From Candidatus Gastranaerophilales bacterium (GTDB taxonomy: Bacteria; Cyanobacteriota; Vampirovibrionia; Gastranaerophilales; Gastranaerophilaceae), in the NCBI GenBank assembly GCA_944325945.1, contig CALVBW010000009.1:1-64000 (forward strand): 64,000 nt of DNA, given 5' to 3'. A model generated the notes under the pieces. That model was not told the origin of the DNA. It did not search any database and was given only the letters and a program-made list of their open reading frames with translations. Of this stretch, positions 1 to 64,000 are shown one piece after another; positions within the stretch are counted from its first letter, which is position 1; every line of letters starts with the position of its first letter. The position numbers and the translations under genes were made by a program.

Positions 1-39
1 AATGAACCTCCTAAAAAATAGAATATTATTTTAGGATTA

Positions 40-65
40 AGGGACAGTTTTTCTGTCCCTTTTTT
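40..65 (+). terminator. Rho-independent terminator
   Basis: The arms AGGGACAG and CTGTCCCT enclose a five-T loop and are followed by a run of T. It ends transcription of a gene lying to the left of the window. The next gene starts immediately after it. Confidence 0.85.
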
Positions 66-389
66 ATGTATAATGAAAATATGAAAAAAGATTCTAAAAA
101 AGATATGAACAACAAAAAATCAGAAAATCCGAATCATAAACATGAAATACCTCGTTTAAACAGGGCAATAGGTCAGTTGGAAGGTATCAAAAAAATGATT
201 GAAGAACAACGATATTGTCCTGATATTATTGTACAACTCAAGGCTGTGCGTTCTGCAATTAAGCATGTTGAAAGTAATATTTTGAAAACACATCTTGAAG
301 AATGTGTTGCTAAGTCTTTTTCTGATTCTGAAATCGCTAAAGAAAAAATTATGGAAATTAAAACCCTGCTTGATAAAATGCAGGGCTAA
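66..389 (+). CDS. CsoR/FrmR-family metal-sensing repressor (DUF156)
   Basis: Small all-helical DNA-binding repressor of the CsoR/RcnR/FrmR family, which releases operators on binding Cu(I), Ni or formaldehyde. The core starts near residue 27 with the conserved RLNRAIGQLEGIKKMIEE segment. The Cys-His-Cys set typical of CsoR copper sensors is present: Cys in RYCPDII, and His and Cys in KTHLEECV. The length of 107 aa is normal for the family once the Lys/Asn-rich N-terminal tail is discounted. In-frame ATGs at 81 and 105 are equally possible starts, because none has a clear Shine-Dalgarno sequence. No copper ATPase or chaperone gene is adjacent, so the ligand is inferred only from the Cys-His-Cys pattern. 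Confidence 0.85.
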   Translation: MYNENMKKDSKKDMNNKKSENPNHKHEIPRLNRAIGQLEGIKKMIEEQRYCPDIIVQLKAVRSAIKHVESNILKTHLEECVAKSFSDSEIAKEKIMEIKTLLDKMQG

Positions 390-439
390 TGAAGAATTTA
401 GATTAAAAACAAGAAATAGACTGTAGAAAATTTAAAGAA

Positions 440-610
440 CAAGTTGCCCAAAAAAATCAAACCATGTGGAACAAGAAATCAAACCATGTGTTCTTTTACA
501 CGTGAGGCGGCAGAGGGCGGAGGCTTGACGACAAAATGCCAACGGCATTGACGGCGTCAACCGTAGACCCGTTTATCGCCGCCGAGCAAGACAATCCCAC
601 CTCCTCCTAA
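440..610. other. GC-rich structured intergenic island with 15-bp direct repeats
   Basis: Within an AT-rich intergenic region (390-830) there is a markedly GC-rich stretch. Two copies of AAATCAAACCATGTG lie at 454-468 and 476-490. Nested stems follow: TTGACG pairs with CGTCAA and encloses AATGCC-AAC-GGCATT, and GGCGGC/GCCGCC and GGAGG/CCTCC segments can also pair. It ends at the terminator at 612-649. It could be an untranslated RNA, a recombination-associated site or the decayed 3' end of a GC-richer gene; one plus-strand frame stays open from about 500 to 609. No known RNA family is recognised. Confidence 0.4.
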
Positions 611-611
611 T

Positions 612-649
612 AAAAACGGGCTGACTTATGTCAGACCCGTTTTTATTTT
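612..649 (+). terminator. Rho-independent terminator
   Basis: The stem AAAACGGG-CTGAC closes on GTCAG-A-CCCGTTTT with a TTAT loop and is followed by TTTTT. It marks the end of a transcript running through the GC-rich island, upstream of the recombinase gene. Confidence 0.8.
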
Positions 650-830
650 GTATGGTGAGGATGAGATTCAACTTTTTAGTGGGTCGCGCGGGCGGGCAGA
701 GGCTGGAGTATTGTTTGAAAAGTATTCAATTAAAATTTTAATAAATTTTATCTTGATTTATAGTTCTTCTAAATTTTTTCAGGATTTTTATTATTTTATA
801 ACATTCAAAAGAAGCAGAAAGGAGAAAAAT

Positions 831-1373
831 ATGAATGTTGTAGAACCTATCAGAAAGAAAAAAGATCTTGAAAAAATTGAAAGTATTTTAAAAGAACAAA
901 GTTTGCGTGATTTATTGATTTTTACCGTCGGAATTAATTGCGGTTTAAGAATTTCAGATATATTAAATCTGAACGTAGGAGATGTTAGTAATAAAGATTA
1001 TATTAGTATTGTTGAAAAAAAGACCGGTAAATATAAAAGATTCCCGATTAATTCAAAGTTAAAACCTATGTTTGAAAAATTTACTCAGGGGCGAAATCCT
1101 GAAGAGCCGCTATTTTTGTCAATATTCCATAACAGAATGGAGAGGACGCAATGTTACAGAATAGTGAAAAATGCCTGCCAAAAAGCAGGTATTAATTATA
1201 AAACCGGTACTCATACTCTTCGAAAAACTTTTGGTTATCATCATTATCAGAAGTTCAAGGATGTTGCTGTGTTACAGAAAATTTTTAATCATTATTCGCC
1301 TTATGTTACTCTTCAATATATAGGGATAAATCAAGATATTATTGATGCAAGTTATAATAATTTTGTTTTATAA
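831..1373 (+). CDS. Small tyrosine recombinase (FimB/integrase-like), intact active site
   Basis: DNA invertase/integrase of the tyrosine recombinase family, 180 aa, containing only the catalytic domain (as in FimB/FimE) and no N-terminal core-binding domain. All catalytic positions are visible: Arg I in CGLRISDIL, Lys in the EKKTGKYKR hairpin, HxxR in HTLRKTF, His III in FNHYS and nucleophile Tyr in LQYIG. The start at 831 is chosen because of GGAG at 821-824; the open frame continues upstream to 648, but that part looks noncoding. It lies 18 bp before the left inverted repeat of a switch-like segment, which suggests that this is the enzyme that inverts it. Confidence 0.85.
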   Translation: MNVVEPIRKKKDLEKIESILKEQSLRDLLIFTVGINCGLRISDILNLNVGDVSNKDYISIVEKKTGKYKRFPINSKLKPMFEKFTQGRNPEEPLFLSIFHNRMERTQCYRIVKNACQKAGINYKTGTHTLRKTFGYHHYQKFKDVAVLQKIFNHYSPYVTLQYIGINQDIIDASYNNFVL

Positions 1374-1391
1374 ATCAATCTTTAAAAGTCT

Positions 1392-1414
1392 ACATAATTG
1401 TACTTATGTTGAAT
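1392..1414 (+). repeat. Left 23-bp inverted repeat (recombination site)
   Basis: Perfect inverted copy of 1518-1540. Each repeat is itself a tyrosine-recombinase-like core: arms ACATAA and TTATGT flank a 6-bp centre (TTGTAC here, GTACAA in the partner). The oppositely oriented centres predict inversion rather than deletion. Confidence 0.85.
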
Positions 1415-1517
1415 CTTTTGGATAATCAGGTATCTGGCTTAATTTTAACATAAATATAATTTTTTGTTTATAGTGATTTTTAATATTAAGTTTTATAAAT
1501 GTTAGTCTATATCATTA

Positions 1518-1540
1518 ATTCAACATAAGTACAATTATGT
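1518..1540 (-). repeat. Right 23-bp inverted repeat (recombination site)
   Basis: Exact reverse complement of 1392-1414 with crossover centre GTACAA. The ATG at 1537 of the following open frame lies inside this repeat, so it would be retained after inversion. Confidence 0.85.
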
Positions 1541-1584
1541 TGCAGGTTTTTGCTTATCACCGACAATTTTTAGGAAGAATAGTA

Positions 1585-2115
1585 GTGGGAATCAGTTCGC
1601 CAATTAAGAATATTGAAGAAATTAATCTTATAAAGGATTTGTACAAACGAAAAAATCAACTTGGTGATCTTTTAATGTTTACGCTGGCGATTAATACAGG
1701 TATTGATTTAATTGATTTATTGAATTTAAAAGTAAAAGACGTAAAAGATAAATTATATTTGAGTATTGGAAAAGATAAATCTGTTCCGCTTAATGATGAA
1801 ATTTTAGAATTAATAAAAGAAGTTACAAAAGGACGTAAGGCAAATGATTATTTATTTTTAAATTCCAACAGACAAAAGCTGCATAGGGTATCAGTATTTT
1901 ATGCATTTAAAAATATATGTTCGGAATTGGGTTTAGGCGATAAATATTCAGTTTCATCCTGGCGAAAGACATTTGCGTATCAATATTATAAGAAATACAA
2001 GGATTTGTCATATTTACTGTGGCTTTTTAATCAGACAAATATAAAAATGGCATTAAAATTTATTGACGAAGACGAAAATATGAATTTGCGTTTTAGAGAA
2101 GGGGTCGGTTTGTAG
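1585..2115 (+). CDS. Catalytically degenerate tyrosine recombinase paralogue
   Basis: Homologous along its length to the recombinase at 831-1373 (for example DLLMFTLAIN versus DLLIFTVGIN, and WRKTFAYQYYKKYKD versus LRKTFGYHHYQKFKD). The active-site residues are lost: Arg I is Asp (NTGIDLID), HxxR is SxxR (SSWRKTF), His III is Gln (FNQTN), and the nucleophile Tyr is Phe (LKFID). GTG at 1585 is chosen because TAGGAAG lies 7 nt upstream and the N-terminus then aligns with the paralogue. The frame is also open from ATG 1537, inside the right inverted repeat, but with no ribosome site. The gap to the first glycan gene is 6 bp, so they are probably co-transcribed. A DNA-binding regulator of the switch or operon is a reasonable guess; strand exchange is not expected. 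Confidence 0.7.
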   Translation: MGISSPIKNIEEINLIKDLYKRKNQLGDLLMFTLAINTGIDLIDLLNLKVKDVKDKLYLSIGKDKSVPLNDEILELIKEVTKGRKANDYLFLNSNRQKLHRVSVFYAFKNICSELGLGDKYSVSSWRKTFAYQYYKKYKDLSYLLWLFNQTNIKMALKFIDEDENMNLRFREGVGL

Positions 2116-2121
2116 GTATTA

Positions 2122-3396
2122 ATGAATAGAGATATTGCTGTAAAAGAGTATAAGCTGTTTTTTGTCCCTGTTTTTAAAATAAAGGATTTTTTAAAGCTGC
2201 AAAAGATCTATTTGTTTGGCGTACCGGTTGCCGAAATTTGTAATTCTTCGGATTACAAAAGAAAAAAGATTAAAATTTGTGGAATTAGTATTACACGTAA
2301 GACAAAAGATTGGCTTAAAAAAGCTAATGAGGAAAATTTAAGACTTAATGAAGTTAATTTAGGTTATCAAGTTCCTGCAGGCGGAAAGAGTATTTTATAC
2401 GTTGCCTCAAATTATGTTGATTTTGGCGGTATAGAGACAAGAATTTTTCAGTATGCAAACCAGCTGCAGGCGTTGGGATGGAATGTTTATATTTTGAGCG
2501 AAAATAATGTGAATAAGAAGCTTAATGAATTTGTTAATTTTAATTTGATTTTTGACGGCGATAATTTGGATAAATGTTTAAATGAAATTATTGACAGATA
2601 TAAAATTGATGTTGTTGAATTTCAGTTTAAACATCCAAAGATATTGAAGAATTTGGATATAGCGAGATTAAAAACAAAAGCAAGAGTCGGATGTGTAATT
2701 CATAATCTCGGGATAAAAGATATAAATTCCATAAATAAGTTTGACTATAAGATTATGGTCAGCAGGTATATGTATGAGAATTATTATATAGGGATTAAAG
2801 ATGCTGTTGTAATCCAAAATTGTATTAATCCGGATACGAATTTACCTGTATGGCAATATAAAAATCAGGAAACGGCACTTATGATATCCAGAATTAATAT
2901 GGATAAGATAAAATCTATTGAATGTTTTATAAAGTATTGCCGGAAGAATGGTTATGATTTCAAAATAGCAGGTGAAGAGCCGGACGGATACAATTTAAAA
3001 AATGAATTAATTACAAAATATAATTTATCGGAGGAACATTTTATAGGTCCTGTCAAAACGGTTGAATATTTAAGTGAGCATATGAACGAAATTTTGTTTG
3101 TAGGCGGGGTAGGGCTTGTAATCCTGGAGGCGGCATACCTGAATTATCCGTGTCTGGTTTGTTCTGATTACAGGAGTGAAAATTATTCATTTGTCACAAA
3201 TTCCAATGCGGAGTTGTTTGACAATTTTACGATAAGGAAAGAGTCGTTGGTATCTCAACAGAAGAAAAAAGAAAGTTATTTGGATTTAAGCCGGATTGAA
3301 GAGTATGAATTGCGGAATTATATCTCCCAAAACCGGAATTTGAAAACAAATGTTGGAAAATATATAGAAGTTATCAGGGGTGGTTATGCTGGATAA
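2122..3396 (+). CDS. Glycosyltransferase, GT4-like
   Basis: Predicted cytoplasmic glycosyltransferase for a surface glycan, 424 aa. Residues 90-110 form a typical GT-B N-terminal start (ILYVASNYVDFGGIETRIFQYANQL, with the conserved Gly-Gly before the acceptor helix). The C-terminal half has the donor-domain pattern (MISRINMDKIKSIE, then VGGVGLVILEAAYLNYPCLV, equivalent to the E-x7-E region). The first 60 residues carry two short strands, KIYLFGVPV and KIKICGISI, resembling the GIKI tag found throughout this operon. First enzyme gene of the operon; its 3' end overlaps the next gene. Confidence 0.75.
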   Translation: MNRDIAVKEYKLFFVPVFKIKDFLKLQKIYLFGVPVAEICNSSDYKRKKIKICGISITRKTKDWLKKANEENLRLNEVNLGYQVPAGGKSILYVASNYVDFGGIETRIFQYANQLQALGWNVYILSENNVNKKLNEFVNFNLIFDGDNLDKCLNEIIDRYKIDVVEFQFKHPKILKNLDIARLKTKARVGCVIHNLGIKDINSINKFDYKIMVSRYMYENYYIGIKDAVVIQNCINPDTNLPVWQYKNQETALMISRINMDKIKSIECFIKYCRKNGYDFKIAGEEPDGYNLKNELITKYNLSEEHFIGPVKTVEYLSEHMNEILFVGGVGLVILEAAYLNYPCLVCSDYRSENYSFVTNSNAELFDNFTIRKESLVSQQKKKESYLDLSRIEEYELRNYISQNRNLKTNVGKYIEVIRGGYAG

Positions 3397-4432
3397 ATTA
3401 TTTTCGATAAAAGAAGCAGGTTTATATTATGAAATTAAATTTTTAGGGATAAAAATAAAATTTAAAAGTCTAAAACTTGCATATAAACAAATAAAAGAAT
3501 TAAAAAAGCGCCAATTATCTTTGAGGAGCAGTGAATTATTCTGGCTTGGAGAAGAAAAATATTCAATTAACGAAAGAATATGGTATTTATCACAAGAGTT
3601 TTATGAAACCGTTGGATATTATCCGAATATTAAAAATCCAAAGAGTTTTAATGAAAAATTGCACTGGTTAAAATTAAATTATTATAATCCTGCGGAAAGT
3701 GTTTGTATAGATAAATATTCAGCAAAAATTTATATTAATAAAATTCTCGGGGAAGGTCATACAGTACCTTTATTGGGTGTATATACAGATGTTAATGATA
3801 TTGATTTTAAATCTTTGCCGGAAAAATTTGTAATTAAATCAGTATTTGACGGCGGCGGTTTGGGAATGCGTGTTGTTGAAAACAACAATAAGCTTGATAT
3901 AGATAAATTAAAATACGATTTAAACAATATGATGCAAAAGTGGCATAGTTTGTATTATAGATTTTTATCAAGAGGTTATAAAAACATAGAGCCTCGGCTT
4001 ATTATAGAGGAATATTTACCTATTCGTGAGGGTAAAGCAATTGAGTATAAAATGTTTTGCTTTAACGGGGAAATGAAATTTTGTTTAATAGAGTGTGATT
4101 ATTTCGGCAAACATCCGAAAAGAGCGGTTTATGATGCTAAATTTAACGAAATGCCGTTTTCTATAGGCAATATAAAAAGAACTACTATTAAGCAAAAACC
4201 TGCAACATACGATAAGATGGTTGAATGGGCAGAAATATTATCAAAAGATTTTTTGCATGTAAGAGTTGATTTTTATGATGTAAACGGCAAAATTTATGTT
4301 GGCGAGATGTCATTTAGTTCGGCATCAGGATTTGGTATTTTTCATCCGAGGGAATGGGATTACAAGATAGGCGAATGGCTTGATCTGGACAGATTGCCAG
4401 AGGAATATATAACTAAAAGAAAGGGCGGGTAA
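3386..4432 (+). CDS. TupA-like ATP-grasp protein, copy 1
   Basis: Member of the ATPgrasp_TupA family (named after the Bacillus teichuronopeptide protein), thought to ligate amino acids or acidic groups onto cell-surface polymers using ATP. Conserved family features are the NPKSFNEKLHWLK segment near residue 70, DKYSAKIYI, the VIKSVFDGGG nucleotide loop, PRLIIEEYLP, EYKMFCFNGE and VRVDFYDVNGKIYVGEM near the C-terminus. ATG 3386 is chosen because AGGGG precedes it and the N-terminus MLDKLFSI then matches both paralogues; a GTG at 3380 is in frame. The N-terminus carries the tag FLGIKIKFK. Overlaps the preceding glycosyltransferase by 11 bp. Confidence 0.8.
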   Translation: MLDKLFSIKEAGLYYEIKFLGIKIKFKSLKLAYKQIKELKKRQLSLRSSELFWLGEEKYSINERIWYLSQEFYETVGYYPNIKNPKSFNEKLHWLKLNYYNPAESVCIDKYSAKIYINKILGEGHTVPLLGVYTDVNDIDFKSLPEKFVIKSVFDGGGLGMRVVENNNKLDIDKLKYDLNNMMQKWHSLYYRFLSRGYKNIEPRLIIEEYLPIREGKAIEYKMFCFNGEMKFCLIECDYFGKHPKRAVYDAKFNEMPFSIGNIKRTTIKQKPATYDKMVEWAEILSKDFLHVRVDFYDVNGKIYVGEMSFSSASGFGIFHPREWDYKIGEWLDLDRLPEEYITKRKGG

Positions 4433-5491
4433 ATGTTAGATAAATTGTTTTCAATAAAAAATGAAAAAAGTCACAAGATAGTCCGGATGCTCGGGATTAA
4501 ATTTAAATTTTTGAGCAAAAAATTATTATACAAACAGTTAAAAAGAATTCCTATTTACGGCGAATTTTCTATGCTGAATTTGTATCTTATGGATAAATGT
4601 AATGCCTTAACCGTCGATACTAAAAGAAGAATTTTGACACAGAAATTTTATGAAGCTACAGGAAAATTTCCTGATTTTAAAAATCCTAAGAGCTTAAATG
4701 AAAAATTAAACTGGCTAAAAATATATTACAATGATCCGTTAGAAAAACGCTGTGTGGATAAGTGTGAATTTAAAAAATATATAGAGGAAAAATTAGGTTC
4801 TGAATATGTTATACCAACAATAGGGGTTTATGAAAATATTGAAGATATAGATTTTGACAAGCTGCCCGCAAGTTTTGTTATGAAATCAACAATCTGGGGC
4901 AGCGGTACGGGTGTTGAAGTCATAAAAGATAAAAAAAGAATTAACTGGGATTATTTAAGATACAGGTTTACCAGATTTTTACAAAGTTGGAGAACTGTCT
5001 ATTATGCGACGCTTCCGTCAACTTATGAAGGTTTAAAGCCACGGATTATAATTGAAGAATATATGCCAATCAGGGAAGGCAAGGCATTAGAATATAAAAT
5101 GTTTTGTTTTCACGGAGAAGTGAAATTTTGTCTGGTGGAATGTGATTATTTTGGTATAAGACCTAAAAGAGCATTTTATGATAAAGATTTTAACGAAATG
5201 CCGTTTAAAATAGGAACGATGCCCAAAACAACATTACCTGAAAAACCTGCTACTTATGATAAAATGGTTAGTCTTGCAGAAGAACTTTCAAAACCATTCC
5301 CGTTTGTCCGTGTAGATTTTTATGATATTAACGGGAAAATTTATATTGGCGAATTTACGTTTACATCAGGCGGCGGTTTCAGTATATTTACACCGGATGA
5401 ATGGGGTAATAAGATTGGTGAATGGCTGGATTTGAATAAATTAAATCCCGAATATGTGATTAAAGAGAAGGGAGAATTTTATGCTGGATAA
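4433..5491 (+). CDS. TupA-like ATP-grasp protein, copy 2
   Basis: Second of three tandem TupA-type ATP-grasp paralogues, 352 aa, abutting copy 1 (its ATG directly follows the TAA). It shows the same order of motifs: FKNPKSLNEKLNWLK, DKCEFKKYI, FVMKSTIWGSGTG, PRIIIEEYMPIREGKALEYK, KFCLVECDYFG and VRVDFYDINGKIYIGEF. It is closest to copy 1 in its C-terminal half (shared PIREGKA.EYKMFCF and ECDYFG). N-terminal tag MLGIKFKF. Different acceptor or amino-acid specificity from its neighbours is likely but cannot be read from sequence. Confidence 0.8.
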   Translation: MLDKLFSIKNEKSHKIVRMLGIKFKFLSKKLLYKQLKRIPIYGEFSMLNLYLMDKCNALTVDTKRRILTQKFYEATGKFPDFKNPKSLNEKLNWLKIYYNDPLEKRCVDKCEFKKYIEEKLGSEYVIPTIGVYENIEDIDFDKLPASFVMKSTIWGSGTGVEVIKDKKRINWDYLRYRFTRFLQSWRTVYYATLPSTYEGLKPRIIIEEYMPIREGKALEYKMFCFHGEVKFCLVECDYFGIRPKRAFYDKDFNEMPFKIGTMPKTTLPEKPATYDKMVSLAEELSKPFPFVRVDFYDINGKIYIGEFTFTSGGGFSIFTPDEWGNKIGEWLDLNKLNPEYVIKEKGEFYAG

Positions 5492-6569
5492 ATTATTTAA
5501 AATTGAAAAATACAGATATCATTACAAGGTTACTATTTTAGGTATAAAAATTTCTGTAAAAAGTCTTAAATTAAAAATAGAAAAGTTGGAAAAAGATATT
5601 CAGGATTTGGCTCTTGCATCTAAATGGGTAACAAGAGGGAGGTTGTTATTTTATAACAATGCGGATCGTTGGACAACAGAAGAAAAGAAATGGTATTTGC
5701 AGCAGGAATGCTATATAAGATTAGGTTATTATCCGAATTTGCGTAATCCTAAATCTTTTAATGAAAAAATGAACTGGATGAAGTTTAATTATTTTGATCC
5801 GCATCAGGCTATTTGTGTTGATAAATATGAGTTCAAAAAATATATAACAGATAAACTCGGTGCAGAATATGTAATCCCTGTAATAGCCGTTTATGACAGT
5901 GTCGATGATATTAATCTTGATGAGCTTCCTGACAAATTTGTAATTAAAACTACAAATGGTTATGGCGGATTGGCTATTAAAGTTGTAAAAGATAAGAAAA
6001 AGTTTAATTTGGATAAATTTAAATATGAATTTAGTCCTCTTTTGATGGAATGGAAAAATTTGTATTACTATTCTCTTGAAAGAGATTATTTAGAAATTAA
6101 GCCAAGAATTATCATAGAAGAATATAAAGAAGAAGTTGAGGGGCAGTTATACGATTATAAATTTTTCTGTTTTCACGGAGAACCTAAGTTTGTATATGTA
6201 GCAATTGATCATTTTCCCGGAGTTAAATCAAAAATTTCGCTTTTTGATCTTGATTGGAATAAATTACCAGTCGAATATGACGGACATCCGCAAATCCCGG
6301 GGAAATTTAAAAAACCTAAAAATTATGACAAAATGCTTGAATTGAGCAGAGTTCTTGCAAAAGATTTTCCGCTTGTACGTGTGGATTTTTATGAAGTCGG
6401 CGACAGAATTTATGTAGGAGAGCTTACTTTTACATCCGGCGGAGCGTTTAGCAGATTTGTTCCGCGTGAGTGGGATTACAAACTCGGGGAATATCTTGAT
6501 TTAGATAAGCTGCCTAAACAATATGTAAATGTTTTGCCTGAATTTATGCCTAAGGAGAATAGAAAATGA
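5481..6569 (+). CDS. TupA-like ATP-grasp protein, copy 3
   Basis: Third tandem TupA-type ATP-grasp paralogue, 362 aa, starting 11 bp before copy 2 ends, with GGGAG upstream. It is the most divergent copy: the PIREGKALEYK segment is replaced by KEEVEGQLYDYK and ECDYFG by AIDHFPG, so substrate contacts probably differ. It keeps NPKSFNEKMNWMK, VIKTTNGYGG, PRIIIEEY and VRVDFYEVGDRIYVGEL. N-terminal tag ILGIKISVK. Its stop overlaps the ATG of the next gene. Confidence 0.8.
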   Translation: MLDKLFKIEKYRYHYKVTILGIKISVKSLKLKIEKLEKDIQDLALASKWVTRGRLLFYNNADRWTTEEKKWYLQQECYIRLGYYPNLRNPKSFNEKMNWMKFNYFDPHQAICVDKYEFKKYITDKLGAEYVIPVIAVYDSVDDINLDELPDKFVIKTTNGYGGLAIKVVKDKKKFNLDKFKYEFSPLLMEWKNLYYYSLERDYLEIKPRIIIEEYKEEVEGQLYDYKFFCFHGEPKFVYVAIDHFPGVKSKISLFDLDWNKLPVEYDGHPQIPGKFKKPKNYDKMLELSRVLAKDFPLVRVDFYEVGDRIYVGELTFTSGGAFSRFVPREWDYKLGEYLDLDKLPKQYVNVLPEFMPKENRK

Positions 6570-7786
6570 TTACTTTAGAACAACCATATTTAGAAAATAA
6601 CGGTGATTTTACAAGGCTCGTCTGTGATATTCAAGAAGATGAGAAGAAGAAACAGGTATTTTTTGAAGTAGAAAATAAGTGGGCACAATATTTATGTTAT
6701 GAAAGAGCGGATGCTTTTTTAATCGGCATTTTAAATTATGCAATGCGGTTTAAGCATGATATTGTTTGTAAAGCTCCTGTAACTGAGGAACTTTTATACA
6801 ATATTAATGAATATCTTGTCCCTTCGCTTGCAATTAATGATTCAAAATTATACCCTATTAAAATAACAGCACCTGTCGAAGTTGAACCAATGCCTAATGC
6901 CGGCGGAGTCGGAACAGGTGTTTCATGCGGTGTGGATTCTTTCCATTGTATTCATAATCATTACAATTCACAGTATAAAGGTCAAAATCTTACTCATCTG
7001 TGTATTAATTCAGTCGGCTCTTTCCACAGAGGTTATACAAAATACGGCATAGACAGAGCCCGTGATGATGTCAGAAGAAGAGCAAAAGCTGTTGCGGACG
7101 ATTTAGGGCTTCCTCTTATAATATCAAATTCAAATATTAAACAAGAATTTGACATATATTTTGAGCACAGTCATACTTATTATTCTATGTTTGCAGTTTA
7201 TTGTATGCAAAAACTCTGGAAGGTATATTATTATGCAAGTACATATACTTTCGCATATTTTAATCTGAAAAACAGCTCTAAAAAAGACACAGCATATTAT
7301 GAACTGTTGTCGCTTCAGTGTTTTAGTACGCATAATCTGCGTTTGTATTCTGAAGGCTCAACAAAAGACAGACTTGAAAAAACCCGGGCAATAGTAGATG
7401 ACAAGCTTGCTCAAAAATATTTGCACGTATGTTGTACAAAAGGTTACAACTGCGGTACATGTCTAAAATGCCGGAGAACACTTTTGACTCTGGATATTCT
7501 TGGCAAGTTAGATGATTTTCGTGAAAGCTTTGATGTAGATTATTATAAAGCTCACAGAAATGAATATCTTGATTGGCTTTATGAAAACGGCAGAACCGGC
7601 AACATAATGTTGAAACCTATCTATAATGCATTAAAAGATGAATTTAATTTCATGTTCAGGTTTAAATACAGTCTGGCACGCATTATGCATAAGATTTTTG
7701 AGATACAGGATTGCGGAACAAAAGTTAGAATAAGAATATTATTTATAAAAATATCATATAAGAGAAAAAATAAATGCAGAAACTAA
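6566..7786 (+). CDS. PP-loop ATPase-like protein of the glycan operon
   Basis: 406 aa. The segment GVGTGVSCGVDSFHCI (about residue 114) is a variant of the SGGxDS PP-loop of adenine-nucleotide alpha-hydrolases (QueC, GMP synthetase and N-type ATP pyrophosphatases). This suggests ATP-driven adenylation of a substrate. A C-terminal CCTKGYNCGTCLKC cluster could bind zinc. The extreme C-terminus carries a version of the operon tag (VRIRILFIKISYK). Preceded by AAGGAG; its ATGA start overlaps copy 3, and its end overlaps the transporter gene. Exact reaction unknown; acting with the TupA-type ligases on an amino-acylated or modified glycan is an inference from position. Confidence 0.6.
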   Translation: MITLEQPYLENNGDFTRLVCDIQEDEKKKQVFFEVENKWAQYLCYERADAFLIGILNYAMRFKHDIVCKAPVTEELLYNINEYLVPSLAINDSKLYPIKITAPVEVEPMPNAGGVGTGVSCGVDSFHCIHNHYNSQYKGQNLTHLCINSVGSFHRGYTKYGIDRARDDVRRRAKAVADDLGLPLIISNSNIKQEFDIYFEHSHTYYSMFAVYCMQKLWKVYYYASTYTFAYFNLKNSSKKDTAYYELLSLQCFSTHNLRLYSEGSTKDRLEKTRAIVDDKLAQKYLHVCCTKGYNCGTCLKCRRTLLTLDILGKLDDFRESFDVDYYKAHRNEYLDWLYENGRTGNIMLKPIYNALKDEFNFMFRFKYSLARIMHKIFEIQDCGTKVRIRILFIKISYKRKNKCRN

Positions 7787-9555
7787 TTGAACAAATTAAA
7801 CAAACTCAAGCGTATATAAATTATTCAAGGATTCTTCCTTACGTCAAACCATACTGGTTCAGGGCGCTTTTAGCAATAGGGATTTGTATTCCTATAGGGG
7901 CTTTGGATGCGATTATTGCATTGTCTTTAAAGCCTTATATGGATTTGGTAATGGTTGAAAAAAGCGTTCAATCTCCGTGGTATATACCATTTGGTATAGT
8001 TGCTTTTACAACTGTTCAAGGTTTGCTAAATTATACTGCAACGTATTTAAACACATGGGTCGGCGGAAAGATTACCAATGATTTGAAGATGGCGCTTTAT
8101 AAAAAGCTTTTGACCTTTGAACCGGATTATTTTAACCGGCGTAAATCCGGTGATATTGTTTTCAGGTTTAACACTGACGCGGATACGGCGTGTAACGGTT
8201 TGTTGGAAAATTTGAAAGTTTTTGTTTCAAGGTTATTTTCATCAATTTCATTAGTCGGAGTATTGTTTTATAATTCATGGCAGCTTGCTTTGATTGCGGT
8301 CTTAATCCTCGGCGGTGCGTTTTTACCGCTTGCAAATATAAGAAAACGCATTAAGGATGTTATGGACAAATCAGTTGCAGCCAGTTCAACTGCTATTACA
8401 GCACTTAACGAAACTTATTCGGGCAATAGAACAATTACATCTTATAATCTGGTGGATTATCAGGAAAATAAATACGCCAATATTTTGCGGAATATTTTTA
8501 CTCTAAAGATAAAATTAGTTCAAAGAACAAACTGGCTTTCACCTATGATGCATATAATCGTATCTATAGGCATCGGGCTTGCTATAGGTTACGGGTCGCA
8601 TTTAATTCTGTCGGGGCAGATTACAAGCGGGAATTTTGTTTCATTTATTACTGCGCTTATAATGCTTTATACACCTATAAAAAATCTCGGTAATAATTTT
8701 AATGCCGTACAGTATTCTTTTATTGCAATAGAGCGTATATTTAATATTCTGGACAGAAAGCCGCTTATAACAAATGTGGCAAATGCTGTTGAATTCAAGG
8801 ATTTGAAAGACAGTATAAAATTTGAAAATTTGAGTTTTGCCTATGTTAAAGGCAAGGATGTTTTAAAAAATATTAATCTTGAGGTAAAAAAAGGTGAAAC
8901 CCTTGCAATTGTCGGAAATTCAGGAGGCGGTAAAACTACGCTCGTAAATCTTCTTGCAAGATTTTATAATTTTGCAAGAGGGCAGATTTTAATTGATAAT
9001 TTGAATATTAAAAATTATAGTCTGGAATCTTTGAGGTCAAAAATTGCCGTTGTATTTCAGGATAATTTTTTGTTTTCCGGAACTATAAGAGAAAATATTT
9101 TACTCGGAAAATTTGATGCTACGGAAGAAGAATTGCATGCTGCAATAAAAAACGCATGTCTTGAAGATTTTATAGGTGAATTGGAAAAAGGTATTGATAC
9201 TCCTATCGGAGAACGCGGGGTATTACTTTCCGGCGGGCAAAAACAAAGAGTCGCAATAGCACGTGCATTTATAAAAAATGCCCCGATTGTAATATTGGAT
9301 GAGGCAACATCCGCTCTTGATAATAAGTCTGAGGCAATTGTTCAAAAAGCAATTGATAATTTGATGCAGGATAAAACCGTATTTGTAATAGCACATAGAT
9401 TGTCAACAATTCAAAATGCAGATAAAATTGCTGTTATAAATGAAGGTGAACTGGTTGAACTCGGTTCTCATGACGAACTTATGGCTATAGAAAACGGACA
9501 ATACAGAGCATTATATGAAATGCAGTTTCGAAAACAGTTGATTAACAATAAATAA
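7774..9555 (+). CDS. ABC exporter, MsbA-like (fused membrane and ATPase domains)
   Basis: Inner-membrane half-transporter of 593 aa that works as a homodimer and flips a lipid-linked glycan or lipid. About six membrane segments fill residues 25-310. The nucleotide-binding domain follows, with Walker A GNSGGGKTT (about 388), Q-loop VFQDNFLF, signature LSGGQKQRVAIARAF, Walker B IVILDEATSALD and H-loop VIAHRLST. Its position inside a glycan operon, overlapping the preceding gene by 13 bp, suggests export of the product made by the neighbouring enzymes. Confidence 0.85.
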   Translation: MQKLIEQIKQTQAYINYSRILPYVKPYWFRALLAIGICIPIGALDAIIALSLKPYMDLVMVEKSVQSPWYIPFGIVAFTTVQGLLNYTATYLNTWVGGKITNDLKMALYKKLLTFEPDYFNRRKSGDIVFRFNTDADTACNGLLENLKVFVSRLFSSISLVGVLFYNSWQLALIAVLILGGAFLPLANIRKRIKDVMDKSVAASSTAITALNETYSGNRTITSYNLVDYQENKYANILRNIFTLKIKLVQRTNWLSPMMHIIVSIGIGLAIGYGSHLILSGQITSGNFVSFITALIMLYTPIKNLGNNFNAVQYSFIAIERIFNILDRKPLITNVANAVEFKDLKDSIKFENLSFAYVKGKDVLKNINLEVKKGETLAIVGNSGGGKTTLVNLLARFYNFARGQILIDNLNIKNYSLESLRSKIAVVFQDNFLFSGTIRENILLGKFDATEEELHAAIKNACLEDFIGELEKGIDTPIGERGVLLSGGQKQRVAIARAFIKNAPIVILDEATSALDNKSEAIVQKAIDNLMQDKTVFVIAHRLSTIQNADKIAVINEGELVELGSHDELMAIENGQYRALYEMQFRKQLINNK

Positions 9556-9577
9556 AGTTTGTGTTATTTTGTTTTGT

Positions 9578-10060
9578 ATGAAAGAGTGGTTAAAAGCTGT
9601 CATTATATTACCGTTTAATGTACTGGTTGTGATACCGGTATTGATATTATATTTTTGTGACTACAAATATGTTTATAACAGTTTGCTATTGATAATTTTA
9701 GGAATTATATTTGTAGTTATTGGTTTTATATTAGCAGTAACTACAATGCTGCTATTTAATAATATCGGCAAAGGAACTGCCGCTCCGTGGTCACCGCCTA
9801 AAGTGCTGGTGGTGGAAGGTCCGTATAAATTTGTCAGAAATCCTATGATAACAGCTGTTTTGGCAATTTTATCGGGTGAAAGTATGATATTAAATTCGCC
9901 GGAAATTTTTTGCTGGTTCGTGGTATTCTTCTTGATAAATTCTATTTATTTCCCTCTTTTTGAAGAAAGGCAGTTAAAAAATCGGTTTGGACAGGAATAT
10001 TTGGAATATATGAATCGTGTGCCGCGCTGGATACCAAAATTTGATTTTTGGAAAAAATAG
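9578..10060 (+). CDS. Membrane methyltransferase, ICMT/PEMT family
   Basis: Small integral-membrane methyltransferase of 160 aa, resembling isoprenylcysteine carboxyl and phospholipid methyltransferases. Hydrophobic segments occupy residues 5-65 and 95-120. The C-terminal signature is present: VEGPYKFVRNPMI, then FEERQLKNRFGQEYLEYMNRVPRWIP, which holds the S-adenosylmethionine-binding Arg-Asn-Pro and Glu-Glu residues. ATG 9578 is used in preference to a TTG at 9569. It follows the exporter by 22 bp. Substrate unknown; methylation of a lipid or lipid-linked glycan would fit the context. Confidence 0.7.
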   Translation: MKEWLKAVIILPFNVLVVIPVLILYFCDYKYVYNSLLLIILGIIFVVIGFILAVTTMLLFNNIGKGTAAPWSPPKVLVVEGPYKFVRNPMITAVLAILSGESMILNSPEIFCWFVVFFLINSIYFPLFEERQLKNRFGQEYLEYMNRVPRWIPKFDFWKK

Positions 10061-10200
10061 TCTTTTAAGTAGTCGAAGCCTTTAAGTTTTTTTAGAATGA
10101 ATTTATAAAACTTATAAAATTATATGCATAAAACAAAATTCATGCTAAAATTTTTGTGGAAGATTTTTATTGGAATTAAGTTATTTTATAGGTCTTTATT

Positions 10201-11148
10201 TTGAAAATTTGTACAACAAACTTTAGAAAAATATTTAGTTTTTTAAGAAAATTATTTTTGTTTATTGATCTTGATTCGCATTATATAATAAAAGTTTTCG
10301 GCATTCAGGTAACATTAAAACACAGGTGCAGATTTAAATATAAAAAAGCTGTCAATTATGGTATAAGTAATGAAACAAGGATACCACGGGTAATTATTTC
10401 GTTGACCAGTCATCCTGCAAGGATAAATATGGTTCATTTGACAATCAATACCTTATTACAGCAGACAATGAAGCCTGATTTAGTTATTTTGTGGCTGGCA
10501 AAAGAGCAGTTTCCAAAAGGAATTGATGAATTGCCCGGGGAGCTTCTTGATTTGCAAAAGCTGGGGTTATCCATAAGGTGGTGTGAGGATTTAAAGTCTT
10601 ATAAAAAGCTTATTCCGGCGTTGAAAGAATTCCCTGAAGATATTATTGTGACGGTGGATGATGATTTGTATTATGAAGAAGATATGCTGGAAAGCCTTTA
10701 TCAATCTTATCTTTCGCATCCTGATGAAATTCATGTTCATAGAATTGCAAAAGTTGTTAAGATTAAAGACAAACTTTCAGCTTTGCAGAGTAGAAAATTT
10801 TATTATGATAATTTATCAGGTTCAAGTTATTGTTATCAATTGATGGGCGGCTCAGGCTGTTTGTATCCGCCGCATTCACTTTATAAAGATGTTTTTGATA
10901 TAGCTAAAATCAAGTCTCTTGCTCCGACGCAGGATGATATTTATTTTTGGGCAATGGCGGTGTTGAACGGTACAAAAGTTCGTATTGTCAAAGGGTTTAA
11001 ATCACAGCTTTATTATGTTGAAAATACACAACAACACGGGCTTTGCAAAATAAATAATAATACGGGTTACGGGATGTCTCCGGGGCAGGTATATGAAAAT
11101 ATCTGCAAAACATATCCTGAAATATTAAGCAGATGTGAGGAAATATGA
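10201..11148 (+). CDS. Glycosyltransferase, GT-A fold with DDD motif
   Basis: 315 aa. The N-terminal tag VFGIQVTLK is followed by the start of a GT-A domain (VIISLTSHPARINMVHLTINTLLQQTMKPDLVILWLA) and the metal-binding triplet in VTVDDDLYYEED near residue 155. The acceptor-side segment GGSGCLYPP and the acidic APTQDDIYFW follow. The start is a TTG with no clear ribosome site. A 140-bp AT-rich gap separates it from the methyltransferase gene, so an internal promoter is possible. Related proteins occur in capsule and LPS clusters; linkage and sugar cannot be predicted. Confidence 0.65.
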   Translation: MKICTTNFRKIFSFLRKLFLFIDLDSHYIIKVFGIQVTLKHRCRFKYKKAVNYGISNETRIPRVIISLTSHPARINMVHLTINTLLQQTMKPDLVILWLAKEQFPKGIDELPGELLDLQKLGLSIRWCEDLKSYKKLIPALKEFPEDIIVTVDDDLYYEEDMLESLYQSYLSHPDEIHVHRIAKVVKIKDKLSALQSRKFYYDNLSGSSYCYQLMGGSGCLYPPHSLYKDVFDIAKIKSLAPTQDDIYFWAMAVLNGTKVRIVKGFKSQLYYVENTQQHGLCKINNNTGYGMSPGQVYENICKTYPEILSRCEEI

Positions 11149-13391
11149 GAAATAAGCTGAATAAATCAAAGTGCAGCGGATGCTCTGCGTGTTATAATGC
11201 TTGTCCTGCAGGGGCTATTTCAATGCAGGAAGATAATGAAGGATTTTTGTATCCTGTGATTGATGATTCAAAGTGTACTGATTGCGGGTTATGTGAAAAA
11301 GTTTGTTTTATTAATCATTCTAAGCATTTTAATGATAAAAAACCGGATTATGCATATGCAATTCAGGCTCAAGATGATATTTGTCTGATGAGTTCATCCG
11401 GAGGATTATTTACATTGATAGCCGAAAATATTCTCAAAAAAGGCGGATATGTATGCGGTGCTGCCTGGAGTGATGATTTCAGAAGTGTTCGACATATTTT
11501 GATATCTTCTGTTGAAGAATTAAATAAACTTCGTTTATCAAAGTATGTCCAAAGCGATTGTAATACGGTTTTTAGGGAAATTAAGCAAATACTTAACAAA
11601 GATATCCCGGTGTTTTTTACGGGAACTCCATGTCAGGTGGAAGGTTTAAAAAATTATTTGGGAAAAGATTATTCAAATCTTTTAACGGCTGATATTTTGT
11701 GTCATTCTGTTCCGTCTCCTAAAGTCTGGCGCAAATATCTTGATTCGGTCTGCAAAGAACGTAAATTACAGTTTGTGAATTTTCGCAGTAAAATGAAAAG
11801 CTGGCAGGATTCTCAAATAAAGTTTGATTTCGATGACGGTTCAAGCATTGTAGAATCTAAAAAAGAGAATTTATTTTTCAAAAGTTTTATAAAGAATATG
11901 ATTTCCAGACCAAGTTGTGAAACTTGTTCTTTTACTTGTTTATACAGAGTTTCTGACCTTACACTCGGTGATTTTTGGAAGATTTATAAATTTGATAAAA
12001 ATTTAAACGGACCAAAAGGCACTTCTTTATGTCTTTGTAATACTGTTAAGGGTGAAGAAGCTTTAGCTGAGATAGAAAAACAAATAAAAGTTATTAAAAA
12101 AGTCCCGATTAAGTATGCAATAAGAGGTAATGCGGTTTTAGCTCATCCTTTAAAATTTCATCTGTTACGCGATATGTTTTTTGCAAAGATTGATAATATG
12201 GATATTTTAAAAAATATAAAAGATACATTTTCCGGTAAATATAACGGCGTAATAGCGAATTTTTGGGATTCAAATTACAATTATGGCGCTACATTAACAG
12301 CGTATGCATTGCAGCAGTTTTTTAAAGAAAGAGGATATGATTTCAGACTTTTAAATTTGTATCCTCAGGTTGCAATGAAGGATAAAAATTCTTTTGTCAG
12401 AAAGTTTGCGGATAAATATCTTTATTTAACTGAGCCGGTTAAAAATAAGAAAGAGTTATCAAAATTAAATTCTTTTGCGGATACATTTGTTGTTGGTTCG
12501 GATCAGGTGTTTAAAGATCACTGTATGAGAAAATATTTTGATTCTTTTCTTTTGCCGTATACTGATTTTTCAAAACGCAGAATAGCTTTTTCAGCAAGTT
12601 TTGGTAAGGATAATTTTATTGCATCGGATGAAGATAAGTATATTTTATCTAAATATCTAAAACGTTTTGATGCTATTTCAGTCAGAGAACATTCAGGGAT
12701 TGATATTTGCAGGGAGGATTTTGATGTTGAGGCTGAACGTATTATGGATCCTGTATTCCTTGCGGACAGGGAATGTTTTTTGAAATTGGTAGATTTTGAC
12801 AGTTTGCGATATAAAGATAAAATAGTTTGTCTGTTGCTCGATATGTCTGAAACTTTAAGAAAATCTATTGAAGAATTGAGCCGCAAATTGTCAGTCGAGG
12901 TTGTTTATATAGATCGTAAAAAATTTTCAATAGAAGAATTTTTGACGGCAATATATACCTGCAGATATTTTGTGACTGATTCTTTCCATGGAACATGTTT
13001 TGCAATATTATTCCATAAAAATTTTGTTACCGTAACTAATGAATCACGGGGAATGGCAAGATTTGAGTCACTTATCAGAATATTTCCGATTGCTGAAAAT
13101 TTTGTAAATTCTCCAGAATTGATTAATTCTGTTGAATTTACTGACCAAAATTGGGATGAAATTGAAAAAATAATTAATTCAGAAAAGGAAAAAGCTGATA
13201 TTTGGATTAAGAAAGTTTTTGAGACGCCGCGTCCTTTGAAGATGTTTGAAAATGAATTTGATTTAAATAAATATTCAAATGTACGGAAAAAACTTTTTAG
13301 ATCATCAAAATCTTTATTTTCAATTACAGGGGATCGTGTAAGAATTACAATCTCCATTTTCGGTATAAAAATAAGTATAAAAAGAAAGTAA
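11145..13391 (+). CDS. FrhB-like iron-sulfur protein fused to polysaccharide pyruvyl transferase
   Basis: 748 aa, two enzymes in one chain. Residues 1-55 form a two-cluster ferredoxin (CSGCSACYNAC and CTDCGLCEKVC). Residues 75-330 match the F420-hydrogenase/dehydrogenase beta-subunit family (FTGTPCQVEGL, then a Cys pair in SCETCSFTC). From about 365 (GVIANFWDSNYNYGATLTAYAL) the chain is a polysaccharide pyruvyl transferase, with VVGSDQVF, FSASFGK, SVREHSG, MDPVFL and TDSFHGTCFA. The final residues are the operon tag FGIKISIK. Family knowledge: the second half adds pyruvate ketals from phosphoenolpyruvate. The redox half probably modifies the same glycan. The ATGA start overlaps the preceding gene. 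Confidence 0.8.
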   Translation: MRNKLNKSKCSGCSACYNACPAGAISMQEDNEGFLYPVIDDSKCTDCGLCEKVCFINHSKHFNDKKPDYAYAIQAQDDICLMSSSGGLFTLIAENILKKGGYVCGAAWSDDFRSVRHILISSVEELNKLRLSKYVQSDCNTVFREIKQILNKDIPVFFTGTPCQVEGLKNYLGKDYSNLLTADILCHSVPSPKVWRKYLDSVCKERKLQFVNFRSKMKSWQDSQIKFDFDDGSSIVESKKENLFFKSFIKNMISRPSCETCSFTCLYRVSDLTLGDFWKIYKFDKNLNGPKGTSLCLCNTVKGEEALAEIEKQIKVIKKVPIKYAIRGNAVLAHPLKFHLLRDMFFAKIDNMDILKNIKDTFSGKYNGVIANFWDSNYNYGATLTAYALQQFFKERGYDFRLLNLYPQVAMKDKNSFVRKFADKYLYLTEPVKNKKELSKLNSFADTFVVGSDQVFKDHCMRKYFDSFLLPYTDFSKRRIAFSASFGKDNFIASDEDKYILSKYLKRFDAISVREHSGIDICREDFDVEAERIMDPVFLADRECFLKLVDFDSLRYKDKIVCLLLDMSETLRKSIEELSRKLSVEVVYIDRKKFSIEEFLTAIYTCRYFVTDSFHGTCFAILFHKNFVTVTNESRGMARFESLIRIFPIAENFVNSPELINSVEFTDQNWDEIEKIINSEKEKADIWIKKVFETPRPLKMFENEFDLNKYSNVRKKLFRSSKSLFSITGDRVRITISIFGIKISIKRK

Positions 13392-13398
13392 CTTGTTA

Positions 13399-13427
13399 TT
13401 GACTGACTGTAAAAAATGCATTATCAT
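13399..13427 (+). promoter_or_regulatory. Sigma-70-type promoter of the alcohol dehydrogenase gene
   Basis: TTGACT (13399-13404), a 17-bp spacer and TATCAT (13422-13427), about 25 bp before the start codon and just after the glycan operon ends. It indicates that the dehydrogenase is transcribed independently. Confidence 0.6.
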
Positions 13428-13453
13428 AATTTTGTAAAAGAGAGGAGTGAATT

Positions 13454-14611
13454 ATGCAGAATTTTGAATTTTACGGTCCGACGCGTGTTGTGTTCGGTAA
13501 AGATACCATAAAGGAGCTTTCAAGACTTATTCCGCGTGACAGAAAGATTTTAATGACATACGGCGGGGGTTCTATTAAGAAAAACGGGGTTTACGATCAG
13601 GTAAAAAAAGCACTTGAGGGTTATGATTTGTTGGAATTCGGCGGGATTGAGCCGAATCCTAAATATGAAACTCTGGCAAAAGCTGTTGAAATCGTTAAAA
13701 AAGAGGGCGTAAACTTTTTGCTTGCCGTAGGCGGAGGCTCTGTTCTTGACGGAACAAAATTTATTGCGCTTGCATCTAAATACGACGGCGATGATGCCTA
13801 TGACGCTATTATGATTAGAGCTGAACATCCTGCATCAGCAATTGAATTGGCGGATGTGATTACGCTTCCTGCAACGGGTTCTGAAATGAATAACGGCGGT
13901 GTTATTTCAAGAATTTCTACAAGCGAAAAGCTTGCTTTCCACAATCCGAATGTGTTCCCGAAATTTTCTGTTATTGACCCCACAGTTACTTTTTCTTTGC
14001 CTGAAAGACAGACTATCAACGGCGTTGTGGATACTTTTGTTCATACTATGGAATTCAATTGCACTTATGATGTCAATTCACCGCTTCAGGATATCTGGGC
14101 AATGGGAATTTTAAGAACACTTATATCGGAAGCGCCGAAAGCGCTGGCAAACCCTAAAGATTATGACGCAAGAGCAAATCTTTTCTGGTGTGCGACATGT
14201 GGCTTAAACTACTGGATTTCTTGCGGTGTGCCTCAGGACTGGTCAACACACATGATAGGACATGAATTGACAGCATTTTACGGAATCGATCATGGTCAAA
14301 GCCTTGCGATTGTTCAGCCGCGTTTGTTGAGAAACCAAAAGGTCGCAAAATCCTATAAACTCGCAAAAATCGCACGTGAAGTTTTCGGTATTAATGAGTC
14401 TGTTGATTTGAAAGCAGCTGATATGGCTATTGATAAGATTGAAGAATTTTATAACTCAATAGGTATGAAAACCAGACTTGCGGATTACGGTATAAACCCT
14501 GAAGAAGCTGCTGAAAAAATTCGTGACCGTTTCAGAGAACGTAATGTTGCTTTTGGTGAAAAAGGCGCAATTACTGCCGATGTGGCTTACGAAATCGTAA
14601 AAGCATGCTAA
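13454..14611 (+). CDS. Iron-containing alcohol dehydrogenase (YqhD/butanol dehydrogenase type)
   Basis: NAD(P)H-dependent aldehyde reductase/alcohol dehydrogenase of 385 aa, full length for the family. It has YGGGSIKKNGVY and AVGGGSVLDGTKFIA (cofactor loop, about residue 95). Metal ligands are Asp and His in NGVVDTFVHTMEF and the two His in MIGHELTAFYGIDHGQSLA. It probably removes reducing equivalents as alcohol during fermentation, alongside the hydrogenase at the right of the window. Ribosome site GAGGAG upstream; its own promoter precedes it. Confidence 0.88.
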   Translation: MQNFEFYGPTRVVFGKDTIKELSRLIPRDRKILMTYGGGSIKKNGVYDQVKKALEGYDLLEFGGIEPNPKYETLAKAVEIVKKEGVNFLLAVGGGSVLDGTKFIALASKYDGDDAYDAIMIRAEHPASAIELADVITLPATGSEMNNGGVISRISTSEKLAFHNPNVFPKFSVIDPTVTFSLPERQTINGVVDTFVHTMEFNCTYDVNSPLQDIWAMGILRTLISEAPKALANPKDYDARANLFWCATCGLNYWISCGVPQDWSTHMIGHELTAFYGIDHGQSLAIVQPRLLRNQKVAKSYKLAKIAREVFGINESVDLKAADMAIDKIEEFYNSIGMKTRLADYGINPEEAAEKIRDRFRERNVAFGEKGAITADVAYEIVKAC

Positions 14612-14630
14612 ATTCATTTTTTGTAAAATT

Positions 14631-14663
14631 AAAAGCCACTTTCTGATGAAAGTGGCTTTTTTT
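14631..14663. terminator. Bidirectional Rho-independent terminator
   Basis: AAAAGCCACTTTC and GAAAGTGGCTTTT enclose a TGAT loop, with A and T runs on both sides. It serves the convergent dehydrogenase and NifX-like genes. Confidence 0.88.
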
Positions 14664-14667
14664 AAAT

Positions 14668-15327
14668 TTATTCACCTTTATGGCAGTGATGGTGGTGATG
14701 TCCGTGACAGTGGCTGTGTTCGCCGCCGCAAGAGTTCTCACCCGTCACAAGTGTTGAATTCATATAGGAATTTATAACATCTTCAATCGGCATTTCAGGA
14801 CAGCCGGATATAACTTTTACTCCGTTCTGGCTGAATATTCCAAGCGGTCGCTGCCCCATTCCGCCTGCCAGAACTACATTCGCACCTTGTTCTGATATCC
14901 AGCTTGCGCTCTGGCAGCTTATTCCTTCTTCAGGAACTTTTGTTTCCATATTTAAAATTTCTTTTGTTTCAGGGTTTACCTCAACAAATGTAAATGACTC
15001 GCAGTGTCCGAAATGTGAACATAATTTCCCTTCTGCTGTCGGTACGGCAATTTTCATAATTTTATCTCCTTTTAATTTGTCAGTATTTGACTGCAGCAAT
15101 ATCGCACTTTCCAATGCTTCCGTTTCTGTTATATTGTGCAAGACCGCATACTCTCTTAATATCTTCAGCACGTTTTCGTTAATTCTCCGGTTAAACGGAA
15201 TTTTATTCAGGCATGTCTTTTTACGACCGGCATTCAATCTCTTGCCGCCCCATTTTTGACATTTTTTATTTTTCCCGTAACCGTTATTCATTAATTTCAT
15301 TTTATAATATTTTCTTGATTTTGTCAA
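14668..15327 (-). CDS. NifX/NifB-type dinitrogenase cofactor-family protein with N-terminal DNA-binding-like extension
   Basis: The C-terminal 129 residues, from MKIAVPT at 15057, form a Fe-Mo-cofactor-biosynthesis (NifX/NafY-like) domain with a His/Cys-rich tail (GGEHSHCHGHHHHHCH) that should bind metal. A perfect AAAAGGAGATAA ribosome site precedes that internal ATG. The open frame continues upstream without a stop through about 90 residues containing GGKRLNAGRKKT and a ribbon-helix-helix-like stretch (IPFNRRINENVLKILREYAV). So the locus may express a fusion and a short form, or an annotation may start at 15057. The longest start is TTG at 15327, overlapping the TspO stop; ATG at 15300 is also possible. 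No nitrogenase genes are nearby. Confidence 0.75.
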   Translation of the reverse strand: MTKSRKYYKMKLMNNGYGKNKKCQKWGGKRLNAGRKKTCLNKIPFNRRINENVLKILREYAVLHNITETEALESAILLQSNTDKLKGDKIMKIAVPTAEGKLCSHFGHCESFTFVEVNPETKEILNMETKVPEEGISCQSASWISEQGANVVLAGGMGQRPLGIFSQNGVKVISGCPEMPIEDVINSYMNSTLVTGENSCGGEHSHCHGHHHHHCHKGE

Positions 15328-15725
15328 TACATATTCAAGTTTAATTTAATAATTTCATAATTTAGATATGATGCAAAAATCAGCCAGAGAAAATATGGAA
15401 TCAGCAGAAACGCAGCGGTTTTCGATTTTTTGTAGAACAGTATGATATTTATAAAAACAAGAATTATGAGCGCGATTATTATAAAGAACGCAAGTTTGAT
15501 ATCGTGTGATTCAAAAAATACAGGTGTCCAGAGAAGGTTCAATATTATCTGTGTGATAAATATTACAAGAGGAATGATTTTTTCCTGCCTAAAACCGTCT
15601 TTGATGTAGAAAAACAGGGAAATTGCTATCATTATATAAAGTATTGTCCATACAATCGGAAATACTGCCTCCGGCGGGGTTAGCGGTGATTTGTTTAATG
15701 AATAGTACCACAATGAATCTTGCAT
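15324..15725 (-). CDS. tspO: TspO/MBR family membrane protein
   Basis: Five-helix membrane protein of 133 aa, related to bacterial TspO and the mitochondrial benzodiazepine receptor, which bind porphyrins and sterols. Recognised from PLTPPEAVFPIVWTILYIMIA, NLLWTPVFF and LIPYFLWLIFASYLNYEI, the tryptophan-rich ligand pocket. It is slightly short at the N-terminus. Its stop overlaps the first possible start of the NifX-like gene, so they are likely co-transcribed. Confidence 0.82.
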   Translation of the reverse strand: MQDSLWYYSLNKSPLTPPEAVFPIVWTILYIMIAISLFFYIKDGFRQEKIIPLVIFITQIILNLLWTPVFFESHDIKLAFFIIIALIILVFINIILFYKKSKTAAFLLIPYFLWLIFASYLNYEIIKLNLNMY

Positions 15726-15774
15726 AAAAACAGTTTACAAAGTTTTTACGTAAAATTAAATCTGACAGGTAACT

Positions 15775-15802
15775 AAAAAAGCGCTCTCAAAAGAGCGCTT
15801 TT
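15775..15802. terminator. Bidirectional Rho-independent terminator
   Basis: AAAAGCGCTCT and AGAGCGCTTTT enclose a CAAA loop. It ends the HEAT-repeat gene on the minus strand. Confidence 0.85.
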
Positions 15803-15822
15803 CATTCCTTTCATTTAAAAAT

Positions 15823-16680
15823 TTAGAAAGTTGCAACAGGTTTTTTCTGAGCGGTAGCACCCGGAATTGATTGCCAGTTTGCAGCCATAATCTTTTTGAA
15901 AGATTTTAATGCTGTATCTTCCAATTCGCCCAATTCTTCAGCTTCCATAATTAATTCTCTTAAAGGAAGCAGTGCTCTTTGATCTCTCAAGACACCTAAT
16001 GCAGCTGCGGCGCCGGCTCTGACTAATTCATTTTCTTCACGATTTTTCATTACATCAATTAATGCCGGTACTGCTTTTGTATCGTTTAATTTGCCGAGTG
16101 AGGTTACTGCGTAAATTCTTACGTTTACCCATTCGTCATATAACATGTTAATAACTTTATCAACGGCTTTTTTGTTGCCGATTTCACCTAAAGCACGTGT
16201 AGCATCGCATCTTACATTGACTTTTTCATGATCCAGCGATGCAATCAGGGCATCTGTTGCAACATCGCCGATTTCAATCAAAGCATCAGTTGCTGTTATA
16301 CAAACCTGCGGGTTTTCATCATTTAAGGCTTCAACTAACGGTTCAACAACAATTTCGCCGCCCAATCTGCCTAATGCTCTTGCTGCACGAACTCTTACAT
16401 CGACGTTTCTGTCTTCACGTAAAGATTCAATCAAATGTACAGTGGCTTTTGAATCGCCGAGTTCGCCTAAAGCACGTGCTGCATATAATCTTACTGATCC
16501 GTTTTTGTCATGCTTTAATACATCAATTAACGGCTCAACAGCTTTGGAGTCACCCATCTCGCCTAATACTCGTGCCGCGTTGTATCTGACTTTTTCTGAG
16601 TTGCTTGTTTTCAAATCCATTAATAATTCGTCAAATGTCTTTTTTACTTGTTTTTTCTTGCTGTTCACACTAATTGTCAT
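15823..16680 (-). CDS. HEAT-repeat protein (PBS-lyase-like repeats)
   Basis: 285 aa built of about eight repeats of 31 residues, with the recurring pattern VRxxAARALGELGDxxAVEPLIxxL starting near residue 30. Such proteins form curved solenoids for protein-protein contact. In cyanobacteria the family includes phycobilin lyases, but HEAT repeats alone do not imply lyase activity, and no bilin genes are present. GGAGG precedes the ATG. It is probably monocistronic, between its terminator and a 300-bp upstream region. Confidence 0.8.
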   Translation of the reverse strand: MTISVNSKKKQVKKTFDELLMDLKTSNSEKVRYNAARVLGEMGDSKAVEPLIDVLKHDKNGSVRLYAARALGELGDSKATVHLIESLREDRNVDVRVRAARALGRLGGEIVVEPLVEALNDENPQVCITATDALIEIGDVATDALIASLDHEKVNVRCDATRALGEIGNKKAVDKVINMLYDEWVNVRIYAVTSLGKLNDTKAVPALIDVMKNREENELVRAGAAAALGVLRDQRALLPLRELIMEAEELGELEDTALKSFKKIMAANWQSIPGATAQKKPVATF

Positions 16681-16982
16681 TATTTTCCTCCGACACTAAA
16701 GTAATAAATTCACACCTACATTTACTATAAAAAATTTGTGTTGAATTTAATTGCCTTTTTTTATAACTTTCTATTAATTTTTTGTAACAATTCCTTTTAC
16801 TGTACCTACTGTGAGAAAATAATAAGGGTAACACTCACACTTTATATTTATAATATAACATATTTTTTGAATAAATTCTTGGGTTAAATGTATTATTTTA
16901 AGTTTTTTATTAATTGTTTTTTTAAAAATATGTATAATTACGATATAGACGTGTAATCCGTGTTACAAAACTTAATATAATA
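16681..16982. other. Intergenic region, probable promoters of the HEAT gene
   Basis: AT-rich and gene-free. An inverted repeat TGTGAG/CTCACA with an 18-bp spacer lies near 16810-16842, and TGTAA/TTACA lies near 16951-16968. These could be operators; no ORF or RNA is recognised. Confidence 0.3.
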
Positions 16983-18638
16983 CTACTCACTATAGATAGT
17001 AATAACAAATTCGCTACCCTTGCCAACTTCACTGTTTACCAATATTTCGCCGTTGTGTTTTTCGATAATCTTGCTGCAAATTGCTAAACCAAGTCCTGTT
17101 CCGACGCCTACTCCTTTTGTTGTAAAACCGGCTGTAAATATCTTGTTGAGCTGATCTTCGGGTATTCCTTTTCCGTTATCTTTTATCTTTACAATTAACT
17201 TTTTATCGTTATATTCAGTTGTAATTTCTATTATTCCTTTGTCTGAAATTGCCTGGCAAGCGTTAATCAAAATATTGGTGAAAACTTGATTTAGCATATT
17301 CGGATAGCATTTTATAAGCGGAAGATTTCCGTAGTGTTTTACGATTTCAATACGATTTTTTGTTTCGTGTCTGATTAAATCAAGAGTCAAATCGATTTCT
17401 TTATTGATATCGGCTTCTTGAAGTTCGGCTTCATCAAGTCTGACAAATTTTTTGAGGGAAGTTACGATATTGCTGATTCTTTGAATTGCTTCGCGGTCAA
17501 TTTCGTTTATTTCTTTGAGCATATCAGCGATTTCAGGGTCGTTAATCTGCGGGATGAATTTGTTTAAAATAGTATTATTTGATTTGATTGAGGCGACCGG
17601 AGTATTAATTTCGTGTGCTACACCTGCGACTAACTGACCGAGGGATGCCATTTTCTCTGAATTTATCAGTTGAATTTGGGTTTCTTTCAGTTCTTTGAGC
17701 GTATTTTGAAGTTCTTGAACGGTTTTGATGTTATTTTGATAGAGTTCGGCTCTTATAATTGCGTTGCCGAGCTGGGATGAAATTGCTTCCAGAATTTCGA
17801 GTTCTTCATTCAGTTCACGTTTTTGATAACTTAAAAGAACGATAATGCCTATTAATTTTTGCATGTGGAAAATCGGGACAATAATTCTCATCACGGGTTG
17901 CTTAAAAGGTTCGGCGCCTATGTATTCAATCATGGAGTGGGTTATTGAAATATCGCCTGAAACTATCTGTTTGTAAGTTTTTTCGTCAAATCTTATTTGT
18001 TTACCGGTTTTATTTTTGTTTCCGAAAGCTTCCGTTATAGAAAAACTGCCGTCATCATTTGAAGCATAATAAGCTTCGTAAGCGCCAAACATTATGGCAA
18101 GTTCCGATAATGCGGAATTTAAGATTTTTGATATGTCCATTGATTCTCTTATTATGTTGGACATTTTGTTAATAAGAGCAATACGGATAGCTTGAGATTG
18201 AGCTTTTTGCCTGATTTTTTGGAGATCCTCATTTTCTTCTTCAAGGTGGTTATATTTATCCTGCAGTTTTTCCAATCGTGATTTATAAACTTCCAGCGCG
18301 TTTTCGGCAGTTACGTCCGTCATAAAAATAACCGTGTATTTCTTTTTTTTGATTGCTGTCAGATAAAAATACAATATATTATTTGTTGAGATTTCGTAGG
18401 AAACAAAAGCAAAAAAATCCTCTTTTGAATTCAGTGCATGATAGATGGGAGAATAGATTTCAACATTTTCGCTATTAAGAGGGCAGATGTCAAAATTCAT
18501 GTTGTGGGAGAATTTTTTCAAGTTGGAAAAATTCGGAAATCTGCGTTTAAACGCATTGTTTTGAAAAACAACATCCCCTAATTTATCGGTTACAATAACC
18601 GCGTCCGGAAACTGATTTAAAAAACTGAATTTTTTCAT
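16983..18638 (-). CDS. PAS-GAF sensor histidine kinase, cytoplasmic
   Basis: 551 aa with no membrane segment. The N-terminal PAS-like domain (residues 1-110) is followed by a coiled coil (RLEKLQDKYNHLEEENEDLQ) and a GAF-like domain (about 160-300). The HisKA domain has phospho-acceptor His in LVAGVAHEINTPVASI. The HATPase domain has an N box (NILINACQAIS), G1 (IKDNGKGIP) and G2 (GVGTGLGLAICSK). The H-box form HEINTP and the short spacing are typical of HisKA kinases with a soluble sensor. No response regulator gene is adjacent, so it is an orphan kinase. The signal is unknown. Confidence 0.85.
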   Translation of the reverse strand: MKKFSFLNQFPDAVIVTDKLGDVVFQNNAFKRRFPNFSNLKKFSHNMNFDICPLNSENVEIYSPIYHALNSKEDFFAFVSYEISTNNILYFYLTAIKKKKYTVIFMTDVTAENALEVYKSRLEKLQDKYNHLEEENEDLQKIRQKAQSQAIRIALINKMSNIIRESMDISKILNSALSELAIMFGAYEAYYASNDDGSFSITEAFGNKNKTGKQIRFDEKTYKQIVSGDISITHSMIEYIGAEPFKQPVMRIIVPIFHMQKLIGIIVLLSYQKRELNEELEILEAISSQLGNAIIRAELYQNNIKTVQELQNTLKELKETQIQLINSEKMASLGQLVAGVAHEINTPVASIKSNNTILNKFIPQINDPEIADMLKEINEIDREAIQRISNIVTSLKKFVRLDEAELQEADINKEIDLTLDLIRHETKNRIEIVKHYGNLPLIKCYPNMLNQVFTNILINACQAISDKGIIEITTEYNDKKLIVKIKDNGKGIPEDQLNKIFTAGFTTKGVGVGTGLGLAICSKIIEKHNGEILVNSEVGKGSEFVITIYSE

Positions 18639-18687
18639 AATTTTATTATATTGTATAAAGTTTTTTCGGGCAATTATTTAATCATGC

Positions 18688-18828
18688 TTGACATTGCCTG
18701 AAAATGAGTTATAATGTATATATAGGGAAAAGCCCTAAAGGCTGCTACCTTTAGAGCTTTCATAACTCCCTAGATGAAATAAACAATTAAATCTATAAAA
18801 AGCCTTATGCCTAGTAAGGCTTTTTTTA
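18688..18828 (+). ncRNA. Antisense RNA of the small-peptide locus, copy 1 (with promoter)
   Basis: Promoter TTGACA (18688-18693), 16-bp spacer, TATAAT (18710-18715). The RNA would start near 18722 and end at the terminator AAAAAGCCTTA/TAAGGCTTTTT (18797-18828), giving about 107 nt. The 5' part closes by TAGGGA/TCCCTA and an inner AAAGC..CCTAAAGG/CCTTTAG..GCTTT stem. It is fully complementary to the peptide gene on the other strand. By analogy with type I systems it should block the peptide mRNA. Confidence 0.72.
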
Positions 18829-18844
18829 TTAAATGTCTTTTCAT
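18770..18844 (-). CDS. Small hydrophobic peptide (type I toxin-like), copy 1
   Basis: 24-residue frame beginning MKRHLIKKALLGIRLF: a basic N-terminus, then one membrane-spanning hydrophobic stretch, then TAG. AAAGGAGGTG lies 5 nt before the ATG, one of the strongest ribosome sites in the window. It aligns with copies 2-4 as M-K-x-x-x-I-K-x-A-[LI] followed by aliphatic residues. The leader contains ACCTCCTCCG, able to pair with the Shine-Dalgarno region. Too short for ordinary ORF callers. Toxicity is inferred from architecture only. Confidence 0.72.
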   Translation of the reverse strand: MKRHLIKKALLGIRLFIDLIVYFI

Positions 18845-18919
18845 TTTTCACCTCCTTTCCGCCTAAATCCTCATAACAAGTCTGTGTCGGAGGAGGTTTG
18901 GAGCTTACCCTCTGTATTT

Positions 18920-18970
18920 ATTTTATATTGCCGCGTAAAAAATGTCAAGAAAAACAGGAAATATTATTAA
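18920..18970 (-). promoter_or_regulatory. Peptide-gene promoter with conserved upstream box, copy 1
   Basis: TTGACA (18943-18948), 17-bp spacer, TAAAAT (18920-18925). Upstream lies the box TTAATAATATTTCCT (18956-18970), identical in all four copies and ending at the stop codon of the delta' gene. Confidence 0.75.
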
Positions 18971-19831
18971 TTATTTCAGAACCATATCAAACGCAAGATT
19001 TTCAATAATAGTTTGGATATTCATGTTTAATTTGAGTTCTTTTTTTGCTTTTTCAATAGCTTTAATATCAGATATGAGCTTTAATTTAAGCTGCGGATTT
19101 TTAAGATTAGATTTTAAAAGATTAACCATATAATTTTGCATTTGGATAAAAATTTGGGAGGGGTCGTTATCTTTTGTGAGTGACAGAATTGTGTCATTAA
19201 AATCCAATACATTATTTCGTGTTATCGTAAGATAGTTATCCATAAGGTCTTTTACGAGATCAAAGTTTTGCGGTTCGTCTTTTTTGGACGGAACGAAAAA
19301 GCATTGTGAACGCGAAACAACAGTTGATATCATATCCGAGATATCATTTGTTAAAAAGAAGAAAGTTGTATTGGCGGGAGGTTCTTCAAAAGTTTTCAAC
19401 AAAGCATTAGCGGCATCGGTAGAAAAGTTGGTAGGATTAAGCCCGCAGGGTTTGCCGTTTGAATCTTTGTCGCAGAAGATTAAAACTCTGTGGTAATCCG
19501 ATGTTATTGCAAGGTCATTTTTAATCATTCGTGCCTGTGCAATTGAAAACATTGTTTTGGAATCATCATCTGAGGGTTTGTTGTCAACTTTTGAATAGGT
19601 TAAGACAGCCGGATGCGAATTATTTTTTATCCATGTGCAATCAAGACAATTGCAGTCAGGTGCGGCATCAAGTTTGCAGTTTAAAATTCGTGCAATTTCA
19701 AGCGCAAGTTCATACTGCGCCTCAATATCATTTCCCCAGAATAAAATGCAGTGAGAAATATTTTTATCGGGATTTTTAATTCCCTTTGTAAAATAATCCG
19801 TCAGAAATTTGTAATTTTCATAGATATTCAT
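18971..19831 (-). CDS. holB: DNA polymerase III delta' subunit
   Basis: Clamp-loader subunit of 286 aa. It has a zinc-finger-like CNCLDC (plus an upstream Cys) near residue 60, STDAANALLKTFEEPPANTTFFFLT (sensor region) and STVVSRSQCF. The P-loop is degenerate (FWGNDIEAQ), as usual for delta', which does not hydrolyse ATP. The order delta, then delta' on the same strand, with an 82-bp gap, supports the call. It is shorter at the C-terminus than E. coli HolB. Confidence 0.82.
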   Translation of the reverse strand: MNIYENYKFLTDYFTKGIKNPDKNISHCILFWGNDIEAQYELALEIARILNCKLDAAPDCNCLDCTWIKNNSHPAVLTYSKVDNKPSDDDSKTMFSIAQARMIKNDLAITSDYHRVLIFCDKDSNGKPCGLNPTNFSTDAANALLKTFEEPPANTTFFFLTNDISDMISTVVSRSQCFFVPSKKDEPQNFDLVKDLMDNYLTITRNNVLDFNDTILSLTKDNDPSQIFIQMQNYMVNLLKSNLKNPQLKLKLISDIKAIEKAKKELKLNMNIQTIIENLAFDMVLK

Positions 19832-19884
19832 TTACAGCCCCTCTCCGGAATTGTTGACACTTATTCTTCGTGTTGCAATTCTTT

Positions 19885-19905
19885 CCTCTCCCCTATGGGG
19901 CGAGG
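19885..19905. repeat. GC-rich palindrome, CCTCTCCCC/GGGGCGAGG type
   Basis: Short GC-rich hairpin between the two clamp-loader genes. It matches the palindrome at 54893-54929 in the first pilin leader, so it belongs to a dispersed repeat family related to the ends of the ispE insertion. Confidence 0.5.
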
Positions 19906-19913
19906 TTTTTATT

Positions 19914-20870
19914 TTATCTGAACAGAACATCTTCGACCTCCTTTTCAGGTACTAAAGATTGTCCTGATTTTATTTTGTATTCAGCTTCCGTAAGATTTTG
20001 TTTTAATTTGACTAAATCTTTCAGACTTGTGTTTTTAAGTTTTTGCAGGTTTAATTTAACGACATATTCGTGCTGTCCTGTAAGTTTTGAAAGTTCGAAC
20101 GGGGAGCATTCGGAAGATTTTGCTTTTAATAAAATCCATTTTCTTATCATTGTTTGGAGTGCCGCAACGATTTCAAGGCAGAATTTTTTCTCTAAGAGTT
20201 TTCTGTATTCCAAAAGCGCCAGATCTTTTTCGCCTTTCATTAAGTAGTCCGAAAACGCAAACAAATCTTCGTTTGAAATACACAGTTCTTTTACCGTTTC
20301 TTTTGTAATTTGTTTTTGGGGATAGATAAAAAGTTTGAGCTTATCAAGTTCGCCGTCAATTTCCCTCAGGTTATTTCCGATTTGTATAATCATTCTTGAT
20401 GCGGCGTCTGAAGTTATTTCCAGATCCTTTGACTTTGCCTGTTTTCTGATCCAGCTTTCAAGTTCAGCGGTTTTATAGGTAGGGATTGAGGGGAATTCTT
20501 TTGCATTATATTTTGAAAGCAGTTTGAAAAATTTTTTACGGCTGTCAAGTTTTTTGCCTTCATTTCTCGGAAGTTCCGCAACAAAAACTATATCAAGATT
20601 TTCGTTATTATTTTCAAGTGCTTCTTCAATCTGTTTGATTTCTTTGTCTTCAAAAGCTTTGTTAAAATAGTCGTTTGCTTTTATAATAACAAGCATTTTG
20701 CCGAACATCATTGGCTGGGTTCTTAATATTGATATTAAATCGCCGAATTTCGGGTTGTCATAAGTTTTCAGACTCATTTCAAGAAAGTTTTTGTCCAGAC
20801 CTTTTTTGAGTTTGTTGACTTCCTGCTCTATATTGAATTCTTCGTCGCCGTAATAAAAATAGATTGCCAT
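19914..20870 (-). CDS. holA: DNA polymerase III delta subunit
   Basis: Clamp-loader wrench subunit of 318 aa that opens the beta clamp. The N-terminal YFYYGDEEFNIEQEVNKL and LRTQPMMFGKMLVII (clamp-contact region) match the family. The middle AELESWIRKQAKSKDLEITSDAASRMIIQIGNNLREIDGELDKL and the C-terminal helical collar also fit HolA. Full length. Together with the delta' gene it forms a replication pair. Confidence 0.85.
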   Translation of the reverse strand: MAIYFYYGDEEFNIEQEVNKLKKGLDKNFLEMSLKTYDNPKFGDLISILRTQPMMFGKMLVIIKANDYFNKAFEDKEIKQIEEALENNNENLDIVFVAELPRNEGKKLDSRKKFFKLLSKYNAKEFPSIPTYKTAELESWIRKQAKSKDLEITSDAASRMIIQIGNNLREIDGELDKLKLFIYPQKQITKETVKELCISNEDLFAFSDYLMKGEKDLALLEYRKLLEKKFCLEIVAALQTMIRKWILLKAKSSECSPFELSKLTGQHEYVVKLNLQKLKNTSLKDLVKLKQNLTEAEYKIKSGQSLVPEKEVEDVLFR

Positions 20871-20889
20871 AATTATATTATATTATAAA

Positions 20890-21843
20890 TTATTTATTTA
20901 AAAAGCATGCAGAATTGTGATTTTGACCAACCGTAAACATAGGCGGAATTTCTTTTTTACAAATATCCATACAGAATTTGCATCTGGGATGGAATTTACA
21001 CCCGTCTATTGTCTGCTGGATTGTCGGAGGATGTCCCGGAATCGTTTCAAGTTTTTCACCTTTGTTTGACGGAATTGCATTCAAAAGGGCTTTTGAATAA
21101 GGGTGATTAGGCGTCTGGAAAAATTCGTCAGCAGGTGCGTTTTCAACTATTCTTCCGGCATACATAACAGATACTTCATCGGCGTTTTCTCCGACAAGTG
21201 CCAGATCATGCGTAATCAGCATAATCGCGGTTTGAGTTTGTTCTTTAATTTCTTTTAAAAGTTTCATAATCTGTGCCTGAATTGTAACGTCAAGCGCTGT
21301 TGTAGGTTCATCGGCAATCAGGATTTCGGCATTACAGCATAAAGCCATTGCAATAATCGCACGCTGTTTCATACCTCCTGAAAATTCATGCGGATATGAT
21401 TTTAATCTAACTTCAGGACAGGGTATTTGTACCATTTCAAAAGCTTCAATTGCTTTTTGAAAAGCTTTTTTCCCCTCAAGATTCTGGTGAACTTTTAAAA
21501 CCTCAAGCAATTGATCGCCTACGGTATACAAGGGATTTAATGATGTCATCGGATCCTGCGGTATCAGGGCTATTTTTGCACCGCGGATTTTTTGCATTTC
21601 ATTTTGAGTACAGTTTAAAAGATTTTTCCCGTCAAAAATTATTTCTCCGCCGGTTATCTTTGCGGTTTTTGGAAGTAGCTGCAGAATACTCATTGCGCTC
21701 ATTGTTTTGCCGCAGCCGGATTCTCCCACAAGCGCAAACATTTTGCCTTTTTCAAGTGAAAAATTTACGTTATATAATGCCTGCCGGAATCCGTTTTCGC
21801 AATTAAATCCAAGATTTAAATTTTTAACGTCAAGTATGCTCAC
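20890..21843 (-). CDS. Oligopeptide/dipeptide ABC transporter ATPase (OppD/DppD type)
   Basis: 317-aa peripheral ATPase. Walker A is GESGCGKTMSA, signature FSGGMKQRAIIAMAL, Walker B ILIADEPTTALD and H-loop LITHDLAL. The C-terminal Opp-specific extension has the four-Cys pattern CKFHPRCKFCMDIC, which in relatives holds an iron-sulfur cluster. No permease, binding protein or OppF gene is beside it, so it is an orphan component here and its partners must be elsewhere. Confidence 0.85.
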   Translation of the reverse strand: MSILDVKNLNLGFNCENGFRQALYNVNFSLEKGKMFALVGESGCGKTMSAMSILQLLPKTAKITGGEIIFDGKNLLNCTQNEMQKIRGAKIALIPQDPMTSLNPLYTVGDQLLEVLKVHQNLEGKKAFQKAIEAFEMVQIPCPEVRLKSYPHEFSGGMKQRAIIAMALCCNAEILIADEPTTALDVTIQAQIMKLLKEIKEQTQTAIMLITHDLALVGENADEVSVMYAGRIVENAPADEFFQTPNHPYSKALLNAIPSNKGEKLETIPGHPPTIQQTIDGCKFHPRCKFCMDICKKEIPPMFTVGQNHNSACFLNK

Positions 21844-22179
21844 ACGTTAATTATATATTTAAAAAGGGAATAATGGAATAGGGAAACAGAGGAATAATTA
21901 TGTTACATTTTGTTACATGAATTAAAGTTTAGCTTTTTATATGCCGTCAATGCATGTGTGTAGAACTATATCTGTATATAAATTTTATATATTAAGTATT
22001 GTAAACTTATATATTAAAAGGTAAAAATGCAGATATAGAAAGAATTTAAGGTGTATAGATATGGTAAAAGTAACTTGATGACATGCAATTTAGGAAACGT
22101 AAAAACGTTTATTTTTATATCGAGAGAAAAAGAGTACTAATATAAAACTATGCCCGTACGGGCTGAAAGGACGTGAAAG
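21844..22179. other. Intergenic region upstream of the 819-aa protein gene
   Basis: AT-rich, without ORFs. It holds short dyads (AAACGT/ACGTTT at about 22094-22112, and CCCGTACGGG at 22152-22161) and a ribosome site GAAAGGACGTG before the ATG at 22180. A long leader is possible. No recognised RNA family. Confidence 0.3.
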
Positions 22180-24639
22180 ATGTCAGTGGACAATGTGCAA
22201 AGCAAATTTTTGACAATGGCCGAATTTAGTAACTTGACCGAGGCGGAACAGGCAAGATACAATTCGGCAAGCAAAGCTGAACGAAAACAGATGACGATTG
22301 AATTTCGTCAATCTCAAAAAACTCCGCCTGAAGAACCTGTAACGGGTACGGTTGTAGAACCTGGACAAGAAGAAGTTACAACACCGGAAGAAAAACAAAC
22401 ACGTGCTCAACGCAGAGCTGCAAGACGTCAGCGTGAACAGGAAGAAATTGCAAGACAAAAAGAATATGCCGGAAAACTTTATTCACCTGATGAATTAAGT
22501 GATTTCGAAAGACAGCATATTAAATCTGTTATCGGTGAAGATGACAAGCCGTTTTTCAGAAACAGAAAAGCTCAAAAAGAATTAAGAGAAGCTTTTGCAG
22601 AAAGAACTATGGATGCTGTAAAAGAAAGTCCGGAATATAAGGACGCTATTAATAAAGCTTTACAAGAAGTTCAAAATGCCGTAAATACCGGTGATCAAGA
22701 TAAGATAGAACAAGCACAGATAAAATTAAAAGAACTTCAAGATTTCTATGAACAAATGGCTGAACGCGGTGCAAAAGTCCGTGTTAAAGATATGGCAACT
22801 GGTGATAAAGTTGAACATACAAGAGTGTTTGACTCAGGTGCTGAAAAACGTGATGCACGAAAAGCTCTCGGTGATGAAGCAGACGGCTTGAGATTGAGAG
22901 TTCATAATCAGAAATTTATTGGTTCTGATAACGTAAATCTTCATGCTGCAGTAGAAGAAGGTGCATCATCCCATGAAGCTGCTTATAATACAGCAAAAGA
23001 TATTAGCGGTGATAGAACATACGAACCTAATGAAGCTCAAAATTTTGCGGCAAAATCATCTAACGAACAGTCACATGATGCAGCTGCAAGAAAAGAACTT
23101 CGTAAATTAGGTTTTGATGTTAAAGATGATACGCTTAAAAATATTGCTAAAGGCGTTGCAGTCGGCGTATTATCACAAGTAGGAACAGCTGCATTACCGG
23201 CTACAATTAACGCATTTGCAGAAGCTATAGTCCAAAATTCCGTAACAGGAGAGGTATTAGCTTATGACAGTGATTCTGCAAGTGTTAAATATGTCAACTG
23301 GAAAGGTGCAGGCATAGGTGCAGCAGTCGGTACGCTTCTTGGAGCTGCATTGTTCGGCGAAACACAAGACGAAGATGTTCTCCACGGCGTTGGTGTTCAA
23401 GAAATCTTTATGGATGCACCAAATGGTGAAAGAGCATATGAAAATATGAGTTTTGGCTCCAAAAAGGAGACATTGAGAGTAAAAACTTTGATGCGCGCAA
23501 TTGATGAATTGAATTTGACAGACGAACAGAAAACTCAATTCTTAATTGAAGCTGCAGGTGAAGACGGTCAAAGAATATTAAGTAAAAAAGAACTTGCTAT
23601 AGCTTATGTAAAAGCTTATGAACAAACATTGCCGGATAAGGAAACTATAGAGGTACCTCCGCTGCCTGAATTGGATGATATTGAAATTGAAGATGAACCT
23701 ATTCAGATTCAGGATGAAAATCTTGATTTTGGCGATGGCGGAAAGACAAAAGTGCCGTATATGGTATTTATTAATAACAACGATACTTATGATAAAATCG
23801 CAAAAAGATTTGGTGTTGAGCTTGAAGCGTTGATTAAATTGAATGAAAACGTTAAAGGTCAAAAATCAGGTCATATTGATTGCGAAGAACTGGCACATAA
23901 ATATCTTGTTGCAGGCAAGCCGGTAAAAATCCCCGGAGATGCTAATGCAGATACAATTAAAGCTTACGCTGAAGAATTTACACCTGAACGTATCAGATCT
24001 GATTATATTAAATCTGTAACAGGCGATGAGTTCCTTGAAAAGAACAGAGATTGTTATAAAAATATCAAGGCTGCCGGTCCTGAAGCGGAAAAAGCGTTCA
24101 AAGAAAAAATTGTACGCGAAGCCAAAGAAGCAGGTTTGCCTGTAGAAAATGATCCTCAGTCAGTTGAAGAAGTTCTTGAGCTTAGAAATCAGCTCAGAGC
24201 AAAGAAAAATGATGATCGTGCGGCAGAAATATTAGAAGAGTTAAATTCTCCGATGATTTCTCCGGAATATATCGACGAATTAAAAGCAGAATACGAAAAA
24301 CTTACAGGTAAACCTGTTCCTAATCCGATAAGCGGTGATTGGGAAGTAGGCATGGGAGGAATAACCCCTCCAGAGCCTGTAAAACCTGACACTCCGGTAA
24401 TCCAAGATCCGGAAGTCAAGCCCGAAACTCCTGCAAAACCTGCAGAAACTCCAAAACCTGCTCCGGCACCCAAGGCAAATGATCGTGCGGCAGAGATATT
24501 AGAAGAACTAAATTCTCCGATGATTTCTTTGGAATATGCCGATGAATTAAAAGCAGAATATGAAAAACTTACAGGTAAACCTGTTCCGGGTGAAGAACCT
24601 AATCCCTGGTCTATTGGATTTAATCCTTTTGGACAATAG
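22180..24639 (+). CDS. Large helical protein with LysM-like domain and C-terminal repeats
   Basis: 819 aa, no recognised enzyme domain. Residues 1-120 are charged (RAQRRAARRQREQEEIARQKEY). Residues 320-400 hold two hydrophobic Gly/Ala segments (GVAVGVLSQVGTAALPATI and GAGIGAAVGTLLGAALFG) that could span a membrane. Residues 526-585 read like a LysM module (NDTYDKIAKRFGVELEALIKLNENVKG), suggesting peptidoglycan contact. Near residues 680 and 768 the block DRAAEILEELNSPMIS...AEYEKLTGKPVP is duplicated, separated by a Pro/Lys-rich spacer. No signal peptide. A cell-envelope or surface role is the best guess. Confidence 0.6.
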   Translation: MSVDNVQSKFLTMAEFSNLTEAEQARYNSASKAERKQMTIEFRQSQKTPPEEPVTGTVVEPGQEEVTTPEEKQTRAQRRAARRQREQEEIARQKEYAGKLYSPDELSDFERQHIKSVIGEDDKPFFRNRKAQKELREAFAERTMDAVKESPEYKDAINKALQEVQNAVNTGDQDKIEQAQIKLKELQDFYEQMAERGAKVRVKDMATGDKVEHTRVFDSGAEKRDARKALGDEADGLRLRVHNQKFIGSDNVNLHAAVEEGASSHEAAYNTAKDISGDRTYEPNEAQNFAAKSSNEQSHDAAARKELRKLGFDVKDDTLKNIAKGVAVGVLSQVGTAALPATINAFAEAIVQNSVTGEVLAYDSDSASVKYVNWKGAGIGAAVGTLLGAALFGETQDEDVLHGVGVQEIFMDAPNGERAYENMSFGSKKETLRVKTLMRAIDELNLTDEQKTQFLIEAAGEDGQRILSKKELAIAYVKAYEQTLPDKETIEVPPLPELDDIEIEDEPIQIQDENLDFGDGGKTKVPYMVFINNNDTYDKIAKRFGVELEALIKLNENVKGQKSGHIDCEELAHKYLVAGKPVKIPGDANADTIKAYAEEFTPERIRSDYIKSVTGDEFLEKNRDCYKNIKAAGPEAEKAFKEKIVREAKEAGLPVENDPQSVEEVLELRNQLRAKKNDDRAAEILEELNSPMISPEYIDELKAEYEKLTGKPVPNPISGDWEVGMGGITPPEPVKPDTPVIQDPEVKPETPAKPAETPKPAPAPKANDRAAEILEELNSPMISLEYADELKAEYEKLTGKPVPGEEPNPWSIGFNPFGQ
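24216..24588 (+). repeat. Pair of ~105-bp direct repeats within the 819-aa gene
   Basis: 24216-24320 and 24479-24588 are near-identical and encode the DRAAEILEELNSPMIS block twice, with a spacer of about 160 bp encoding Pro-rich sequence. Copy-number variation by recombination is plausible. Confidence 0.75.
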
Positions 24640-24644
24640 ATAAT

Positions 24645-24673
24645 AAAAAACCTCCCTTAGGGGAGGTTTTTTT
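24645..24673. terminator. Bidirectional Rho-independent terminator
   Basis: AAAACCTCCC and GGGAGGTTTT enclose TTAG, with A and T runs on both sides, between convergent genes. Confidence 0.88.
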
Positions 24674-25913
24674 ATACTTCTTTTACACCGTAAGGTATTG
24701 ATTTTAAATTATTTTTAACCCAAAAACCTTTTTGCGGTTCAAATTTCATATTTATTCCGAAATAGGTAGAACCGGAGCCTGACATAACGGATTTTGGATA
24801 AAGTTTTTTAATCTGCTGTAATTCTTTGTAGTCATCAATTACAGCCCATTCAAGGTCGTTGGGAAAAGCATCTCTTGCCCCCCACCCAAGCCCTCCCCCT
24901 CGAGGGGGGAGGGAATTTACAGTCTCAATAATTTTTTCAACAACGCTTTCTATATTTTGAAAAATTTCGTTATTCCATATCCTTAAAACAATATATCCGG
25001 CGTTTTGTAAATATTCAGTTCTTTTTTCATCATATTTAATATTTTCGTTTGCATTATGTTGTCCGCCATCAAGTTCGATTATTAATTTTATCGGCTGGCA
25101 TATAAAATCTGCGATATATGGACCTATCGGTTGTTGTCTTCTGAATTTTAAGCCGTTTATTTGTTCTTTTCGGATATATTGCCACAATTTTTTTTCGGCA
25201 TCTGTCATATTTTTACTTAATTCTTTTGATTTTTCTTTTGCAAATTCGCTGTATTGATGAGAGTATTTTTTCCCTCCCCCCTCGAGGGGGAGGGCTTGGG
25301 TGGGGGGATTATCTCCCTCAAGGGAATGGTAGTTTTTTAGTTTTTCCGAAAATTTTGTGTATGCTTCCTTTGCACTTATGCCTAAATTTTCAGGTTTTAT
25401 AAGCGAAACTTCAAATTCTTCAAATTCCAGCGGTTCCAAAATTTCACCTCTGCCGGAGGTTTTTTGTCTGCCGCCTTCAAGGCATAAATTCAAGTCTGAG
25501 CCGAGTTTTGCGCAAAGCCCGTGTAATTCTTTACGGCTTAAAGGTTCGTCAAATAATTTGTTTAATCCGTACAGCATCCCTGCAGCATCCGTACTTCCGC
25601 CTGCAAGACCCGCTGCAACAGGGATATTTTTTTCTATGAAAACATTAATCCTATGCGCCGGAAGTTTTGTCTTTTCTAAATATAACAGGCATGCTTTATG
25701 TACAAGATTTTTTTCGTTATACGGAATTTCATCACTTGTGCCGCTTAAAACAATTTCTGTTGTATCGCTTTTTTCAATTGAAATTGTTAGATAATCAAAT
25801 AAATTTATTGTCTGCATGATGCTATCAATATTATGAAATCCGTCCTCGCGTTTTCCCGTAACTTTGAGCGTCAAATTTATTTTTGCAGGACATTGGATTT
25901 TAATTTGTTTCAC
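24672..25913 (-). CDS. ispE: 4-diphosphocytidyl-2-C-methylerythritol kinase interrupted in frame by a DUF559-encoding element
   Basis: MEP-pathway kinase of the GHMP superfamily. Host parts: PAKINLTLKV at the N-terminus, the ATP loop PVAAGLAGGSTDAAGML near residue 95, and MSGSGSTYFGI at the C-terminus. Residues 202-347 are foreign: they start with a proline/glycine stretch (PPTQALPLEGGG), contain a DUF559/Vsr-like nuclease domain (KFRRQQPIGPYIADF, then IIELDGGQH) and end with PPRGGGLGWG. Removing 441 bp restores an uninterrupted ...SLEGDAFPNDLEWAV... and a 266-aa IspE. The reading frame is preserved, so a chimeric kinase may be functional. It overlaps rsmA by 14 bp. Confidence 0.88.
   Translation of the reverse strand: MKQIKIQCPAKINLTLKVTGKREDGFHNIDSIMQTINLFDYLTISIEKSDTTEIVLSGTSDEIPYNEKNLVHKACLLYLEKTKLPAHRINVFIEKNIPVAAGLAGGSTDAAGMLYGLNKLFDEPLSRKELHGLCAKLGSDLNLCLEGGRQKTSGRGEILEPLEFEEFEVSLIKPENLGISAKEAYTKFSEKLKNYHSLEGDNPPTQALPLEGGGKKYSHQYSEFAKEKSKELSKNMTDAEKKLWQYIRKEQINGLKFRRQQPIGPYIADFICQPIKLIIELDGGQHNANENIKYDEKRTEYLQNAGYIVLRIWNNEIFQNIESVVEKIIETVNSLPPRGGGLGWGARDAFPNDLEWAVIDDYKELQQIKKLYPKSVMSGSGSTYFGINMKFEPQKGFWVKNNLKSIPYGVKEV
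24875..25310. mobile_element. 436-bp in-frame mobile element with 37-bp perfect terminal inverted repeats and DUF559 domain
   Basis: Positions 24878-24914 and 25271-25307 are exact reverse complements (37 nt), each with a CTCGAG-centred inner palindrome. The five bases ATCTC flank the element at 24870-24874 and 25311-25315 as an apparent target-site duplication. Element plus duplication is 441 bp, exactly 147 codons. Inside is a minus-strand DUF559 (very-short-patch-repair-like) endonuclease domain translated as part of ispE. It behaves like a selfish element adapted to sit inside proteins. Confidence 0.85.
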
Positions 25914-26739
25914 GAAGCGCCTCCGACAGTTTTCCGAACGTTTCTATTGAAAGCTTTTCCCCTCGTGTGTTTTCATTAATTCCAAGCTTTGAAAGTGCAT
26001 TTATTATGGAATCACGGGTAAATCCGCCGTTTAAAAGACAGTTTTTAATATTTTTGCGTCTTTGGGAAAATGCGGCTTTAACCGTTTTTCTGAAATGGCT
26101 GTAGTCTGATAACTCAAGTTTTGGTTTATTTTTTACCACAAGTTTTACCAGTGCGGAATTCACTTTTGGCGCCGGATAAAAAGATTTTCTGCCGACAAGT
26201 TTAAATATCTCAACATCTGCCCAGAATTGTGAAAGTATTGTCAAAAGTCCGTATTGTTTTGCGGGAGAATTTTCATCAGCAACCATTCTTCTGGCAACTT
26301 CCTCCTGAACCATTAAAATTATCTCGGTAATTTTGTTACGGTTTTTGTTATTCAAATCATCAACTTCGCCCAGCAAATGTGCAATTATCGGGCTTGTTAT
26401 GTAGTATGGAATATTTGCAACTACTTTGATTTTACCGTCGCATAAAGTCGATAAATCTGTTTTTAAAATATCGGCATGGATAATTTTAAGATTAGGTGCA
26501 TTTAACTTTTCAAGCTCTTTTATTGCTTCTTCATCCAGCTCAATTGCAATAATCTGTTTTGCATATTTTACAAGCTGTTCTGTTACAAATCCTACACCCG
26601 GACCTATTTCAACAATTGTATCTTCAGGCGAAATTTTGGCATTGTCAATTATTTCCCGAATAATTTCGCCGTTTATCAGAAAATTTTGTCCGAGTCGTTT
26701 TTTGGTTCTGAAAAATTTTGCTCTTTCGTAGTAGTTCAT
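25900..26739 (-). CDS. rsmA: 16S rRNA (adenine1518/1519-N6)-dimethyltransferase
   Basis: KsgA/RsmA, 279 aa, dimethylates two adjacent adenosines in the 3' hairpin of 16S rRNA during 30S assembly. Visible motifs are KKRLGQNFLING at the N-terminus, IVEIGPGVGFVTEQL (SAM-binding motif I), ADILKTD and VVANIPYYITSPIIAHLL (catalytic NxPY). Full length. The coupled order rsmA-ispE on one strand is common in bacteria. Confidence 0.93.
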   Translation of the reverse strand: MNYYERAKFFRTKKRLGQNFLINGEIIREIIDNAKISPEDTIVEIGPGVGFVTEQLVKYAKQIIAIELDEEAIKELEKLNAPNLKIIHADILKTDLSTLCDGKIKVVANIPYYITSPIIAHLLGEVDDLNNKNRNKITEIILMVQEEVARRMVADENSPAKQYGLLTILSQFWADVEIFKLVGRKSFYPAPKVNSALVKLVVKNKPKLELSDYSHFRKTVKAAFSQRRKNIKNCLLNGGFTRDSIINALSKLGINENTRGEKLSIETFGKLSEALRETN

Positions 26740-26826
26740 ATTACTAATTTATAATACCACACACAGGTAAATGTTTTTAAAAAATTTCTCTGCTAGTTTT
26801 GAGAGTGTTATAATTAATGAGGGAAT

Positions 26827-28158
26827 ATGTTAAATACGCAAATTAAACAAAGATTAGAAAAAGAAGATATTTTAAGACTTTATAATACCGGTTATAAAAC
26901 GGCTGAGGATTATACTGTAGGGATAGAATATGAACGTTTGCCGGTTTCGGTATTGTCATATAATGCTGTTGATTATGATAACGGAATATCTGATTTTTTA
27001 AGGCAGTTCGCAAAAGCAGAAAATTGGGATTATATAACTGATGATTTCAATATTATAGGCTTAAAACAAAATCATGATACGATTACGCTTGAACCCGGAT
27101 GTCAGATTGAATTAAGCATAAAACCGGAAAAAACAATTTTTGACATAGAAAAAAAGATTAAATCATTAAACAAAGTTATTCTTCCGATTCTGGACAAATT
27201 AAATATTACACTTCTTGAATACGGAGTGTCCCCTTTAACAACGCATAAAAATATTAATTTAATTCCTAAAAAACGCTATAAAATCATGGCCAGATATTTG
27301 TGGGGAATTCTGTCTGATGTAATGATGAGAGAAACCGCCGGAATACAGGGGTGTTTTGATTTTACTGACGAAGAAGATGCAATGAGAAAGTTTAAAATTG
27401 TAAATAAACTCGTACCGTTCATGACCGCAATGTTCGCAAATTCTCCGATAAGAGGCGGAGTCGAAACCGGTTACAAAAGTTTTAGAGCTTTAAGCTGGCT
27501 TAATACCGACAATGACCGCTGCGGATTTGCATGTAATTTGGACGTGGAATTTTCTTTTGATAAATATATAGATAAAGTTATGAATTCTCCTGTTATATTT
27601 TTGAATAAAGGCGGTCATCCGGTTGAAGTCAACGGCAGAATAAATTTTGTCGATTATATGGATAAAGGGTTCGAAGGTTTTGAGCCGACTTTAGAAGATT
27701 ATAAATTGCATGCCAATCTTTATTTTCCGGATGTAAGATTAAGGAATTTTATTGAAATTCGGAACCATGATTGCACGCACATGCCTTATGCTGTTTTGGC
27801 GATATATAAGGGAATTTTGTACGGTAAGTATGCTTTGAGCGAGATTGAAGATTTGTTCAAGGAATTTACTAACAAAGATTTTACCGAATTAAGATATAAT
27901 ATTCCCAAAAATGCACTTCAATCCGGTATAAAAAATTATACCGTCCTTGATATAGCAAAAGAAATTCTTTATATCGCGGAAAAATCTTTGATAGAAATGA
28001 ATACAGGCGAAGAAAAATTTCTTGAACCTATAAAAGATTTGACTTTGAACGGTTTATGCCCTGCGGATATAATTTTGAGAAATTGGAACGGGCTCTGGAA
28101 TAAAGATGTTTCCAAACTCGTTAAATACCTGAAAAATCTCAGTTTATCAAATATTTAA
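26827..28158 (+). CDS. Glutamate-cysteine ligase, plant/GCS2-type
   Basis: 443 aa, ATP-dependent ligase that makes gamma-glutamylcysteine for glutathione or related thiols. It has TVGIEYERL (metal/ATP-binding Glu near residue 33), ITLEPGCQIELSI (the signature of the GCS2/EgtA group), MRETAGIQGCFDF and ANSPIRGG, all in family order. The start is supported by GAGGG and an extended -10 TGTTATAAT just upstream. No glutathione synthetase gene is in the window, so the end product is open. Confidence 0.8.
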   Translation: MLNTQIKQRLEKEDILRLYNTGYKTAEDYTVGIEYERLPVSVLSYNAVDYDNGISDFLRQFAKAENWDYITDDFNIIGLKQNHDTITLEPGCQIELSIKPEKTIFDIEKKIKSLNKVILPILDKLNITLLEYGVSPLTTHKNINLIPKKRYKIMARYLWGILSDVMMRETAGIQGCFDFTDEEDAMRKFKIVNKLVPFMTAMFANSPIRGGVETGYKSFRALSWLNTDNDRCGFACNLDVEFSFDKYIDKVMNSPVIFLNKGGHPVEVNGRINFVDYMDKGFEGFEPTLEDYKLHANLYFPDVRLRNFIEIRNHDCTHMPYAVLAIYKGILYGKYALSEIEDLFKEFTNKDFTELRYNIPKNALQSGIKNYTVLDIAKEILYIAEKSLIEMNTGEEKFLEPIKDLTLNGLCPADIILRNWNGLWNKDVSKLVKYLKNLSLSNI

Positions 28159-28807
28159 TATATTTATTAACGTATTTTGCAGCTAAAAGAGCTATTAAGC
28201 TAAGTACATAGTCATAGGCTATCTTTAACATACTTTGGGAGATAATCCATCCTTTAATAAAATTTGCACCTTCATTTCGGAGTGTAGAGATAAAAAGCAT
28301 ATAAAATATTCCGATAAAATGGATTGTAAGAATCCCTATTAAAGCTGCTTTTAGTATATTTTTAATTGAAAAGCCGCTTTTTAAAATACTGCCCGCAAAA
28401 AATGCCGCAGGGATATAGGCAATTATGTATCCAAACCCCGGTTCTAAAATGTATCTCGCCCCGCCGCCAAGAGCAAAGACAGGCAGTAAAAATAATCCGG
28501 TCAGAATATAAATTACAATACTTGTAAGCCCCAACCTTCTGCCTAAAAGTCCAACAATAAACATTACGGCAGGTACCTGCGGAATAATGGAATATGTATA
28601 TAAGAAATCGGCTTTTGTCAGAGCTTTGTTTGAAAAAATATCAAGCGGTATGATGAAATGTGTTATATTAATCTGTATGAATGTTGCTGCCATTAATAAA
28701 AAAGAACAAAAAAGTACCAGAAGTATATTCAATACAGGAATTTTCAGTTTCTTTTTTTCTTTACTTACCCTTTTTATTCGGGGTAACATGGTATCTTCAT
28801 CGGTCAT
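28139..28807 (-). CDS. bioY: Biotin transporter BioY (S component)
   Basis: Membrane substrate-binding component of an ECF biotin transporter, 222 aa with about six helices. The family hallmark is FALGGGARYILEPGFGYIIAYIPAAFFAG near residue 115. A charged N-terminal tail of 25 residues is unusual. ATG 28807 is chosen because GGAG sits 6 nt upstream; ATG 28813 is in frame but has no spacing. The gene overlaps rimI upstream. No BirA-box-like site was found. Confidence 0.82.
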   Translation of the reverse strand: MTDEDTMLPRIKRVSKEKKKLKIPVLNILLVLFCSFLLMAATFIQINITHFIIPLDIFSNKALTKADFLYTYSIIPQVPAVMFIVGLLGRRLGLTSIVIYILTGLFLLPVFALGGGARYILEPGFGYIIAYIPAAFFAGSILKSGFSIKNILKAALIGILTIHFIGIFYMLFISTLRNEGANFIKGWIISQSMLKIAYDYVLSLIALLAAKYVNKYIKYLIN

Positions 28808-29306
28808 TTTCATCTCCGGATAATATTTTTTCGTAGTTTAATTTAAATTTATCGTAAAATATATTTTCTGTCCACATTATTAAGGCATCTTCATTATTGT
28901 TCTGATAATAGCCTTTTCTGACACCGAGTGATTTGAAACCGTATTTTTCATACATTTTGATGGCTGGATTATTTGAAACCCTCACTTCCAGTGTGATATA
29001 TTTTGCCTTGTTTTTGTAACAATCATCAATAATCTGTCGTAAAAGTCTTTCACCGATTTTTTGACGTCTGAAATCAGGTGATACAGCAATATTAGTTATG
29101 TGAACTTCTTCTAAAATTTGCCAGCATCCGGCATAGCCAACAAGATTTCCGTCTAAATCAAATGCCGCATAGTAGCGTGCCAGATCATTGGAAAGTTCGT
29201 TCAAAAAGGATTCTTTTGACCAGTGATGTTCGCCGTAAGCGCGTTCTTCAATATTTATAACATTATCCACATCGGATTTTTGCATACGTTGAATTTTGAT
29301 TTTCAT
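28797..29306 (-). CDS. rimI: Ribosomal-protein-alanine N-acetyltransferase
   Basis: GNAT-family acetyltransferase of 169 aa. It begins with the typical IEERAYGEHHWSKESFLNEL. ITNIAVSPDFRRQKIGERLL is the acetyl-CoA-binding loop (R/Q-x-x-G-x-G/A, here RRQKIGE). LEVRVSNNPAIKMYEKYGFKSLGVRKGYY is the RimI C-terminal signature. In E. coli RimI acetylates S18, but homologues vary in target. Overlaps bioY downstream. Confidence 0.85.
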   Translation of the reverse strand: MKIKIQRMQKSDVDNVINIEERAYGEHHWSKESFLNELSNDLARYYAAFDLDGNLVGYAGCWQILEEVHITNIAVSPDFRRQKIGERLLRQIIDDCYKNKAKYITLEVRVSNNPAIKMYEKYGFKSLGVRKGYYQNNNEDALIMWTENIFYDKFKLNYEKILSGDENDR

Positions 29307-29408
29307 ACCCTGATTTTAGCATAAAATTTGTTAAATAAATGTTACAATTTTGATTTGCCATGTACCCTGTGTTAAACTTTTTGTAGAGATTAATTTAAGG
29401 GAATATAT

Positions 29409-30281
29409 ATGCGAAATATTGTTGTCTATACAGATAAAAATTCATCAGCACTTGCGGATGTTCTTGCCAAAATTGACGAAACTAACGTCAGAATCGAAAA
29501 TGCTGAAAAGTTAAAAGATTATGAAACTTTGAATCCTGCAATTCTTGTTATTGAATGTGTTCCGGATATTAAAGATGTTTTAATGACAACAAAATTCAAA
29601 GTACCCGTGTTATTTATCGGAGAAGTTTTCAAAGGTACAACGGTTCGTTCTGTTGCTTTTGATTTTATTAAAACTCCGGTGGATAATGATGAACTTTTAA
29701 TCCGTGCAAATTGTCTTTTGAAAATAAGAGATTTGAGAGAAAAACTGAAGGTTGTATCAACAACGGATGAACTTACGGGACTTCATAACAGAAAATATTT
29801 AAATGAGCGTCTGGAACAGGAAATTTCCCGTGCAAGACGTTATGGAAATAGTCTTTCTTGTTTATTGTTTGATTTAGACTTTTTCAAAGTCGTAAATGAT
29901 ATTTACGGCTATGAATGGGGCGATGTGCTTTTACGTTCTATCGCTGATAAATTGAAGCAGTTAATAAGAAAAGAAGATATTTTGACAAGATACGGTGATG
30001 AAGAATTTTTGCTAATTTTGCCAAATACTTCAGAAGACAATGCATTTTTATTTGCTGAAAGATTCAGACGTGAAATTGAAAGAATGGAATTTATTCCTGC
30101 AGGGGAAGAAGAAAGACATCCGATTACAATTTCCGGCGGAATTTCAACTTATCCTTGTATTGAAGGTGCGGAAGAAGATGCAAATACAATCATCCGTTAC
30201 GCAGAACACGCATTATACAATGCTAAAAAACGCGGCAAAAATAAAATTGTTCAGTTCTCACAAATCAATTTAGGAGAATAG
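29409..30281 (+). CDS. REC-like plus GGDEF-domain protein with altered active-site motif
   Basis: 290 aa. The N-terminal 115 residues resemble a receiver domain without a clear phospho-acceptor (VVYTDKNSSALADVLAKI, VPVLFIGEVFKG, FIKTPVDNDELLIR). The GGDEF domain starts at TDELTGLHNRKYLNERL and has LLFDLDFFKVVND. The active-site loop reads RYGDEEF instead of RYGGDEF: the second Gly is Asp and the Asp is Glu. The inhibitory RxxD site (RKED) is intact. It could be a cyclic-di-GMP sensor or an unusual cyclase. Confidence 0.8.
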   Translation: MRNIVVYTDKNSSALADVLAKIDETNVRIENAEKLKDYETLNPAILVIECVPDIKDVLMTTKFKVPVLFIGEVFKGTTVRSVAFDFIKTPVDNDELLIRANCLLKIRDLREKLKVVSTTDELTGLHNRKYLNERLEQEISRARRYGNSLSCLLFDLDFFKVVNDIYGYEWGDVLLRSIADKLKQLIRKEDILTRYGDEEFLLILPNTSEDNAFLFAERFRREIERMEFIPAGEEERHPITISGGISTYPCIEGAEEDANTIIRYAEHALYNAKKRGKNKIVQFSQINLGE

Positions 30282-30333
30282 AACAATATAAATAAGCTCC
30301 TTTCTGAACACGAAAGTGTATATCTGGTTAATA

Positions 30334-30362
30334 GGCGGTGCCCTCCACCGCCTTTTATTTTT
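30334..30362 (+). terminator. Rho-independent terminator
   Basis: GGCGGTG and CACCGCC enclose CCCTC, then TTTTATTTTT. It ends the GGDEF gene transcript. Confidence 0.85.
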
Positions 30363-30483
30363 ATCTGGTATTTTCTTTTACGTAATCGTTTATTAATTTT
30401 GTCCCGAGGTTGGCGGCAGTACGATTTTGTTCTTTTGCCAGTAGTTTGAATTTTTCAAATATATCAGGATTAATTAATAACAC
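30361..30483 (-). pseudogene. Short ribbon-helix-helix-like protein, possibly truncated
   Basis: A 40-codon frame (GTG at 30483, TAA at 30361) reads INPDIFEKFKLLAKEQNRTA followed by ANLGTKLINDYVKENTR. This is the helix-turn-helix part of a CopG/Arc-type ribbon-helix-helix protein. There is no ribosome site, and the first strand is almost missing, so it may be the 3' remnant of an antitoxin-like gene. Not detected by length-filtered ORF finding. Confidence 0.4.
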
Positions 30484-30565
30484 ATTTCATCTAAAAAATA
30501 TATAATAGAAATGTTTAAAGATATTGAAAATTTAGCTTATAATATTAAAGTTAGCATTTAAAAAA

Positions 30566-31312
30566 TCAATTTTTATTGTTCACTCCGTAGCCGAACATCG
30601 CAAAGTCATATTTGACCGGATCTTTCGGGTCGAGTTTGCGTAAATTTTCGGTTAGTTCCAATACTGCTTTGAAATCATTTGAAGTTCGGGTTAAAAGTCC
30701 CATTTCGCGTGAAATTCTTGCGACATGTACATCAAGAGGAATTAAAAGTTCAGATGCCGGCATAAAGTTCCATATGCCGAAATCAACGGGACCTTTCCTT
30801 ACCATCCAGCGTAAAAACATACACATACGTTTCATCGCGCCGCCGTTTTTCGGGTTTGGAATCATAAAATAAAAACCCTGACCTGCATTTTGAACTCGTG
30901 AATAAAAATAATCAGTGACAGGAATAAACATATTATTATCAATCGGATTTTCATATCCGTATTTAAAAAGTTCTTCCAATCCGCCGTCTTTTTTGTATAA
31001 TTCTTTCATTATAGAAAAAATTTGTGCAAAATCATCAGGTTTGCCAAACCGGTAATTAAAGTTTCCCAATATTTCAGGTTCAAAATTCAAAATGAAATTA
31101 TACGGCTCGTTTTGTGCAAGATTAAAAAGCTGATCCAATTTTTTTGTAAAAACGTCACGTCTGCCGTAGGCCACAAGAGATGCCATAAATCCCGCAATTT
31201 CAATGTCTTTTTTATCTTTGAATCTGTTCGGAAATCTTACGGGATCATCTTTTATAAATTTTTCATTTTCGTATTCTTTTACAAGTCTGTCTATTTCAGT
31301 TTTTGTAATCAT
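30566..31312 (-). CDS. TIGR02757 / DUF2400 family protein
   Basis: 248 aa of a conserved family of unknown function, which usually contains HhH-like elements. Recognised from EIAGFMASLVAYGRRDVFTKKL, FNYRFGKPDDF, GGAMKRMCMFLRWMVRKGPVDFGIWNF and LLIPLDVHVARISREMGLLTR. It starts within the end of tadA, suggesting co-expression. The C-terminus (FAMFGYGVNN) matches the usual family end with little truncation. Confidence 0.78.
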   Translation of the reverse strand: MITKTEIDRLVKEYENEKFIKDDPVRFPNRFKDKKDIEIAGFMASLVAYGRRDVFTKKLDQLFNLAQNEPYNFILNFEPEILGNFNYRFGKPDDFAQIFSIMKELYKKDGGLEELFKYGYENPIDNNMFIPVTDYFYSRVQNAGQGFYFMIPNPKNGGAMKRMCMFLRWMVRKGPVDFGIWNFMPASELLIPLDVHVARISREMGLLTRTSNDFKAVLELTENLRKLDPKDPVKYDFAMFGYGVNNKN

Positions 31313-31734
31313 CTCAAATCCTTAAAGCATTCTTTTAATATTTTATCACATTCTTTTTCCATAATTCCGCCGTAAACTTTGAGTTTGGAATTCGCGATTT
31401 GTCTTAAATCGAGTTTTGAACCGAGAGCGCCATAATTTGTATCATATGAGCCGAAATAAACATTTTTAATTCGTGAATTGATTATTGCCCATGCACACAT
31501 CGGGCATGGTTCAAGCGTAACATACAGATCGCAATCTTCAAGTCTCCATCTGCCAAGTTTTTTTGAAGCTTTTCTCAGAGCAAGAATTTCAGCATGGGAT
31601 GTAACGTCATTGTCAAGTTCCTTGCTGTTAGCCGCCAGAGCAATAATTGTGTTATCTTTTACAACAACCGCTCCTACTGCGATTTCACCTTTGACTTTTT
31701 TTGCAATATCAATTGCCTCTTCCATAAAATTCAT
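31309..31734 (-). CDS. tadA: tRNA-specific adenosine deaminase
   Basis: Zinc deaminase of 141 aa that converts A34 of tRNA-Arg(ACG) to inosine. The active site is visible: HAEILAL (zinc His and catalytic Glu) and TLEPCPMCAWAI (two zinc Cys). VYFGSYDTNYGALGS matches the family's tRNA-contact region. Lies in a minus-strand cluster with TIGR02757 and a two-component pair. Confidence 0.9.
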   Translation of the reverse strand: MNFMEEAIDIAKKVKGEIAVGAVVVKDNTIIALAANSKELDNDVTSHAEILALRKASKKLGRWRLEDCDLYVTLEPCPMCAWAIINSRIKNVYFGSYDTNYGALGSKLDLRQIANSKLKVYGGIMEKECDKILKECFKDLR

Positions 31735-33411
31735 CTAAACAACTGCTCCTGCCAGATTCAAAGTTACTTCCGCGCAAAATCCGCAGCCGGTAGATGAAGA
31801 TAATTCAATTTTTCCGTTCATGGCTTCCACAAGACCTTTTACAATAAAAAGTCCTAACCCTGTTCCGCGGGTTGTTCGGGTTGTATTGTCTTCAAGCCTT
31901 ATGAACTTACCGAAAAGTCTTTGAAGTTTATCTTTTGGAATTACATCACAGTCGTTTTTAACCAGAATTCTTGCTTTTTCATCTTTTATATCAGCTTCAA
32001 CACGGATAACGGATTCAGGATAAGAGTATTTGACGGCGTTTTCAAGCAAATTCACAAAAACCTGTTCCAGTCTTCCTTTGTCTGCATATATAAGCGGAAA
32101 ATTATCTTTAATCTTTATAATGATTGTTCTGCCGTCTTTTTTACGCAAAAGCATTTCAGAGCGTTCAAGGACTTCCTGTAAATTAACAGCTTCATTTACT
32201 GTTTTAAGTCTCATACGTTCTATATCAGGAATAGTCAGTAAATCCTCAATCAGACGTTGCAATTTTTCGGATTGTTCTTTAATAATCCTGAGGGATTTTT
32301 GTTTGGTTTCCTCATCAATTGTTATGTCCTGACGCATCAGGCGTGAGGTGTAGCCTTGAATACTGGTTAAAGGCGTTCTCAGTTCATGGCTTACTGTGTC
32401 TATCAAATTTGATCTGAATTCGTTTAATTCTTTTAATTCAATGTTATTTTTTTGTAATTGAAGATATGATTTGTGAATTGCATTCGCCATTTTATTAAAT
32501 TCAAATGCCAGAAATACAATTTCGTGAGGCGTAAACGCTGTTGTCAAAAGTCTTATCTGCCGGTTGTAATTACCTTTAGATATTGCAATAATACCTTTAA
32601 ATAGCTGCCGGATATTTATATAAAGGTAATATGTATATAATGCGGATACGGATAAAATAGTAATTGTTGCAGCCAGTACGGAAAGAATAATTTTTAATCT
32701 GTTGTCATTAATTGTACGATTTGTTATATCTTCTGTTGTATTTACTATAATTGTGATTCTCGGATCTTCTTTTGTAACATAAACGATTGGCTGATTTTTA
32801 ACATCACCAAAAATTACCGGATCATCAAATTTGCGATATTTTGGCAAAAGCTGCAGGGTTTTTTGAAAAACATCTTCAGTGTAGTTATGTTCTGCAATAA
32901 GTTGTCCGTTTTCATCAAGAACGTAAATCTGTCGGGTGTCCTCGTCAAGAGATTTGAATAATTTCGCACGTAAATCTTCAACATTGTAGGTGATTGTCAG
33001 ATAATCTCCGTTTTTTAATTTTGTATATAATACTGCTTTTTTATTTTCACGACTGTTTTTTGTTATTTCATCAAGCTCTGTCTGGTATTTAACAATCACG
33101 ATATCATCGCAGCCGGGGACTTTCTTTTCCAAACTGTCCAGAAAATCCTGTTTCCTTTGCGGCGTGTCAAGATAATTGAGAGTATAAGCTATCTGACTAA
33201 GGGTCATTTGGTTTTGGCTTATAAAGAAATCTATTTCATCGGAAACCATATTGGCAATTAGAACGGCAGTCTGTCTTAACTGTGATCTTACGGACTGCTG
33301 GTTAATATTATTTATAATGAAACCGCTTATTGTCATAGGAATAAGAACAGCAAAGAAAAAGACAATTGCGATTTGTTCTACAATTTTAAGACGTTTGAAT
33401 TTGAAAGCCAT
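31735..33411 (-). CDS. Membrane sensor histidine kinase with HAMP domain
   Basis: 558 aa. One membrane helix at residues 12-34 and another near 240-265 bracket a periplasmic sensor region. HAMP-like and coiled-coil sequence follows (IAISKGNYNRQIRLL, FEFNKMANAIHKSYLQLQ). The HisKA box is DTVSHELRTPLTSIQGY, the N box NLLENAVKYS, and the G2 box TRGTGLGLFIVKGL; the G1 box is weak (ILVKNDCDVIP). ATG 33411 is preferred to the TTG at 33414. It lies just downstream of its response regulator gene, with which it forms a two-component pair. Confidence 0.88.
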   Translation of the reverse strand: MAFKFKRLKIVEQIAIVFFFAVLIPMTISGFIINNINQQSVRSQLRQTAVLIANMVSDEIDFFISQNQMTLSQIAYTLNYLDTPQRKQDFLDSLEKKVPGCDDIVIVKYQTELDEITKNSRENKKAVLYTKLKNGDYLTITYNVEDLRAKLFKSLDEDTRQIYVLDENGQLIAEHNYTEDVFQKTLQLLPKYRKFDDPVIFGDVKNQPIVYVTKEDPRITIIVNTTEDITNRTINDNRLKIILSVLAATITILSVSALYTYYLYINIRQLFKGIIAISKGNYNRQIRLLTTAFTPHEIVFLAFEFNKMANAIHKSYLQLQKNNIELKELNEFRSNLIDTVSHELRTPLTSIQGYTSRLMRQDITIDEETKQKSLRIIKEQSEKLQRLIEDLLTIPDIERMRLKTVNEAVNLQEVLERSEMLLRKKDGRTIIIKIKDNFPLIYADKGRLEQVFVNLLENAVKYSYPESVIRVEADIKDEKARILVKNDCDVIPKDKLQRLFGKFIRLEDNTTRTTRGTGLGLFIVKGLVEAMNGKIELSSSTGCGFCAEVTLNLAGAVV

Positions 33412-33414
33412 CAA

Positions 33415-34125
33415 CTAACCCTCCGCAAACGGCGTTAATTTGTAACCTACATTTGTAACCGTGTGCAAATATTTCGGATTTTTGGTATCGGGTTCAATTT
33501 TATTTCTCAAACCGCCTACATGAACCCTGAGCATTCGTACATCTTCGTTGCTGTCGTAGCCCCAAACTTCATCTAATAAGGTTGCAAGTGTAACAGGATT
33601 ATTAAAATGCTGCATAAGACAATATAGAATTTCAAATTCCGTAGGGGTTAATTTGACCTTTTTATTTACTATGACGGCTTCCAGAGTTTCAGGAGAAATA
33701 GTAATGTCGCCGGCGTTCAAAATTTCATCGGAAAGGGAATTTTTTTCTTCCTCCATATTATTGCGGCGTAAAAGAACGCGTATTCTCAAAAGAACTTCCT
33801 GAATATCAAAAGGTTTCACGAGATAATCGTCAGCTCCGCAGTCAAAACCCTCGGTTTTGTCATCAATTGTCCCTTTTGCTGTCAACATTAAGATAGGTAT
33901 CGCAAGTTTTGCCTGTCGGATGTTTTTACATACGTCAAAACCGTTCATCCTAGGCATCATAACGTCAAGCAAAATCAGATCATAAGTGTTATTCAAGGCT
34001 TTATTAAGCCCTTCAAGACCGTCTTTTGCACTGTCTACAAAATAACCGCTTTGTGCAATATCAAACTCTAAAAGTTCTCTGATTTCATCATCGTCATCGA
34101 CTATTAAAATTCTTTTTTCAGACAT
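33415..34125 (-). CDS. OmpR/PhoB-family response regulator
   Basis: 236 aa. The receiver domain has the acidic pair VDDDDE, phospho-acceptor Asp in LILLDVMMPRMNG and Lys in MLTAKGTIDD. The C-terminal winged helix (LTPTEFEILYCLMQHFNNPVT, then VHVGGLRNKIEPD) binds DNA. It is transcribed first, directly before the histidine kinase. Confidence 0.92.
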   Translation of the reverse strand: MSEKRILIVDDDDEIRELLEFDIAQSGYFVDSAKDGLEGLNKALNNTYDLILLDVMMPRMNGFDVCKNIRQAKLAIPILMLTAKGTIDDKTEGFDCGADDYLVKPFDIQEVLLRIRVLLRRNNMEEEKNSLSDEILNAGDITISPETLEAVIVNKKVKLTPTEFEILYCLMQHFNNPVTLATLLDEVWGYDSNEDVRMLRVHVGGLRNKIEPDTKNPKYLHTVTNVGYKLTPFAEG

Positions 34126-34184
34126 AAAACCCCGCTTTTTATTTTATTTTACTAAAATAAAAAGAGTTTAGCAAGTAGGTTTTT

Positions 34185-34432
34185 TACATAAAAACTATTA
34201 TCTGCCTGAGGCAGGACAAGACATTGTGTCAATATTGGTAAAGGCGCTTTATACGATTATCAGTCAAATAATACAATAATTTGTTGCACCGCTTTATATA
34301 AAAACTATTATAGGAAGTTATTTTTATTTATTTTTCCAGAGCCTCCGGCGGAGCAGCCCGCAGTCCCATTTAACGCGAGCAACCAAGAAAAGAAAGAGTG
34401 AACAAAAAGATACCTATAACAGTTTTTATGTA
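34185..34432. repeat. MITE-like element with ~17-bp terminal inverted repeats
   Basis: TACATAAAAACTATTAT at 34185-34201 and its inverted counterpart ending at 34432 (CCTATAACAGTTTTTATGTA) bound 248 bp; a third copy of the end lies inside at 34295-34313. The interior is GC-rich and contains AACGCGAGCAACCAAGA, resembling TGCGAGTGACCAAGA in the element at 44335-44486. No ORF. Fills the gap between the response regulator and helicase genes. Confidence 0.5.
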
Positions 34433-34448
34433 AGGATATATAAATTAA

Positions 34449-36935
34449 TTAAAACTTTTTGAGTTTTGCATAAGCTGCATCCATAGCTTTTTTGCCCATT
34501 TTGCCGAAATCTATGGTATACATTATGCTCTCGCCGACTGTCATAACATCTGTTATATGCCCGACGCCGAGTTTTTCATGGAAAACTCTTTCGCCAACAT
34601 TGAAAACGTAGTCTATTGTAGTATTTTCGCGTTGTCGTTTACGTTCCTGTTCAAGCAGAAGTTCTTGTTGATTTTTGCGGTCGCGTTCTTCTATCATGCG
34701 TTTTATGGCATTGTCTTTCAGAAGATTTTTAACTTTTTCTTCGTCGCGTTGTTTATTTGCCTGAGATTTAACGAGAATTGTGCGGCTTGGGGTTCTGTTA
34801 GGCATTTGTTGGTTGCGTTTTTGCGGTGCCACAAAACCTTTGCCGAAACCTGTTGAAGGTTTTACATAACCGTAGCTGTCCGCCTGAGCAGTCGAATAAT
34901 TTCTTCCTGAATCTCCGTATTTTGCTTTTGACACTGCGTCGCGGAAAGTTGAGGAGCTTTCTGATCTGCCTTCAAATGTTGACATTTCAAGCAGGTTGCG
35001 CGGAATCTCTTCAATAAATCTTGACGGATTATAGTATTTATATTCACCCCACATCTGGCGGCGTTTTGCGGAAATCAGGTATAATTTTTCTTCCGCACGG
35101 GTAACGCCCACATACATAAGCCGCCGTTCTTCTTCCAATTCTGACGGGGAATTGAATGTTCTCTGGTGAGGAAAAACACCCTCATCCATACCTGCCAGAA
35201 ATACAACCGGAAATTCCAAGCCTTTTGCTGAATGCAGCGTCATTAAAGTAACATTATTTGAAATATTATCCATTCCGTCAACGTCTGACACGAGTGCTAC
35301 CTGCTGTAAAAATTCTCCCAGAGCGTTATCAAGTTCCTCGGGTTCAAATTCTTCCGCAACGTTTACCAATTCCTGCAGGTTTTCAATATCAGCGTCGGCT
35401 TCAGGGGTGTTTTGGAGCTGTAATTCAGCAAGATATCCTGTTTTTTCAATCACAAGTGTTACAAATTCCCTCAAATTATAACTTTTTTGAGCATCTTTGA
35501 ATCTTAAAATCAATGCTGCAAAGTCTTTGAGTTTGTTTTGGGTTTTAGCAGGAATTTCGCTGTCTTCATCCAGTTCCAGAATAGCTTGAAAAAGGCTCAA
35601 ATCTTTTTCATCAGCGTATTTTTGAAGATTTTTTACGGTTGTATCACCGATTGCGCGTTTCGGGACATTAATTATCCTGCGAAGGCTCTGGGAGTCGTCA
35701 GTATTATAGATTAATCTTAAATATGCGATAATATCCTTGATTTCTTTGCGGTCGTAGAATTTTAACCCGCCGTAAATTCTGTATGGAATTCCGGCTGCCA
35801 TACATGCTTCTTCCAGTGCGCGGGATTGAGAATTCGTACGGTATAAAATTGCGTAGCGGTTGTAATCTCCGCCGCTGTTTTGTCTGATTTTGCTTACAAT
35901 AAAATTCGCTTCATCAGCTTCATCCTGTGCTTCATAATAATCAATAAGCTCCCCGTCGCCTTTTTGGGAATACAAATATTTTTCTACACGCTCCTGATTA
36001 TTTTCAATAATTGCGTTTGCAACATTCAAAATGTTTGCGGTAGAACGGTAATTTTGTTCAAGTTTAATTAATTTTGCATTTTTAAAGTCGCGCTGGAAGT
36101 TTAAAATAATTGTATAATCCGCACCGCGCCAGCTGTAAATTGATTGGTCAACATCCCCTACAACGCACAGCGAGCGTTCTTCGGGAATTTCTTTTTGCAT
36201 ATTGGTATAAAGCATATTCACAAGTCTGTATTGAGCAAGGTTCGTGTCCTGATACTCGTCAACCAGAATATGCTTGAATTTGTTATAATAGTATTCTCTT
36301 ACCTGTGCGTTTTGTTCAAGAAGTTTCACCGTCAACAAAAGCATATCGTCAAAATCTATTGCGTTATTGTTATTTAGAACATTTTCATATTCTTCAAAAA
36401 TTGCAGCGATTTTTTGTGATTTGAAATCTCTTGCAAATGTCGCAAAAGTATATGCGTCCTGCATTTTATTTTTTGCATTGGAAATTACGGCTTTTACGAG
36501 TTTTGGCTGATAGATTTTGTCATCTATATTCAGCTTTTTTATAACCTGTTTTAACACGGCAACGGAATCCGTTTCATCATAAATACTGAAATTTCTGTCC
36601 AATTTTTTACCTGATTGAAAACTGTAATTTTCAATATTTTCGCGTAAAATTCTTCCGCAAATTCCGTGAAACGTTCCGACCCACATATATTTTACGGTGT
36701 TTTCACCTAATATGTTTCCCAGACGTTCTTTCATTTCGCGCGCAGCTTTGTTTGTAAAGGTTACGGCAAGGATGTCACGCGCTCTTGCGTAATTATTCTG
36801 GATTAAATATGCAATACGTGTTGTCAAAACTTTTGTTTTGCCTGAACCTGCTCCCGCAAGTATTAACAGCGGTCCTTTTACCGTTTCCACCGCTTCTTTC
36901 TGTTCCTTATTAAGATTTTCTAATATATTTTCCAC
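34449..36935 (-). CDS. pcrA: ATP-dependent 3'-5' DNA helicase, UvrD/PcrA type
   Basis: Superfamily I helicase of about 828 aa for nucleotide-excision and replication-fork repair. It has the Q-motif LNKEQKEAV, Walker A ILAGAGSGKTKVLTTR, motif II VDEYQDTN, motif III VVGDVDQSIYSWRGAD, motif IV QNYRST, motif V MTLHSAKGLEFPVVFL and motif VI YVGVTRAEEKLY. The C-terminal Tudor-like segment VGERVFHEKLGVGHITDV is the RNA-polymerase/DNA contact typical of PcrA/UvrD. GTG at 36935 gives the N-terminus MENILENLNKEQ; a TTG at 36950 is in frame. Confidence 0.93.
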   Translation of the reverse strand: MENILENLNKEQKEAVETVKGPLLILAGAGSGKTKVLTTRIAYLIQNNYARARDILAVTFTNKAAREMKERLGNILGENTVKYMWVGTFHGICGRILRENIENYSFQSGKKLDRNFSIYDETDSVAVLKQVIKKLNIDDKIYQPKLVKAVISNAKNKMQDAYTFATFARDFKSQKIAAIFEEYENVLNNNNAIDFDDMLLLTVKLLEQNAQVREYYYNKFKHILVDEYQDTNLAQYRLVNMLYTNMQKEIPEERSLCVVGDVDQSIYSWRGADYTIILNFQRDFKNAKLIKLEQNYRSTANILNVANAIIENNQERVEKYLYSQKGDGELIDYYEAQDEADEANFIVSKIRQNSGGDYNRYAILYRTNSQSRALEEACMAAGIPYRIYGGLKFYDRKEIKDIIAYLRLIYNTDDSQSLRRIINVPKRAIGDTTVKNLQKYADEKDLSLFQAILELDEDSEIPAKTQNKLKDFAALILRFKDAQKSYNLREFVTLVIEKTGYLAELQLQNTPEADADIENLQELVNVAEEFEPEELDNALGEFLQQVALVSDVDGMDNISNNVTLMTLHSAKGLEFPVVFLAGMDEGVFPHQRTFNSPSELEEERRLMYVGVTRAEEKLYLISAKRRQMWGEYKYYNPSRFIEEIPRNLLEMSTFEGRSESSSTFRDAVSKAKYGDSGRNYSTAQADSYGYVKPSTGFGKGFVAPQKRNQQMPNRTPSRTILVKSQANKQRDEEKVKNLLKDNAIKRMIEERDRKNQQELLLEQERKRQRENTTIDYVFNVGERVFHEKLGVGHITDVMTVGESIMYTIDFGKMGKKAMDAAYAKLKKF

Positions 36936-37015
36936 AAACCCTATTCCCAAAATATGTTTTTCATGCTATAATACATCATAAGCGAAAAAAATATTAATTG
37001 CAAAAGGTAGGGAAA

Positions 37016-37603
37016 ATGGTAGAAATTTTAATGAGTTCAAAAGAAGATGACAAAGAAAAACAAAGTTCAATTGTTGTACCTGTAGATGATGATATGGATG
37101 TTGTCAAATCGAACTCGCCGAATACCATGGATGAACTTGCAATGGAGCTTGCAACAATTAAGCAATCAGCAAAGAGAATTGCAATTATCGGGAGCCGTAA
37201 CCTGCCGATTACGCATCAACAGATGATTGAAACCCTTGCAACTGCGCTTGTTATGCAGGGAAATACAATAATTACATCCGGCGGTTCTTCAGGAACCAAT
37301 GCAGCTGCTATTCGCGGTGCTATGAAAGCTAATCCGGATAAACTCAAGGTTATTCTTCCGCAAACTATCGGGCAGCAGCCGTCTGATGTTCAGGATCAGC
37401 TTATCGGCGTTCCTAATATTGTAGAACATTCTGACCGCGCTATGATGACTCTGGCTGATGCATCACGTGTTTGTAACAGAGAAATTATTGATGATTGTAA
37501 TCAATTGATATGCTTCCTTTCACATACAAGTAAAACCCTTCATAATGCTGTTCAGTATGCTGAAGAAGGGCACAAGGTTATTACAGTATTTTATCTTGAT
37601 TAG
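37016..37603 (+). CDS. SLOG-domain (DprA-like Rossmann) protein
   Basis: 195 aa. From about residue 55 it follows the SLOG/DprA pattern: IAIIGSRNLPI, TIITSGGSSGTNAAAIRGAM (nucleotide- or DNA-binding loop) and VILPQTIGQQPSD. In cyanobacteria similar proteins are annotated as DNA recombination-mediator-like. It lacks the DprA C-terminal winged helix, so DNA uptake is not implied; nucleotide-ligand binding is the family expectation. ATG 37016 is used because AGGTAGGGAA precedes it. Divergent from the helicase gene and 9 bp before the HEAT-like gene. Confidence 0.65.
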   Translation: MVEILMSSKEDDKEKQSSIVVPVDDDMDVVKSNSPNTMDELAMELATIKQSAKRIAIIGSRNLPITHQQMIETLATALVMQGNTIITSGGSSGTNAAAIRGAMKANPDKLKVILPQTIGQQPSDVQDQLIGVPNIVEHSDRAMMTLADASRVCNREIIDDCNQLICFLSHTSKTLHNAVQYAEEGHKVITVFYLD

Positions 37604-37611
37604 GCATATAT

Positions 37612-38772
37612 ATGTTTAAAAAATTGACCGGAAAAAATCCGCGTGAGTATGAATATGCTGCACGCCATATTATGGACAATGCAGATGAAAAACTTTTCGC
37701 CGAATTGGTCGAAAAAGACAGTTTTTTGTTTGATTTTGTGAAGCAAAACGTTGCCCAAAGACTTGAAAAAGCTACTAATGAGCATAATTGGCAAACGGTT
37801 TTGTCTTTTTTAAAGTATTATTCGCCTTCTTATGAGGAGTTTGTTGCGTCAACTCTTGCAAAATATGCTGATGAGGATTTGACGGACAGAATGCTTGAAT
37901 TTTTGGAAAAAGGTACGGATGATGAAAAAACTTATGCGGCAAAATTTTTTTCCTATGTTCAGGATCCTCTGGCAATTGAATTTTTGAAAAAGAATTCCTA
38001 CACCGAAAACGAATATCTCAACACAAATTGCGCTATTACATTAGCCTCGATGAAAGAGGAAAGTTCCTACAATGAAGCAATTGAAAAGTTGAAATCCGGA
38101 GATGATTTTGAAAAGCTTGCGGCTGTTAAATTCCTGACTGCATACGGGAATAAAGATGCATTGCCGCAGATTCTTGATGCCATGAAAAATTCTTCCATGG
38201 CAGAAAATATTGCAGGTGAAATACCTTACCTTGAAAGTATTTTTAATATTCTGGATGATAATTTTGAAAACGGACTTCTGGTTGTAAATTACATCATAAA
38301 CGGGCTCGGCGAAATTTTGGGGCTTTCTCAAGTTTTTGACTTTGAACTTTTTGAAGTTTTGGAATATATTGAAACAAAATTTGAGGACAGCCGTGCTGCC
38401 GTCGTGCTTTTGAACGCAAGGGAAAAGTTTGAAACCCTGACTGAAAACGATGAATATCTTTTTGATGAAGATAAAAATACCAGAAACGAAATTAATGATA
38501 TCAAAAAACTTTTATTTAATATTGATAAAAAAGAATTGCTCTCAAAGGTTAATGCGGAACTTAAAGAGGACAGCCCGTTTGTGTTTACGGCACTTGATTT
38601 TGCAACGGATTTGATGGCTATCAGAGAACTTTTAAAGTGTAACAATCAGACAATCATCCTAAAAACAGCGGAAATCTTAAAATCTCTCGGAAATCTTGAC
38701 GACACTGCAAAAACCGTTGCGCTTTTAAAAATCACCGATGAGAATATCAAATCTATAATCAGAGCGCTTTAA
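37612..38772 (+). CDS. HEAT-like helical repeat protein, function unknown
   Basis: 386 aa, acidic and all-helical, with degenerate repeats of about 30 residues (for example DERTYAAKFFSYVQDPLAIEFLKK-like and FEKLAAVKFLTAYGNKDALPQILDAM). No catalytic motif or signal peptide. It follows the SLOG gene by 9 bp, so they probably share a transcript. It may be a scaffold; the repeats resemble those at 15823-16680 but are far more diverged. Confidence 0.55.
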   Translation: MFKKLTGKNPREYEYAARHIMDNADEKLFAELVEKDSFLFDFVKQNVAQRLEKATNEHNWQTVLSFLKYYSPSYEEFVASTLAKYADEDLTDRMLEFLEKGTDDEKTYAAKFFSYVQDPLAIEFLKKNSYTENEYLNTNCAITLASMKEESSYNEAIEKLKSGDDFEKLAAVKFLTAYGNKDALPQILDAMKNSSMAENIAGEIPYLESIFNILDDNFENGLLVVNYIINGLGEILGLSQVFDFELFEVLEYIETKFEDSRAAVVLLNAREKFETLTENDEYLFDEDKNTRNEINDIKKLLFNIDKKELLSKVNAELKEDSPFVFTALDFATDLMAIRELLKCNNQTIILKTAEILKSLGNLDDTAKTVALLKITDENIKSIIRAL

Positions 38773-38935
38773 GTTTTATTTGAAACACTCGTCATACATC
38801 TGTTGAAATTCTTTACCGCCTTTTTCAGTTGCATAATTGAATGGGCGGAAATGGCGCCGACTTTATTAACTATTCTTGCACTTCCCGAGGCGTTGGAAGT
38901 TGATTTTAATTCACTTGTTTCTTATAAAAAGCCGC
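38773..38935 (-). pseudogene. Possible gene relic
   Basis: Downstream of 38772 the minus strand has an open 3' end reading FNYATEKGGKEFQQMYDECF up to a stop near 38778. Stops lie upstream and there is no start. It looks like the decayed C-terminus of a protein, next to two tandem peptide loci. Confidence 0.2.
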
Positions 38936-38939
38936 AGCC

Positions 38940-39072
38940 TTGACAAAGTGAAAAAAGGAGTTATAATGAATATATAGGGTGGCAGTCCCCTTTGGAGACT
39001 GCACTTAGTACCCTAAAGAATGAAATAAATTAACTGTAAAAATGCTATCACTGCTTTGATGGCATTTTTTAT
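38940..39072 (+). ncRNA. Antisense RNA of the small-peptide locus, copy 2 (with promoter)
   Basis: TTGACA (38940-38945), 16-bp spacer, TATAAT (38962-38967). The RNA starts near 38975 and ends at terminator AATGCTATCA/TGATGGCATT plus T run (to 39072). The 5' domain is closed by TAGGGT/ACCCTA with inner GCAGTC/GACTGC. The stem sequences differ from the other copies but pairing is kept. Overlaps the whole peptide frame on the opposite strand. Confidence 0.75.
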
Positions 39073-39087
39073 TTGTTCTTTTTTCAA
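39013..39087 (-). CDS. Small hydrophobic peptide (type I toxin-like), copy 2
   Basis: 24 residues from a TTG start: KKEQIKNAIKAVIAFLQLIY after the initiator, then FIL and TAG. GGGAGGTG is 8 nt upstream. Basic/polar head followed by one hydrophobic helix, aligning with copies 1, 3 and 4 (I-K-x-A and L-Q positions). The leader segment GTCAC..CCC..CCAC can pair with GTGG..GGG..GTGA around the ribosome site. Confidence 0.72.
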   Translation of the reverse strand: MKKEQIKNAIKAVIAFLQLIYFIL

Positions 39088-39164
39088 TCTTATCACCTCC
39101 CTTCCACCGTTTTCCTAATTGTTACGTGTGTGGGTCGGGTTGTGACGGGTACTACCCTTTTTAA

Positions 39165-39216
39165 ATTATAGAGTATTTAATTTTTGTTGTCAATGATTTT
39201 AAGGAAATATTATTAA
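39165..39216 (-). promoter_or_regulatory. Peptide-gene promoter with conserved upstream box, copy 2
   Basis: TTGACA (39188-39193), 17-bp spacer and TATAAT (39165-39170) form a consensus promoter. The box TTAATAATATTTCCT is at 39202-39216. Confidence 0.8.
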
Positions 39217-39234
39217 CATTTTGCAGTGCATAAC

Positions 39235-39378
39235 TTGACAAATTTGAAAAATAAGTTATAATGAATATATAGGGGCAAGCCCCAACCAAGAGTCTTTGAT
39301 TGAGGCTTGACTTAGTACCCTATAACCAATAAATGATATTTGTAAAACCGTTATAATTACCGTTATAACGGTTTTTAA
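39235..39378 (+). ncRNA. Antisense RNA of the small-peptide locus, copy 3 (with promoter)
   Basis: TTGACA (39235-39240), 16-bp spacer, TATAAT (39257-39262). The RNA starts near 39270 and ends at AAACCGTTATAA/TTATAACGGTTT plus T run. 5' stems TAGGG/CCCTA and CAAGCC/GGCTTG. Tandem with copy 2; the copy-3 antisense promoter begins 18 bp after the copy-2 upstream box. Confidence 0.75.
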
Positions 39379-39390
39379 TATCCTGGTCAT
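39256..39390 (-). CDS. Small hydrophobic peptide, copy 3, with read-through C-terminus
   Basis: Starts MTRILKTVITVIITVLQISF; GGAGGTG is just upstream. One codon shorter than copies 1 and 4 before the Leu-Gln pair, and one nucleotide shorter after it. The TAG that ends the other copies is therefore out of frame, and translation continues to 44 codons through DNA encoding the antisense RNA and its -10 box. It may be a diverged or decaying copy, or a functional long form. Confidence 0.65.
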   Translation of the reverse strand: MTRILKTVITVIITVLQISFIGYRVLSQASIKDSWLGLAPIYSL

Positions 39391-39468
39391 ATTCTATCAC
39401 CTCCTTTCCACAGATTTCTTAGTTAAATACGTGTGTGGGCGAGGCGATTAGTACTACCCTTTAGTATA

Positions 39469-39520
39469 AGTTTACTGCATTTAATTTTTCTTGTCAATAA
39501 TTTTGAGGAAATATTATTAA
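39469..39520 (-). promoter_or_regulatory. Peptide-gene promoter with conserved upstream box, copy 3
   Basis: TTGACA (39492-39497), 17-bp spacer, TAAACT (39469-39474). The box TTAATAATATTTCCT is at 39506-39520. The -10 is the weakest of the four. Confidence 0.72.
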
Positions 39521-39566
39521 TAAATATTCGGCTTTTATAATAAATTTTTTGTGCTAAAATAGTATT

Positions 39567-40094
39567 ATGAATTTTGAAGAAAAGACACTGGATTATGAAT
39601 ATGTTTATAAGGGGAAAGTGATTGATGTCCGCCGCGATAATGTAGAGATTTCAACCGGCAGAAAATCAGTCAGAGAAGTTGTTGAGCATTCAGGCGGGGT
39701 TGTGATTGCCGCCCAAAAGTCACCTGATACTGTTTTAATGGTAAAACAATTCAGATATCCGATAAAAGAAACGGTGTTAGAACTTCCGGCAGGAAAGCTC
39801 GAAAAAGGCGAAGAACCTTTTCCGGCTGCAAAAAGAGAATTGGAAGAGGAAACCGGATATAGAGCAAAAACATGGAAAGAGTTGGGATTTATTAATACAA
39901 GTCCGGGTTTTTGCAATGAAAAATTATATCTTTATCTGGCATCTGATCTGGAATTTGTGGGTGAGCATCCGGATGAGGGCGAAATTATACAATGTTTTGA
40001 ATTTGGGCTTGATGAGATATTCGAAAAAATTAAAAATGGTGAAATTAATGACGCAAAGACTATTTGCGGTTTGACGAGGGCTTTTAAATTATGA
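39567..40094 (+). CDS. Nudix hydrolase, ADP-ribose pyrophosphatase-like
   Basis: 175 aa. It has a complete Nudix box GKLEKGEEPFPAAKRELEEETGY near residue 75, preceded by the ADP-ribose-pyrophosphatase signature KQFRYPIKETVLELPAG. This family hydrolyses ADP-ribose or nucleoside-diphosphate sugars to AMP plus sugar phosphate in a metal-dependent way. Overlaps the following HAD gene by 4 bp (ATGA), so they are translationally coupled. Confidence 0.88.
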   Translation: MNFEEKTLDYEYVYKGKVIDVRRDNVEISTGRKSVREVVEHSGGVVIAAQKSPDTVLMVKQFRYPIKETVLELPAGKLEKGEEPFPAAKRELEEETGYRAKTWKELGFINTSPGFCNEKLYLYLASDLEFVGEHPDEGEIIQCFEFGLDEIFEKIKNGEINDAKTICGLTRAFKL

Positions 40095-40894
40095 TTAAAA
40101 TGGTCGCGACAGACATTGACGGAACTATATTAAAATGGAGTTTTCAGTTTAGTCCTGAGGTTAAAAAGTGTATAAAAGAACTTGACGCAAACGGAATTAA
40201 AGTGGTTCTTGTAACGGGCAGAATGCACAGTGCAACGGTTCATGTGGCGCATGAATTGGGGCTTCATACGCCGATAGTATCTTATCAGGGCGGTTTAATC
40301 AAAGACGAAACCGGCAAAACTCTTTATCAAAAAGATTTAAGACCGGATTATGCGGTTCAGATTATTGATTGGGCAAGAAAAAATAACGTTCATTTGAATT
40401 TGTATCTGGATGATAAGTTATATGTAGAACACGACAACGAGATTGTCAAAGAATACACAGACGGCAGGTTTATAGACTATATGGTTTGTTCTTTTGATGA
40501 TTTGAAAATAGAAAACGTAAATAAATTGCTTGCAATTGACTTGAAAGATGTTGAAAAAGTTACCGGCTGGGTAAATGAATTAAGTGTGAAATATCCTGAT
40601 TTGTATATTGTAAAATCGACTCCGTATTTTTGTGAAATCGGTTCAAAAGAGGCAAAAAAATCATCCGGAGTTAAATTTTTGGCTGATATGTGGGGAATTA
40701 AGCAGGATGAAATTTTGACAATAGGCGATCAAAATAATGATATAGAGCTTTTAAAAGCCGGTGGAGTTAAGGTTGCAATGGGTAATGCAACGGACGAATT
40801 AAAAGAATGCGCGGATTATATAACTGATACGGTTGACAATGACGGTTTTGTAAAAGCTATTGAAAAGTTTATCCCTGTTATATCCGTAAAATAA
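40091..40894 (+). CDS. HAD-superfamily phosphatase, Cof/IIB type
   Basis: 267 aa. Motif I is ATDIDGTIL (nucleophile Asp), motif II VTGRM, motif III Lys in KKSSGVKFL and motif IV IGDQNNDIELLKAGG. The IIB cap occupies residues 85-190. These enzymes act on phosphorylated sugars or pyridoxal phosphate; the substrate is unknown. Coupled to the Nudix gene, which suggests a shared nucleotide/sugar-phosphate clean-up role. Confidence 0.85.
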   Translation: MIKMVATDIDGTILKWSFQFSPEVKKCIKELDANGIKVVLVTGRMHSATVHVAHELGLHTPIVSYQGGLIKDETGKTLYQKDLRPDYAVQIIDWARKNNVHLNLYLDDKLYVEHDNEIVKEYTDGRFIDYMVCSFDDLKIENVNKLLAIDLKDVEKVTGWVNELSVKYPDLYIVKSTPYFCEIGSKEAKKSSGVKFLADMWGIKQDEILTIGDQNNDIELLKAGGVKVAMGNATDELKECADYITDTVDNDGFVKAIEKFIPVISVK

Positions 40895-40969
40895 CTTAAT
40901 AAAAATTATTTGTCATGACAATTTTTTCTATATTTATTTTTTAATAAATATAGGGAAAATTATAGGAAA

Positions 40970-43552
40970 ATGACAAATTTAATTTCAGATTACGTAAGTA
41001 AATCTCATACGAATATTACAAATACCCCGCATGAAGTACAGGTAAAACCTGTAAATGCAGGTGTTGTCAATTCTCAAAATTTACGTGATGAATTTGTAAA
41101 AGAACACAAGAAAAACGGACTTTTTGAAAGATTTTATAATTTTTTGAAGAATAAAACACATTTTGGTAGCGGTTCCCAAAATGTTGAACAAAGCATAAAA
41201 GATTATGAAAACGGTGTAAAAACAGAAGAAGATGTAAAAGATGAAATACAAAAATACAGAACTTCTCAAAAGAACAGCCAGCAGCTTTTAGGAGATGTTG
41301 TTGCCGCAACAACCGCTGCAGGTTCTTATTTTACAGTTACTAACGGTTTAAATAAGATTAGAACATTGACAGCGATTAATAAAGGCAAATTGACAGGAAT
41401 TGCAGGCGCTATATTTAGTAACGTGGAAGGTAAAGTAAAATTTCTTAATAACATAAGAAAAATGCTGGAAGGGTTAAATAAACGTTCAATTATCGGATTA
41501 GGTGTGTTGTTTGCTGCACTTAGTGCCGGTATTATGAAGCAGTTTGTTCTTGATATAAATCGTATCGGTTCAAAAGAATTCAAATTTGATAAAAAGAATA
41601 AACCTCCTAAGGAAGAAAGAAAACAAATACGAAAAGCCGAACGTAAAGAAAGAACGAAAGATTTCTTTACCGGTGCTTTGAGCGGTGTATTTGCTCCGTT
41701 GATAGGTATTGCCGGAGGAATTGTAGGTGTGCCGGCATTTCTGGCAGCGAATTTTGGTACGAGATATTTAACTCAGAATAAGGATAAAAAATCTTTAAAT
41801 GATTTTGCTGAAAAATATAAAGATAATGCTGCGATAAATACTGTTACCGCAGGTATTATGGCAGTGCCGCTTTTGAGAAAAGCGAATTATTCAAAAGTTT
41901 TGAATAAGAATTTGGCAAAAGTATTTGAAAAATTAAAGGATTCAACTCTCACAAATCCGTTTGTAAATAATAAAACAGCTTATACGCAGCTTGAAGATAC
42001 GTTGCTAAATTCAAATTCAATTACGAAAATTATAGATGATCGGATTGATAATTCCGATAAAATTCGGCTACTTACGGATGAAAATATTTTTGCGGCTAAA
42101 TTTATACAAATATCAAATAATTGGCACTATGCCGATTTGAGTTCCGCTTTAAGAGAAAATTGTCCTCCAACCAGAACAGTTGAAGAAGCAGCTGAATTTA
42201 TTTCTAAAACTTTTGGTAAAAAATATAATGTAACAAAACAGCTCGGTGTTGGTACGGTTGCAGAAACTTATCTTGCAAAAGATACTGAAACAGGTAAAGA
42301 AGTTTGTATCAAGATTTTGAAAAAAGGAATTAATGTCGAAAAAATTGACAGGGATAAACTTAAATTTGCCGAATTAGTTAAATCTCAGGTTCAAGATCCT
42401 AAAGAACAGGAATATTTGTTGAGGAATCTTGATGATCTGGCAGAAGGTATAAGAAAAGAAGTTGATTTCACAAATGAAATGGAAGCTGCTAAAAATCTTA
42501 AACCTTATACAAAAATGGCAAATGTTGTTCAGCCTATTGAGGTAAAAGATAATATTTATGTAATGGAAAAAGCAAACGGTATAAGTTTAAAAACATTACA
42601 GGAATATATATCTCTTGTTTCTGAGAAGAAATATTATCTTAAAATGATTAGCGATGATAGTGGTTCAGGCTATTATCAAAGAAGAATTAATGAAATAAAT
42701 GCACAATTAGAAGCATTGCGGGCAAAATCACCTGATTTTAATTTGGATGGGTTGAGCAGTAAAGAACTTAAAAAACTTTTGTATGAATATATTCTTGTGA
42801 ATACGGAACAATTCCACGCAATTAACAAAAACGGAAAAGTTTTGCATGCGGATATTCACCCCGGTAATATATTTATTGATCTGGATGCTTTAAAATCCGG
42901 TAAAGGCAAGCTTTTGACTCTTATTGATACCGGTAATACCGTTAATATGTCTAAAGTTCAATCATTAAATGCTCTCAAGCTTACTCAATATATAAATAGA
43001 GGTGATGTTAAAGATATTACAAGATACGTTCTTGACGGAGCAGTCTTACCGGACGGTATGACAAAAGAGGCTGCTGTTGAGATTATGGAAAAAGAACTTA
43101 ATAAATTTTTCTTTGACAATAATACAAAAATTGAATTAATGACAAATGACAGTATGCTTAAATTAACATCAAATATTATGAGAAAATATAATATATTCCC
43201 GTCTGATACCCAGTTGAATTTTGAAAAAGCTAAAAAATCAGCCTTGAATTCATTCCAATCTTTCTTACAATCTTTCTTCCAAAAGAAATATTCAGGTATA
43301 GACGGTGATTCAAAAGTTGAAGTCGGTATAACAGCTGCAAAATTGACTAAAGACGCGGGTGAAATGTTCTATAAATATGTATTAGCCGGAAAACTTCAGG
43401 ATATGAGAAATTTGGGACAAATCGGCTTCAAAGAATTGTTAAGACAAAATAAAAATATGTTAAAAACAAATAGTGAAGATTATTTAGTCTATAAATTTAA
43501 ACAACAGCTTAATGGTAAAACTCCTGATTTAGATACGATGTTCGGTGTTTAA
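40970..43552 (+). CDS. UbiB/ABC1-like atypical kinase with long N-terminal membrane region
   Basis: 860 aa. The first 400 residues are not recognised but hold hydrophobic Gly/Ala-rich segments (SIIGLGVLFAALSAGIM, and GVFAPLIGIAGGIVGVPAFLAANFG). From about 415 a kinase-like fold appears: LGVGTVAETYLA (nucleotide loop), KEVCIKILKKG (Lys), EVDFTNEMEAAKNL, VMEKANGISL, HADIHPGNIFID near residue 625 and LIDTGN. These match the ABC1/UbiB/ADCK group, although the N-terminal KxGQ element is absent. Ribosome site TAGGAAA. It may act on membrane lipids or quinones; the target is unknown. Confidence 0.65.
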   Translation: MTNLISDYVSKSHTNITNTPHEVQVKPVNAGVVNSQNLRDEFVKEHKKNGLFERFYNFLKNKTHFGSGSQNVEQSIKDYENGVKTEEDVKDEIQKYRTSQKNSQQLLGDVVAATTAAGSYFTVTNGLNKIRTLTAINKGKLTGIAGAIFSNVEGKVKFLNNIRKMLEGLNKRSIIGLGVLFAALSAGIMKQFVLDINRIGSKEFKFDKKNKPPKEERKQIRKAERKERTKDFFTGALSGVFAPLIGIAGGIVGVPAFLAANFGTRYLTQNKDKKSLNDFAEKYKDNAAINTVTAGIMAVPLLRKANYSKVLNKNLAKVFEKLKDSTLTNPFVNNKTAYTQLEDTLLNSNSITKIIDDRIDNSDKIRLLTDENIFAAKFIQISNNWHYADLSSALRENCPPTRTVEEAAEFISKTFGKKYNVTKQLGVGTVAETYLAKDTETGKEVCIKILKKGINVEKIDRDKLKFAELVKSQVQDPKEQEYLLRNLDDLAEGIRKEVDFTNEMEAAKNLKPYTKMANVVQPIEVKDNIYVMEKANGISLKTLQEYISLVSEKKYYLKMISDDSGSGYYQRRINEINAQLEALRAKSPDFNLDGLSSKELKKLLYEYILVNTEQFHAINKNGKVLHADIHPGNIFIDLDALKSGKGKLLTLIDTGNTVNMSKVQSLNALKLTQYINRGDVKDITRYVLDGAVLPDGMTKEAAVEIMEKELNKFFFDNNTKIELMTNDSMLKLTSNIMRKYNIFPSDTQLNFEKAKKSALNSFQSFLQSFFQKKYSGIDGDSKVEVGITAAKLTKDAGEMFYKYVLAGKLQDMRNLGQIGFKELLRQNKNMLKTNSEDYLVYKFKQQLNGKTPDLDTMFGV

Positions 43553-43577
43553 TTATTTGTGTTAAAATATAAATGTT

Positions 43578-44051
43578 ATGTACAGAATCGGCTTAGGATA
43601 TGATATTCATAGATTAACTGAAGGGCGTGATCTGATTATCGGCGGTGTTAAGATTACGCATGAAAAGGGGCTTTTGGGGCATTCTGACGCGGATGTTTTA
43701 ATACATGCAATAATTGATGCTATGCTCGGCGCGCTTGCGCTTGCTGACATAGGAACGCTTTTTCCGGATACCGATAAGAAATATAAAGATATTGAAAGCA
43801 CTCTGCTGCTTGAAAAGGTTTATGAAAAAATATCTGAAAAAGGCTGGCAGATTGTGAACATTGACAGCAATATTATTGCTCAGGAACCCAAAATGATGCC
43901 TTATATTCCGAAAATGAAGAAAGTTTTATGTAAGATTTTGGAAATTGAGCCTGACGAATTGTCTATAAAAGCAAAAACAAATGAAGATATGGATGCTGTC
44001 GGTCAAAAACTTGCAATAGAGGCGCATGCGGTTGTAATGCTCAGAAAATAA
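43578..44051 (+). CDS. ispF: 2-C-methyl-D-erythritol 2,4-cyclodiphosphate synthase
   Basis: MEP-pathway cyclase of 157 aa, trimeric and zinc-dependent. It has GLGYDIHRL (zinc Asp and His), GLLGHSDADVLIHAIIDAMLGALALADIG (third zinc His), FPDTD and IKAKTNEDMDAVG. Full length. With ispE and dxr it shows that the organism makes isoprenoids by the MEP route. An antisense RNA promoter begins 7 bp after the stop. Confidence 0.95.
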   Translation: MYRIGLGYDIHRLTEGRDLIIGGVKITHEKGLLGHSDADVLIHAIIDAMLGALALADIGTLFPDTDKKYKDIESTLLLEKVYEKISEKGWQIVNIDSNIIAQEPKMMPYIPKMKKVLCKILEIEPDELSIKAKTNEDMDAVGQKLAIEAHAVVMLRK

Positions 44052-44058
44052 CCTACGG

Positions 44059-44190
44059 TTGACAAACTCAAAAAACGAGTTATAATGAATATATAGGGTG
44101 GCTGCCCTGCACGGCAGCCTTTACAGACCCTATAGAAATAACGAAATAACTTGTAAAAGATGTCCTATTATGACTAGGGCATCTTTTATT
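44059..44190 (+). ncRNA. Antisense RNA of the small-peptide locus, copy 4 (with promoter)
   Basis: TTGACA (44059-44064), 16-bp spacer, TATAAT (44081-44086). The RNA starts near 44094 and ends at AAAGATGTCC/GGGCATCTTT plus T run. The 5' domain is TAGGGT/ACCCTA around a perfect GGCTGCC/GGCAGCC hairpin. Complementary to the entire peptide frame of the other strand. Confidence 0.77.
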
Positions 44191-44204
44191 ATCCGTTCTT
44201 TCAT
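44130..44204 (-). CDS. Small hydrophobic peptide (type I toxin-like), copy 4
   Basis: 24 residues starting MKERIIKDALVIIGHLLQVI, then SLFL and TAG. AAAGGAGGTGAGAGC precedes the ATG. The leader contains ACCTCTTTC, complementary to the GAAAGGAGGT ribosome site. The best-defined member: both promoters are consensus. Confidence 0.75.
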   Translation of the reverse strand: MKERIIKDALVIIGHLLQVISLFL

Positions 44205-44277
44205 GCTCTCACCTCCTTTCCGCCTTTTTACAGTAAAATTGTTGTGCGGTGGAGTGAAAGAGGTCTACCCCGTAATT

Positions 44278-44328
44278 ATTATACAGGGTTGTTTGATTAT
44301 TGTCAATAAAATGAGGAAATATTATTAA
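44278..44328 (-). promoter_or_regulatory. Peptide-gene promoter with conserved upstream box, copy 4
   Basis: TTGACA (44301-44306), 17-bp spacer, TATAAT (44278-44283). The box TTAATAATATTTCCT is at 44314-44328. Confidence 0.8.
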
Positions 44329-44334
44329 TAATTA

Positions 44335-44486
44335 CTATACCGGAAAAGTTTTTGAGACAATAGCGGAGACGGATGCGAGAGCGGGAGCGAGCAGAGGCTG
44401 AAGGGCTTTGCGCAGGCAAAGACCGTACCGCCTTTTCATGCGAGTGACCAAGATAGCGTTGTCGAGAAAACTTTTCATATCTATAG
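44335..44486. repeat. MITE-like GC-rich hairpin element
   Basis: Ends CTATA..GAAAAGTTTTTGAGACAA (left) and TTGTCGAGAAAACTTTTC..CTATAG (right) are imperfect inverted repeats, matching at about 15 of 18 positions in the core. The interior is much richer in GC than its surroundings and shares a GCGAG..ACCAAGA core with 34185-34432. No ORF. Follows the fourth peptide locus directly. Confidence 0.5.
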
Positions 44487-44496
44487 GAATAACAAT

Positions 44497-44715
44497 CTAT
44501 TTAAAAATCAAAAGAGTTTCAATATCGACGTTTAAGGATTTTGAAAGTTCAAGAATTTTGCCCAAAGACATGTTTTCTTTGCCGCCTTCAATACTTGCAA
44601 CATAGTTTTGAGAAACTCCCATAATTTCTGCAAGCTGTTCCTGAGTCAAATCCTTTTTAACACGTTCAATTTTTACATTTTTACCGAACTTTTTTAGCAA
44701 AGTTTCTTTGTCCAT
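44497..44715 (-). CDS. XRE-family helix-turn-helix regulator
   Basis: 72 aa, a single Cro/CI-type HTH domain: VKIERVKKDLTQEQLAEIMGVSQNYVASIEGGKENMSLGKILELSK. The recognition helix is SQNYVASIE. Transcribed divergently from the 65-aa gene at 44803. The shared 87-bp gap contains a perfect inverted repeat that is likely its operator, so it probably autoregulates and controls its neighbour. Confidence 0.88.
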   Translation of the reverse strand: MDKETLLKKFGKNVKIERVKKDLTQEQLAEIMGVSQNYVASIEGGKENMSLGKILELSKSLNVDIETLLIFK

Positions 44716-44753
44716 AATTTATAAGTATACAAATATTGACTTATAAATTCTAT

Positions 44754-44790
44754 TATGTTATAACTAATATTATAAATGTTATAACATAAT
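44754..44790. promoter_or_regulatory. Inverted-repeat operator between divergent genes
   Basis: TTATGTTATAAC (44754-44765) and GTTATAACATAA (44779-44790) are a perfect 12-bp inverted repeat with a 13-bp spacer. Each arm contains the palindrome GTTATAAC. Likely two dimer sites for the XRE regulator, overlapping the promoters. Confidence 0.65.
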
Positions 44791-44802
44791 AAAGAGGACG
44801 AA

Positions 44803-45000
44803 ATGGATTTAAGTAAAAGATTTTCGCAGATTTTGTATGATTATATGAAAATACGTATGTTGTCGGAAGTGCTTGAAGGTTATTGTTATGCAAACCGGGA
44901 TGCTGAAAACATAAGCTATATATTATATTTCCTTAGAAAAATAAACAGTCTGAACCGTAAACTTTATAATAAAATTGACAGAGTTTCGCTGGATTATTAA
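44803..45000 (+). CDS. Small protein divergent from XRE regulator, function unknown
   Basis: 65 aa, helical and basic (MDLSKRFSQILYDYMKIRML, ending NRKLYNKIDRVSLDY). AAAGAGGACGAA is a good ribosome site. No signal peptide or recognised domain. Its pairing with a repressor and operator could mean a regulated accessory protein or a toxin-antitoxin-like pair. It ends exactly where ffh (opposite strand) ends. Confidence 0.55.
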   Translation: MDLSKRFSQILYDYMKIRMLSEVLEGYCYANRDAENISYILYFLRKINSLNRKLYNKIDRVSLDY

Positions 45001-46377
45001 TTATCTAAACTTTCTCATCATTGACATGGCTTTAGTCATGGCATGTTTGCCCATTTTACCGCCAAATCCGCCCATCATTTTTTTCATATCATTCATACCT
45101 TTCATCATCATTCGCATTTGTTCAAACTGTTTGATGTAAAGGTTAATGTTATGCATGTCAATACCGCAGCCTTTTGAGATGCGTTTTTTACGGCTAGTGT
45201 TCAAAAGTGCAGGATTAGCGCGTTCTTCGGGCGTCATGCTTTGAATAAAAACTTCAATCTTTTTGAATTGTTTTTCGCCTTCGTGGGAAATTTTTTCGCG
45301 GTCATCTCTGGACATTTTCATTCCCGGAATCATTCCGAGGATTTGATCCATTGAGCCCATCATTTTCATTTGTTTTTGCATTTTTAAAAAGTCGTCAAAG
45401 GTGAATTCGGCTTTCGCCATTTTAGCTTCCAGCTCGCGGGCGGATTTTTCGTCAAAAACCTCCTGCGCACGTTCAACCAGCGACACAATATCTCCCATGC
45501 CGAGAATTCTTGTTGCCATACGCTCCGGATAAAAATCTTCAAGCGCATTGAGTTTTTCGCCGGTACCGGTAAGTTTTATAGGCTTTCCTGTACAGTAAAC
45601 CACGCTCAATGCAGAACCGCCGCGGCTGTCGCCGTCAAGTTTTGTCAGAACCAAGCCTGTCAAACCGATTTGCGCATCAAAGTTTTCTGCAACATTTACG
45701 GCTTCCTGACCTGTCATTGCGTCAATTACAAGTAATTTTTCCTGCGGGGCAAAAACTCTGTCTATTATTAAAAGTTCTGCCATCATATCGGTATCAATCT
45801 GTAAACGTCCTGCGGTATCAAGGATTAAAACGTTAAAGCCTTTTTCTTTTGAGTAATCTATGGCACTTTGAACAATATTTTTAACATCTTTTGATCCGTC
45901 AATTGTAAAAACTTCAACGCCGATTTCATTTCCGAGTGTTTTTAATTGTGTAATTGCAGCGGGTCTGTAAACATCACATGCGACCAGGAGCGGGTTTTTA
46001 CCCTCTTTTTTAAGCTTTACGGCGAGTTTAGCTGAAGATGTTGTTTTACCTGAACCCTGCAGACCAAGCATCATAATTAATGAAGGGTGACCGGTCAAAT
46101 TTAAAGGTTTTTGTTCTTTACCTAAAAGTTCAATCAATTCATCATGAACTATTTTAACAAGCTGCTGCGATGGATTTACACCCTCCAAAACCTTTTCACC
46201 TTCGGCTTTATCTTTTATGGCGGAAATAAACGCTTTTACTACGCGTAAATTAACATCCGCTTCCAAAAGCGCACGTCTGATTTCCCGCAAAGCTTCCTGC
46301 ATATTTTCTTGAGTCAGCTCTGCACCCCGTGTTTTATTTATAATATTTTGTAATCTGTCGCTTAAACTTTCAAACAT
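45001..46377 (-). CDS. ffh: Signal recognition particle protein Ffh
   Basis: SRP54 GTPase of 458 aa that targets nascent membrane proteins. The N domain (MFESLSDRLQNIINK) is followed by the G domain, with LGLQGSGKTTSSAKLA (P-loop), DVYRPAAITQL, LDTAGRLQ and LTKLDGDSRGG. The M domain is methionine-rich (FDDFLKMQKQMKMMGSMDQILGMIPGM) with the RNA-binding RKKRISKGCGID and a Met/Gly/Lys tail. Full length. Confidence 0.95.
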   Translation of the reverse strand: MFESLSDRLQNIINKTRGAELTQENMQEALREIRRALLEADVNLRVVKAFISAIKDKAEGEKVLEGVNPSQQLVKIVHDELIELLGKEQKPLNLTGHPSLIMMLGLQGSGKTTSSAKLAVKLKKEGKNPLLVACDVYRPAAITQLKTLGNEIGVEVFTIDGSKDVKNIVQSAIDYSKEKGFNVLILDTAGRLQIDTDMMAELLIIDRVFAPQEKLLVIDAMTGQEAVNVAENFDAQIGLTGLVLTKLDGDSRGGSALSVVYCTGKPIKLTGTGEKLNALEDFYPERMATRILGMGDIVSLVERAQEVFDEKSARELEAKMAKAEFTFDDFLKMQKQMKMMGSMDQILGMIPGMKMSRDDREKISHEGEKQFKKIEVFIQSMTPEERANPALLNTSRKKRISKGCGIDMHNINLYIKQFEQMRMMMKGMNDMKKMMGGFGGKMGKHAMTKAMSMMRKFR

Positions 46378-46398
46378 ATTTTTATCTTAGCATAAAAA

Positions 46399-46866
46399 TT
46401 ATATTGCGGATGTACAATTGGGGCATTTTGTCGCTCTGATATCAATGTTTGAAAAACAATACGGGCATGTTTTTGTTGTAACAGTTTCTTCTTTAACTTC
46501 TTGAGCACGCAGTTTGTTAATGGCTTTTACAAGTATAAATACCGAAAAAGCAACAATTATAAAGCTTATCATAGTGTTAATAAAGATACCGTAATTGATT
46601 GTTACCGCACCGGCGCTTTGAGCGGCTTCAAGCGACGGATATTTTATAATTTCACCGTCGTAATTCGGCAAGGTCAGATAAAGATTTGTAAAATCAACTT
46701 TGCCCATAAGCCATCCCAAAGGCGGCATAATAATATCTTTTACCAGTGAATCAATAATCTTCCCGAAGGCAGCACCGATTATAATACCGACTGCCATATC
46801 AATTACATTGCCTTTCATTGCAAAGGTTTTAAATTCACCAAAATTTTTCTTTAATCTTTCTAACAT
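46399..46866 (-). CDS. mscL: Large-conductance mechanosensitive channel MscL with C-terminal zinc ribbon
   Basis: 155 aa. The MscL core has [41 protein letters not shown] (TM1) and a second helix ([23 protein letters not shown]). The usual C-terminal helix is followed by a zinc ribbon, [24 protein letters not shown] precedes ATG 46866; an upstream in-frame start at 46896 lacks a ribosome site. The zinc ribbon adds a cytoplasmic metal-binding or interaction module to an osmotic safety valve. Confidence 0.9.
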
Positions 46867-46904
46867 TTTTACTCCTTGTTTTTTTCTATTATACACTTAA
46901 AAAT

Positions 46905-46935
46905 AAAAAAAAGCTATGTACTGAGGTGCATAGCT
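46905..46935 (-). terminator. Minus-strand terminator-like hairpin
   Basis: On the minus strand AGCTATG...CATAGCT is followed by eight T. It lies upstream of mscL with no minus-strand gene before it, so it may end a short unannotated RNA or protect mscL from read-through. Confidence 0.45.
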
Positions 46936-47077
46936 GTTGATTAGGGATATGTGTATCTTAGTCTCTAAGGAGTATGGTTTTATATTAGCAGAGGATGTAA
47001 AAAATAAAATCATACGTTTTATTGATGTTTTAAAAAATTTGCTAAAAATTTTTTAGTGATACAATAAAGTTACACAC

Positions 47078-47152
47078 AGCGGTATCGTCTAGTGGTTAGG
47101 ACGGGAGATTCTCATTCTCCAAACAGGGGTTCAATTCCCCTTACCGCCGCCA
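47078..47152 (+). tRNA. tRNA-Glu (CTC)
   Basis: 75 nt including an encoded CCA. The D arm contains TCGTCTAGTGGTTAGGAC, typical of tRNA-Glu. The anticodon stem GGAGA/TCTCC has loop TTCTCAT, giving anticodon CTC. The T arm is AGGGG-TTCAATT-CCCCT, and the acceptor 3' strand is TACCGCC-G-CCA. The 5' strand reads AGCGGTA, so pair 1:72 would be A-C instead of G-C. A -10-like TACAAT lies 10 bp upstream. Confidence 0.9.
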
Positions 47153-47166
47153 TTTAAAGATAATTT

Positions 47167-47784
47167 ATGAAAAAAATATTATGCTTTGGTGATTCAAATA
47201 CATTTGGTTTTAACCCTGAAAACGGAACAAGATTTAATAAAGAAAGCCGTTGGAGCGGAATTTTAGCAAGTTTGCTTTTTCCGGAATATGAAATTATAGA
47301 AGAAGGCATGAATAACCGTACAGGATTTTTTAAAAATCCTGAAGGTTTGAAACAAAGCGGCGGGGAGTATCTTTCTGTTTTTCTGCAAAATCATGGTAAG
47401 TTTGATATTTGTATTTTGAGTCTGGGAACAAATGATGCGCAGATTTTTTATTCACTTGATGAAGCTGCTGCGGAAAAAGGTTTGAAAAATCTTATTTCAA
47501 TAGTGAAAAATGCAAATTCCGATGCGATTATTGTTCCTCCCGTCAAAATTACGGAAGATTTGCTGCATAGCGGTTTTTCGGCTATGTTCGATAAAAATTC
47601 CATTCAAAAAATTCAAAGGATATTCCCTGTTTTTGAAAAAGTCGCAAAAAATAATAATTGTTTTTATTTTGATTTTAATAAATTTGTACAGCCGTCAAAG
47701 TACGACGGAATTCATTATACTAAAGAGTCACACAGAATTATTGCGGAAAATTTCGCAAGATTTATCACAGATAATGTTAAATAA
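47167..47784 (+). CDS. SGNH/GDSL-family hydrolase
   Basis: 205 aa. Block I is LCFGDSNTFGF (nucleophile Ser), block III is ILSLGTNDAQIF (Gly-x-Asn-Asp), and block V is KYDGIHYTKESHRIIAENFARFI (Asp and His). It resembles aryl-esterase/TesA-type enzymes and could deacylate a carbohydrate or lipid. Begins 14 bp after the tRNA. No signal peptide, so it is cytoplasmic. Confidence 0.85.
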   Translation: MKKILCFGDSNTFGFNPENGTRFNKESRWSGILASLLFPEYEIIEEGMNNRTGFFKNPEGLKQSGGEYLSVFLQNHGKFDICILSLGTNDAQIFYSLDEAAAEKGLKNLISIVKNANSDAIIVPPVKITEDLLHSGFSAMFDKNSIQKIQRIFPVFEKVAKNNNCFYFDFNKFVQPSKYDGIHYTKESHRIIAENFARFITDNVK

Positions 47785-47789
47785 ATTCA

Positions 47790-47820
47790 TAAAAAATAGC
47801 TCATATGAGCTCTTTTTATT
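47790..47820. terminator. Palindromic terminator
   Basis: AGCTCATATGAGCT with a following CTTTTTATT; an upstream A run makes it bidirectional. The same palindrome recurs at 48281-48303, on the other side of the Lys-rich gene. Confidence 0.75.
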
Positions 47821-47837
47821 ACAAAATAAGTCTATTA

Positions 47838-48161
47838 TTATTTTCTTCTGAATATTCTGTGAAAAAATCTGCGTTTTTGATGTTTTTTAATATGTTTTTT
47901 TTGCTTTTTTTGGAAAAATTTTATTTTTTTGTGTTGTTTTTTCTTAATATTATTTTTTTTGTGTTTTTTAAAAAATTTGTACTTTTTTTTGTATTTTTTC
48001 TTGATAGCAGGTTTTGGTTTTTGAGGCTTTTTATGTTTTAAAACGCGATTATGTGCCGGCTTATGGCGATCATTCGGTGCGGCAATAACATCTGCGCTCA
48101 AACCTAATCCTGAAAATAAAATACCTGCTGCCATCAGGATAGACAGTAATTTTTTAATCAT
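47838..48161 (-). CDS. Secreted, extremely Lys/His-rich small protein
   Basis: 107 aa. A classical signal peptide (MIKKLLSILMAAGILFSGLG, cleavage after VIAA) precedes a low-complexity tail of Lys, His, Phe and Arg (KHKKPQKPKPAIKKKYKKKY and so on). AGGGAG precedes the ATG. The tail is strongly cationic, so it could bind nucleic acid, anionic polymers or membranes in the periplasm. No family recognised. The coding strand is nearly pure purine/A-rich. Confidence 0.65.
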   Translation of the reverse strand: MIKKLLSILMAAGILFSGLGLSADVIAAPNDRHKPAHNRVLKHKKPQKPKPAIKKKYKKKYKFFKKHKKNNIKKKQHKKIKFFQKKQKKHIKKHQKRRFFHRIFRRK

Positions 48162-48280
48162 TTTTTAAAACTCCCTTTCTACACTAAATTCTCACTCTAT
48201 GATTATAACGAAAAAAAATTAAATTTGGTTCATTTGGTTAATTATTTGCAAAAAATTGTAAAATTTAATATATTAGGAAA

Positions 48281-48303
48281 AAAGAGCTCATATGAGCTCT
48301 TTT
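48281..48303. terminator. Palindromic terminator
   Basis: AAAGAGCTCATATGAGCTCTTT with A and T runs on both sides. It ends the hpf gene on the minus strand and is identical in its core to the hairpin at 47798-47811. Confidence 0.8.
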
Positions 48304-48306
48304 TTA

Positions 48307-48672
48307 TTATTCAACAACTTCTTCTTCGGTTTTTTCTTCTTCAGGAGAGTCCATTCTTATGGATTCTTTGCCCGGAGTAAGTGTTTTGCCTTTATATTTT
48401 TCAATTTGTCTTGCTAATTTGTCTGCCAATAGATCAATACTTGCATACATAGATTCAGCAGCTTCTTCACAGCGGACAACGCCGGATGCCATTTTGCATG
48501 AAACTTCCGCAACGTGTTTTCCGGATGCTGAAGGATTTTTGATTACTGACAAAACAACATCTATACCTTGAATTTGGTCATAGTGTGCGGCTACTTTCCC
48601 CATTTTTTCTCTTACATAAGCTTTAATAGCGTCAGTAATTTCGATGTTTCTTCCGTTTACGTAAATGTGCAT
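48307..48672 (-). CDS. hpf: Ribosome hibernation promoting factor (HPF/RaiA family)
   Basis: 121 aa, binds the decoding centre of 30S subunits in resting cells. It has MHIYVNGRNIEITDAIKAYVREKM and the basic strand/helix RCEEAAESMYASIDLLADKLARQIEKYK. It has only an acidic tail and no C-terminal dimerisation domain of long HPF, so it is the short form. A well-placed AGG-rich ribosome site precedes it. Confidence 0.88.
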   Translation of the reverse strand: MHIYVNGRNIEITDAIKAYVREKMGKVAAHYDQIQGIDVVLSVIKNPSASGKHVAEVSCKMASGVVRCEEAAESMYASIDLLADKLARQIEKYKGKTLTPGKESIRMDSPEEEKTEEEVVE

Positions 48673-48741
48673 TTAAACCTCCATTATTATACTGCCTTTG
48701 CAGTATAACACAATTCACGTAATTTTTAAAGGGGTAAAATA

Positions 48742-48963
48742 TTAATCTTCTATAATAAATTGCGGTAGTTCAACATTCGGTGTGCCGATTACTCTTACTA
48801 ATTCCAATACGGATGCTTTCATCTGGCATTTTTGTGAAGAGCCGCTAAAGAAATCTTTATAAAAACATCCTTCACAATTGCATCCTCTTTTGTAACACTC
48901 CAATGCTGTCGGAGTCCATCTTCTAACAGCAACTGCCCTACCCATATCTCTACTTCTAAACAA
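48742..48963 (-). CDS. Cys-rich small conserved-looking protein
   Basis: 73 aa, with Arg/Trp-rich N-terminus (GRAVAVRRWTPTALECYKRG) and four Cys in CNCEGC..KCQMK plus one in ECYKRG. The spacing suggests metal binding. MKASVLELVRVIGTP near the C-terminus looks like an amphipathic helix. No known domain assigned; it may be a small nucleic-acid-binding regulator. Preceded by its own promoter and a structured leader of about 105 nt. Confidence 0.6.
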   Translation of the reverse strand: MFRSRDMGRAVAVRRWTPTALECYKRGCNCEGCFYKDFFSGSSQKCQMKASVLELVRVIGTPNVELPQFIIED

Positions 48964-49102
48964 TTTATATAATCTCCAAATTTATCTGCTCACACATGCG
49001 TGATATAGACAGCAAAGCTGCCTTTACCCCACCCCTGAGGTCGCTTGTATCAACTATCTCCGACCTATACTAACATTATAGAGAATAAGTTTTATTTTTC
49101 AA
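48964..49102 (-). promoter_or_regulatory. Promoter and structured leader of the Cys-rich protein gene
   Basis: Minus-strand TTGAAA (49097-49102), 16-bp spacer, TATAAT (49075-49080). The leader of about 105 nt has GGTCG/CGACC (49039-49065), AGGCAGC-TTT-GCTGTCT and CACG/GTGTG hairpins before the ATG. It may be a regulatory leader. It matches no riboswitch I know. Confidence 0.5.
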
Positions 49103-49329
49103 GGGGCAATCATGTTGTTATGAAGATTTGTAACAAGCTGTTCAAACGCTGCCATACAGGCGTTTTTGAGAGGTCAACCACATGCTGAATAAAGCTATAT
49201 CATGTTCTCACGATTTTGAACCATGCAAACCCATGTACTGACATGGTTTTGCATGGTTTATAAAAGTATTAAGAAATGTAAATTATTCCTTAATATTGCT
49301 GCTTTTTAGCCTTACAGGCATGCCAAAAA
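49103..49329. other. Intergenic region with an 18-bp perfect-length hairpin
   Basis: AACCATGCAAACCCATGT (49219-49236) and ACATGGTTTTGCATGGTT (49241-49258) pair with one mismatch around ACTG. A smaller AAACGC/GCGTTT hairpin with a T run is at 49144-49167. No ORF. Possible small RNA; promoter and strand are unresolved. Confidence 0.4.
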
Positions 49330-49884
49330 TCAAAACATAATTGATTTTGCGGCAAGAAAAATTAAAATTATACCGCCTGCAATTTCAAGATATTTATGCG
49401 GGAATTTTTTAAATAAATTTCCGAACCAGAATCCGCATAAAGACATAATAAAAGAAGCAATGCCAATAATTAATGCGGAAGTGATTAATGGTGTGCTTGT
49501 AAAGTTTAAGCCGGCTCCTGAAACAAGAGCATCTATACTTGTTGCAATCCCAAGACTTATAAGGCATTTTAATCCTATGCAGCAAATTTCTTTTTTCCGG
49601 TTTTCAAAAGCCTCTAAAATAAATTTAAGTCCTAAAATAAAAAATATAGCAAAAACAATCCATTTGCTGAAAGGAGCCACAAAGTCATAAATATATTCAG
49701 CTCCTGTATAGCCGATACACGGCATGAACCCTTGGAAAAATCCCATGCTAAAAGCTAATTTTAAAGAATTAACAGTTCTGTTTTTATTAAATACGAGTCC
49801 CTGTGAAAAAGACACAATCAAACAGTCTATACCGAGTGCTATTGCGAGTAAAATTATGTCAATTAAGCTCAATTTCCACCTCAA
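49330..49884 (-). CDS. mntP: Manganese efflux pump, MntP family
   Basis: 184 aa with six membrane helices in two related halves. Helices 1 and 4 carry the paired metal-site motifs ALGIDCLIVSFSQG and GIATSIDALVSGAG (conserved Asp). CGFWFGNLFKKFP matches the MntP/YtaF loop. No Mn riboswitch is seen upstream; the gene overlaps the 3' end of the DUF4127 gene by 26 bp. Confidence 0.82.
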   Translation of the reverse strand: MRWKLSLIDIILLAIALGIDCLIVSFSQGLVFNKNRTVNSLKLAFSMGFFQGFMPCIGYTGAEYIYDFVAPFSKWIVFAIFFILGLKFILEAFENRKKEICCIGLKCLISLGIATSIDALVSGAGLNFTSTPLITSALIIGIASFIMSLCGFWFGNLFKKFPHKYLEIAGGIILIFLAAKSIMF

Positions 49885-51187
49885 ACAATCTGTTCCATGG
49901 AAACTTATATTCTATTTTTTTCTGCAGACCAAGTTTATTAAACACAATTTTTTCAAAATCAAGCATTTTTTCTTTAATTGAATTATTGTCAGGTTTTTGC
50001 TGTCTTACATTTGCCTGATATGCCCAATCGTCAAGAAATCTTATAATTTCAAGTTTTTTAAAGGCAGAATCGTTATATTTTTTTGCAAGATATTTGATTT
50101 TTGCAGCGCAAATTAGGCTGCCGAGCGTATTTGCAGTAGTATTCCAGGCTGAATATCCGTAAAAATTATCATCAAAATCTGTTTTAAAAATTTGTTCCAC
50201 AAATTTATTATCAGCACCGTTTGCAAAACGGATATCGGCAATCATATAGGGTTTAAGAGGAGTTTTCCATATGCTGTTAAATGGTTCAGTATCAACACCC
50301 ATTACAATTTCGCCCTGATGGTTTTTAAAATTGTTGACATACAATAAAATATCCGCATCATTTTCATTTGAAATTTTACAACCGGCAAGTTCAATCTGTC
50401 CTAATACGCTTTTTTCAACCGGAATGTCCTCATAATTCGAGATAAGATTTTTATATTGAGGTTCCAAAAAGACGGGAGCAATTTTTACGTCACCTTTAAT
50501 TGCCCGTGCCAGAAGGGATAAAGGAATCTCATCAGCGCCTGTTTTCACAAATCCTCCGAGTTTTTCCAGAGTTTTTGCCTCCTGAACATTAAAACCGAAT
50601 TCAGCGCAATCATCTTTTGAAAAAACAAGAGTATTAAAAAATCCTTGTTTTTGCCAGTCAAGGTAAATTTTGTTAATCTCAAAATTTCTTTTTCGCGTAC
50701 TCAGATAATCCTCAAGAATTTCGTCAGGGACTTCTTTTTGGCATACTGTGCCGTATTTATCCATACAGTAAGAATAATTGAAGATTTTTTTGCCCCATTT
50801 GTTCCAGTATTCTTTTTCTTCCTCATTTATATTATTGTTTGAGATTCGCATAATGCTTGAAAACGCATAGATTTCAGCATTTTTTTGCGATAAAATTTCT
50901 TTTAATTTTTCAATTCTTGATTTGATTTGTTCAAATTTATCAGGGCATCTTCTGGAAGATATAAGCCCGCCGTAGGCAAGAGTATCAAGTGAAATTATGA
51001 CGGCATCAAGCTCGGGCAGATTTTTGAGCCATTCAAAGAGTTTATCTGTATCTGCATATTTGGTTAAACTGCCGAGTAAGTTTCTGTCGGGCATAAAAAG
51101 TTCAATACTCTCATCAATTGCCGCAATCTGTTCAGGCAGTGTGTAACATACCGGACGATTATCTATTGGTACAAATCCTATTTTCAT
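49859..51187 (-). CDS. DUF4127 family protein
   Basis: 442 aa of a conserved family without assigned function. Recognised by the start MKIGFVPIDNRPVCYTLPEQ, then LDAVIISLDTLAYGGLISSRR and the AWNTTANTLGSLICAAKI segment near residue 350. Cytoplasmic, no signal peptide. Overlaps mntP; metal homeostasis or cell-wall metabolism is only a guess from position. Confidence 0.8.
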   Translation of the reverse strand: MKIGFVPIDNRPVCYTLPEQIAAIDESIELFMPDRNLLGSLTKYADTDKLFEWLKNLPELDAVIISLDTLAYGGLISSRRCPDKFEQIKSRIEKLKEILSQKNAEIYAFSSIMRISNNNINEEEKEYWNKWGKKIFNYSYCMDKYGTVCQKEVPDEILEDYLSTRKRNFEINKIYLDWQKQGFFNTLVFSKDDCAEFGFNVQEAKTLEKLGGFVKTGADEIPLSLLARAIKGDVKIAPVFLEPQYKNLISNYEDIPVEKSVLGQIELAGCKISNENDADILLYVNNFKNHQGEIVMGVDTEPFNSIWKTPLKPYMIADIRFANGADNKFVEQIFKTDFDDNFYGYSAWNTTANTLGSLICAAKIKYLAKKYNDSAFKKLEIIRFLDDWAYQANVRQQKPDNNSIKEKMLDFEKIVFNKLGLQKKIEYKFPWNRLFEVEIELN

Positions 51188-51240
51188 TCTTTTATTATAA
51201 AATATTATATATTTTAGGCAAAAATTTTAACAAATTTTAT

Positions 51241-52266
51241 TTAAAAAACTCTGTTTTTGCTTCCGCCGTTTGTAAAATCCAGAATTCCGTCAAAAGTTTT
51301 TGTCAGGATAAAATCAATAGCATCCTGAGATTCATAGGCTATGTGCGGAGTTATGAAAACATTTGGCATTTGAATTAAGTCTTGAATAATTTTTGAATTG
51401 GAAAGGCATTCCAGTGACGATTTTTCCATATTGTCGGAAAATTTTTCACAGTTTGGATTGTATTTGCAGGCAACAACATCAAGAGCTGCGCCGAGGATTT
51501 TACCTTTTTCCAGATTTTCTTTTAAGTATTTTGTATCAACAAGTTCACCTCTTGCAACGTTTATAAAATAGGAATTTTGTTTCATCAGGTCAAATTCATG
51601 TTTTGAAAACATATGGTAATTGTCGCCGGTATAGGGTACGTGAAGAGTTATCACATCTGAATTTCGGATTAAAAAATCCAGAGTTGTAAAATTAACATTG
51701 TATTTTTTTTCAAGTTCTGTTTTTTCAATTAAATCATAGGCGAGTATTTTCATTCCGAAGGCATGGGCAAGTTTGCATACAGCAGCACCAATTGCACCGG
51801 TTCCGACGACACCGAGGGTTAGTTTTTCCAGATCACGTCCGACAAACGAAACTTCTTTAAAAATATCTTCTTTGACGCTTATAACGGATTTAAAAATATT
51901 TCTTACAATCCCGATAATCAAACCCATTGTGAATTCAGCAACGGCAGTTTCACCGTAATTTTGGACGTTCAAAAGGGCGATGTTTCTTTGCTGGCATGCT
52001 TTTTTGTTTATATTGTCATAGCCTGTTGAGCGCATTGCAATTACGCGTAAATTTTTGAATTTGTCCAATACTTCTTGCGTAATAACTGAATTAATAAACA
52101 GACTTATGATGGAGGTCTGCTCTAAATCCTCTTTTGATAATTCATTGACAGTATTTTCGTTTAGACTGAAATCAAAGAATTTTATATCATAATTGTCTAA
52201 TTTATTCCGGCCGAAAAAATCGTGTTCGGTTGTCCTGTATTCAAAAACTAACATTTTTATTGCCAT
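51241..52266 (-). CDS. D-2-hydroxyacid dehydrogenase (D-lactate dehydrogenase-like)
   Basis: 341 aa. NAD-binding VVGTGAIGAAVCKLAHAFGMKILAYD (GxGxxG), catalytic Arg in NVARGELVD, Glu in LEKGKILGAALDVV-equivalent spacing and His in ITPHIAYES. The pattern DNINKKACQQRNIALLNVQNY fits the fermentative D-LDH group, so it may reduce pyruvate to D-lactate. ATG 52266 is chosen because GGAGG lies 6 nt upstream; the frame is open to 52278. Confidence 0.85.
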   Translation of the reverse strand: MAIKMLVFEYRTTEHDFFGRNKLDNYDIKFFDFSLNENTVNELSKEDLEQTSIISLFINSVITQEVLDKFKNLRVIAMRSTGYDNINKKACQQRNIALLNVQNYGETAVAEFTMGLIIGIVRNIFKSVISVKEDIFKEVSFVGRDLEKLTLGVVGTGAIGAAVCKLAHAFGMKILAYDLIEKTELEKKYNVNFTTLDFLIRNSDVITLHVPYTGDNYHMFSKHEFDLMKQNSYFINVARGELVDTKYLKENLEKGKILGAALDVVACKYNPNCEKFSDNMEKSSLECLSNSKIIQDLIQMPNVFITPHIAYESQDAIDFILTKTFDGILDFTNGGSKNRVF

Positions 52267-52407
52267 AATTGCCTCCATAAAATATTATTTGACAATAAAA
52301 AATTAAATCTATTAATCAAAAGTGTATAATTCCGGATAATTTTATTCTACTTTGAGAGAATGAAACTATGTGAAAAAAAGTTTATCTTGATTATGAAAGG
52401 AGTTTCT

Positions 52408-52887
52408 ATGAAACACGATATAATAATCCGTGAACCTGATTTGTATTTTGACAGTATTCATCAGGAATTAAATAACTTTTTAAGAGATACGCTTTTAAGC
52501 AGCCATTTTGCAAATCCGTTGAACATAAAGAAAAATTCTATATGGCGTCCGGCAATAGAGGTCAAACAGAATAAAGAAAATTATACGGTTAAAGTTCAGC
52601 TTCCCGGTATAAACAAGGATGATATAGAAATTGAAATTGACAACGATTTTATGACAATAACCGCCGAAATTCAGGAGGAAAAAGAAGAAAAAGAAGAATC
52701 CGAAAAAAATGCCAAATATCATACAAGTGAATTTCGTTACGGTAAATATCAAAGAACAATTTCATTTGATCAGCCTGTAAAAGGCGCTGATGCGACCGCT
52801 AAATACAAAAACGGTGTTTTAAAAATAACAATTCCCAAACAAAATACCGAAGATTACAAACCCCGAAAAATAGAAATTCAAGAATAA
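52408..52887 (+). CDS. Hsp20-family small heat-shock protein
   Basis: 159 aa, alpha-crystallin domain holdase. The domain runs from WRPAIEVKQNKENYTVKVQLPGINKDDIEIEI to the signature YKNGVLKITIPK. The C-terminal IxI-like PRKIEIQE oligomerisation tail is present. AAAGGAG precedes ATG 52408; the frame is open from 52360. A Glu/Lys-rich loop (EEKEEKEESEK) is inserted between strands. Followed immediately by a structured RNA. Confidence 0.9.
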   Translation: MKHDIIIREPDLYFDSIHQELNNFLRDTLLSSHFANPLNIKKNSIWRPAIEVKQNKENYTVKVQLPGINKDDIEIEIDNDFMTITAEIQEEKEEKEESEKNAKYHTSEFRYGKYQRTISFDQPVKGADATAKYKNGVLKITIPKQNTEDYKPRKIEIQE

Positions 52888-52888
52888 A

Positions 52889-53076
52889 ACGGTGTCGGAC
52901 CCGAATCAATCCCGGATTTGCTGGGACATGCAATTATGCGCGGCGGCTGCCTCGCGGGAAAAACTCTCTAAAGAGTAAATCTTTCGACAGGCAGCTTAAA
53001 TGACACCGTAGAGGGGCACAGCATGATCCCCTCGTAATAAGAGAGTGCGGTACGGCGAGTATCGCGCTCTTTTTTA
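52889..53076 (+). ncRNA. Orphan structured RNA of about 188 nt with terminator
   Basis: The long-range stem CGGTGTC (52890-52896)/GACACCG (53002-53008) encloses a GCTGCC/GGCAGC stem capped by ACTCT-CTAA-AGAGT, plus smaller hairpins. Then comes GAGGGG/CCCCTC and the terminator AGAGTGCG/CGCGCTCT followed by TTTTTT (53042-53075). Far richer in GC than its surroundings, with no ORF. It does not show the conserved cores of tmRNA, RNase P, SRP or 6S RNA. It could be an independent RNA or a processed 3' end of the hsp20 transcript. Confidence 0.65.
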
Positions 53077-54024
53077 TTAACTTTCTATTAATAAACTTGC
53101 ACCGATGACGCCTGCAGTGTTGCCTAATTTGGCCGGAACAATCTCAACGGCAGATCCTGCAACAACCATGGCGCGTTTTTTAATGGTTTCTTTTATCGGG
53201 TCAAGTAAAATATCTCCCGCATCGGCAACGCCGCCGCCTATAATGATTTTTTCGGGGTTAAGAAGATTTACAACGCTTGAAAGTCCAAAGCCTATGTATT
53301 CACCAATACGTGCAAAAATTCTTTTTGCAACGGGGTCACCCTGTTTTGCCGCTTCCGCAACAATAAACGGTGTAATTTCGCCGCCTGATGCAAGTTCGCG
53401 GAATTTTGTTGATTTACCGCCCATAATATATTCTTCAGCCATTGCAACAATAGACGGGCCTGATGCAAAAGCTTCAAGACACCCGTGGTCGCCGCAGCCG
53501 CAAAGAGGACCTTCATGCATTTGAAGTTTTATATGACCGAGTTCGCCTGCTGCATTTGAGGCGCCGCGTACAAGTTTCCCGTTAATTACAATACCTGAAC
53601 CTATCCCTGTTCCGACAGTCATGCAGATGAAGTTTTCACAACCCTTTCCAGCACCGAAATTCAATTCACCAAGGGCAGCACAGTGAACGTCATTATCAAT
53701 TCTTGTCGGGATTTTGAATTCATCTTCAATGATTTTTGCAATCGGAATATTAACCCAGCCCGGGATATTCGGAGCAAGCCTTACAATACCGTTTTTGTAG
53801 TCGATTTGACCCGGAAAATCAAAGCCGATACCTTCAATACCGGTAACTTTTGTCTCGGACATCAAATCTCTGATTGCCTGTTTAATATTGTTTACCGTAT
53901 ATTCATAGCCCATTTCCGCACGGGTGGGTACTGAATTTGAATATAAAATGCTTCCTTTATCGTCAACAAGTGCGATTTTAACATTAGTTCCGCCGACATC
54001 TATTCCTATTCTGTTCTTTGTCAT
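53077..54024 (-). CDS. ROK-family sugar kinase (glucokinase-like)
   Basis: 315 aa. N-terminal phosphate loop GIDVGGTNVKIALVD, IDNDVHCAALGE (catalytic Asp), MTVGTGIGSGIVINGKL, and the ROK zinc site GHIKLQMHEGPLCGCGDHGCLEAFASG. It lacks the NagC/XylR DNA-binding domain, so it is an enzyme. It phosphorylates glucose or a related hexose to feed glycolysis. Its end abuts the RNA terminator on the other strand. Confidence 0.9.
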   Translation of the reverse strand: MTKNRIGIDVGGTNVKIALVDDKGSILYSNSVPTRAEMGYEYTVNNIKQAIRDLMSETKVTGIEGIGFDFPGQIDYKNGIVRLAPNIPGWVNIPIAKIIEDEFKIPTRIDNDVHCAALGELNFGAGKGCENFICMTVGTGIGSGIVINGKLVRGASNAAGELGHIKLQMHEGPLCGCGDHGCLEAFASGPSIVAMAEEYIMGGKSTKFRELASGGEITPFIVAEAAKQGDPVAKRIFARIGEYIGFGLSSVVNLLNPEKIIIGGGVADAGDILLDPIKETIKKRAMVVAGSAVEIVPAKLGNTAGVIGASLLIES

Positions 54025-54115
54025 AATTCCCTCTTAAAAATTGTATATTTCTATTTTACGACAAAAATGGAAATATGGTAGATATGAAATGGGCAGGATA
54101 TGCAACTTGCAGTTT

Positions 54116-55054
54116 TTACCTTGATGAAAATAGTCTGTCTAACATGGCTGTTGTTGAATATCCGCCTTCTTCTTCCAGCATACAGCCGCCAGGACGGAAT
54201 TTATAGTTATTATTTTGAAAATTTATTGTAAATACAAATAAATCATGTCCCCATTTGTTAGGTTTATTCATTCCATTCACATCAACTGTAATTATATGGT
54301 TGTATTTGTAATCTTCGTTATAAAAGAATAAAATTGTTCCGTCGGATAAAACATAAACTTTTTTGTTATTTAAAATTTCAGACTGGTTAAAGCTTCCGCA
54401 ATTTCGATTTGCGTAATCCTGCCAGTAATCTTCGTCATAATCTTCATCATTTTTATGTTTATCTTTCACCACTGTGTCAAAACCGTTATATTCAGGAATA
54501 CAACCATTTTCAAATGCTTTGTTATCACATATTTTGGAAACTTTTAGTGACCCTATAAATTTTTCTTTAAATTCATCGCATTCATCAAAAACAAAACCTG
54601 AGTTAGCCCCTAATGAATAACATTTTGGTGTATAACCAATGTCTCCTTGTACTTTTAACAAGTTTTGGTTAAGCATTGCATAAGTTTTTTTAAACTGGTT
54701 ATCTAATGCTTTTTGTTGAAAATTACTAATCAAAGTCGGAATAGTCATAGCAGCAACAACGCCGATTATGGCGAGGGTGATAAGCACCTCGGCTAAGGTA
54801 AAGGCGGCTTTTTTAGAAGATACTAAGTTACTAAGGCAGTAAGGCACTAAGAATTTTCTGTGAGCTTCGCTCACGGTTTTGTCACAGCCTTGCCCCTCTC
54901 TCTTTATCCCTCTCCCCAAGGGGCGAGGGAAGGTATTTCTGTCATGCTGAACTTGTTTCAGCATCTCATTAACTTTTTGCGATCCTTCGGCTAAAGCCTT
55001 AGAATGACCTGTAAAATTCCAAAAAGCCCTAATGTGTTGTTGTGCCTCAGGCAC
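54116..55054 (-). CDS. Type IV pilin-like protein 1 with long repeat-derived leader
   Basis: The frame reaches the pilin core only at residue 81: KKAAFTLAEVLITLAIIGVVAAMTIPTLIS, a prepilin-type signal and hydrophobic helix (Phe+1, Glu+5). A Cys-rich globular domain of about 200 residues follows. Residues 1-80 are unlike any pilin and come from repeats (SQKVNEMLKQVQHDRN, a GC-rich palindrome, and the block shared with pilin 2). No ribosome site lies near the pilin core. The nearest strong start is at 55151, separated by a G11 tract that puts it out of frame. Confidence 0.7.
   Translation of the reverse strand: MPEAQQHIRAFWNFTGHSKALAEGSQKVNEMLKQVQHDRNTFPRPLGRGIKREGQGCDKTVSEAHRKFLVPYCLSNLVSSKKAAFTLAEVLITLAIIGVVAAMTIPTLISNFQQKALDNQFKKTYAMLNQNLLKVQGDIGYTPKCYSLGANSGFVFDECDEFKEKFIGSLKVSKICDNKAFENGCIPEYNGFDTVVKDKHKNDEDYDEDYWQDYANRNCGSFNQSEILNNKKVYVLSDGTILFFYNEDYKYNHIITVDVNGMNKPNKWGHDLFVFTINFQNNNYKFRPGGCMLEEEGGYSTTAMLDRLFSSR
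54773..54866 (-). repeat. 94-bp block identical in both pilin genes (copy 1)
   Basis: Identical to 60631-60724. Encodes SEAHRKFLVPYCLSNLVSSK-type sequence plus the start of the pilin helix. It contains imperfect tandem CTTAGTA-like units (minus strand). Confidence 0.9.
54893..54929. repeat. GC-rich palindromic repeat in pilin 1 leader
   Basis: CCCTCTCCCC-AA-GGGGCGAGGG preceded by CCCCTCTCTC, read in frame in the pilin leader as PRPLGRGIKREGQG. Related to 19885-19905 and more distantly to the ends of the ispE element. Confidence 0.55.
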
Positions 55055-55097
55055 CTCAGGATTACCTGAAAAAGAGTAGTGTCCGGAGGTTAAGCTA

Positions 55098-55151
55098 CTA
55101 CTGCCCCCCCCCCCTGAGTGAAAAGTAGTCGTGATGCGTATTTGCGCCCAT
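55098..55151 (-). CDS. Out-of-frame start of pilin 1, broken at a G11 tract
   Basis: TTGGAGG sits 7 nt before ATG 55151, a very good start. The peptide MGANTHHDYFSLRGGGQ stops at once because the run of 11 G (55104-55114, minus strand) leaves the wrong frame. With 10 or 13 G the frame would join the pilin frame at 55054 with no stop. The likely purpose is on/off switching of pilin 1 by slippage. Confidence 0.6.
   Translation of the reverse strand: MGANTHHDYFSLRGGGQ
55104..55114 (-). repeat. Homopolymeric G11 tract (minus strand)
   Basis: Eleven consecutive G on the coding strand, in a genome of about one third GC, between the ribosome site/ATG and the pilin frame. Confidence 0.9.
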
Positions 55152-55226
55152 TTTTAAACCTCCAATATATTTTTAACCTTTTTATTATACCAGTTTTTAA
55201 TATTTTTAGCAAGCAATGCTTATATA

Positions 55227-55979
55227 TTAAAGTATATTTTCTAATCCGTAAATAAAATCATTGTGCTTAAAAACATGTTCCGTTGCCATTAAAATTCCCG
55301 GCATGTAACATTTTCTGTCGGTGGAATCGTGTCTGATGGAAAGAGTTTGCCCCATTGAACCGAAAAGAACCTCTTGTGACGCCATAAATCCGGGCATTCT
55401 GACTGAATGTATATGGATGTCGGAATAAGATTTTCCTCCTCTGGCACCTTGAATTGTTTCGGTTTCAGGACAGTTGCCTGCGGTGAAATTTTCTTTTGCT
55501 TTTGACATCATTAATGCTGTTTTTATTGCCGTGCCTGATGGGGCATCTTTTTTCTGGTTGTGGTGAAGTTCAATAATTTCCGCATTGTCAAAGTATTTTG
55601 CGCAAAGTTCAGCGCATTTCATCATCAAAACCGCACCCGTTGAAAAATTCGGCGCAATAAAACAGCCTGTATTATTTTCTTTGGAGAGTTTTTCAAGCTC
55701 GTTGATTTGTTCGTCAGTTAATCCCGTTGTGCCGATTACGATTTTTTTCTTGTGCGTAAGACAGTATTTTGCATTTTCATAGATTGATTTCGGCTGGGTA
55801 AAATCAATTACGACGTCAATTTCGCAATTTTTTGAAGCCTCTTCAATTGATTGGAAAACACCTTCCGCTGACGTTATATCAATTTGTGCGGCAAGTTCTG
55901 TTGCAGGATGTTCTTTAACTGCATTTACAACTTCTTTGCCCATTTTTCCTAAAGCTCCGCATACTGCAACTTTTATCAT
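55227..55979 (-). CDS. dapB: 4-hydroxy-tetrahydrodipicolinate reductase
   Basis: 250 aa, lysine/diaminopimelate pathway, therefore peptidoglycan precursor supply. It has VAVCGALGKMGKEVV (NAD(P)H loop), DVVIDFTQP, VIGTTGLT, IIELHHNQKKDAPSGTAI (catalytic His pair and Lys) and GARGGKSYSDIHIHSVRMPG. Full length. Confidence 0.95.
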   Translation of the reverse strand: MIKVAVCGALGKMGKEVVNAVKEHPATELAAQIDITSAEGVFQSIEEASKNCEIDVVIDFTQPKSIYENAKYCLTHKKKIVIGTTGLTDEQINELEKLSKENNTGCFIAPNFSTGAVLMMKCAELCAKYFDNAEIIELHHNQKKDAPSGTAIKTALMMSKAKENFTAGNCPETETIQGARGGKSYSDIHIHSVRMPGFMASQEVLFGSMGQTLSIRHDSTDRKCYMPGILMATEHVFKHNDFIYGLENIL

Positions 55980-56062
55980 AATTTCTCTCCTTTTGTCATT
56001 TTATTTTAGCATAAAACAAAAAATTTGTGTTATTATAATTTTATTAGTTAAGGAGGAAAATT

Positions 56063-56296
56063 ATGGCAGACGCAAAAAATTTGGCAGTTATTGAGAGAAG
56101 CGAAACAGAGCAGTTACAGATTTCTATCAGTGAATATAAAGGCAAAAGCTACCTTAATATGAGAATATTCTATACAACCGACGGCGGTGCAAGCTGGCTT
56201 CCGACCAAAAAAGGCGTAACCTTTACTCCCGATCAGCTTGATCTTTTGGAAGAGGCTATACAGGAAGCAAGAAAAGAATTTATGGCTGAGGAATAA
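56063..56296 (+). CDS. PC4/p15-like single-stranded nucleic-acid-binding protein
   Basis: 77 aa, matching the PC4 (Sub1) fold: strands ISISEYKGKSYLNMRIFY and SWLPTKKGVTFTPDQLDLLEEAIQEA. Bacterial homologues bind single-stranded DNA and RNA and may coordinate transcription and repair. AAGGAGG precedes the ATG. Its stop overlaps priA, so it is co-expressed with a replication-restart helicase, consistent with an ssDNA role. Confidence 0.8.
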   Translation: MADAKNLAVIERSETEQLQISISEYKGKSYLNMRIFYTTDGGASWLPTKKGVTFTPDQLDLLEEAIQEARKEFMAEE

Positions 56297-58494
56297 TGAA
56301 ATACGCTCTTGCTCTTGTGAATATAAAAGGGCTGGGGGTAAAAACTTTCAGTTATTTAATTCCTGATGAGATGAAGGACAAAATTCAAATCGGTCAGGCG
56401 ATTCTGGTGCCTTTCGGGCGTCAGGGGCTTATTAATGCTTTTTGTGTGGGGTTTTCGGATTATCTTCCCGGCGATTTTAAGGTTAAAAAGATAAGCAAAA
56501 TTCTTGATGAAAAACCGCTTTTTTCCATTGATTATTTAAAATTACTCGAATGGATTGCAAATTACTACTGCTGTGATCTGGTTACTGTTTTGAACGCGGC
56601 AATTCCTTTGAAATTAATTGAAAAAGCTTCAAAAACCGAACAGGCGGTTGAATTTGTACAGTTTGACGGGGCGACAAAGAGGCAAAAAGAGGTTCTGGAA
56701 ATTTTACAAAAATCCGGCAAAATGCCTTTGATTTTGTTCGAACGTCAGGCAAAAACAACGCGTAATACCATTAAAAAACTGGAAGAACTAGGCTGTTTAA
56801 AGATTACGGCGGAAGAATTATACCGCAACCCGCTTGATATATTAAAAATTACGGAAAAAGAACCGCTGTTTGAACTTTCACCCGATCAGCAAAAAGTCTA
56901 CGAAGGGATAAAAAATAAAGCTGAAGGTAATAAAACAATATTATTACATGGTGTTACGGCAAGCGGCAAAACGGAAGTTTATTTTAAATTAATTGACGAT
57001 ACAATCAAAGCAGGTAAAAATGTTTTGTTTCTTGTTCCGGAAATCGCACTTGCATCACAATTAACCAAGCGTCTGGCGAAAAAATTCGGCACTGATGACG
57101 TTGCAATCTGGCACAGCAGTATTTCTGACGGCGAACGTTATGATGTATGGCAAAAATTATACAAAAATGAAATTAAAATACTTGCGGGTGCGCGTTCGGC
57201 TGTTTTTGCGCCATTGCAAAATATCGGCTTAATTATAATTGATGAGGAGCACGAAGGCGCCTATAAACAAACAAATCCTGCGCCAAGATATGATGCGCGT
57301 GTTGTTGCGCGTAAACTTGCCGAATTCCATAACTGTCCGCTTTTATTGGGATCTGCAACGCCCGATATTTCGGTTTACTACAGGGCAGTGAATTCAGGTA
57401 ATCTTTTTGAGCTTAAAAAAAGATATAATGATGCAAAAGTTCCGCCGGTTACCGTCATAAATATGCAGGAATACGGCCGCGCGGCTTACAAAAATGTGAT
57501 TTCCAAACCTTTGCAGGTCGCGATTAATGAAACTTTAGAGAATAATCAGCAGGTGATTTTGTTAATTAACCGCCGCGGGTTTTCAACGTTTACCCAGTGT
57601 CAGGCATGCGGGCATGTGATTGAATGCCCTAATTGCGCTATCCCGATGATCTGGCACGCGCGTGAACAGCGTTTGAAATGTCACTATTGCAACCACAGTG
57701 AAAGCTTTCCTGATTTTTGTCCCGAATGCGGTTCTGACGCTTTGAAAAACAGCGGAACAGGCACCCAGAAGATTGAACAGTATATCAAAGAACTTTATCC
57801 TGATAAAAAAGTTGAACGTATTGACAGCGACATTCTTGTCAGAAAAGGCGAACACATAAGGCTTTTGGAGCGATTTCAAAAGGGAGATATAGATATTCTG
57901 GTCGGCACGCAGATGATTGCAAAAGGTTTGGATAACCCGAATGTTACGCTTGTCGGGGTTATTTCAGCTGATGCAAGCTTTAATCTGCCGGATTTCAGAG
58001 CATCAGAGCGCGGATTTCAGCTTTTGACGCAGGTGGCCGGGCGTGCGGGGCGCGGAGATTTCGCGGGACGTGTGTTTTTCCAAACTTATAACCCTGAATT
58101 TTATGCGCTTGAAAGTGCTAAATCCCAAAATTACGGTGAATTTTTTGAAAAAGAAATTATTGCCCGTGAGGAATTTGATTACCCGCCTTTCAGCCAGATT
58201 ATAAGACTTGTTCTGGCTTGTGAAAACAACTTCCGCGCGGAAAAATCAGCACAGGAGATTGCTTTGAGGCTTTGTACAATGGTTGAAAAATACGGAATAT
58301 CCGAGCGGATTGAGGTTTTGGGCCCCACAAACTGTGTAATCGAGCGGCTCAACGGGCAGTATCGTTTCCAAATCCTTATTAAAAACAAAATGGACGAAAA
58401 AGGTCACAGATTTATTTCAAGTTTTCTGAACAAAATCACAATGCCAAAAGATATTAAGCTCACAATAGATGTGGATCCGCTGGATATTTTATAA
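56296..58494 (+). CDS. priA: Primosomal protein N' (replication restart helicase PriA)
   Basis: 732 aa. The N-terminal DNA-binding domain is followed by the helicase with LLHGVTASGKTEVY (Walker A), IIDEEHEGAYKQ (DEEH), LLGSATPDIS and AGRAGRGDFAGRVFFQTYNPE. Between the helicase lobes are the Cys pairs of the zinc domain: CQACGHVIECPNC, CHYCNHSESFPDFCPECG. Complete. Confidence 0.95.
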   Translation: MKYALALVNIKGLGVKTFSYLIPDEMKDKIQIGQAILVPFGRQGLINAFCVGFSDYLPGDFKVKKISKILDEKPLFSIDYLKLLEWIANYYCCDLVTVLNAAIPLKLIEKASKTEQAVEFVQFDGATKRQKEVLEILQKSGKMPLILFERQAKTTRNTIKKLEELGCLKITAEELYRNPLDILKITEKEPLFELSPDQQKVYEGIKNKAEGNKTILLHGVTASGKTEVYFKLIDDTIKAGKNVLFLVPEIALASQLTKRLAKKFGTDDVAIWHSSISDGERYDVWQKLYKNEIKILAGARSAVFAPLQNIGLIIIDEEHEGAYKQTNPAPRYDARVVARKLAEFHNCPLLLGSATPDISVYYRAVNSGNLFELKKRYNDAKVPPVTVINMQEYGRAAYKNVISKPLQVAINETLENNQQVILLINRRGFSTFTQCQACGHVIECPNCAIPMIWHAREQRLKCHYCNHSESFPDFCPECGSDALKNSGTGTQKIEQYIKELYPDKKVERIDSDILVRKGEHIRLLERFQKGDIDILVGTQMIAKGLDNPNVTLVGVISADASFNLPDFRASERGFQLLTQVAGRAGRGDFAGRVFFQTYNPEFYALESAKSQNYGEFFEKEIIAREEFDYPPFSQIIRLVLACENNFRAEKSAQEIALRLCTMVEKYGISERIEVLGPTNCVIERLNGQYRFQILIKNKMDEKGHRFISSFLNKITMPKDIKLTIDVDPLDIL

Positions 58495-58734
58495 TTCATT
58501 CATAAAATCGTTAATTTCTTTGAAGTCAAAGAAATCTTTCATTGTAATTCCAAGCCCTGTACAGATTTTAATAATTGTATATGCACGCGGCTCTTTCATA
58601 TTTCTTTCAATCTCACTTAATCCGCCTTTAGAAATGCCGCTTTGATATGCAAGTTGTTCCAGCGTTAAATTGTGCTGTTTTCTTAAATCTGCTATTCTTT
58701 GGCAGATTATTTTGTTGAAAGTTCTATTTGGCAT
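58489..58734 (-). CDS. XRE-family HTH regulator
   Basis: 81 aa: ICQRIADLRKQHNLTLEQLAYQSGISKGGLSEIERNMKEPRAYTIIKICTGLGI, a Cro/CI-type HTH with a short acidic C-terminus. ATG 58734 is preferred (the frame runs to 58785). It lies 11 bp inside the 3' end of dxr, so it is co-transcribed with it. Target unknown. Confidence 0.82.
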   Translation of the reverse strand: MPNRTFNKIICQRIADLRKQHNLTLEQLAYQSGISKGGLSEIERNMKEPRAYTIIKICTGLGITMKDFFDFKEINDFMNEL

Positions 58735-59821
58735 AATTTTTAATAAATTTTTTTGTCTTTTCGCGTATGTCTTTGTCGACTTCAAAGATTTCGTCTATTG
58801 TAGGGTTTTGGATAACTTTGTGTTCTGACATCATTTTTTCAACTATTTCGTAGATATTATAGAGCTTGATTTTTCCGTCCAGAAATGCAAAAACAGCTTC
58901 TTCATTTGCAGCATTAAGGCATGTTGTCATGGTTCCGCCTGTTTTGCCTGCTTTGTAGGCAAGTTTTACGCACGGGAATTTTTCAAAATCAGGTTTTTCA
59001 AAGTCCAGCCGCGCAATTTCCGCAAAACTGAAACTTTTTGATTTTATCCCCTCAAATCTTTCAGGGTAAGATATGGCATATTGAATGGGGATGTGCATAC
59101 TTGGCAGTCCTAATTGAGCGATTACACTGCCGTCTTTGTATTCTATTGCGGAATGTACAATGCTTTGCGGGTGAATTACAACTTCTATATCATCATAATC
59201 AAACCCGAAAAGGTGGTGTGCCTCAATGATTTCCAGTCCTTTGTTCATCAAAGTCGCGCTGTCAACAGTTATTTTTTTACCCATATGCCATTTGGGGTGC
59301 GCAAGTGCCTCTTTGACTGTTGCGTTTTTCATATCATCAACGGATTTGTGTAAAAAAGGTCCGCCGGAGGCTGTAATAATTAATTTGTCTACCTGCGAAA
59401 TATCTTTTATGCACTGGTGGATTGCACAGTGTTCGCTGTCGACCGGAATAATTTTTACCCCGTGTTTTTTCGCTTCTCTCATCACAATATCGCCTGCCAT
59501 AACAAGGGTTTCTTTATTTGCAAGCGCTATATTTATGCCGTTTTTTATTGCGGTAAGCGTCGGGCGTAATCCGATTTTGCCTGAACATGCAACTAATATT
59601 ATGTCGTTTTCTTTATCGGAACAGATTTTTTCAAGCCCTTGTTCGCCCAGAACCGTGTATTTTGGTTTGAATTTTTTTGCCTGAGCGTCCAAAAGCTCTT
59701 TATTGTGCCCGCCTGCAAGTGCAATTATTTCAAATTTGTCTTGAAGTTTTTCAAGAACCTCCAGAGCCTGAGTTCCGATTGAACCCGTTGAGCCGATTAT
59801 GCTTATTCTTTTCTTTCCCAT
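58724..59821 (-). CDS. dxr: 1-deoxy-D-xylulose 5-phosphate reductoisomerase
   Basis: 365 aa, second enzyme of the MEP isoprenoid pathway. It has ISIIGSTGSIGTQALEVLE (NADPH loop), ANKETLVMAGDIV, PVDSEHCAIHQCI (catalytic region), TASGGPFL, MGKKITVDSATLMNKGLEIIEAH and PTLTA. It completes a set with ispE and ispF in this window, though the genes are scattered. Confidence 0.95.
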   Translation of the reverse strand: MGKKRISIIGSTGSIGTQALEVLEKLQDKFEIIALAGGHNKELLDAQAKKFKPKYTVLGEQGLEKICSDKENDIILVACSGKIGLRPTLTAIKNGINIALANKETLVMAGDIVMREAKKHGVKIIPVDSEHCAIHQCIKDISQVDKLIITASGGPFLHKSVDDMKNATVKEALAHPKWHMGKKITVDSATLMNKGLEIIEAHHLFGFDYDDIEVVIHPQSIVHSAIEYKDGSVIAQLGLPSMHIPIQYAISYPERFEGIKSKSFSFAEIARLDFEKPDFEKFPCVKLAYKAGKTGGTMTTCLNAANEEAVFAFLDGKIKLYNIYEIVEKMMSEHKVIQNPTIDEIFEVDKDIREKTKKFIKNYAK

Positions 59822-59892
59822 AAATGTATTATATTACAAAGAAAATACGAGGGGTATTTTTTTGTAGGGCAGGTATGCCCAACCTATATGCT

Positions 59893-60963
59893 TTATTTTG
59901 GCAGGCAATCCCAATAACCTTTTGTATTATCCTCAGGACATTCGTCATGCGCTGCATACCAGCTGCAGCCAATACCGTTGCCTGCCTGACTTGAGTCTTT
60001 CCGGCATGGATAGCCCTTTTGTTCTGCTGAGGCTATACATGAAGAATAATGCTGTCCTCCTGACGGATATTTCTCTTCACATTCGGTAATTGCATTTTCA
60101 CGCTCATCATCACTATATATGGAACTTTGCTTTATGGGCTGCAGATAATCATTTTTGTCCATGTGGAAAGAAAATATATCGTGTCCTAAAGCGTTCGGAC
60201 CTTTATCAGGACCGTTCATGTCAAATGTAAATCCGAGATTGCCGCCGTTAATTACCATATCATAACAGCTTCCGTCTGCAAGTAGTTTTCCGGGGTTTGC
60301 TTTGGAGCCTATATCAGTGTACGCTGTATTTTCTTTATTATATGTAACTACGTCATTTTTATATTCACAGGTACCAACCTGTTTAAAATACTTGTTAAAA
60401 ATGGCAAAACATTCCTCTTTATTCGAGTATTCATATTTTCCGGCGTCCGCGTCTATAGTCTTTAATAAAGTGCAATGTGATTTGAAATTTCCGTTTGTTT
60501 CACTTTTGGCTAATAGAACCGCCTGTGAAATTTCTGCATATTTTTTTGTAAACTGAGTTTTTAAAACTTTTTTTTGATAATTTGCCACAAGCGTCGGAAT
60601 GGTCATAGCAGCCACAATGCCGATTATGCCGAGGGTGATAAGCACCTCGGCTAAGGTAAAGGCGGCTTTTTTAGAAGATACTAAGTTACTAAGGCAGTAA
60701 GGCACTAAGAATTTTCTGTGAGCTGCGCTCACTAATTCTTCCCTCCCGCCCTTGAGGGGGAGGGTTAGGGTGGGGGGAATTTTTTTGAGATGCAGCGGAA
60801 AAACCGGACATTTTTCACAAAATCGAAGATTGTGGAAAAAGTAGTCAAACAAGTTCAGGATGACATTCTCATGTTTACTAACCCGACTGTTAATTTTTCT
60901 GTCGGCTTGGTAAAGCCGACCTACAGCTTCAGCTAAGGTAAAAGCCTTGCCTAGTCTGCACAT
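59893..60963 (-). CDS. Type IV pilin-like protein 2 with long repeat-derived leader
   Basis: The pilin core starts near residue 99: KKAAFTLAEVLITLGIIGIVAAMTIPTLV, then a globular domain with eight or more Cys (a likely disulfide-rich head) and DMNGPDKGPNALGHD, a Gly/Asn-rich loop also seen in pilin 1. The preceding residues derive from repeats (GC palindrome PPTLTLPLKGGREE, shared 94-bp block) and even contain a second pilin-like GKAFTLAEAVG. There is no ribosome site near the core; the strong start is at 61013, upstream of a C9 tract. Confidence 0.7.
   Translation of the reverse strand: MCRLGKAFTLAEAVGRLYQADRKINSRVSKHENVILNLFDYFFHNLRFCEKCPVFPLHLKKIPPTLTLPLKGGREELVSAAHRKFLVPYCLSNLVSSKKAAFTLAEVLITLGIIGIVAAMTIPTLVANYQKKVLKTQFTKKYAEISQAVLLAKSETNGNFKSHCTLLKTIDADAGKYEYSNKEECFAIFNKYFKQVGTCEYKNDVVTYNKENTAYTDIGSKANPGKLLADGSCYDMVINGGNLGFTFDMNGPDKGPNALGHDIFSFHMDKNDYLQPIKQSSIYSDDERENAITECEEKYPSGGQHYSSCIASAEQKGYPCRKDSSQAGNGIGCSWYAAHDECPEDNTKGYWDCLPK
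60631..60724 (-). repeat. 94-bp block identical in both pilin genes (copy 2)
   Basis: Exact copy of 54773-54866, about 5.8 kb away and on the same strand. A possible substrate for recombination between the two pilins. Confidence 0.9.
60740..60777. repeat. Solo terminal repeat of the ispE-type element
   Basis: TCCCTCCCGCCCTTGAGGGG followed by GAGGGTTAGGGTGGGGGG is nearly identical to the 37-bp terminal repeat in ispE. Only one end is present here, in frame in the pilin 2 leader. Confidence 0.7.
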
Positions 60964-61013
60964 CGGGGGGGGGCGACTATCTGAACCGCTTTTCGTGCAA
61001 CCTTTTTCAACAT
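60951..61013 (-). CDS. Out-of-frame start of pilin 2, broken at a C9 tract
   Basis: AAAAGGAG sits 7 nt before ATG 61013. The peptide MLKKVARKAVQIVAPPRCAD stops at TAG. With 10 (or 7) C the frame runs into MCRLGKAFTLAEAVG at 60963 and on to the pilin core. A basic leader of this kind is what prepilin signals normally have. Confidence 0.6.
   Translation of the reverse strand: MLKKVARKAVQIVAPPRCAD
60965..60973 (-). repeat. Homopolymeric C9 tract (minus strand)
   Basis: Nine consecutive C on the coding strand between start and pilin frame; same arrangement as the G11 tract of pilin 1. Confidence 0.85.
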
Positions 61014-61068
61014 ATTTAATCTCCTTTTTCCTTTATTAAATATTATTTTTAATAAATTGTCAAGAAAT

Positions 61069-61095
61069 AAAAAAGAGCCCGAAGGCTCTTTTTTA
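61069..61095. terminator. Bidirectional Rho-independent terminator
   Basis: AAAAGAGCC and GGCTCTTTT enclose CGAA; A and T runs on both sides. It ends the hydrogenase operon on the minus strand. Confidence 0.87.
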
Positions 61096-62568
61096 TTTTT
61101 CTATTTTTTCTTCGTTTACAAGGTGTTCGCTTTCGTTTACATAACCCGTTAATTGTTTCAGTGCCTGCTTATAGGCGTTTACGGTGCCGTTTCCGCCCAG
61201 GCAGCCTCCGGGGCATGCCATAACTTCAATCAGGTTGCCGAGTTCGCAAACTCCGTTTTTCGCATATTTTTTCAAATCGCGTATGGATTGTTTATCCAAA
61301 CCGTTAATTATAACAGGATATGTCGGTAGATGTTCCGGCAGCATTGTTTGAACTGCCTTTGCAACGCCGCCTGTTACTGCGTAGTTTCTGGCTTCAGCTG
61401 AAGCTTCCGTTTTGAATTTTGATTCGGAACAATCCGCAACCTGTATTCCTAAAGCTACAAACCATGCACCGAGTTCTTCGTAATTCAATACGTAATCTAC
61501 ATTCGGATTTTGCATTGCCTCTTTACGTTTTGCGTTACACGGGCTGAAAAATACCGTCACAGCATCAGGATGTTCTTTTTTAACAATTTCTGCCGTGTAG
61601 TAAAGCGGGGTTTTTGTGTCTGATCTGAAAGGTTTCATCTCAGGAATATGTTTTTCAACAAGTTCATTGTAACCCGCACAGCATGAAGTTGTCATAAATT
61701 CAGCGCCTGCTTCAAGTCTTTCTTCAAACTCTTTTGCTTCTGTTTTTGTTGTAACATCAGCACCCTGAGCTACTTCATATACATCCGCAAAGCCTAATTC
61801 CATTATCGCTTCTTTTAATTGTGCCGGTGTACAAGGTAATTGTCCCATAATTGCAGGTGCTACCATAGCTATAACTTTTTTGCCGGATTTAATATTTTTC
61901 AATATATCAATAATCTGACTTTTTTCATGGACTGCTCCAAACGGGCATGCCGCAACGCATTTGCCGCATGAAATACATTTTTCAAAGTCGATTTTTGCAT
62001 GGCCGTCTTCACCTTTAGCAATAGCTCCTACAGGGCATGCGTTTTCACAGGGTACAATAATTTTGGTTATTGCATGGTATGGACAAACCTGAACGCACAT
62101 TCCGCAGTTTTTGCATTTTTCCGGATCAATTACCGATTTACCGTTTTGAATGCTGATTGCTCCGAATTTGCAGGTGTTGACACAAGGTCTTGCAACGCAA
62201 CCCTGACAAAGATCGGTTACGTAAATTCTTGAAGGTACGCAGCCCTGGCATGCCGTTGTAAGCACTGTCAGAGGATTTTTTTCAGGCTCTGTACGCTCTA
62301 AAGATTCTTTTGCAAGTGTTGACAATTCAACGCTATCGTCTGCTTCTTCAATCGCCATTCCGAGTCCTGCAACTGCTCTGTCTCTAAGAATAGCTCTTTC
62401 CTTATGTATACAGCATCTGTATGGGACTTCACTGCCTTTCGGTCTCATAGCATAAGGGATTAATCGCGTATTTTCAGGAAAATTGTCGCTTAGATACGCT
62501 TTTATTAATCTTACTAATATTTCACGTTTGAGGTGTGAAGTTTGTTTCGGGGCATTATTCATACTCAT
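61093..62568 (-). CDS. [FeFe] hydrogenase, monomeric multi-cluster type
   Basis: 491 aa. Cys-rich N-terminal iron-sulfur region (CQGCVPSRIYVTDLCQGCVARPC, CKNCGMCVQVC, CISCGKCVAAC: several [4Fe-4S] clusters), then the H-cluster domain. Its three signatures are L1 TTSCCAGY (usually TSCCPxW), L2 FFSPCNAKRKE and L3 EVMACPGGCLGGNG. Cytoplasmic. It evolves or senses H2 with ferredoxin. The neighbouring 2Fe-2S and SpoIIE genes suggest a regulated electron-transfer module. The Pro-to-Ala change in L1 hints at a non-prototypical clade. Confidence 0.88.
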   Translation of the reverse strand: MSMNNAPKQTSHLKREILVRLIKAYLSDNFPENTRLIPYAMRPKGSEVPYRCCIHKERAILRDRAVAGLGMAIEEADDSVELSTLAKESLERTEPEKNPLTVLTTACQGCVPSRIYVTDLCQGCVARPCVNTCKFGAISIQNGKSVIDPEKCKNCGMCVQVCPYHAITKIIVPCENACPVGAIAKGEDGHAKIDFEKCISCGKCVAACPFGAVHEKSQIIDILKNIKSGKKVIAMVAPAIMGQLPCTPAQLKEAIMELGFADVYEVAQGADVTTKTEAKEFEERLEAGAEFMTTSCCAGYNELVEKHIPEMKPFRSDTKTPLYYTAEIVKKEHPDAVTVFFSPCNAKRKEAMQNPNVDYVLNYEELGAWFVALGIQVADCSESKFKTEASAEARNYAVTGGVAKAVQTMLPEHLPTYPVIINGLDKQSIRDLKKYAKNGVCELGNLIEVMACPGGCLGGNGTVNAYKQALKQLTGYVNESEHLVNEEKIEK

Positions 62569-62579
62569 ATTTGTTTTCC

Positions 62580-62840
62580 TTATTTATTTAATTTTTTTTC
62601 AATCGCAGCTAAAACTTTTTCAACTGTTGCTTCTTTAATAACTTCATCATCAACTTTTACATACGGTGCTTTTGAAAATTCCCAGTCAATTGAGCACAAA
62701 CCAAGACATGGAACGCCTGATACATCTACTCTGTCACCGTATTTTTTCGGAACAAGTTCAATTAATTCCTGTAGATTTGCTGAACCCATTACAAAACATG
62801 TTGTCCCTAAACATACTTTAACACTAACTTTTTTGTCCAT
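62580..62840 (-). CDS. [2Fe-2S] thioredoxin-like ferredoxin (NuoE/HndA C-terminal type)
   Basis: 86 aa. CLGTTCFVMGS and CLGLCSI supply the four cluster ligands in the thioredoxin-like ferredoxin pattern (C-x4-C...C-x3-C). In hydrogenase operons such proteins pass electrons between NAD(P)H or ferredoxin and the H-cluster enzyme. Lies between the phosphatase and hydrogenase genes with short gaps, so same operon. Confidence 0.87.
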   Translation of the reverse strand: MDKKVSVKVCLGTTCFVMGSANLQELIELVPKKYGDRVDVSGVPCLGLCSIDWEFSKAPYVKVDDEVIKEATVEKVLAAIEKKLNK

Positions 62841-62857
62841 ACTTTCTATCCTCTCAT

Positions 62858-63994
62858 TTACATATACTGTATGCTTACTTTTTTAAAGTATTTACTTTGC
62901 AGTACTTCTGCAATTTTTTTGATTATATTTTTACGAATTTCTATTTCAACCGGAAGTGCCGGATCATAATGTGCCTGGTTTAGTTTTGCACCAACCATAA
63001 AGTTTATGCAATCACTATCCAATAAAAAGTTTACCAGCTTTCCTGCTGCGTTGTCAATATCTGATGTGCCGCTTTCCAAATATTCTAATGTTTTTGTTAA
63101 GGTTAAAACACCTTCTGTGACAAGATCTACACCATCCATATACGAACATGAAGGAAGTTTACCAATGCTGATTGTTGTATCCATTGTAATTGGTTTATTA
63201 AGTTCTCTTGATATGAGATTTGCGGTTGTCCCTCCGCAGATTGCTTTTTTGCCTTTGAAATTGTCGAACATTCTGGCATATTCGGCATCTTTCGATTGAT
63301 GATACGGCGGGCCGGTGAATATTAAAGATTCTCGCGGGTCACGGAAATATAAAACACATGCGGATATATCATCTTTCGGGCGTCTGTCGGTTTCAATATT
63401 TCGTGCCTGGTTTACAAGATAATGTGACAATTCCGAACTTGAGATGTCAGGATGTTCTTTTAATTTATCCTGCAAAAGTACAATCAGTCCATCGCGTTTC
63501 AAACCCAGTTTTAATCTTCCTCCGCCAAGACCGGCCTGCGTTACTCCGTCAGAACAAAATATAAGTCTGTCACCGAGTTTTAAATCTATTTTATAAATTT
63601 TCATTTTGCGGTTTTTAAAGGTTTTGGATTGAATTATTTCAAAATTCGGTTTTAAAACTTCGTTATTCCTTAACCAGATGAATTCAGGGTTGCCTTCTTC
63701 AACTATTTTTGCGTGCCCGTCATCATTAACATCTATTGCTGAAAAAGTTGAATAGCTTATGTGGCGTACTTTGCATACGGGAAGTGCATTCATTATAATT
63801 TCAGCTGCTTTTCGGATTGATATTTGTTGGTTTTCTATAAATTGCAGAAGCATTGTTGCCGTCATACATGACAATATATTTGCTTTAATACCGCTGCCCA
63901 GACCGTCTGATAACACCGCTATAAGACGGGCTTCATCAGGGTATCTTTTGGATACAAAATAATCCCCATAGGCATTCTGGTTATATTTTTTCAT
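62858..63994 (-). CDS. SpoIIE-type PP2C phosphatase of the hydrogenase operon
   Basis: 378 aa; the gene starts 6 bp from the window edge. The catalytic domain begins NAYGDYFVSKR, has ALSDGLGSGIKANI and DRLIFCSDGV, and ends with DDISACVLYF; these are the metal-binding Asp residues of PP2C. The C-terminal 130 residues (GGTTANLISRELNKPI, YMDGVDLVTEGVLTLTKTLEYL) form an extra domain seen in phosphatases encoded next to [FeFe] hydrogenases. Role inferred: redox- or partner-dependent dephosphorylation controlling hydrogenase expression. Confidence 0.82.
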   Translation of the reverse strand: MKKYNQNAYGDYFVSKRYPDEARLIAVLSDGLGSGIKANILSCMTATMLLQFIENQQISIRKAAEIIMNALPVCKVRHISYSTFSAIDVNDDGHAKIVEEGNPEFIWLRNNEVLKPNFEIIQSKTFKNRKMKIYKIDLKLGDRLIFCSDGVTQAGLGGGRLKLGLKRDGLIVLLQDKLKEHPDISSSELSHYLVNQARNIETDRRPKDDISACVLYFRDPRESLIFTGPPYHQSKDAEYARMFDNFKGKKAICGGTTANLISRELNKPITMDTTISIGKLPSCSYMDGVDLVTEGVLTLTKTLEYLESGTSDIDNAAGKLVNFLLDSDCINFMVGAKLNQAHYDPALPVEIEIRKNIIKKIAEVLQSKYFKKVSIQYM

Positions 63995-64000
63995 TTGACT

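Follow-up and report, generated by a model that had tools for sequence, protein, structure and literature searches.

Does the segment at positions 1392-1540, which lies between a small tyrosine recombinase gene and a surface-glycan operon, act as an invertible promoter of this operon? It belongs to a window (the whole stretch of DNA analysed here) that spans 64 kb from the start of a 71.8-kb contig, from a Candidatus Gastranaerophilales genome of 1.63 Mb. Gastranaerophilales are non-photosynthetic relatives of the cyanobacteria found in animal guts; they are almost uncultured and, to our knowledge, nothing is known of their surface biology. We consider it very likely that the segment is an invertible promoter, which the recombinase inverts to turn the operon ON or OFF and from which a catalytically dead recombinase paralogue is transcribed first. 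The features of the locus are collected in Table 1.

Table 1. Features of the putative switch and of the glycan block behind it (positions in the window)
Feature	Position	Strand	Remarks
Active small tyrosine recombinase, putative invertase, 180 aa, catalytic domain only	831-1373	+	PF00589, E 3e-26
Left recombination site / inverted repeat	1392-1414	+	Palindromic core ACATAA-TTGTAC-TTATGT at 1392-1409
Putative invertible 103-bp spacer with predicted promoter	1415-1517		Both orientations seen among homologous spacers
Predicted promoter TAAACA-17-TAAAAT with TG extension	1442-1470	-	Consensus scan and conserved spacer motif; faces the recombinase
Right recombination site / inverted repeat	1518-1540	-	Palindromic core at 1523-1540
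Companion pseudo-recombinase, 176 aa	1585-2115	+	PF00589, E 4e-15; likely start GTG 1585; reading frame open from 1537
Glycosyltransferase, GT4/GT1-like	2122-3396	+	Weak matches; separated from the companion by 6 bp
Three TupA-like ATP-grasp genes	3380-4432, 4433-5491, 5481-6569	+	PF14305; frames adjoin or overlap
Operon protein of unknown family	6566-7786	+	No Pfam or NCBIfam match
ABC transporter (ABC_membrane and ABC_tran), likely lipid-linked glycan flippase	7774-9555	+	
PEMT-type methyltransferase	9569-10060	+	
Weak GT2-like protein	10201-11148	+	Below the Pfam cut-off
FrhB/FdhB and polysaccharide pyruvyltransferase fusion, last of the glycan block	11145-13391	+	PF04230, E 3e-31

The two arms of the segment are exact 23-bp inverted repeats spaced by 103 bp, as the initial annotation had stated, and they form the longest exact inverted repeat with a spacer of 30-250 bp in the 64 kb. 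Elsewhere in the window the exact inverted repeats at such spacing did not exceed 13 bp, and in 20 Markov-simulated 64-kb sequences of the same dinucleotide make-up the longest was 16 bp. The 23-bp repeats are thus far beyond chance, and the pair is single-copy in the genome. Both arms hold ACATAA-6 bp-TTATGT with the centres TTGTAC and GTACAA, i.e. inverted, which bears out their description as miniature core sites with inverted crossover centres. Each arm is a near-palindrome composed of a half-site, a 6-bp centre and a second half-site. The sequence of the left site is TCTACATAA TTGTAC TTATGTTGA, and that of the right site, on the other strand, is GCAACATAA TTGTAC TTATGTTGA; the centre and the inner half-sites are the same, while the outer half-sites are slightly different. 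At the edge of the segment, positions 1536-1556 adjoin and slightly overlap the right site and are an exact 21-bp inverted copy of positions 4189-4209, which lie inside the first ATP-grasp gene and encode KQKPATY. This similarity ends at both edges, and the copy may be the scar of an ectopic recombination event.

The recombinase gene upstream of the segment starts at ATG 831, preceded by a GGAG ribosome-binding site at 821-824. Its product carries the full R-K-H-R-H-Y set, which is common to 92 aligned recombinase homologues apart from a stray cell or two of the alignment; the presence of an intact small tyrosine recombinase beside the repeats was correctly annotated. The best sequence and fold matches are the XerA, XerH and XerD recombinases. 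The protein aligns to XerA from model position 100, the N-terminal core-binding domain being absent, and the XerC, XerD and XerA models taken together gave 89, 68 and 65 bits against cut-offs of 220, 330 and 335 (89 against 220 being the XerA result), all below the level of a full-length equivalog. A separate full-length Xer is encoded elsewhere in the same genome (G000:C30). With 180 aa, the protein has the catalytic-domain-only build of the FimB/FimE family (about 200 aa), and the FimB/FimE-type DNA invertase models NF007371 and NF007370 gave 46.6 and 30.0 bits against cut-offs of 222 and 221. The term FimS-like, used in the initial annotation, therefore suits the mode of working of the switch and not its family, since these models remained far below their cut-offs. 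Just upstream of the recombinase gene, positions 461-720 form a GC-richer dispersed repeat with partial copies on at least 4 other contigs and an internal inverted copy at 609-647.

Close homologues were found in Candidatus Gastranaerophilales genomes. At a loose threshold, which includes ordinary Xer proteins, homologues of the active recombinase were present in 57 of 59 relatives. With E <1e-20, they were present in 101 genomes of a phylum-wide sample of 292, and 99 of the 101 belong to the window's own family, and close homologues also occur in same-order genomes of other families. An inverted-repeat pair lay at most 520 bp after the stop codon in 53 of the 83 homologous recombinase genes having at least 200 bp of downstream sequence, in comparison with 1/78 in the control region 600-1120 bp downstream and 1/83 in shuffled sequences. 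A larger set yielded a pair in 69 of 119 homologues, the other 50 showing no clear pair downstream. Dozens of loci whose spacers are unrelated have the repeats in the same place with respect to the recombinase gene. The spacers mostly measure 103-153 bp, and the window spacer, with 103 bp, is among the shorter ones observed. In the other 15 genomes of the genus, the exact window spacer gave short weak matches and no close relative.

The 39 homologous sites analysed share the anatomy of a 9-bp half-site, a 6-bp centre and a 9-bp half-site. The arms vary between loci, and the two centres of one locus are the same in 36 of the 39 pairs, representing 25 different hexamers, against a mean of 1.9 and a maximum of 7 matches upon permuted re-pairing, part of this agreement being built in by a repeat search that preselects similar arms. 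The agreement is lower at adjacent positions of the half-sites, two of which reach 62-67%, so the centre appears to be specially constrained, and a centre matching within the locus is what strand exchange requires. Some loci are more elaborate: L043, L047, L011, L006, L014 and L045 present three sites about 160 bp apart, two direct and one inverted, and in L040 a distance of 1.3 kb separates two distinct cassettes. Such loci may have more than two states.

Six pairs or groups of homologous loci have the same flanks and the segment in opposite orientation in different genomes. In L079 and L080, from two genomes, the recombinase genes (540/540), the upstream (1000/1000) and the downstream (1000/1000) sequences are identical, and the spacer is identical at 153/153 positions and inverted. 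L086 likewise carries the segment in the orientation opposite to that of L074, L075 and L076, and L082 and L083 differ from each other in the same way. The three other pairs, L147/L017, L084/L118 and L008/L141, are nearer to the window's type than the preceding ones and also show opposite orientations, with recombinase DNA identities of 96.9%, 89.8% and 86.7%, respectively; in L084/L118 the arrangement is that of the window itself, a companion gene and an operon with a sugar transferase being present. When contig ends within 6 kb were considered, 6 of 19 downstream ends fell at most 250 bp from the gene, compared to 1 of 20 upstream ends, and the contig ended at most 164 bp downstream in 13 of 132 active genes. 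Contig breaks at the cassette are expected if the assemblies meet both orientations, as in mixed populations.

Considering the promoter, a simple sigma-70 scan found promoters in the segment no more commonly than in shuffles, and the promoter claim is therefore based on a motif shared across loci. Expectation-maximisation on the spacers gave a single strong motif, TTTGTGnTAnnAT, corresponding to an extended -10 element, with a log-likelihood of 116 compared to 39-49 in Markov shuffles. The motif occupies a fixed position, about 30 bp from the spacer end where the promoter exits, and in the 33 scored spacers it faces the recombinase 19 times and the operon 14 times. The more distant L080 and L086 present a TTGACA-17-TATATT promoter toward the downstream genes, which is reversed in L079 and L074-L076. 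No terminator-like site was found in the segment. In the window, the -10 region, at 1442-1447 on the minus strand, matches TTTGTGnTAnnAT and is as far from the end where the promoter exits as in the other spacers. As the predicted promoter faces the recombinase, the glycan operon is probably OFF in the assembled orientation. The annotation of promoter-like DNA in the 103 bp is supported by the conserved extended -10 motif and not by the single-sequence scan, which did not rise above shuffles, while the predicted on/off switching of the surface glycan gained support from the six inverted homologous loci together with the two-way conserved motif. These comparisons of sequences support the view that the homologous cassettes act as invertible promoters. 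For the window locus itself we infer both inversion and promoter activity in the segment, and the switch at 1392-1540 is probably real and functional.

Behind the segment, a same-strand glycan block extends to 13391 with short or overlapping junctions, the sole break being a 140-bp gap at 10060-10201. The glycan operon that had been annotated after the repeats is present, except that its first gene encodes a catalytically degenerate recombinase homologue and not a glycan protein. This companion is an unexpected conserved partner gene, absent from the initial annotation. In other loci the first gene can also be of a kind other than glycan, namely an EcoRI-type adenine methyltransferase (L082), a von Willebrand A protein (L074) or a small LuxR-type regulator (L055).

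The homology of the companion to its relatives starts at GTG 1585. In its sequence the catalytic R is replaced by D, the beta-hairpin K region is deleted, and the two H and the Y are replaced by S, Q and F, respectively. It keeps only the second R and the fold, and thereby falls outside the active tyrosine recombinases (R, K, H/K, R, H/W, Y). The 29 distinct companion proteins form one clade with a support of 1.0 in a tree rooted with the genome's own full-length Xer. Across this family the first R is lost in 26/29 and the first H in 29/29, the second H is Gln in 24 and the Y is replaced by F in 19/29, while the second Arg is kept in all. The reading frames are open and conserved across genera, with 52-77% identity in many. 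An inverted-repeat cassette lies directly upstream of 21 of the 29 companion genes, and for seven of these 21 there is no active recombinase within reach of the sequence examined. The distance to the next gene is usually no more than about 40 bp, and the product of that gene is a glycosyltransferase, a nucleotidyltransferase, a sugar transferase, a UDP-galactopyranose mutase or a similar protein, while a few others have no Pfam match. Up to 11 recombinase-family genes of such kind were counted in one genome.

The AlphaFold2 model of the window companion (pLDDT 87.8) matches the structures of XerA, XerH, Cre and the Tn1549 integrase, and therefore its DNA-binding fold is likely retained. The distances of active and companion proteins are correlated with a Mantel r of 0.45, a value confounded by common descent, which is compatible with active-companion co-evolution and to which we give little weight.

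We propose the following mechanism. The recombinase would cut both palindromic sites at their identical 6-bp centres and invert the DNA between them, so that the extended -10 promoter would either drive the downstream operon (ON) or point back at the recombinase (OFF). In the ON state, the dead recombinase paralogue would be transcribed first, followed by the surface-glycan operon. The paralogue has probably kept its binding to sites of this kind, either by itself or together with the active enzyme, and would feed back on switching or on transcription, e.g. by stabilising the ON state or adjusting transcription. The companion would in this manner be a regulator that is made when the switch is ON and whose target is either the sites or the active enzyme, and a disabled copy of the enzyme as first controlled gene suggests a built-in control. 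A more specific version, in which the companion is a dedicated invertase-derived regulator, made only in the ON state, that binds the sites or pairs with the active enzyme and either locks the switch ON or shuts other glycan switches, is plausible but falls a little short of probable.

Part of these observations could be accommodated otherwise. As each arm is close to palindromic by itself and the companion represents a DNA-binding fold without catalytic activity, the repeats could be operators for a repressor or activator with the recombinase fold, either the companion or the recombinase, acting without recombination. We regard this as very improbable, since the neighbouring recombinase is catalytically intact, homologous segments are inverted between otherwise matching loci, and the centres differ from one locus to another while being the same on both sides of a locus, a match that is necessary for recombination but not for an operator. 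The resemblance of the sites to dif (CATAA-6 bp-TTATGTT) and the dispersed repeat just upstream could instead designate the repeats as the ends of a small transposable element or as Xer-site remnants of a mobile element, with the second integrase gene as a decaying passenger. The pair is nevertheless single-copy, dozens of loci have it in the same position by the recombinase gene around unrelated spacers, and the open, cross-genus conserved frames of the companions do not speak of decay; this origin of the repeats is hardly credible.

A remaining doubt concerns the promoter role of the segment. The promoter consensus alone is weak, and the OFF orientation would send antisense transcription into the 3' end of the recombinase gene. 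The spacer motif, however, has the extended -10 form at a fixed place, the TTGACA-17-TATATT promoter of L080/L086 is turned round in L079/L074-L076, and the segment lacks a terminator-like site, so that a reading without the promoter role appears unlikely to a high degree. The invertible promoter therefore remains the preferred reading of the segment.

The switch shares several traits with fimS/FimB-FimE of E. coli type 1 fimbriae, i.e. a short promoter segment between inverted repeats, an adjacent small catalytic-domain tyrosine recombinase, a surface operon downstream and tandem recombinase genes at the locus. However, fimS has 314 bp and its FimB and FimE are both upstream and both active (PMC9096935), whereas here the repeats have 23 bp and the spacer 103 bp, the active enzyme is upstream, and the second gene, which codes for a catalytically dead protein, lies on the downstream side under the control of the switch. 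FimS is an analogue, and not a relative, of the window switch. The Mpi enzyme of B. fragilis is a serine enzyme acting on many promoters, while the recombinase here is an adjacent tyrosine enzyme. The capsule promoters of Bacteroides are alike in placing an invertible promoter before a polysaccharide operon with a regulator as first gene. In that system UpxY acts in antitermination, UpxZ represses other capsule operons (PMC7315117), and UpxY genes can be regulated by invertons (PMC11892184); here, in contrast, the first gene is a pseudo-recombinase and not NusG-like. Inverted repeats of 10-40 bp, an embedded promoter, a neighbouring invertase and an enrichment of surface genes also characterise the invertons of the PhaseFinder survey, in which invertase genes near invertons are generally outside the inverton's promoter control, with one possible exception (PMC11892184). 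In the loci described here, a recombinase-family gene is regularly under the switch, and inactive. XerA/XerH/XerD with dif provide the best sequence and fold matches and similar half-sites with a 6-bp centre, but the enzyme here has no N-terminal core-binding domain, each cassette has its own centre sequence, and the scores are below the equivalog cut-offs.

The literature searched on phase variation, invertons and invertible elements in Gastranaerophilales/Melainabacteria, with the 2019 Science inverton survey (doi 10.1126/science.aau5238) outside its scope, contained nothing relevant, in agreement with the earlier remark that no described case was known in this lineage. The data point to a lineage-wide, recombinase-linked promoter inversion before glycan operons and a few methyltransferase or other operons, and phase variation of the cell surface would then be a main strategy in Gastranaerophilales too. 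With the dead recombinase as the first gene under control, there is a case, open to testing, in which the switching enzyme itself has supplied a feedback element, a solution different from the UpxY/UpxZ regulators of Bacteroides. Should the companion be a dedicated regulator, the locus would represent a phase-variation circuit with pseudo-recombinase feedback.

Two further sequences were noted in the genome. ACATAATGTATATTATCT, at G000:C9:67364-67381 (L127) with the centre TGTATA, lies about 66 kb away from the switch and is a candidate for the chromosomal dif site. ACATAAAAACTATTATCT recurs in the G000 contigs C1, C5, C6, C8, C9 (34186), C18 and C31, and is possibly a conserved promoter or a small repeat.
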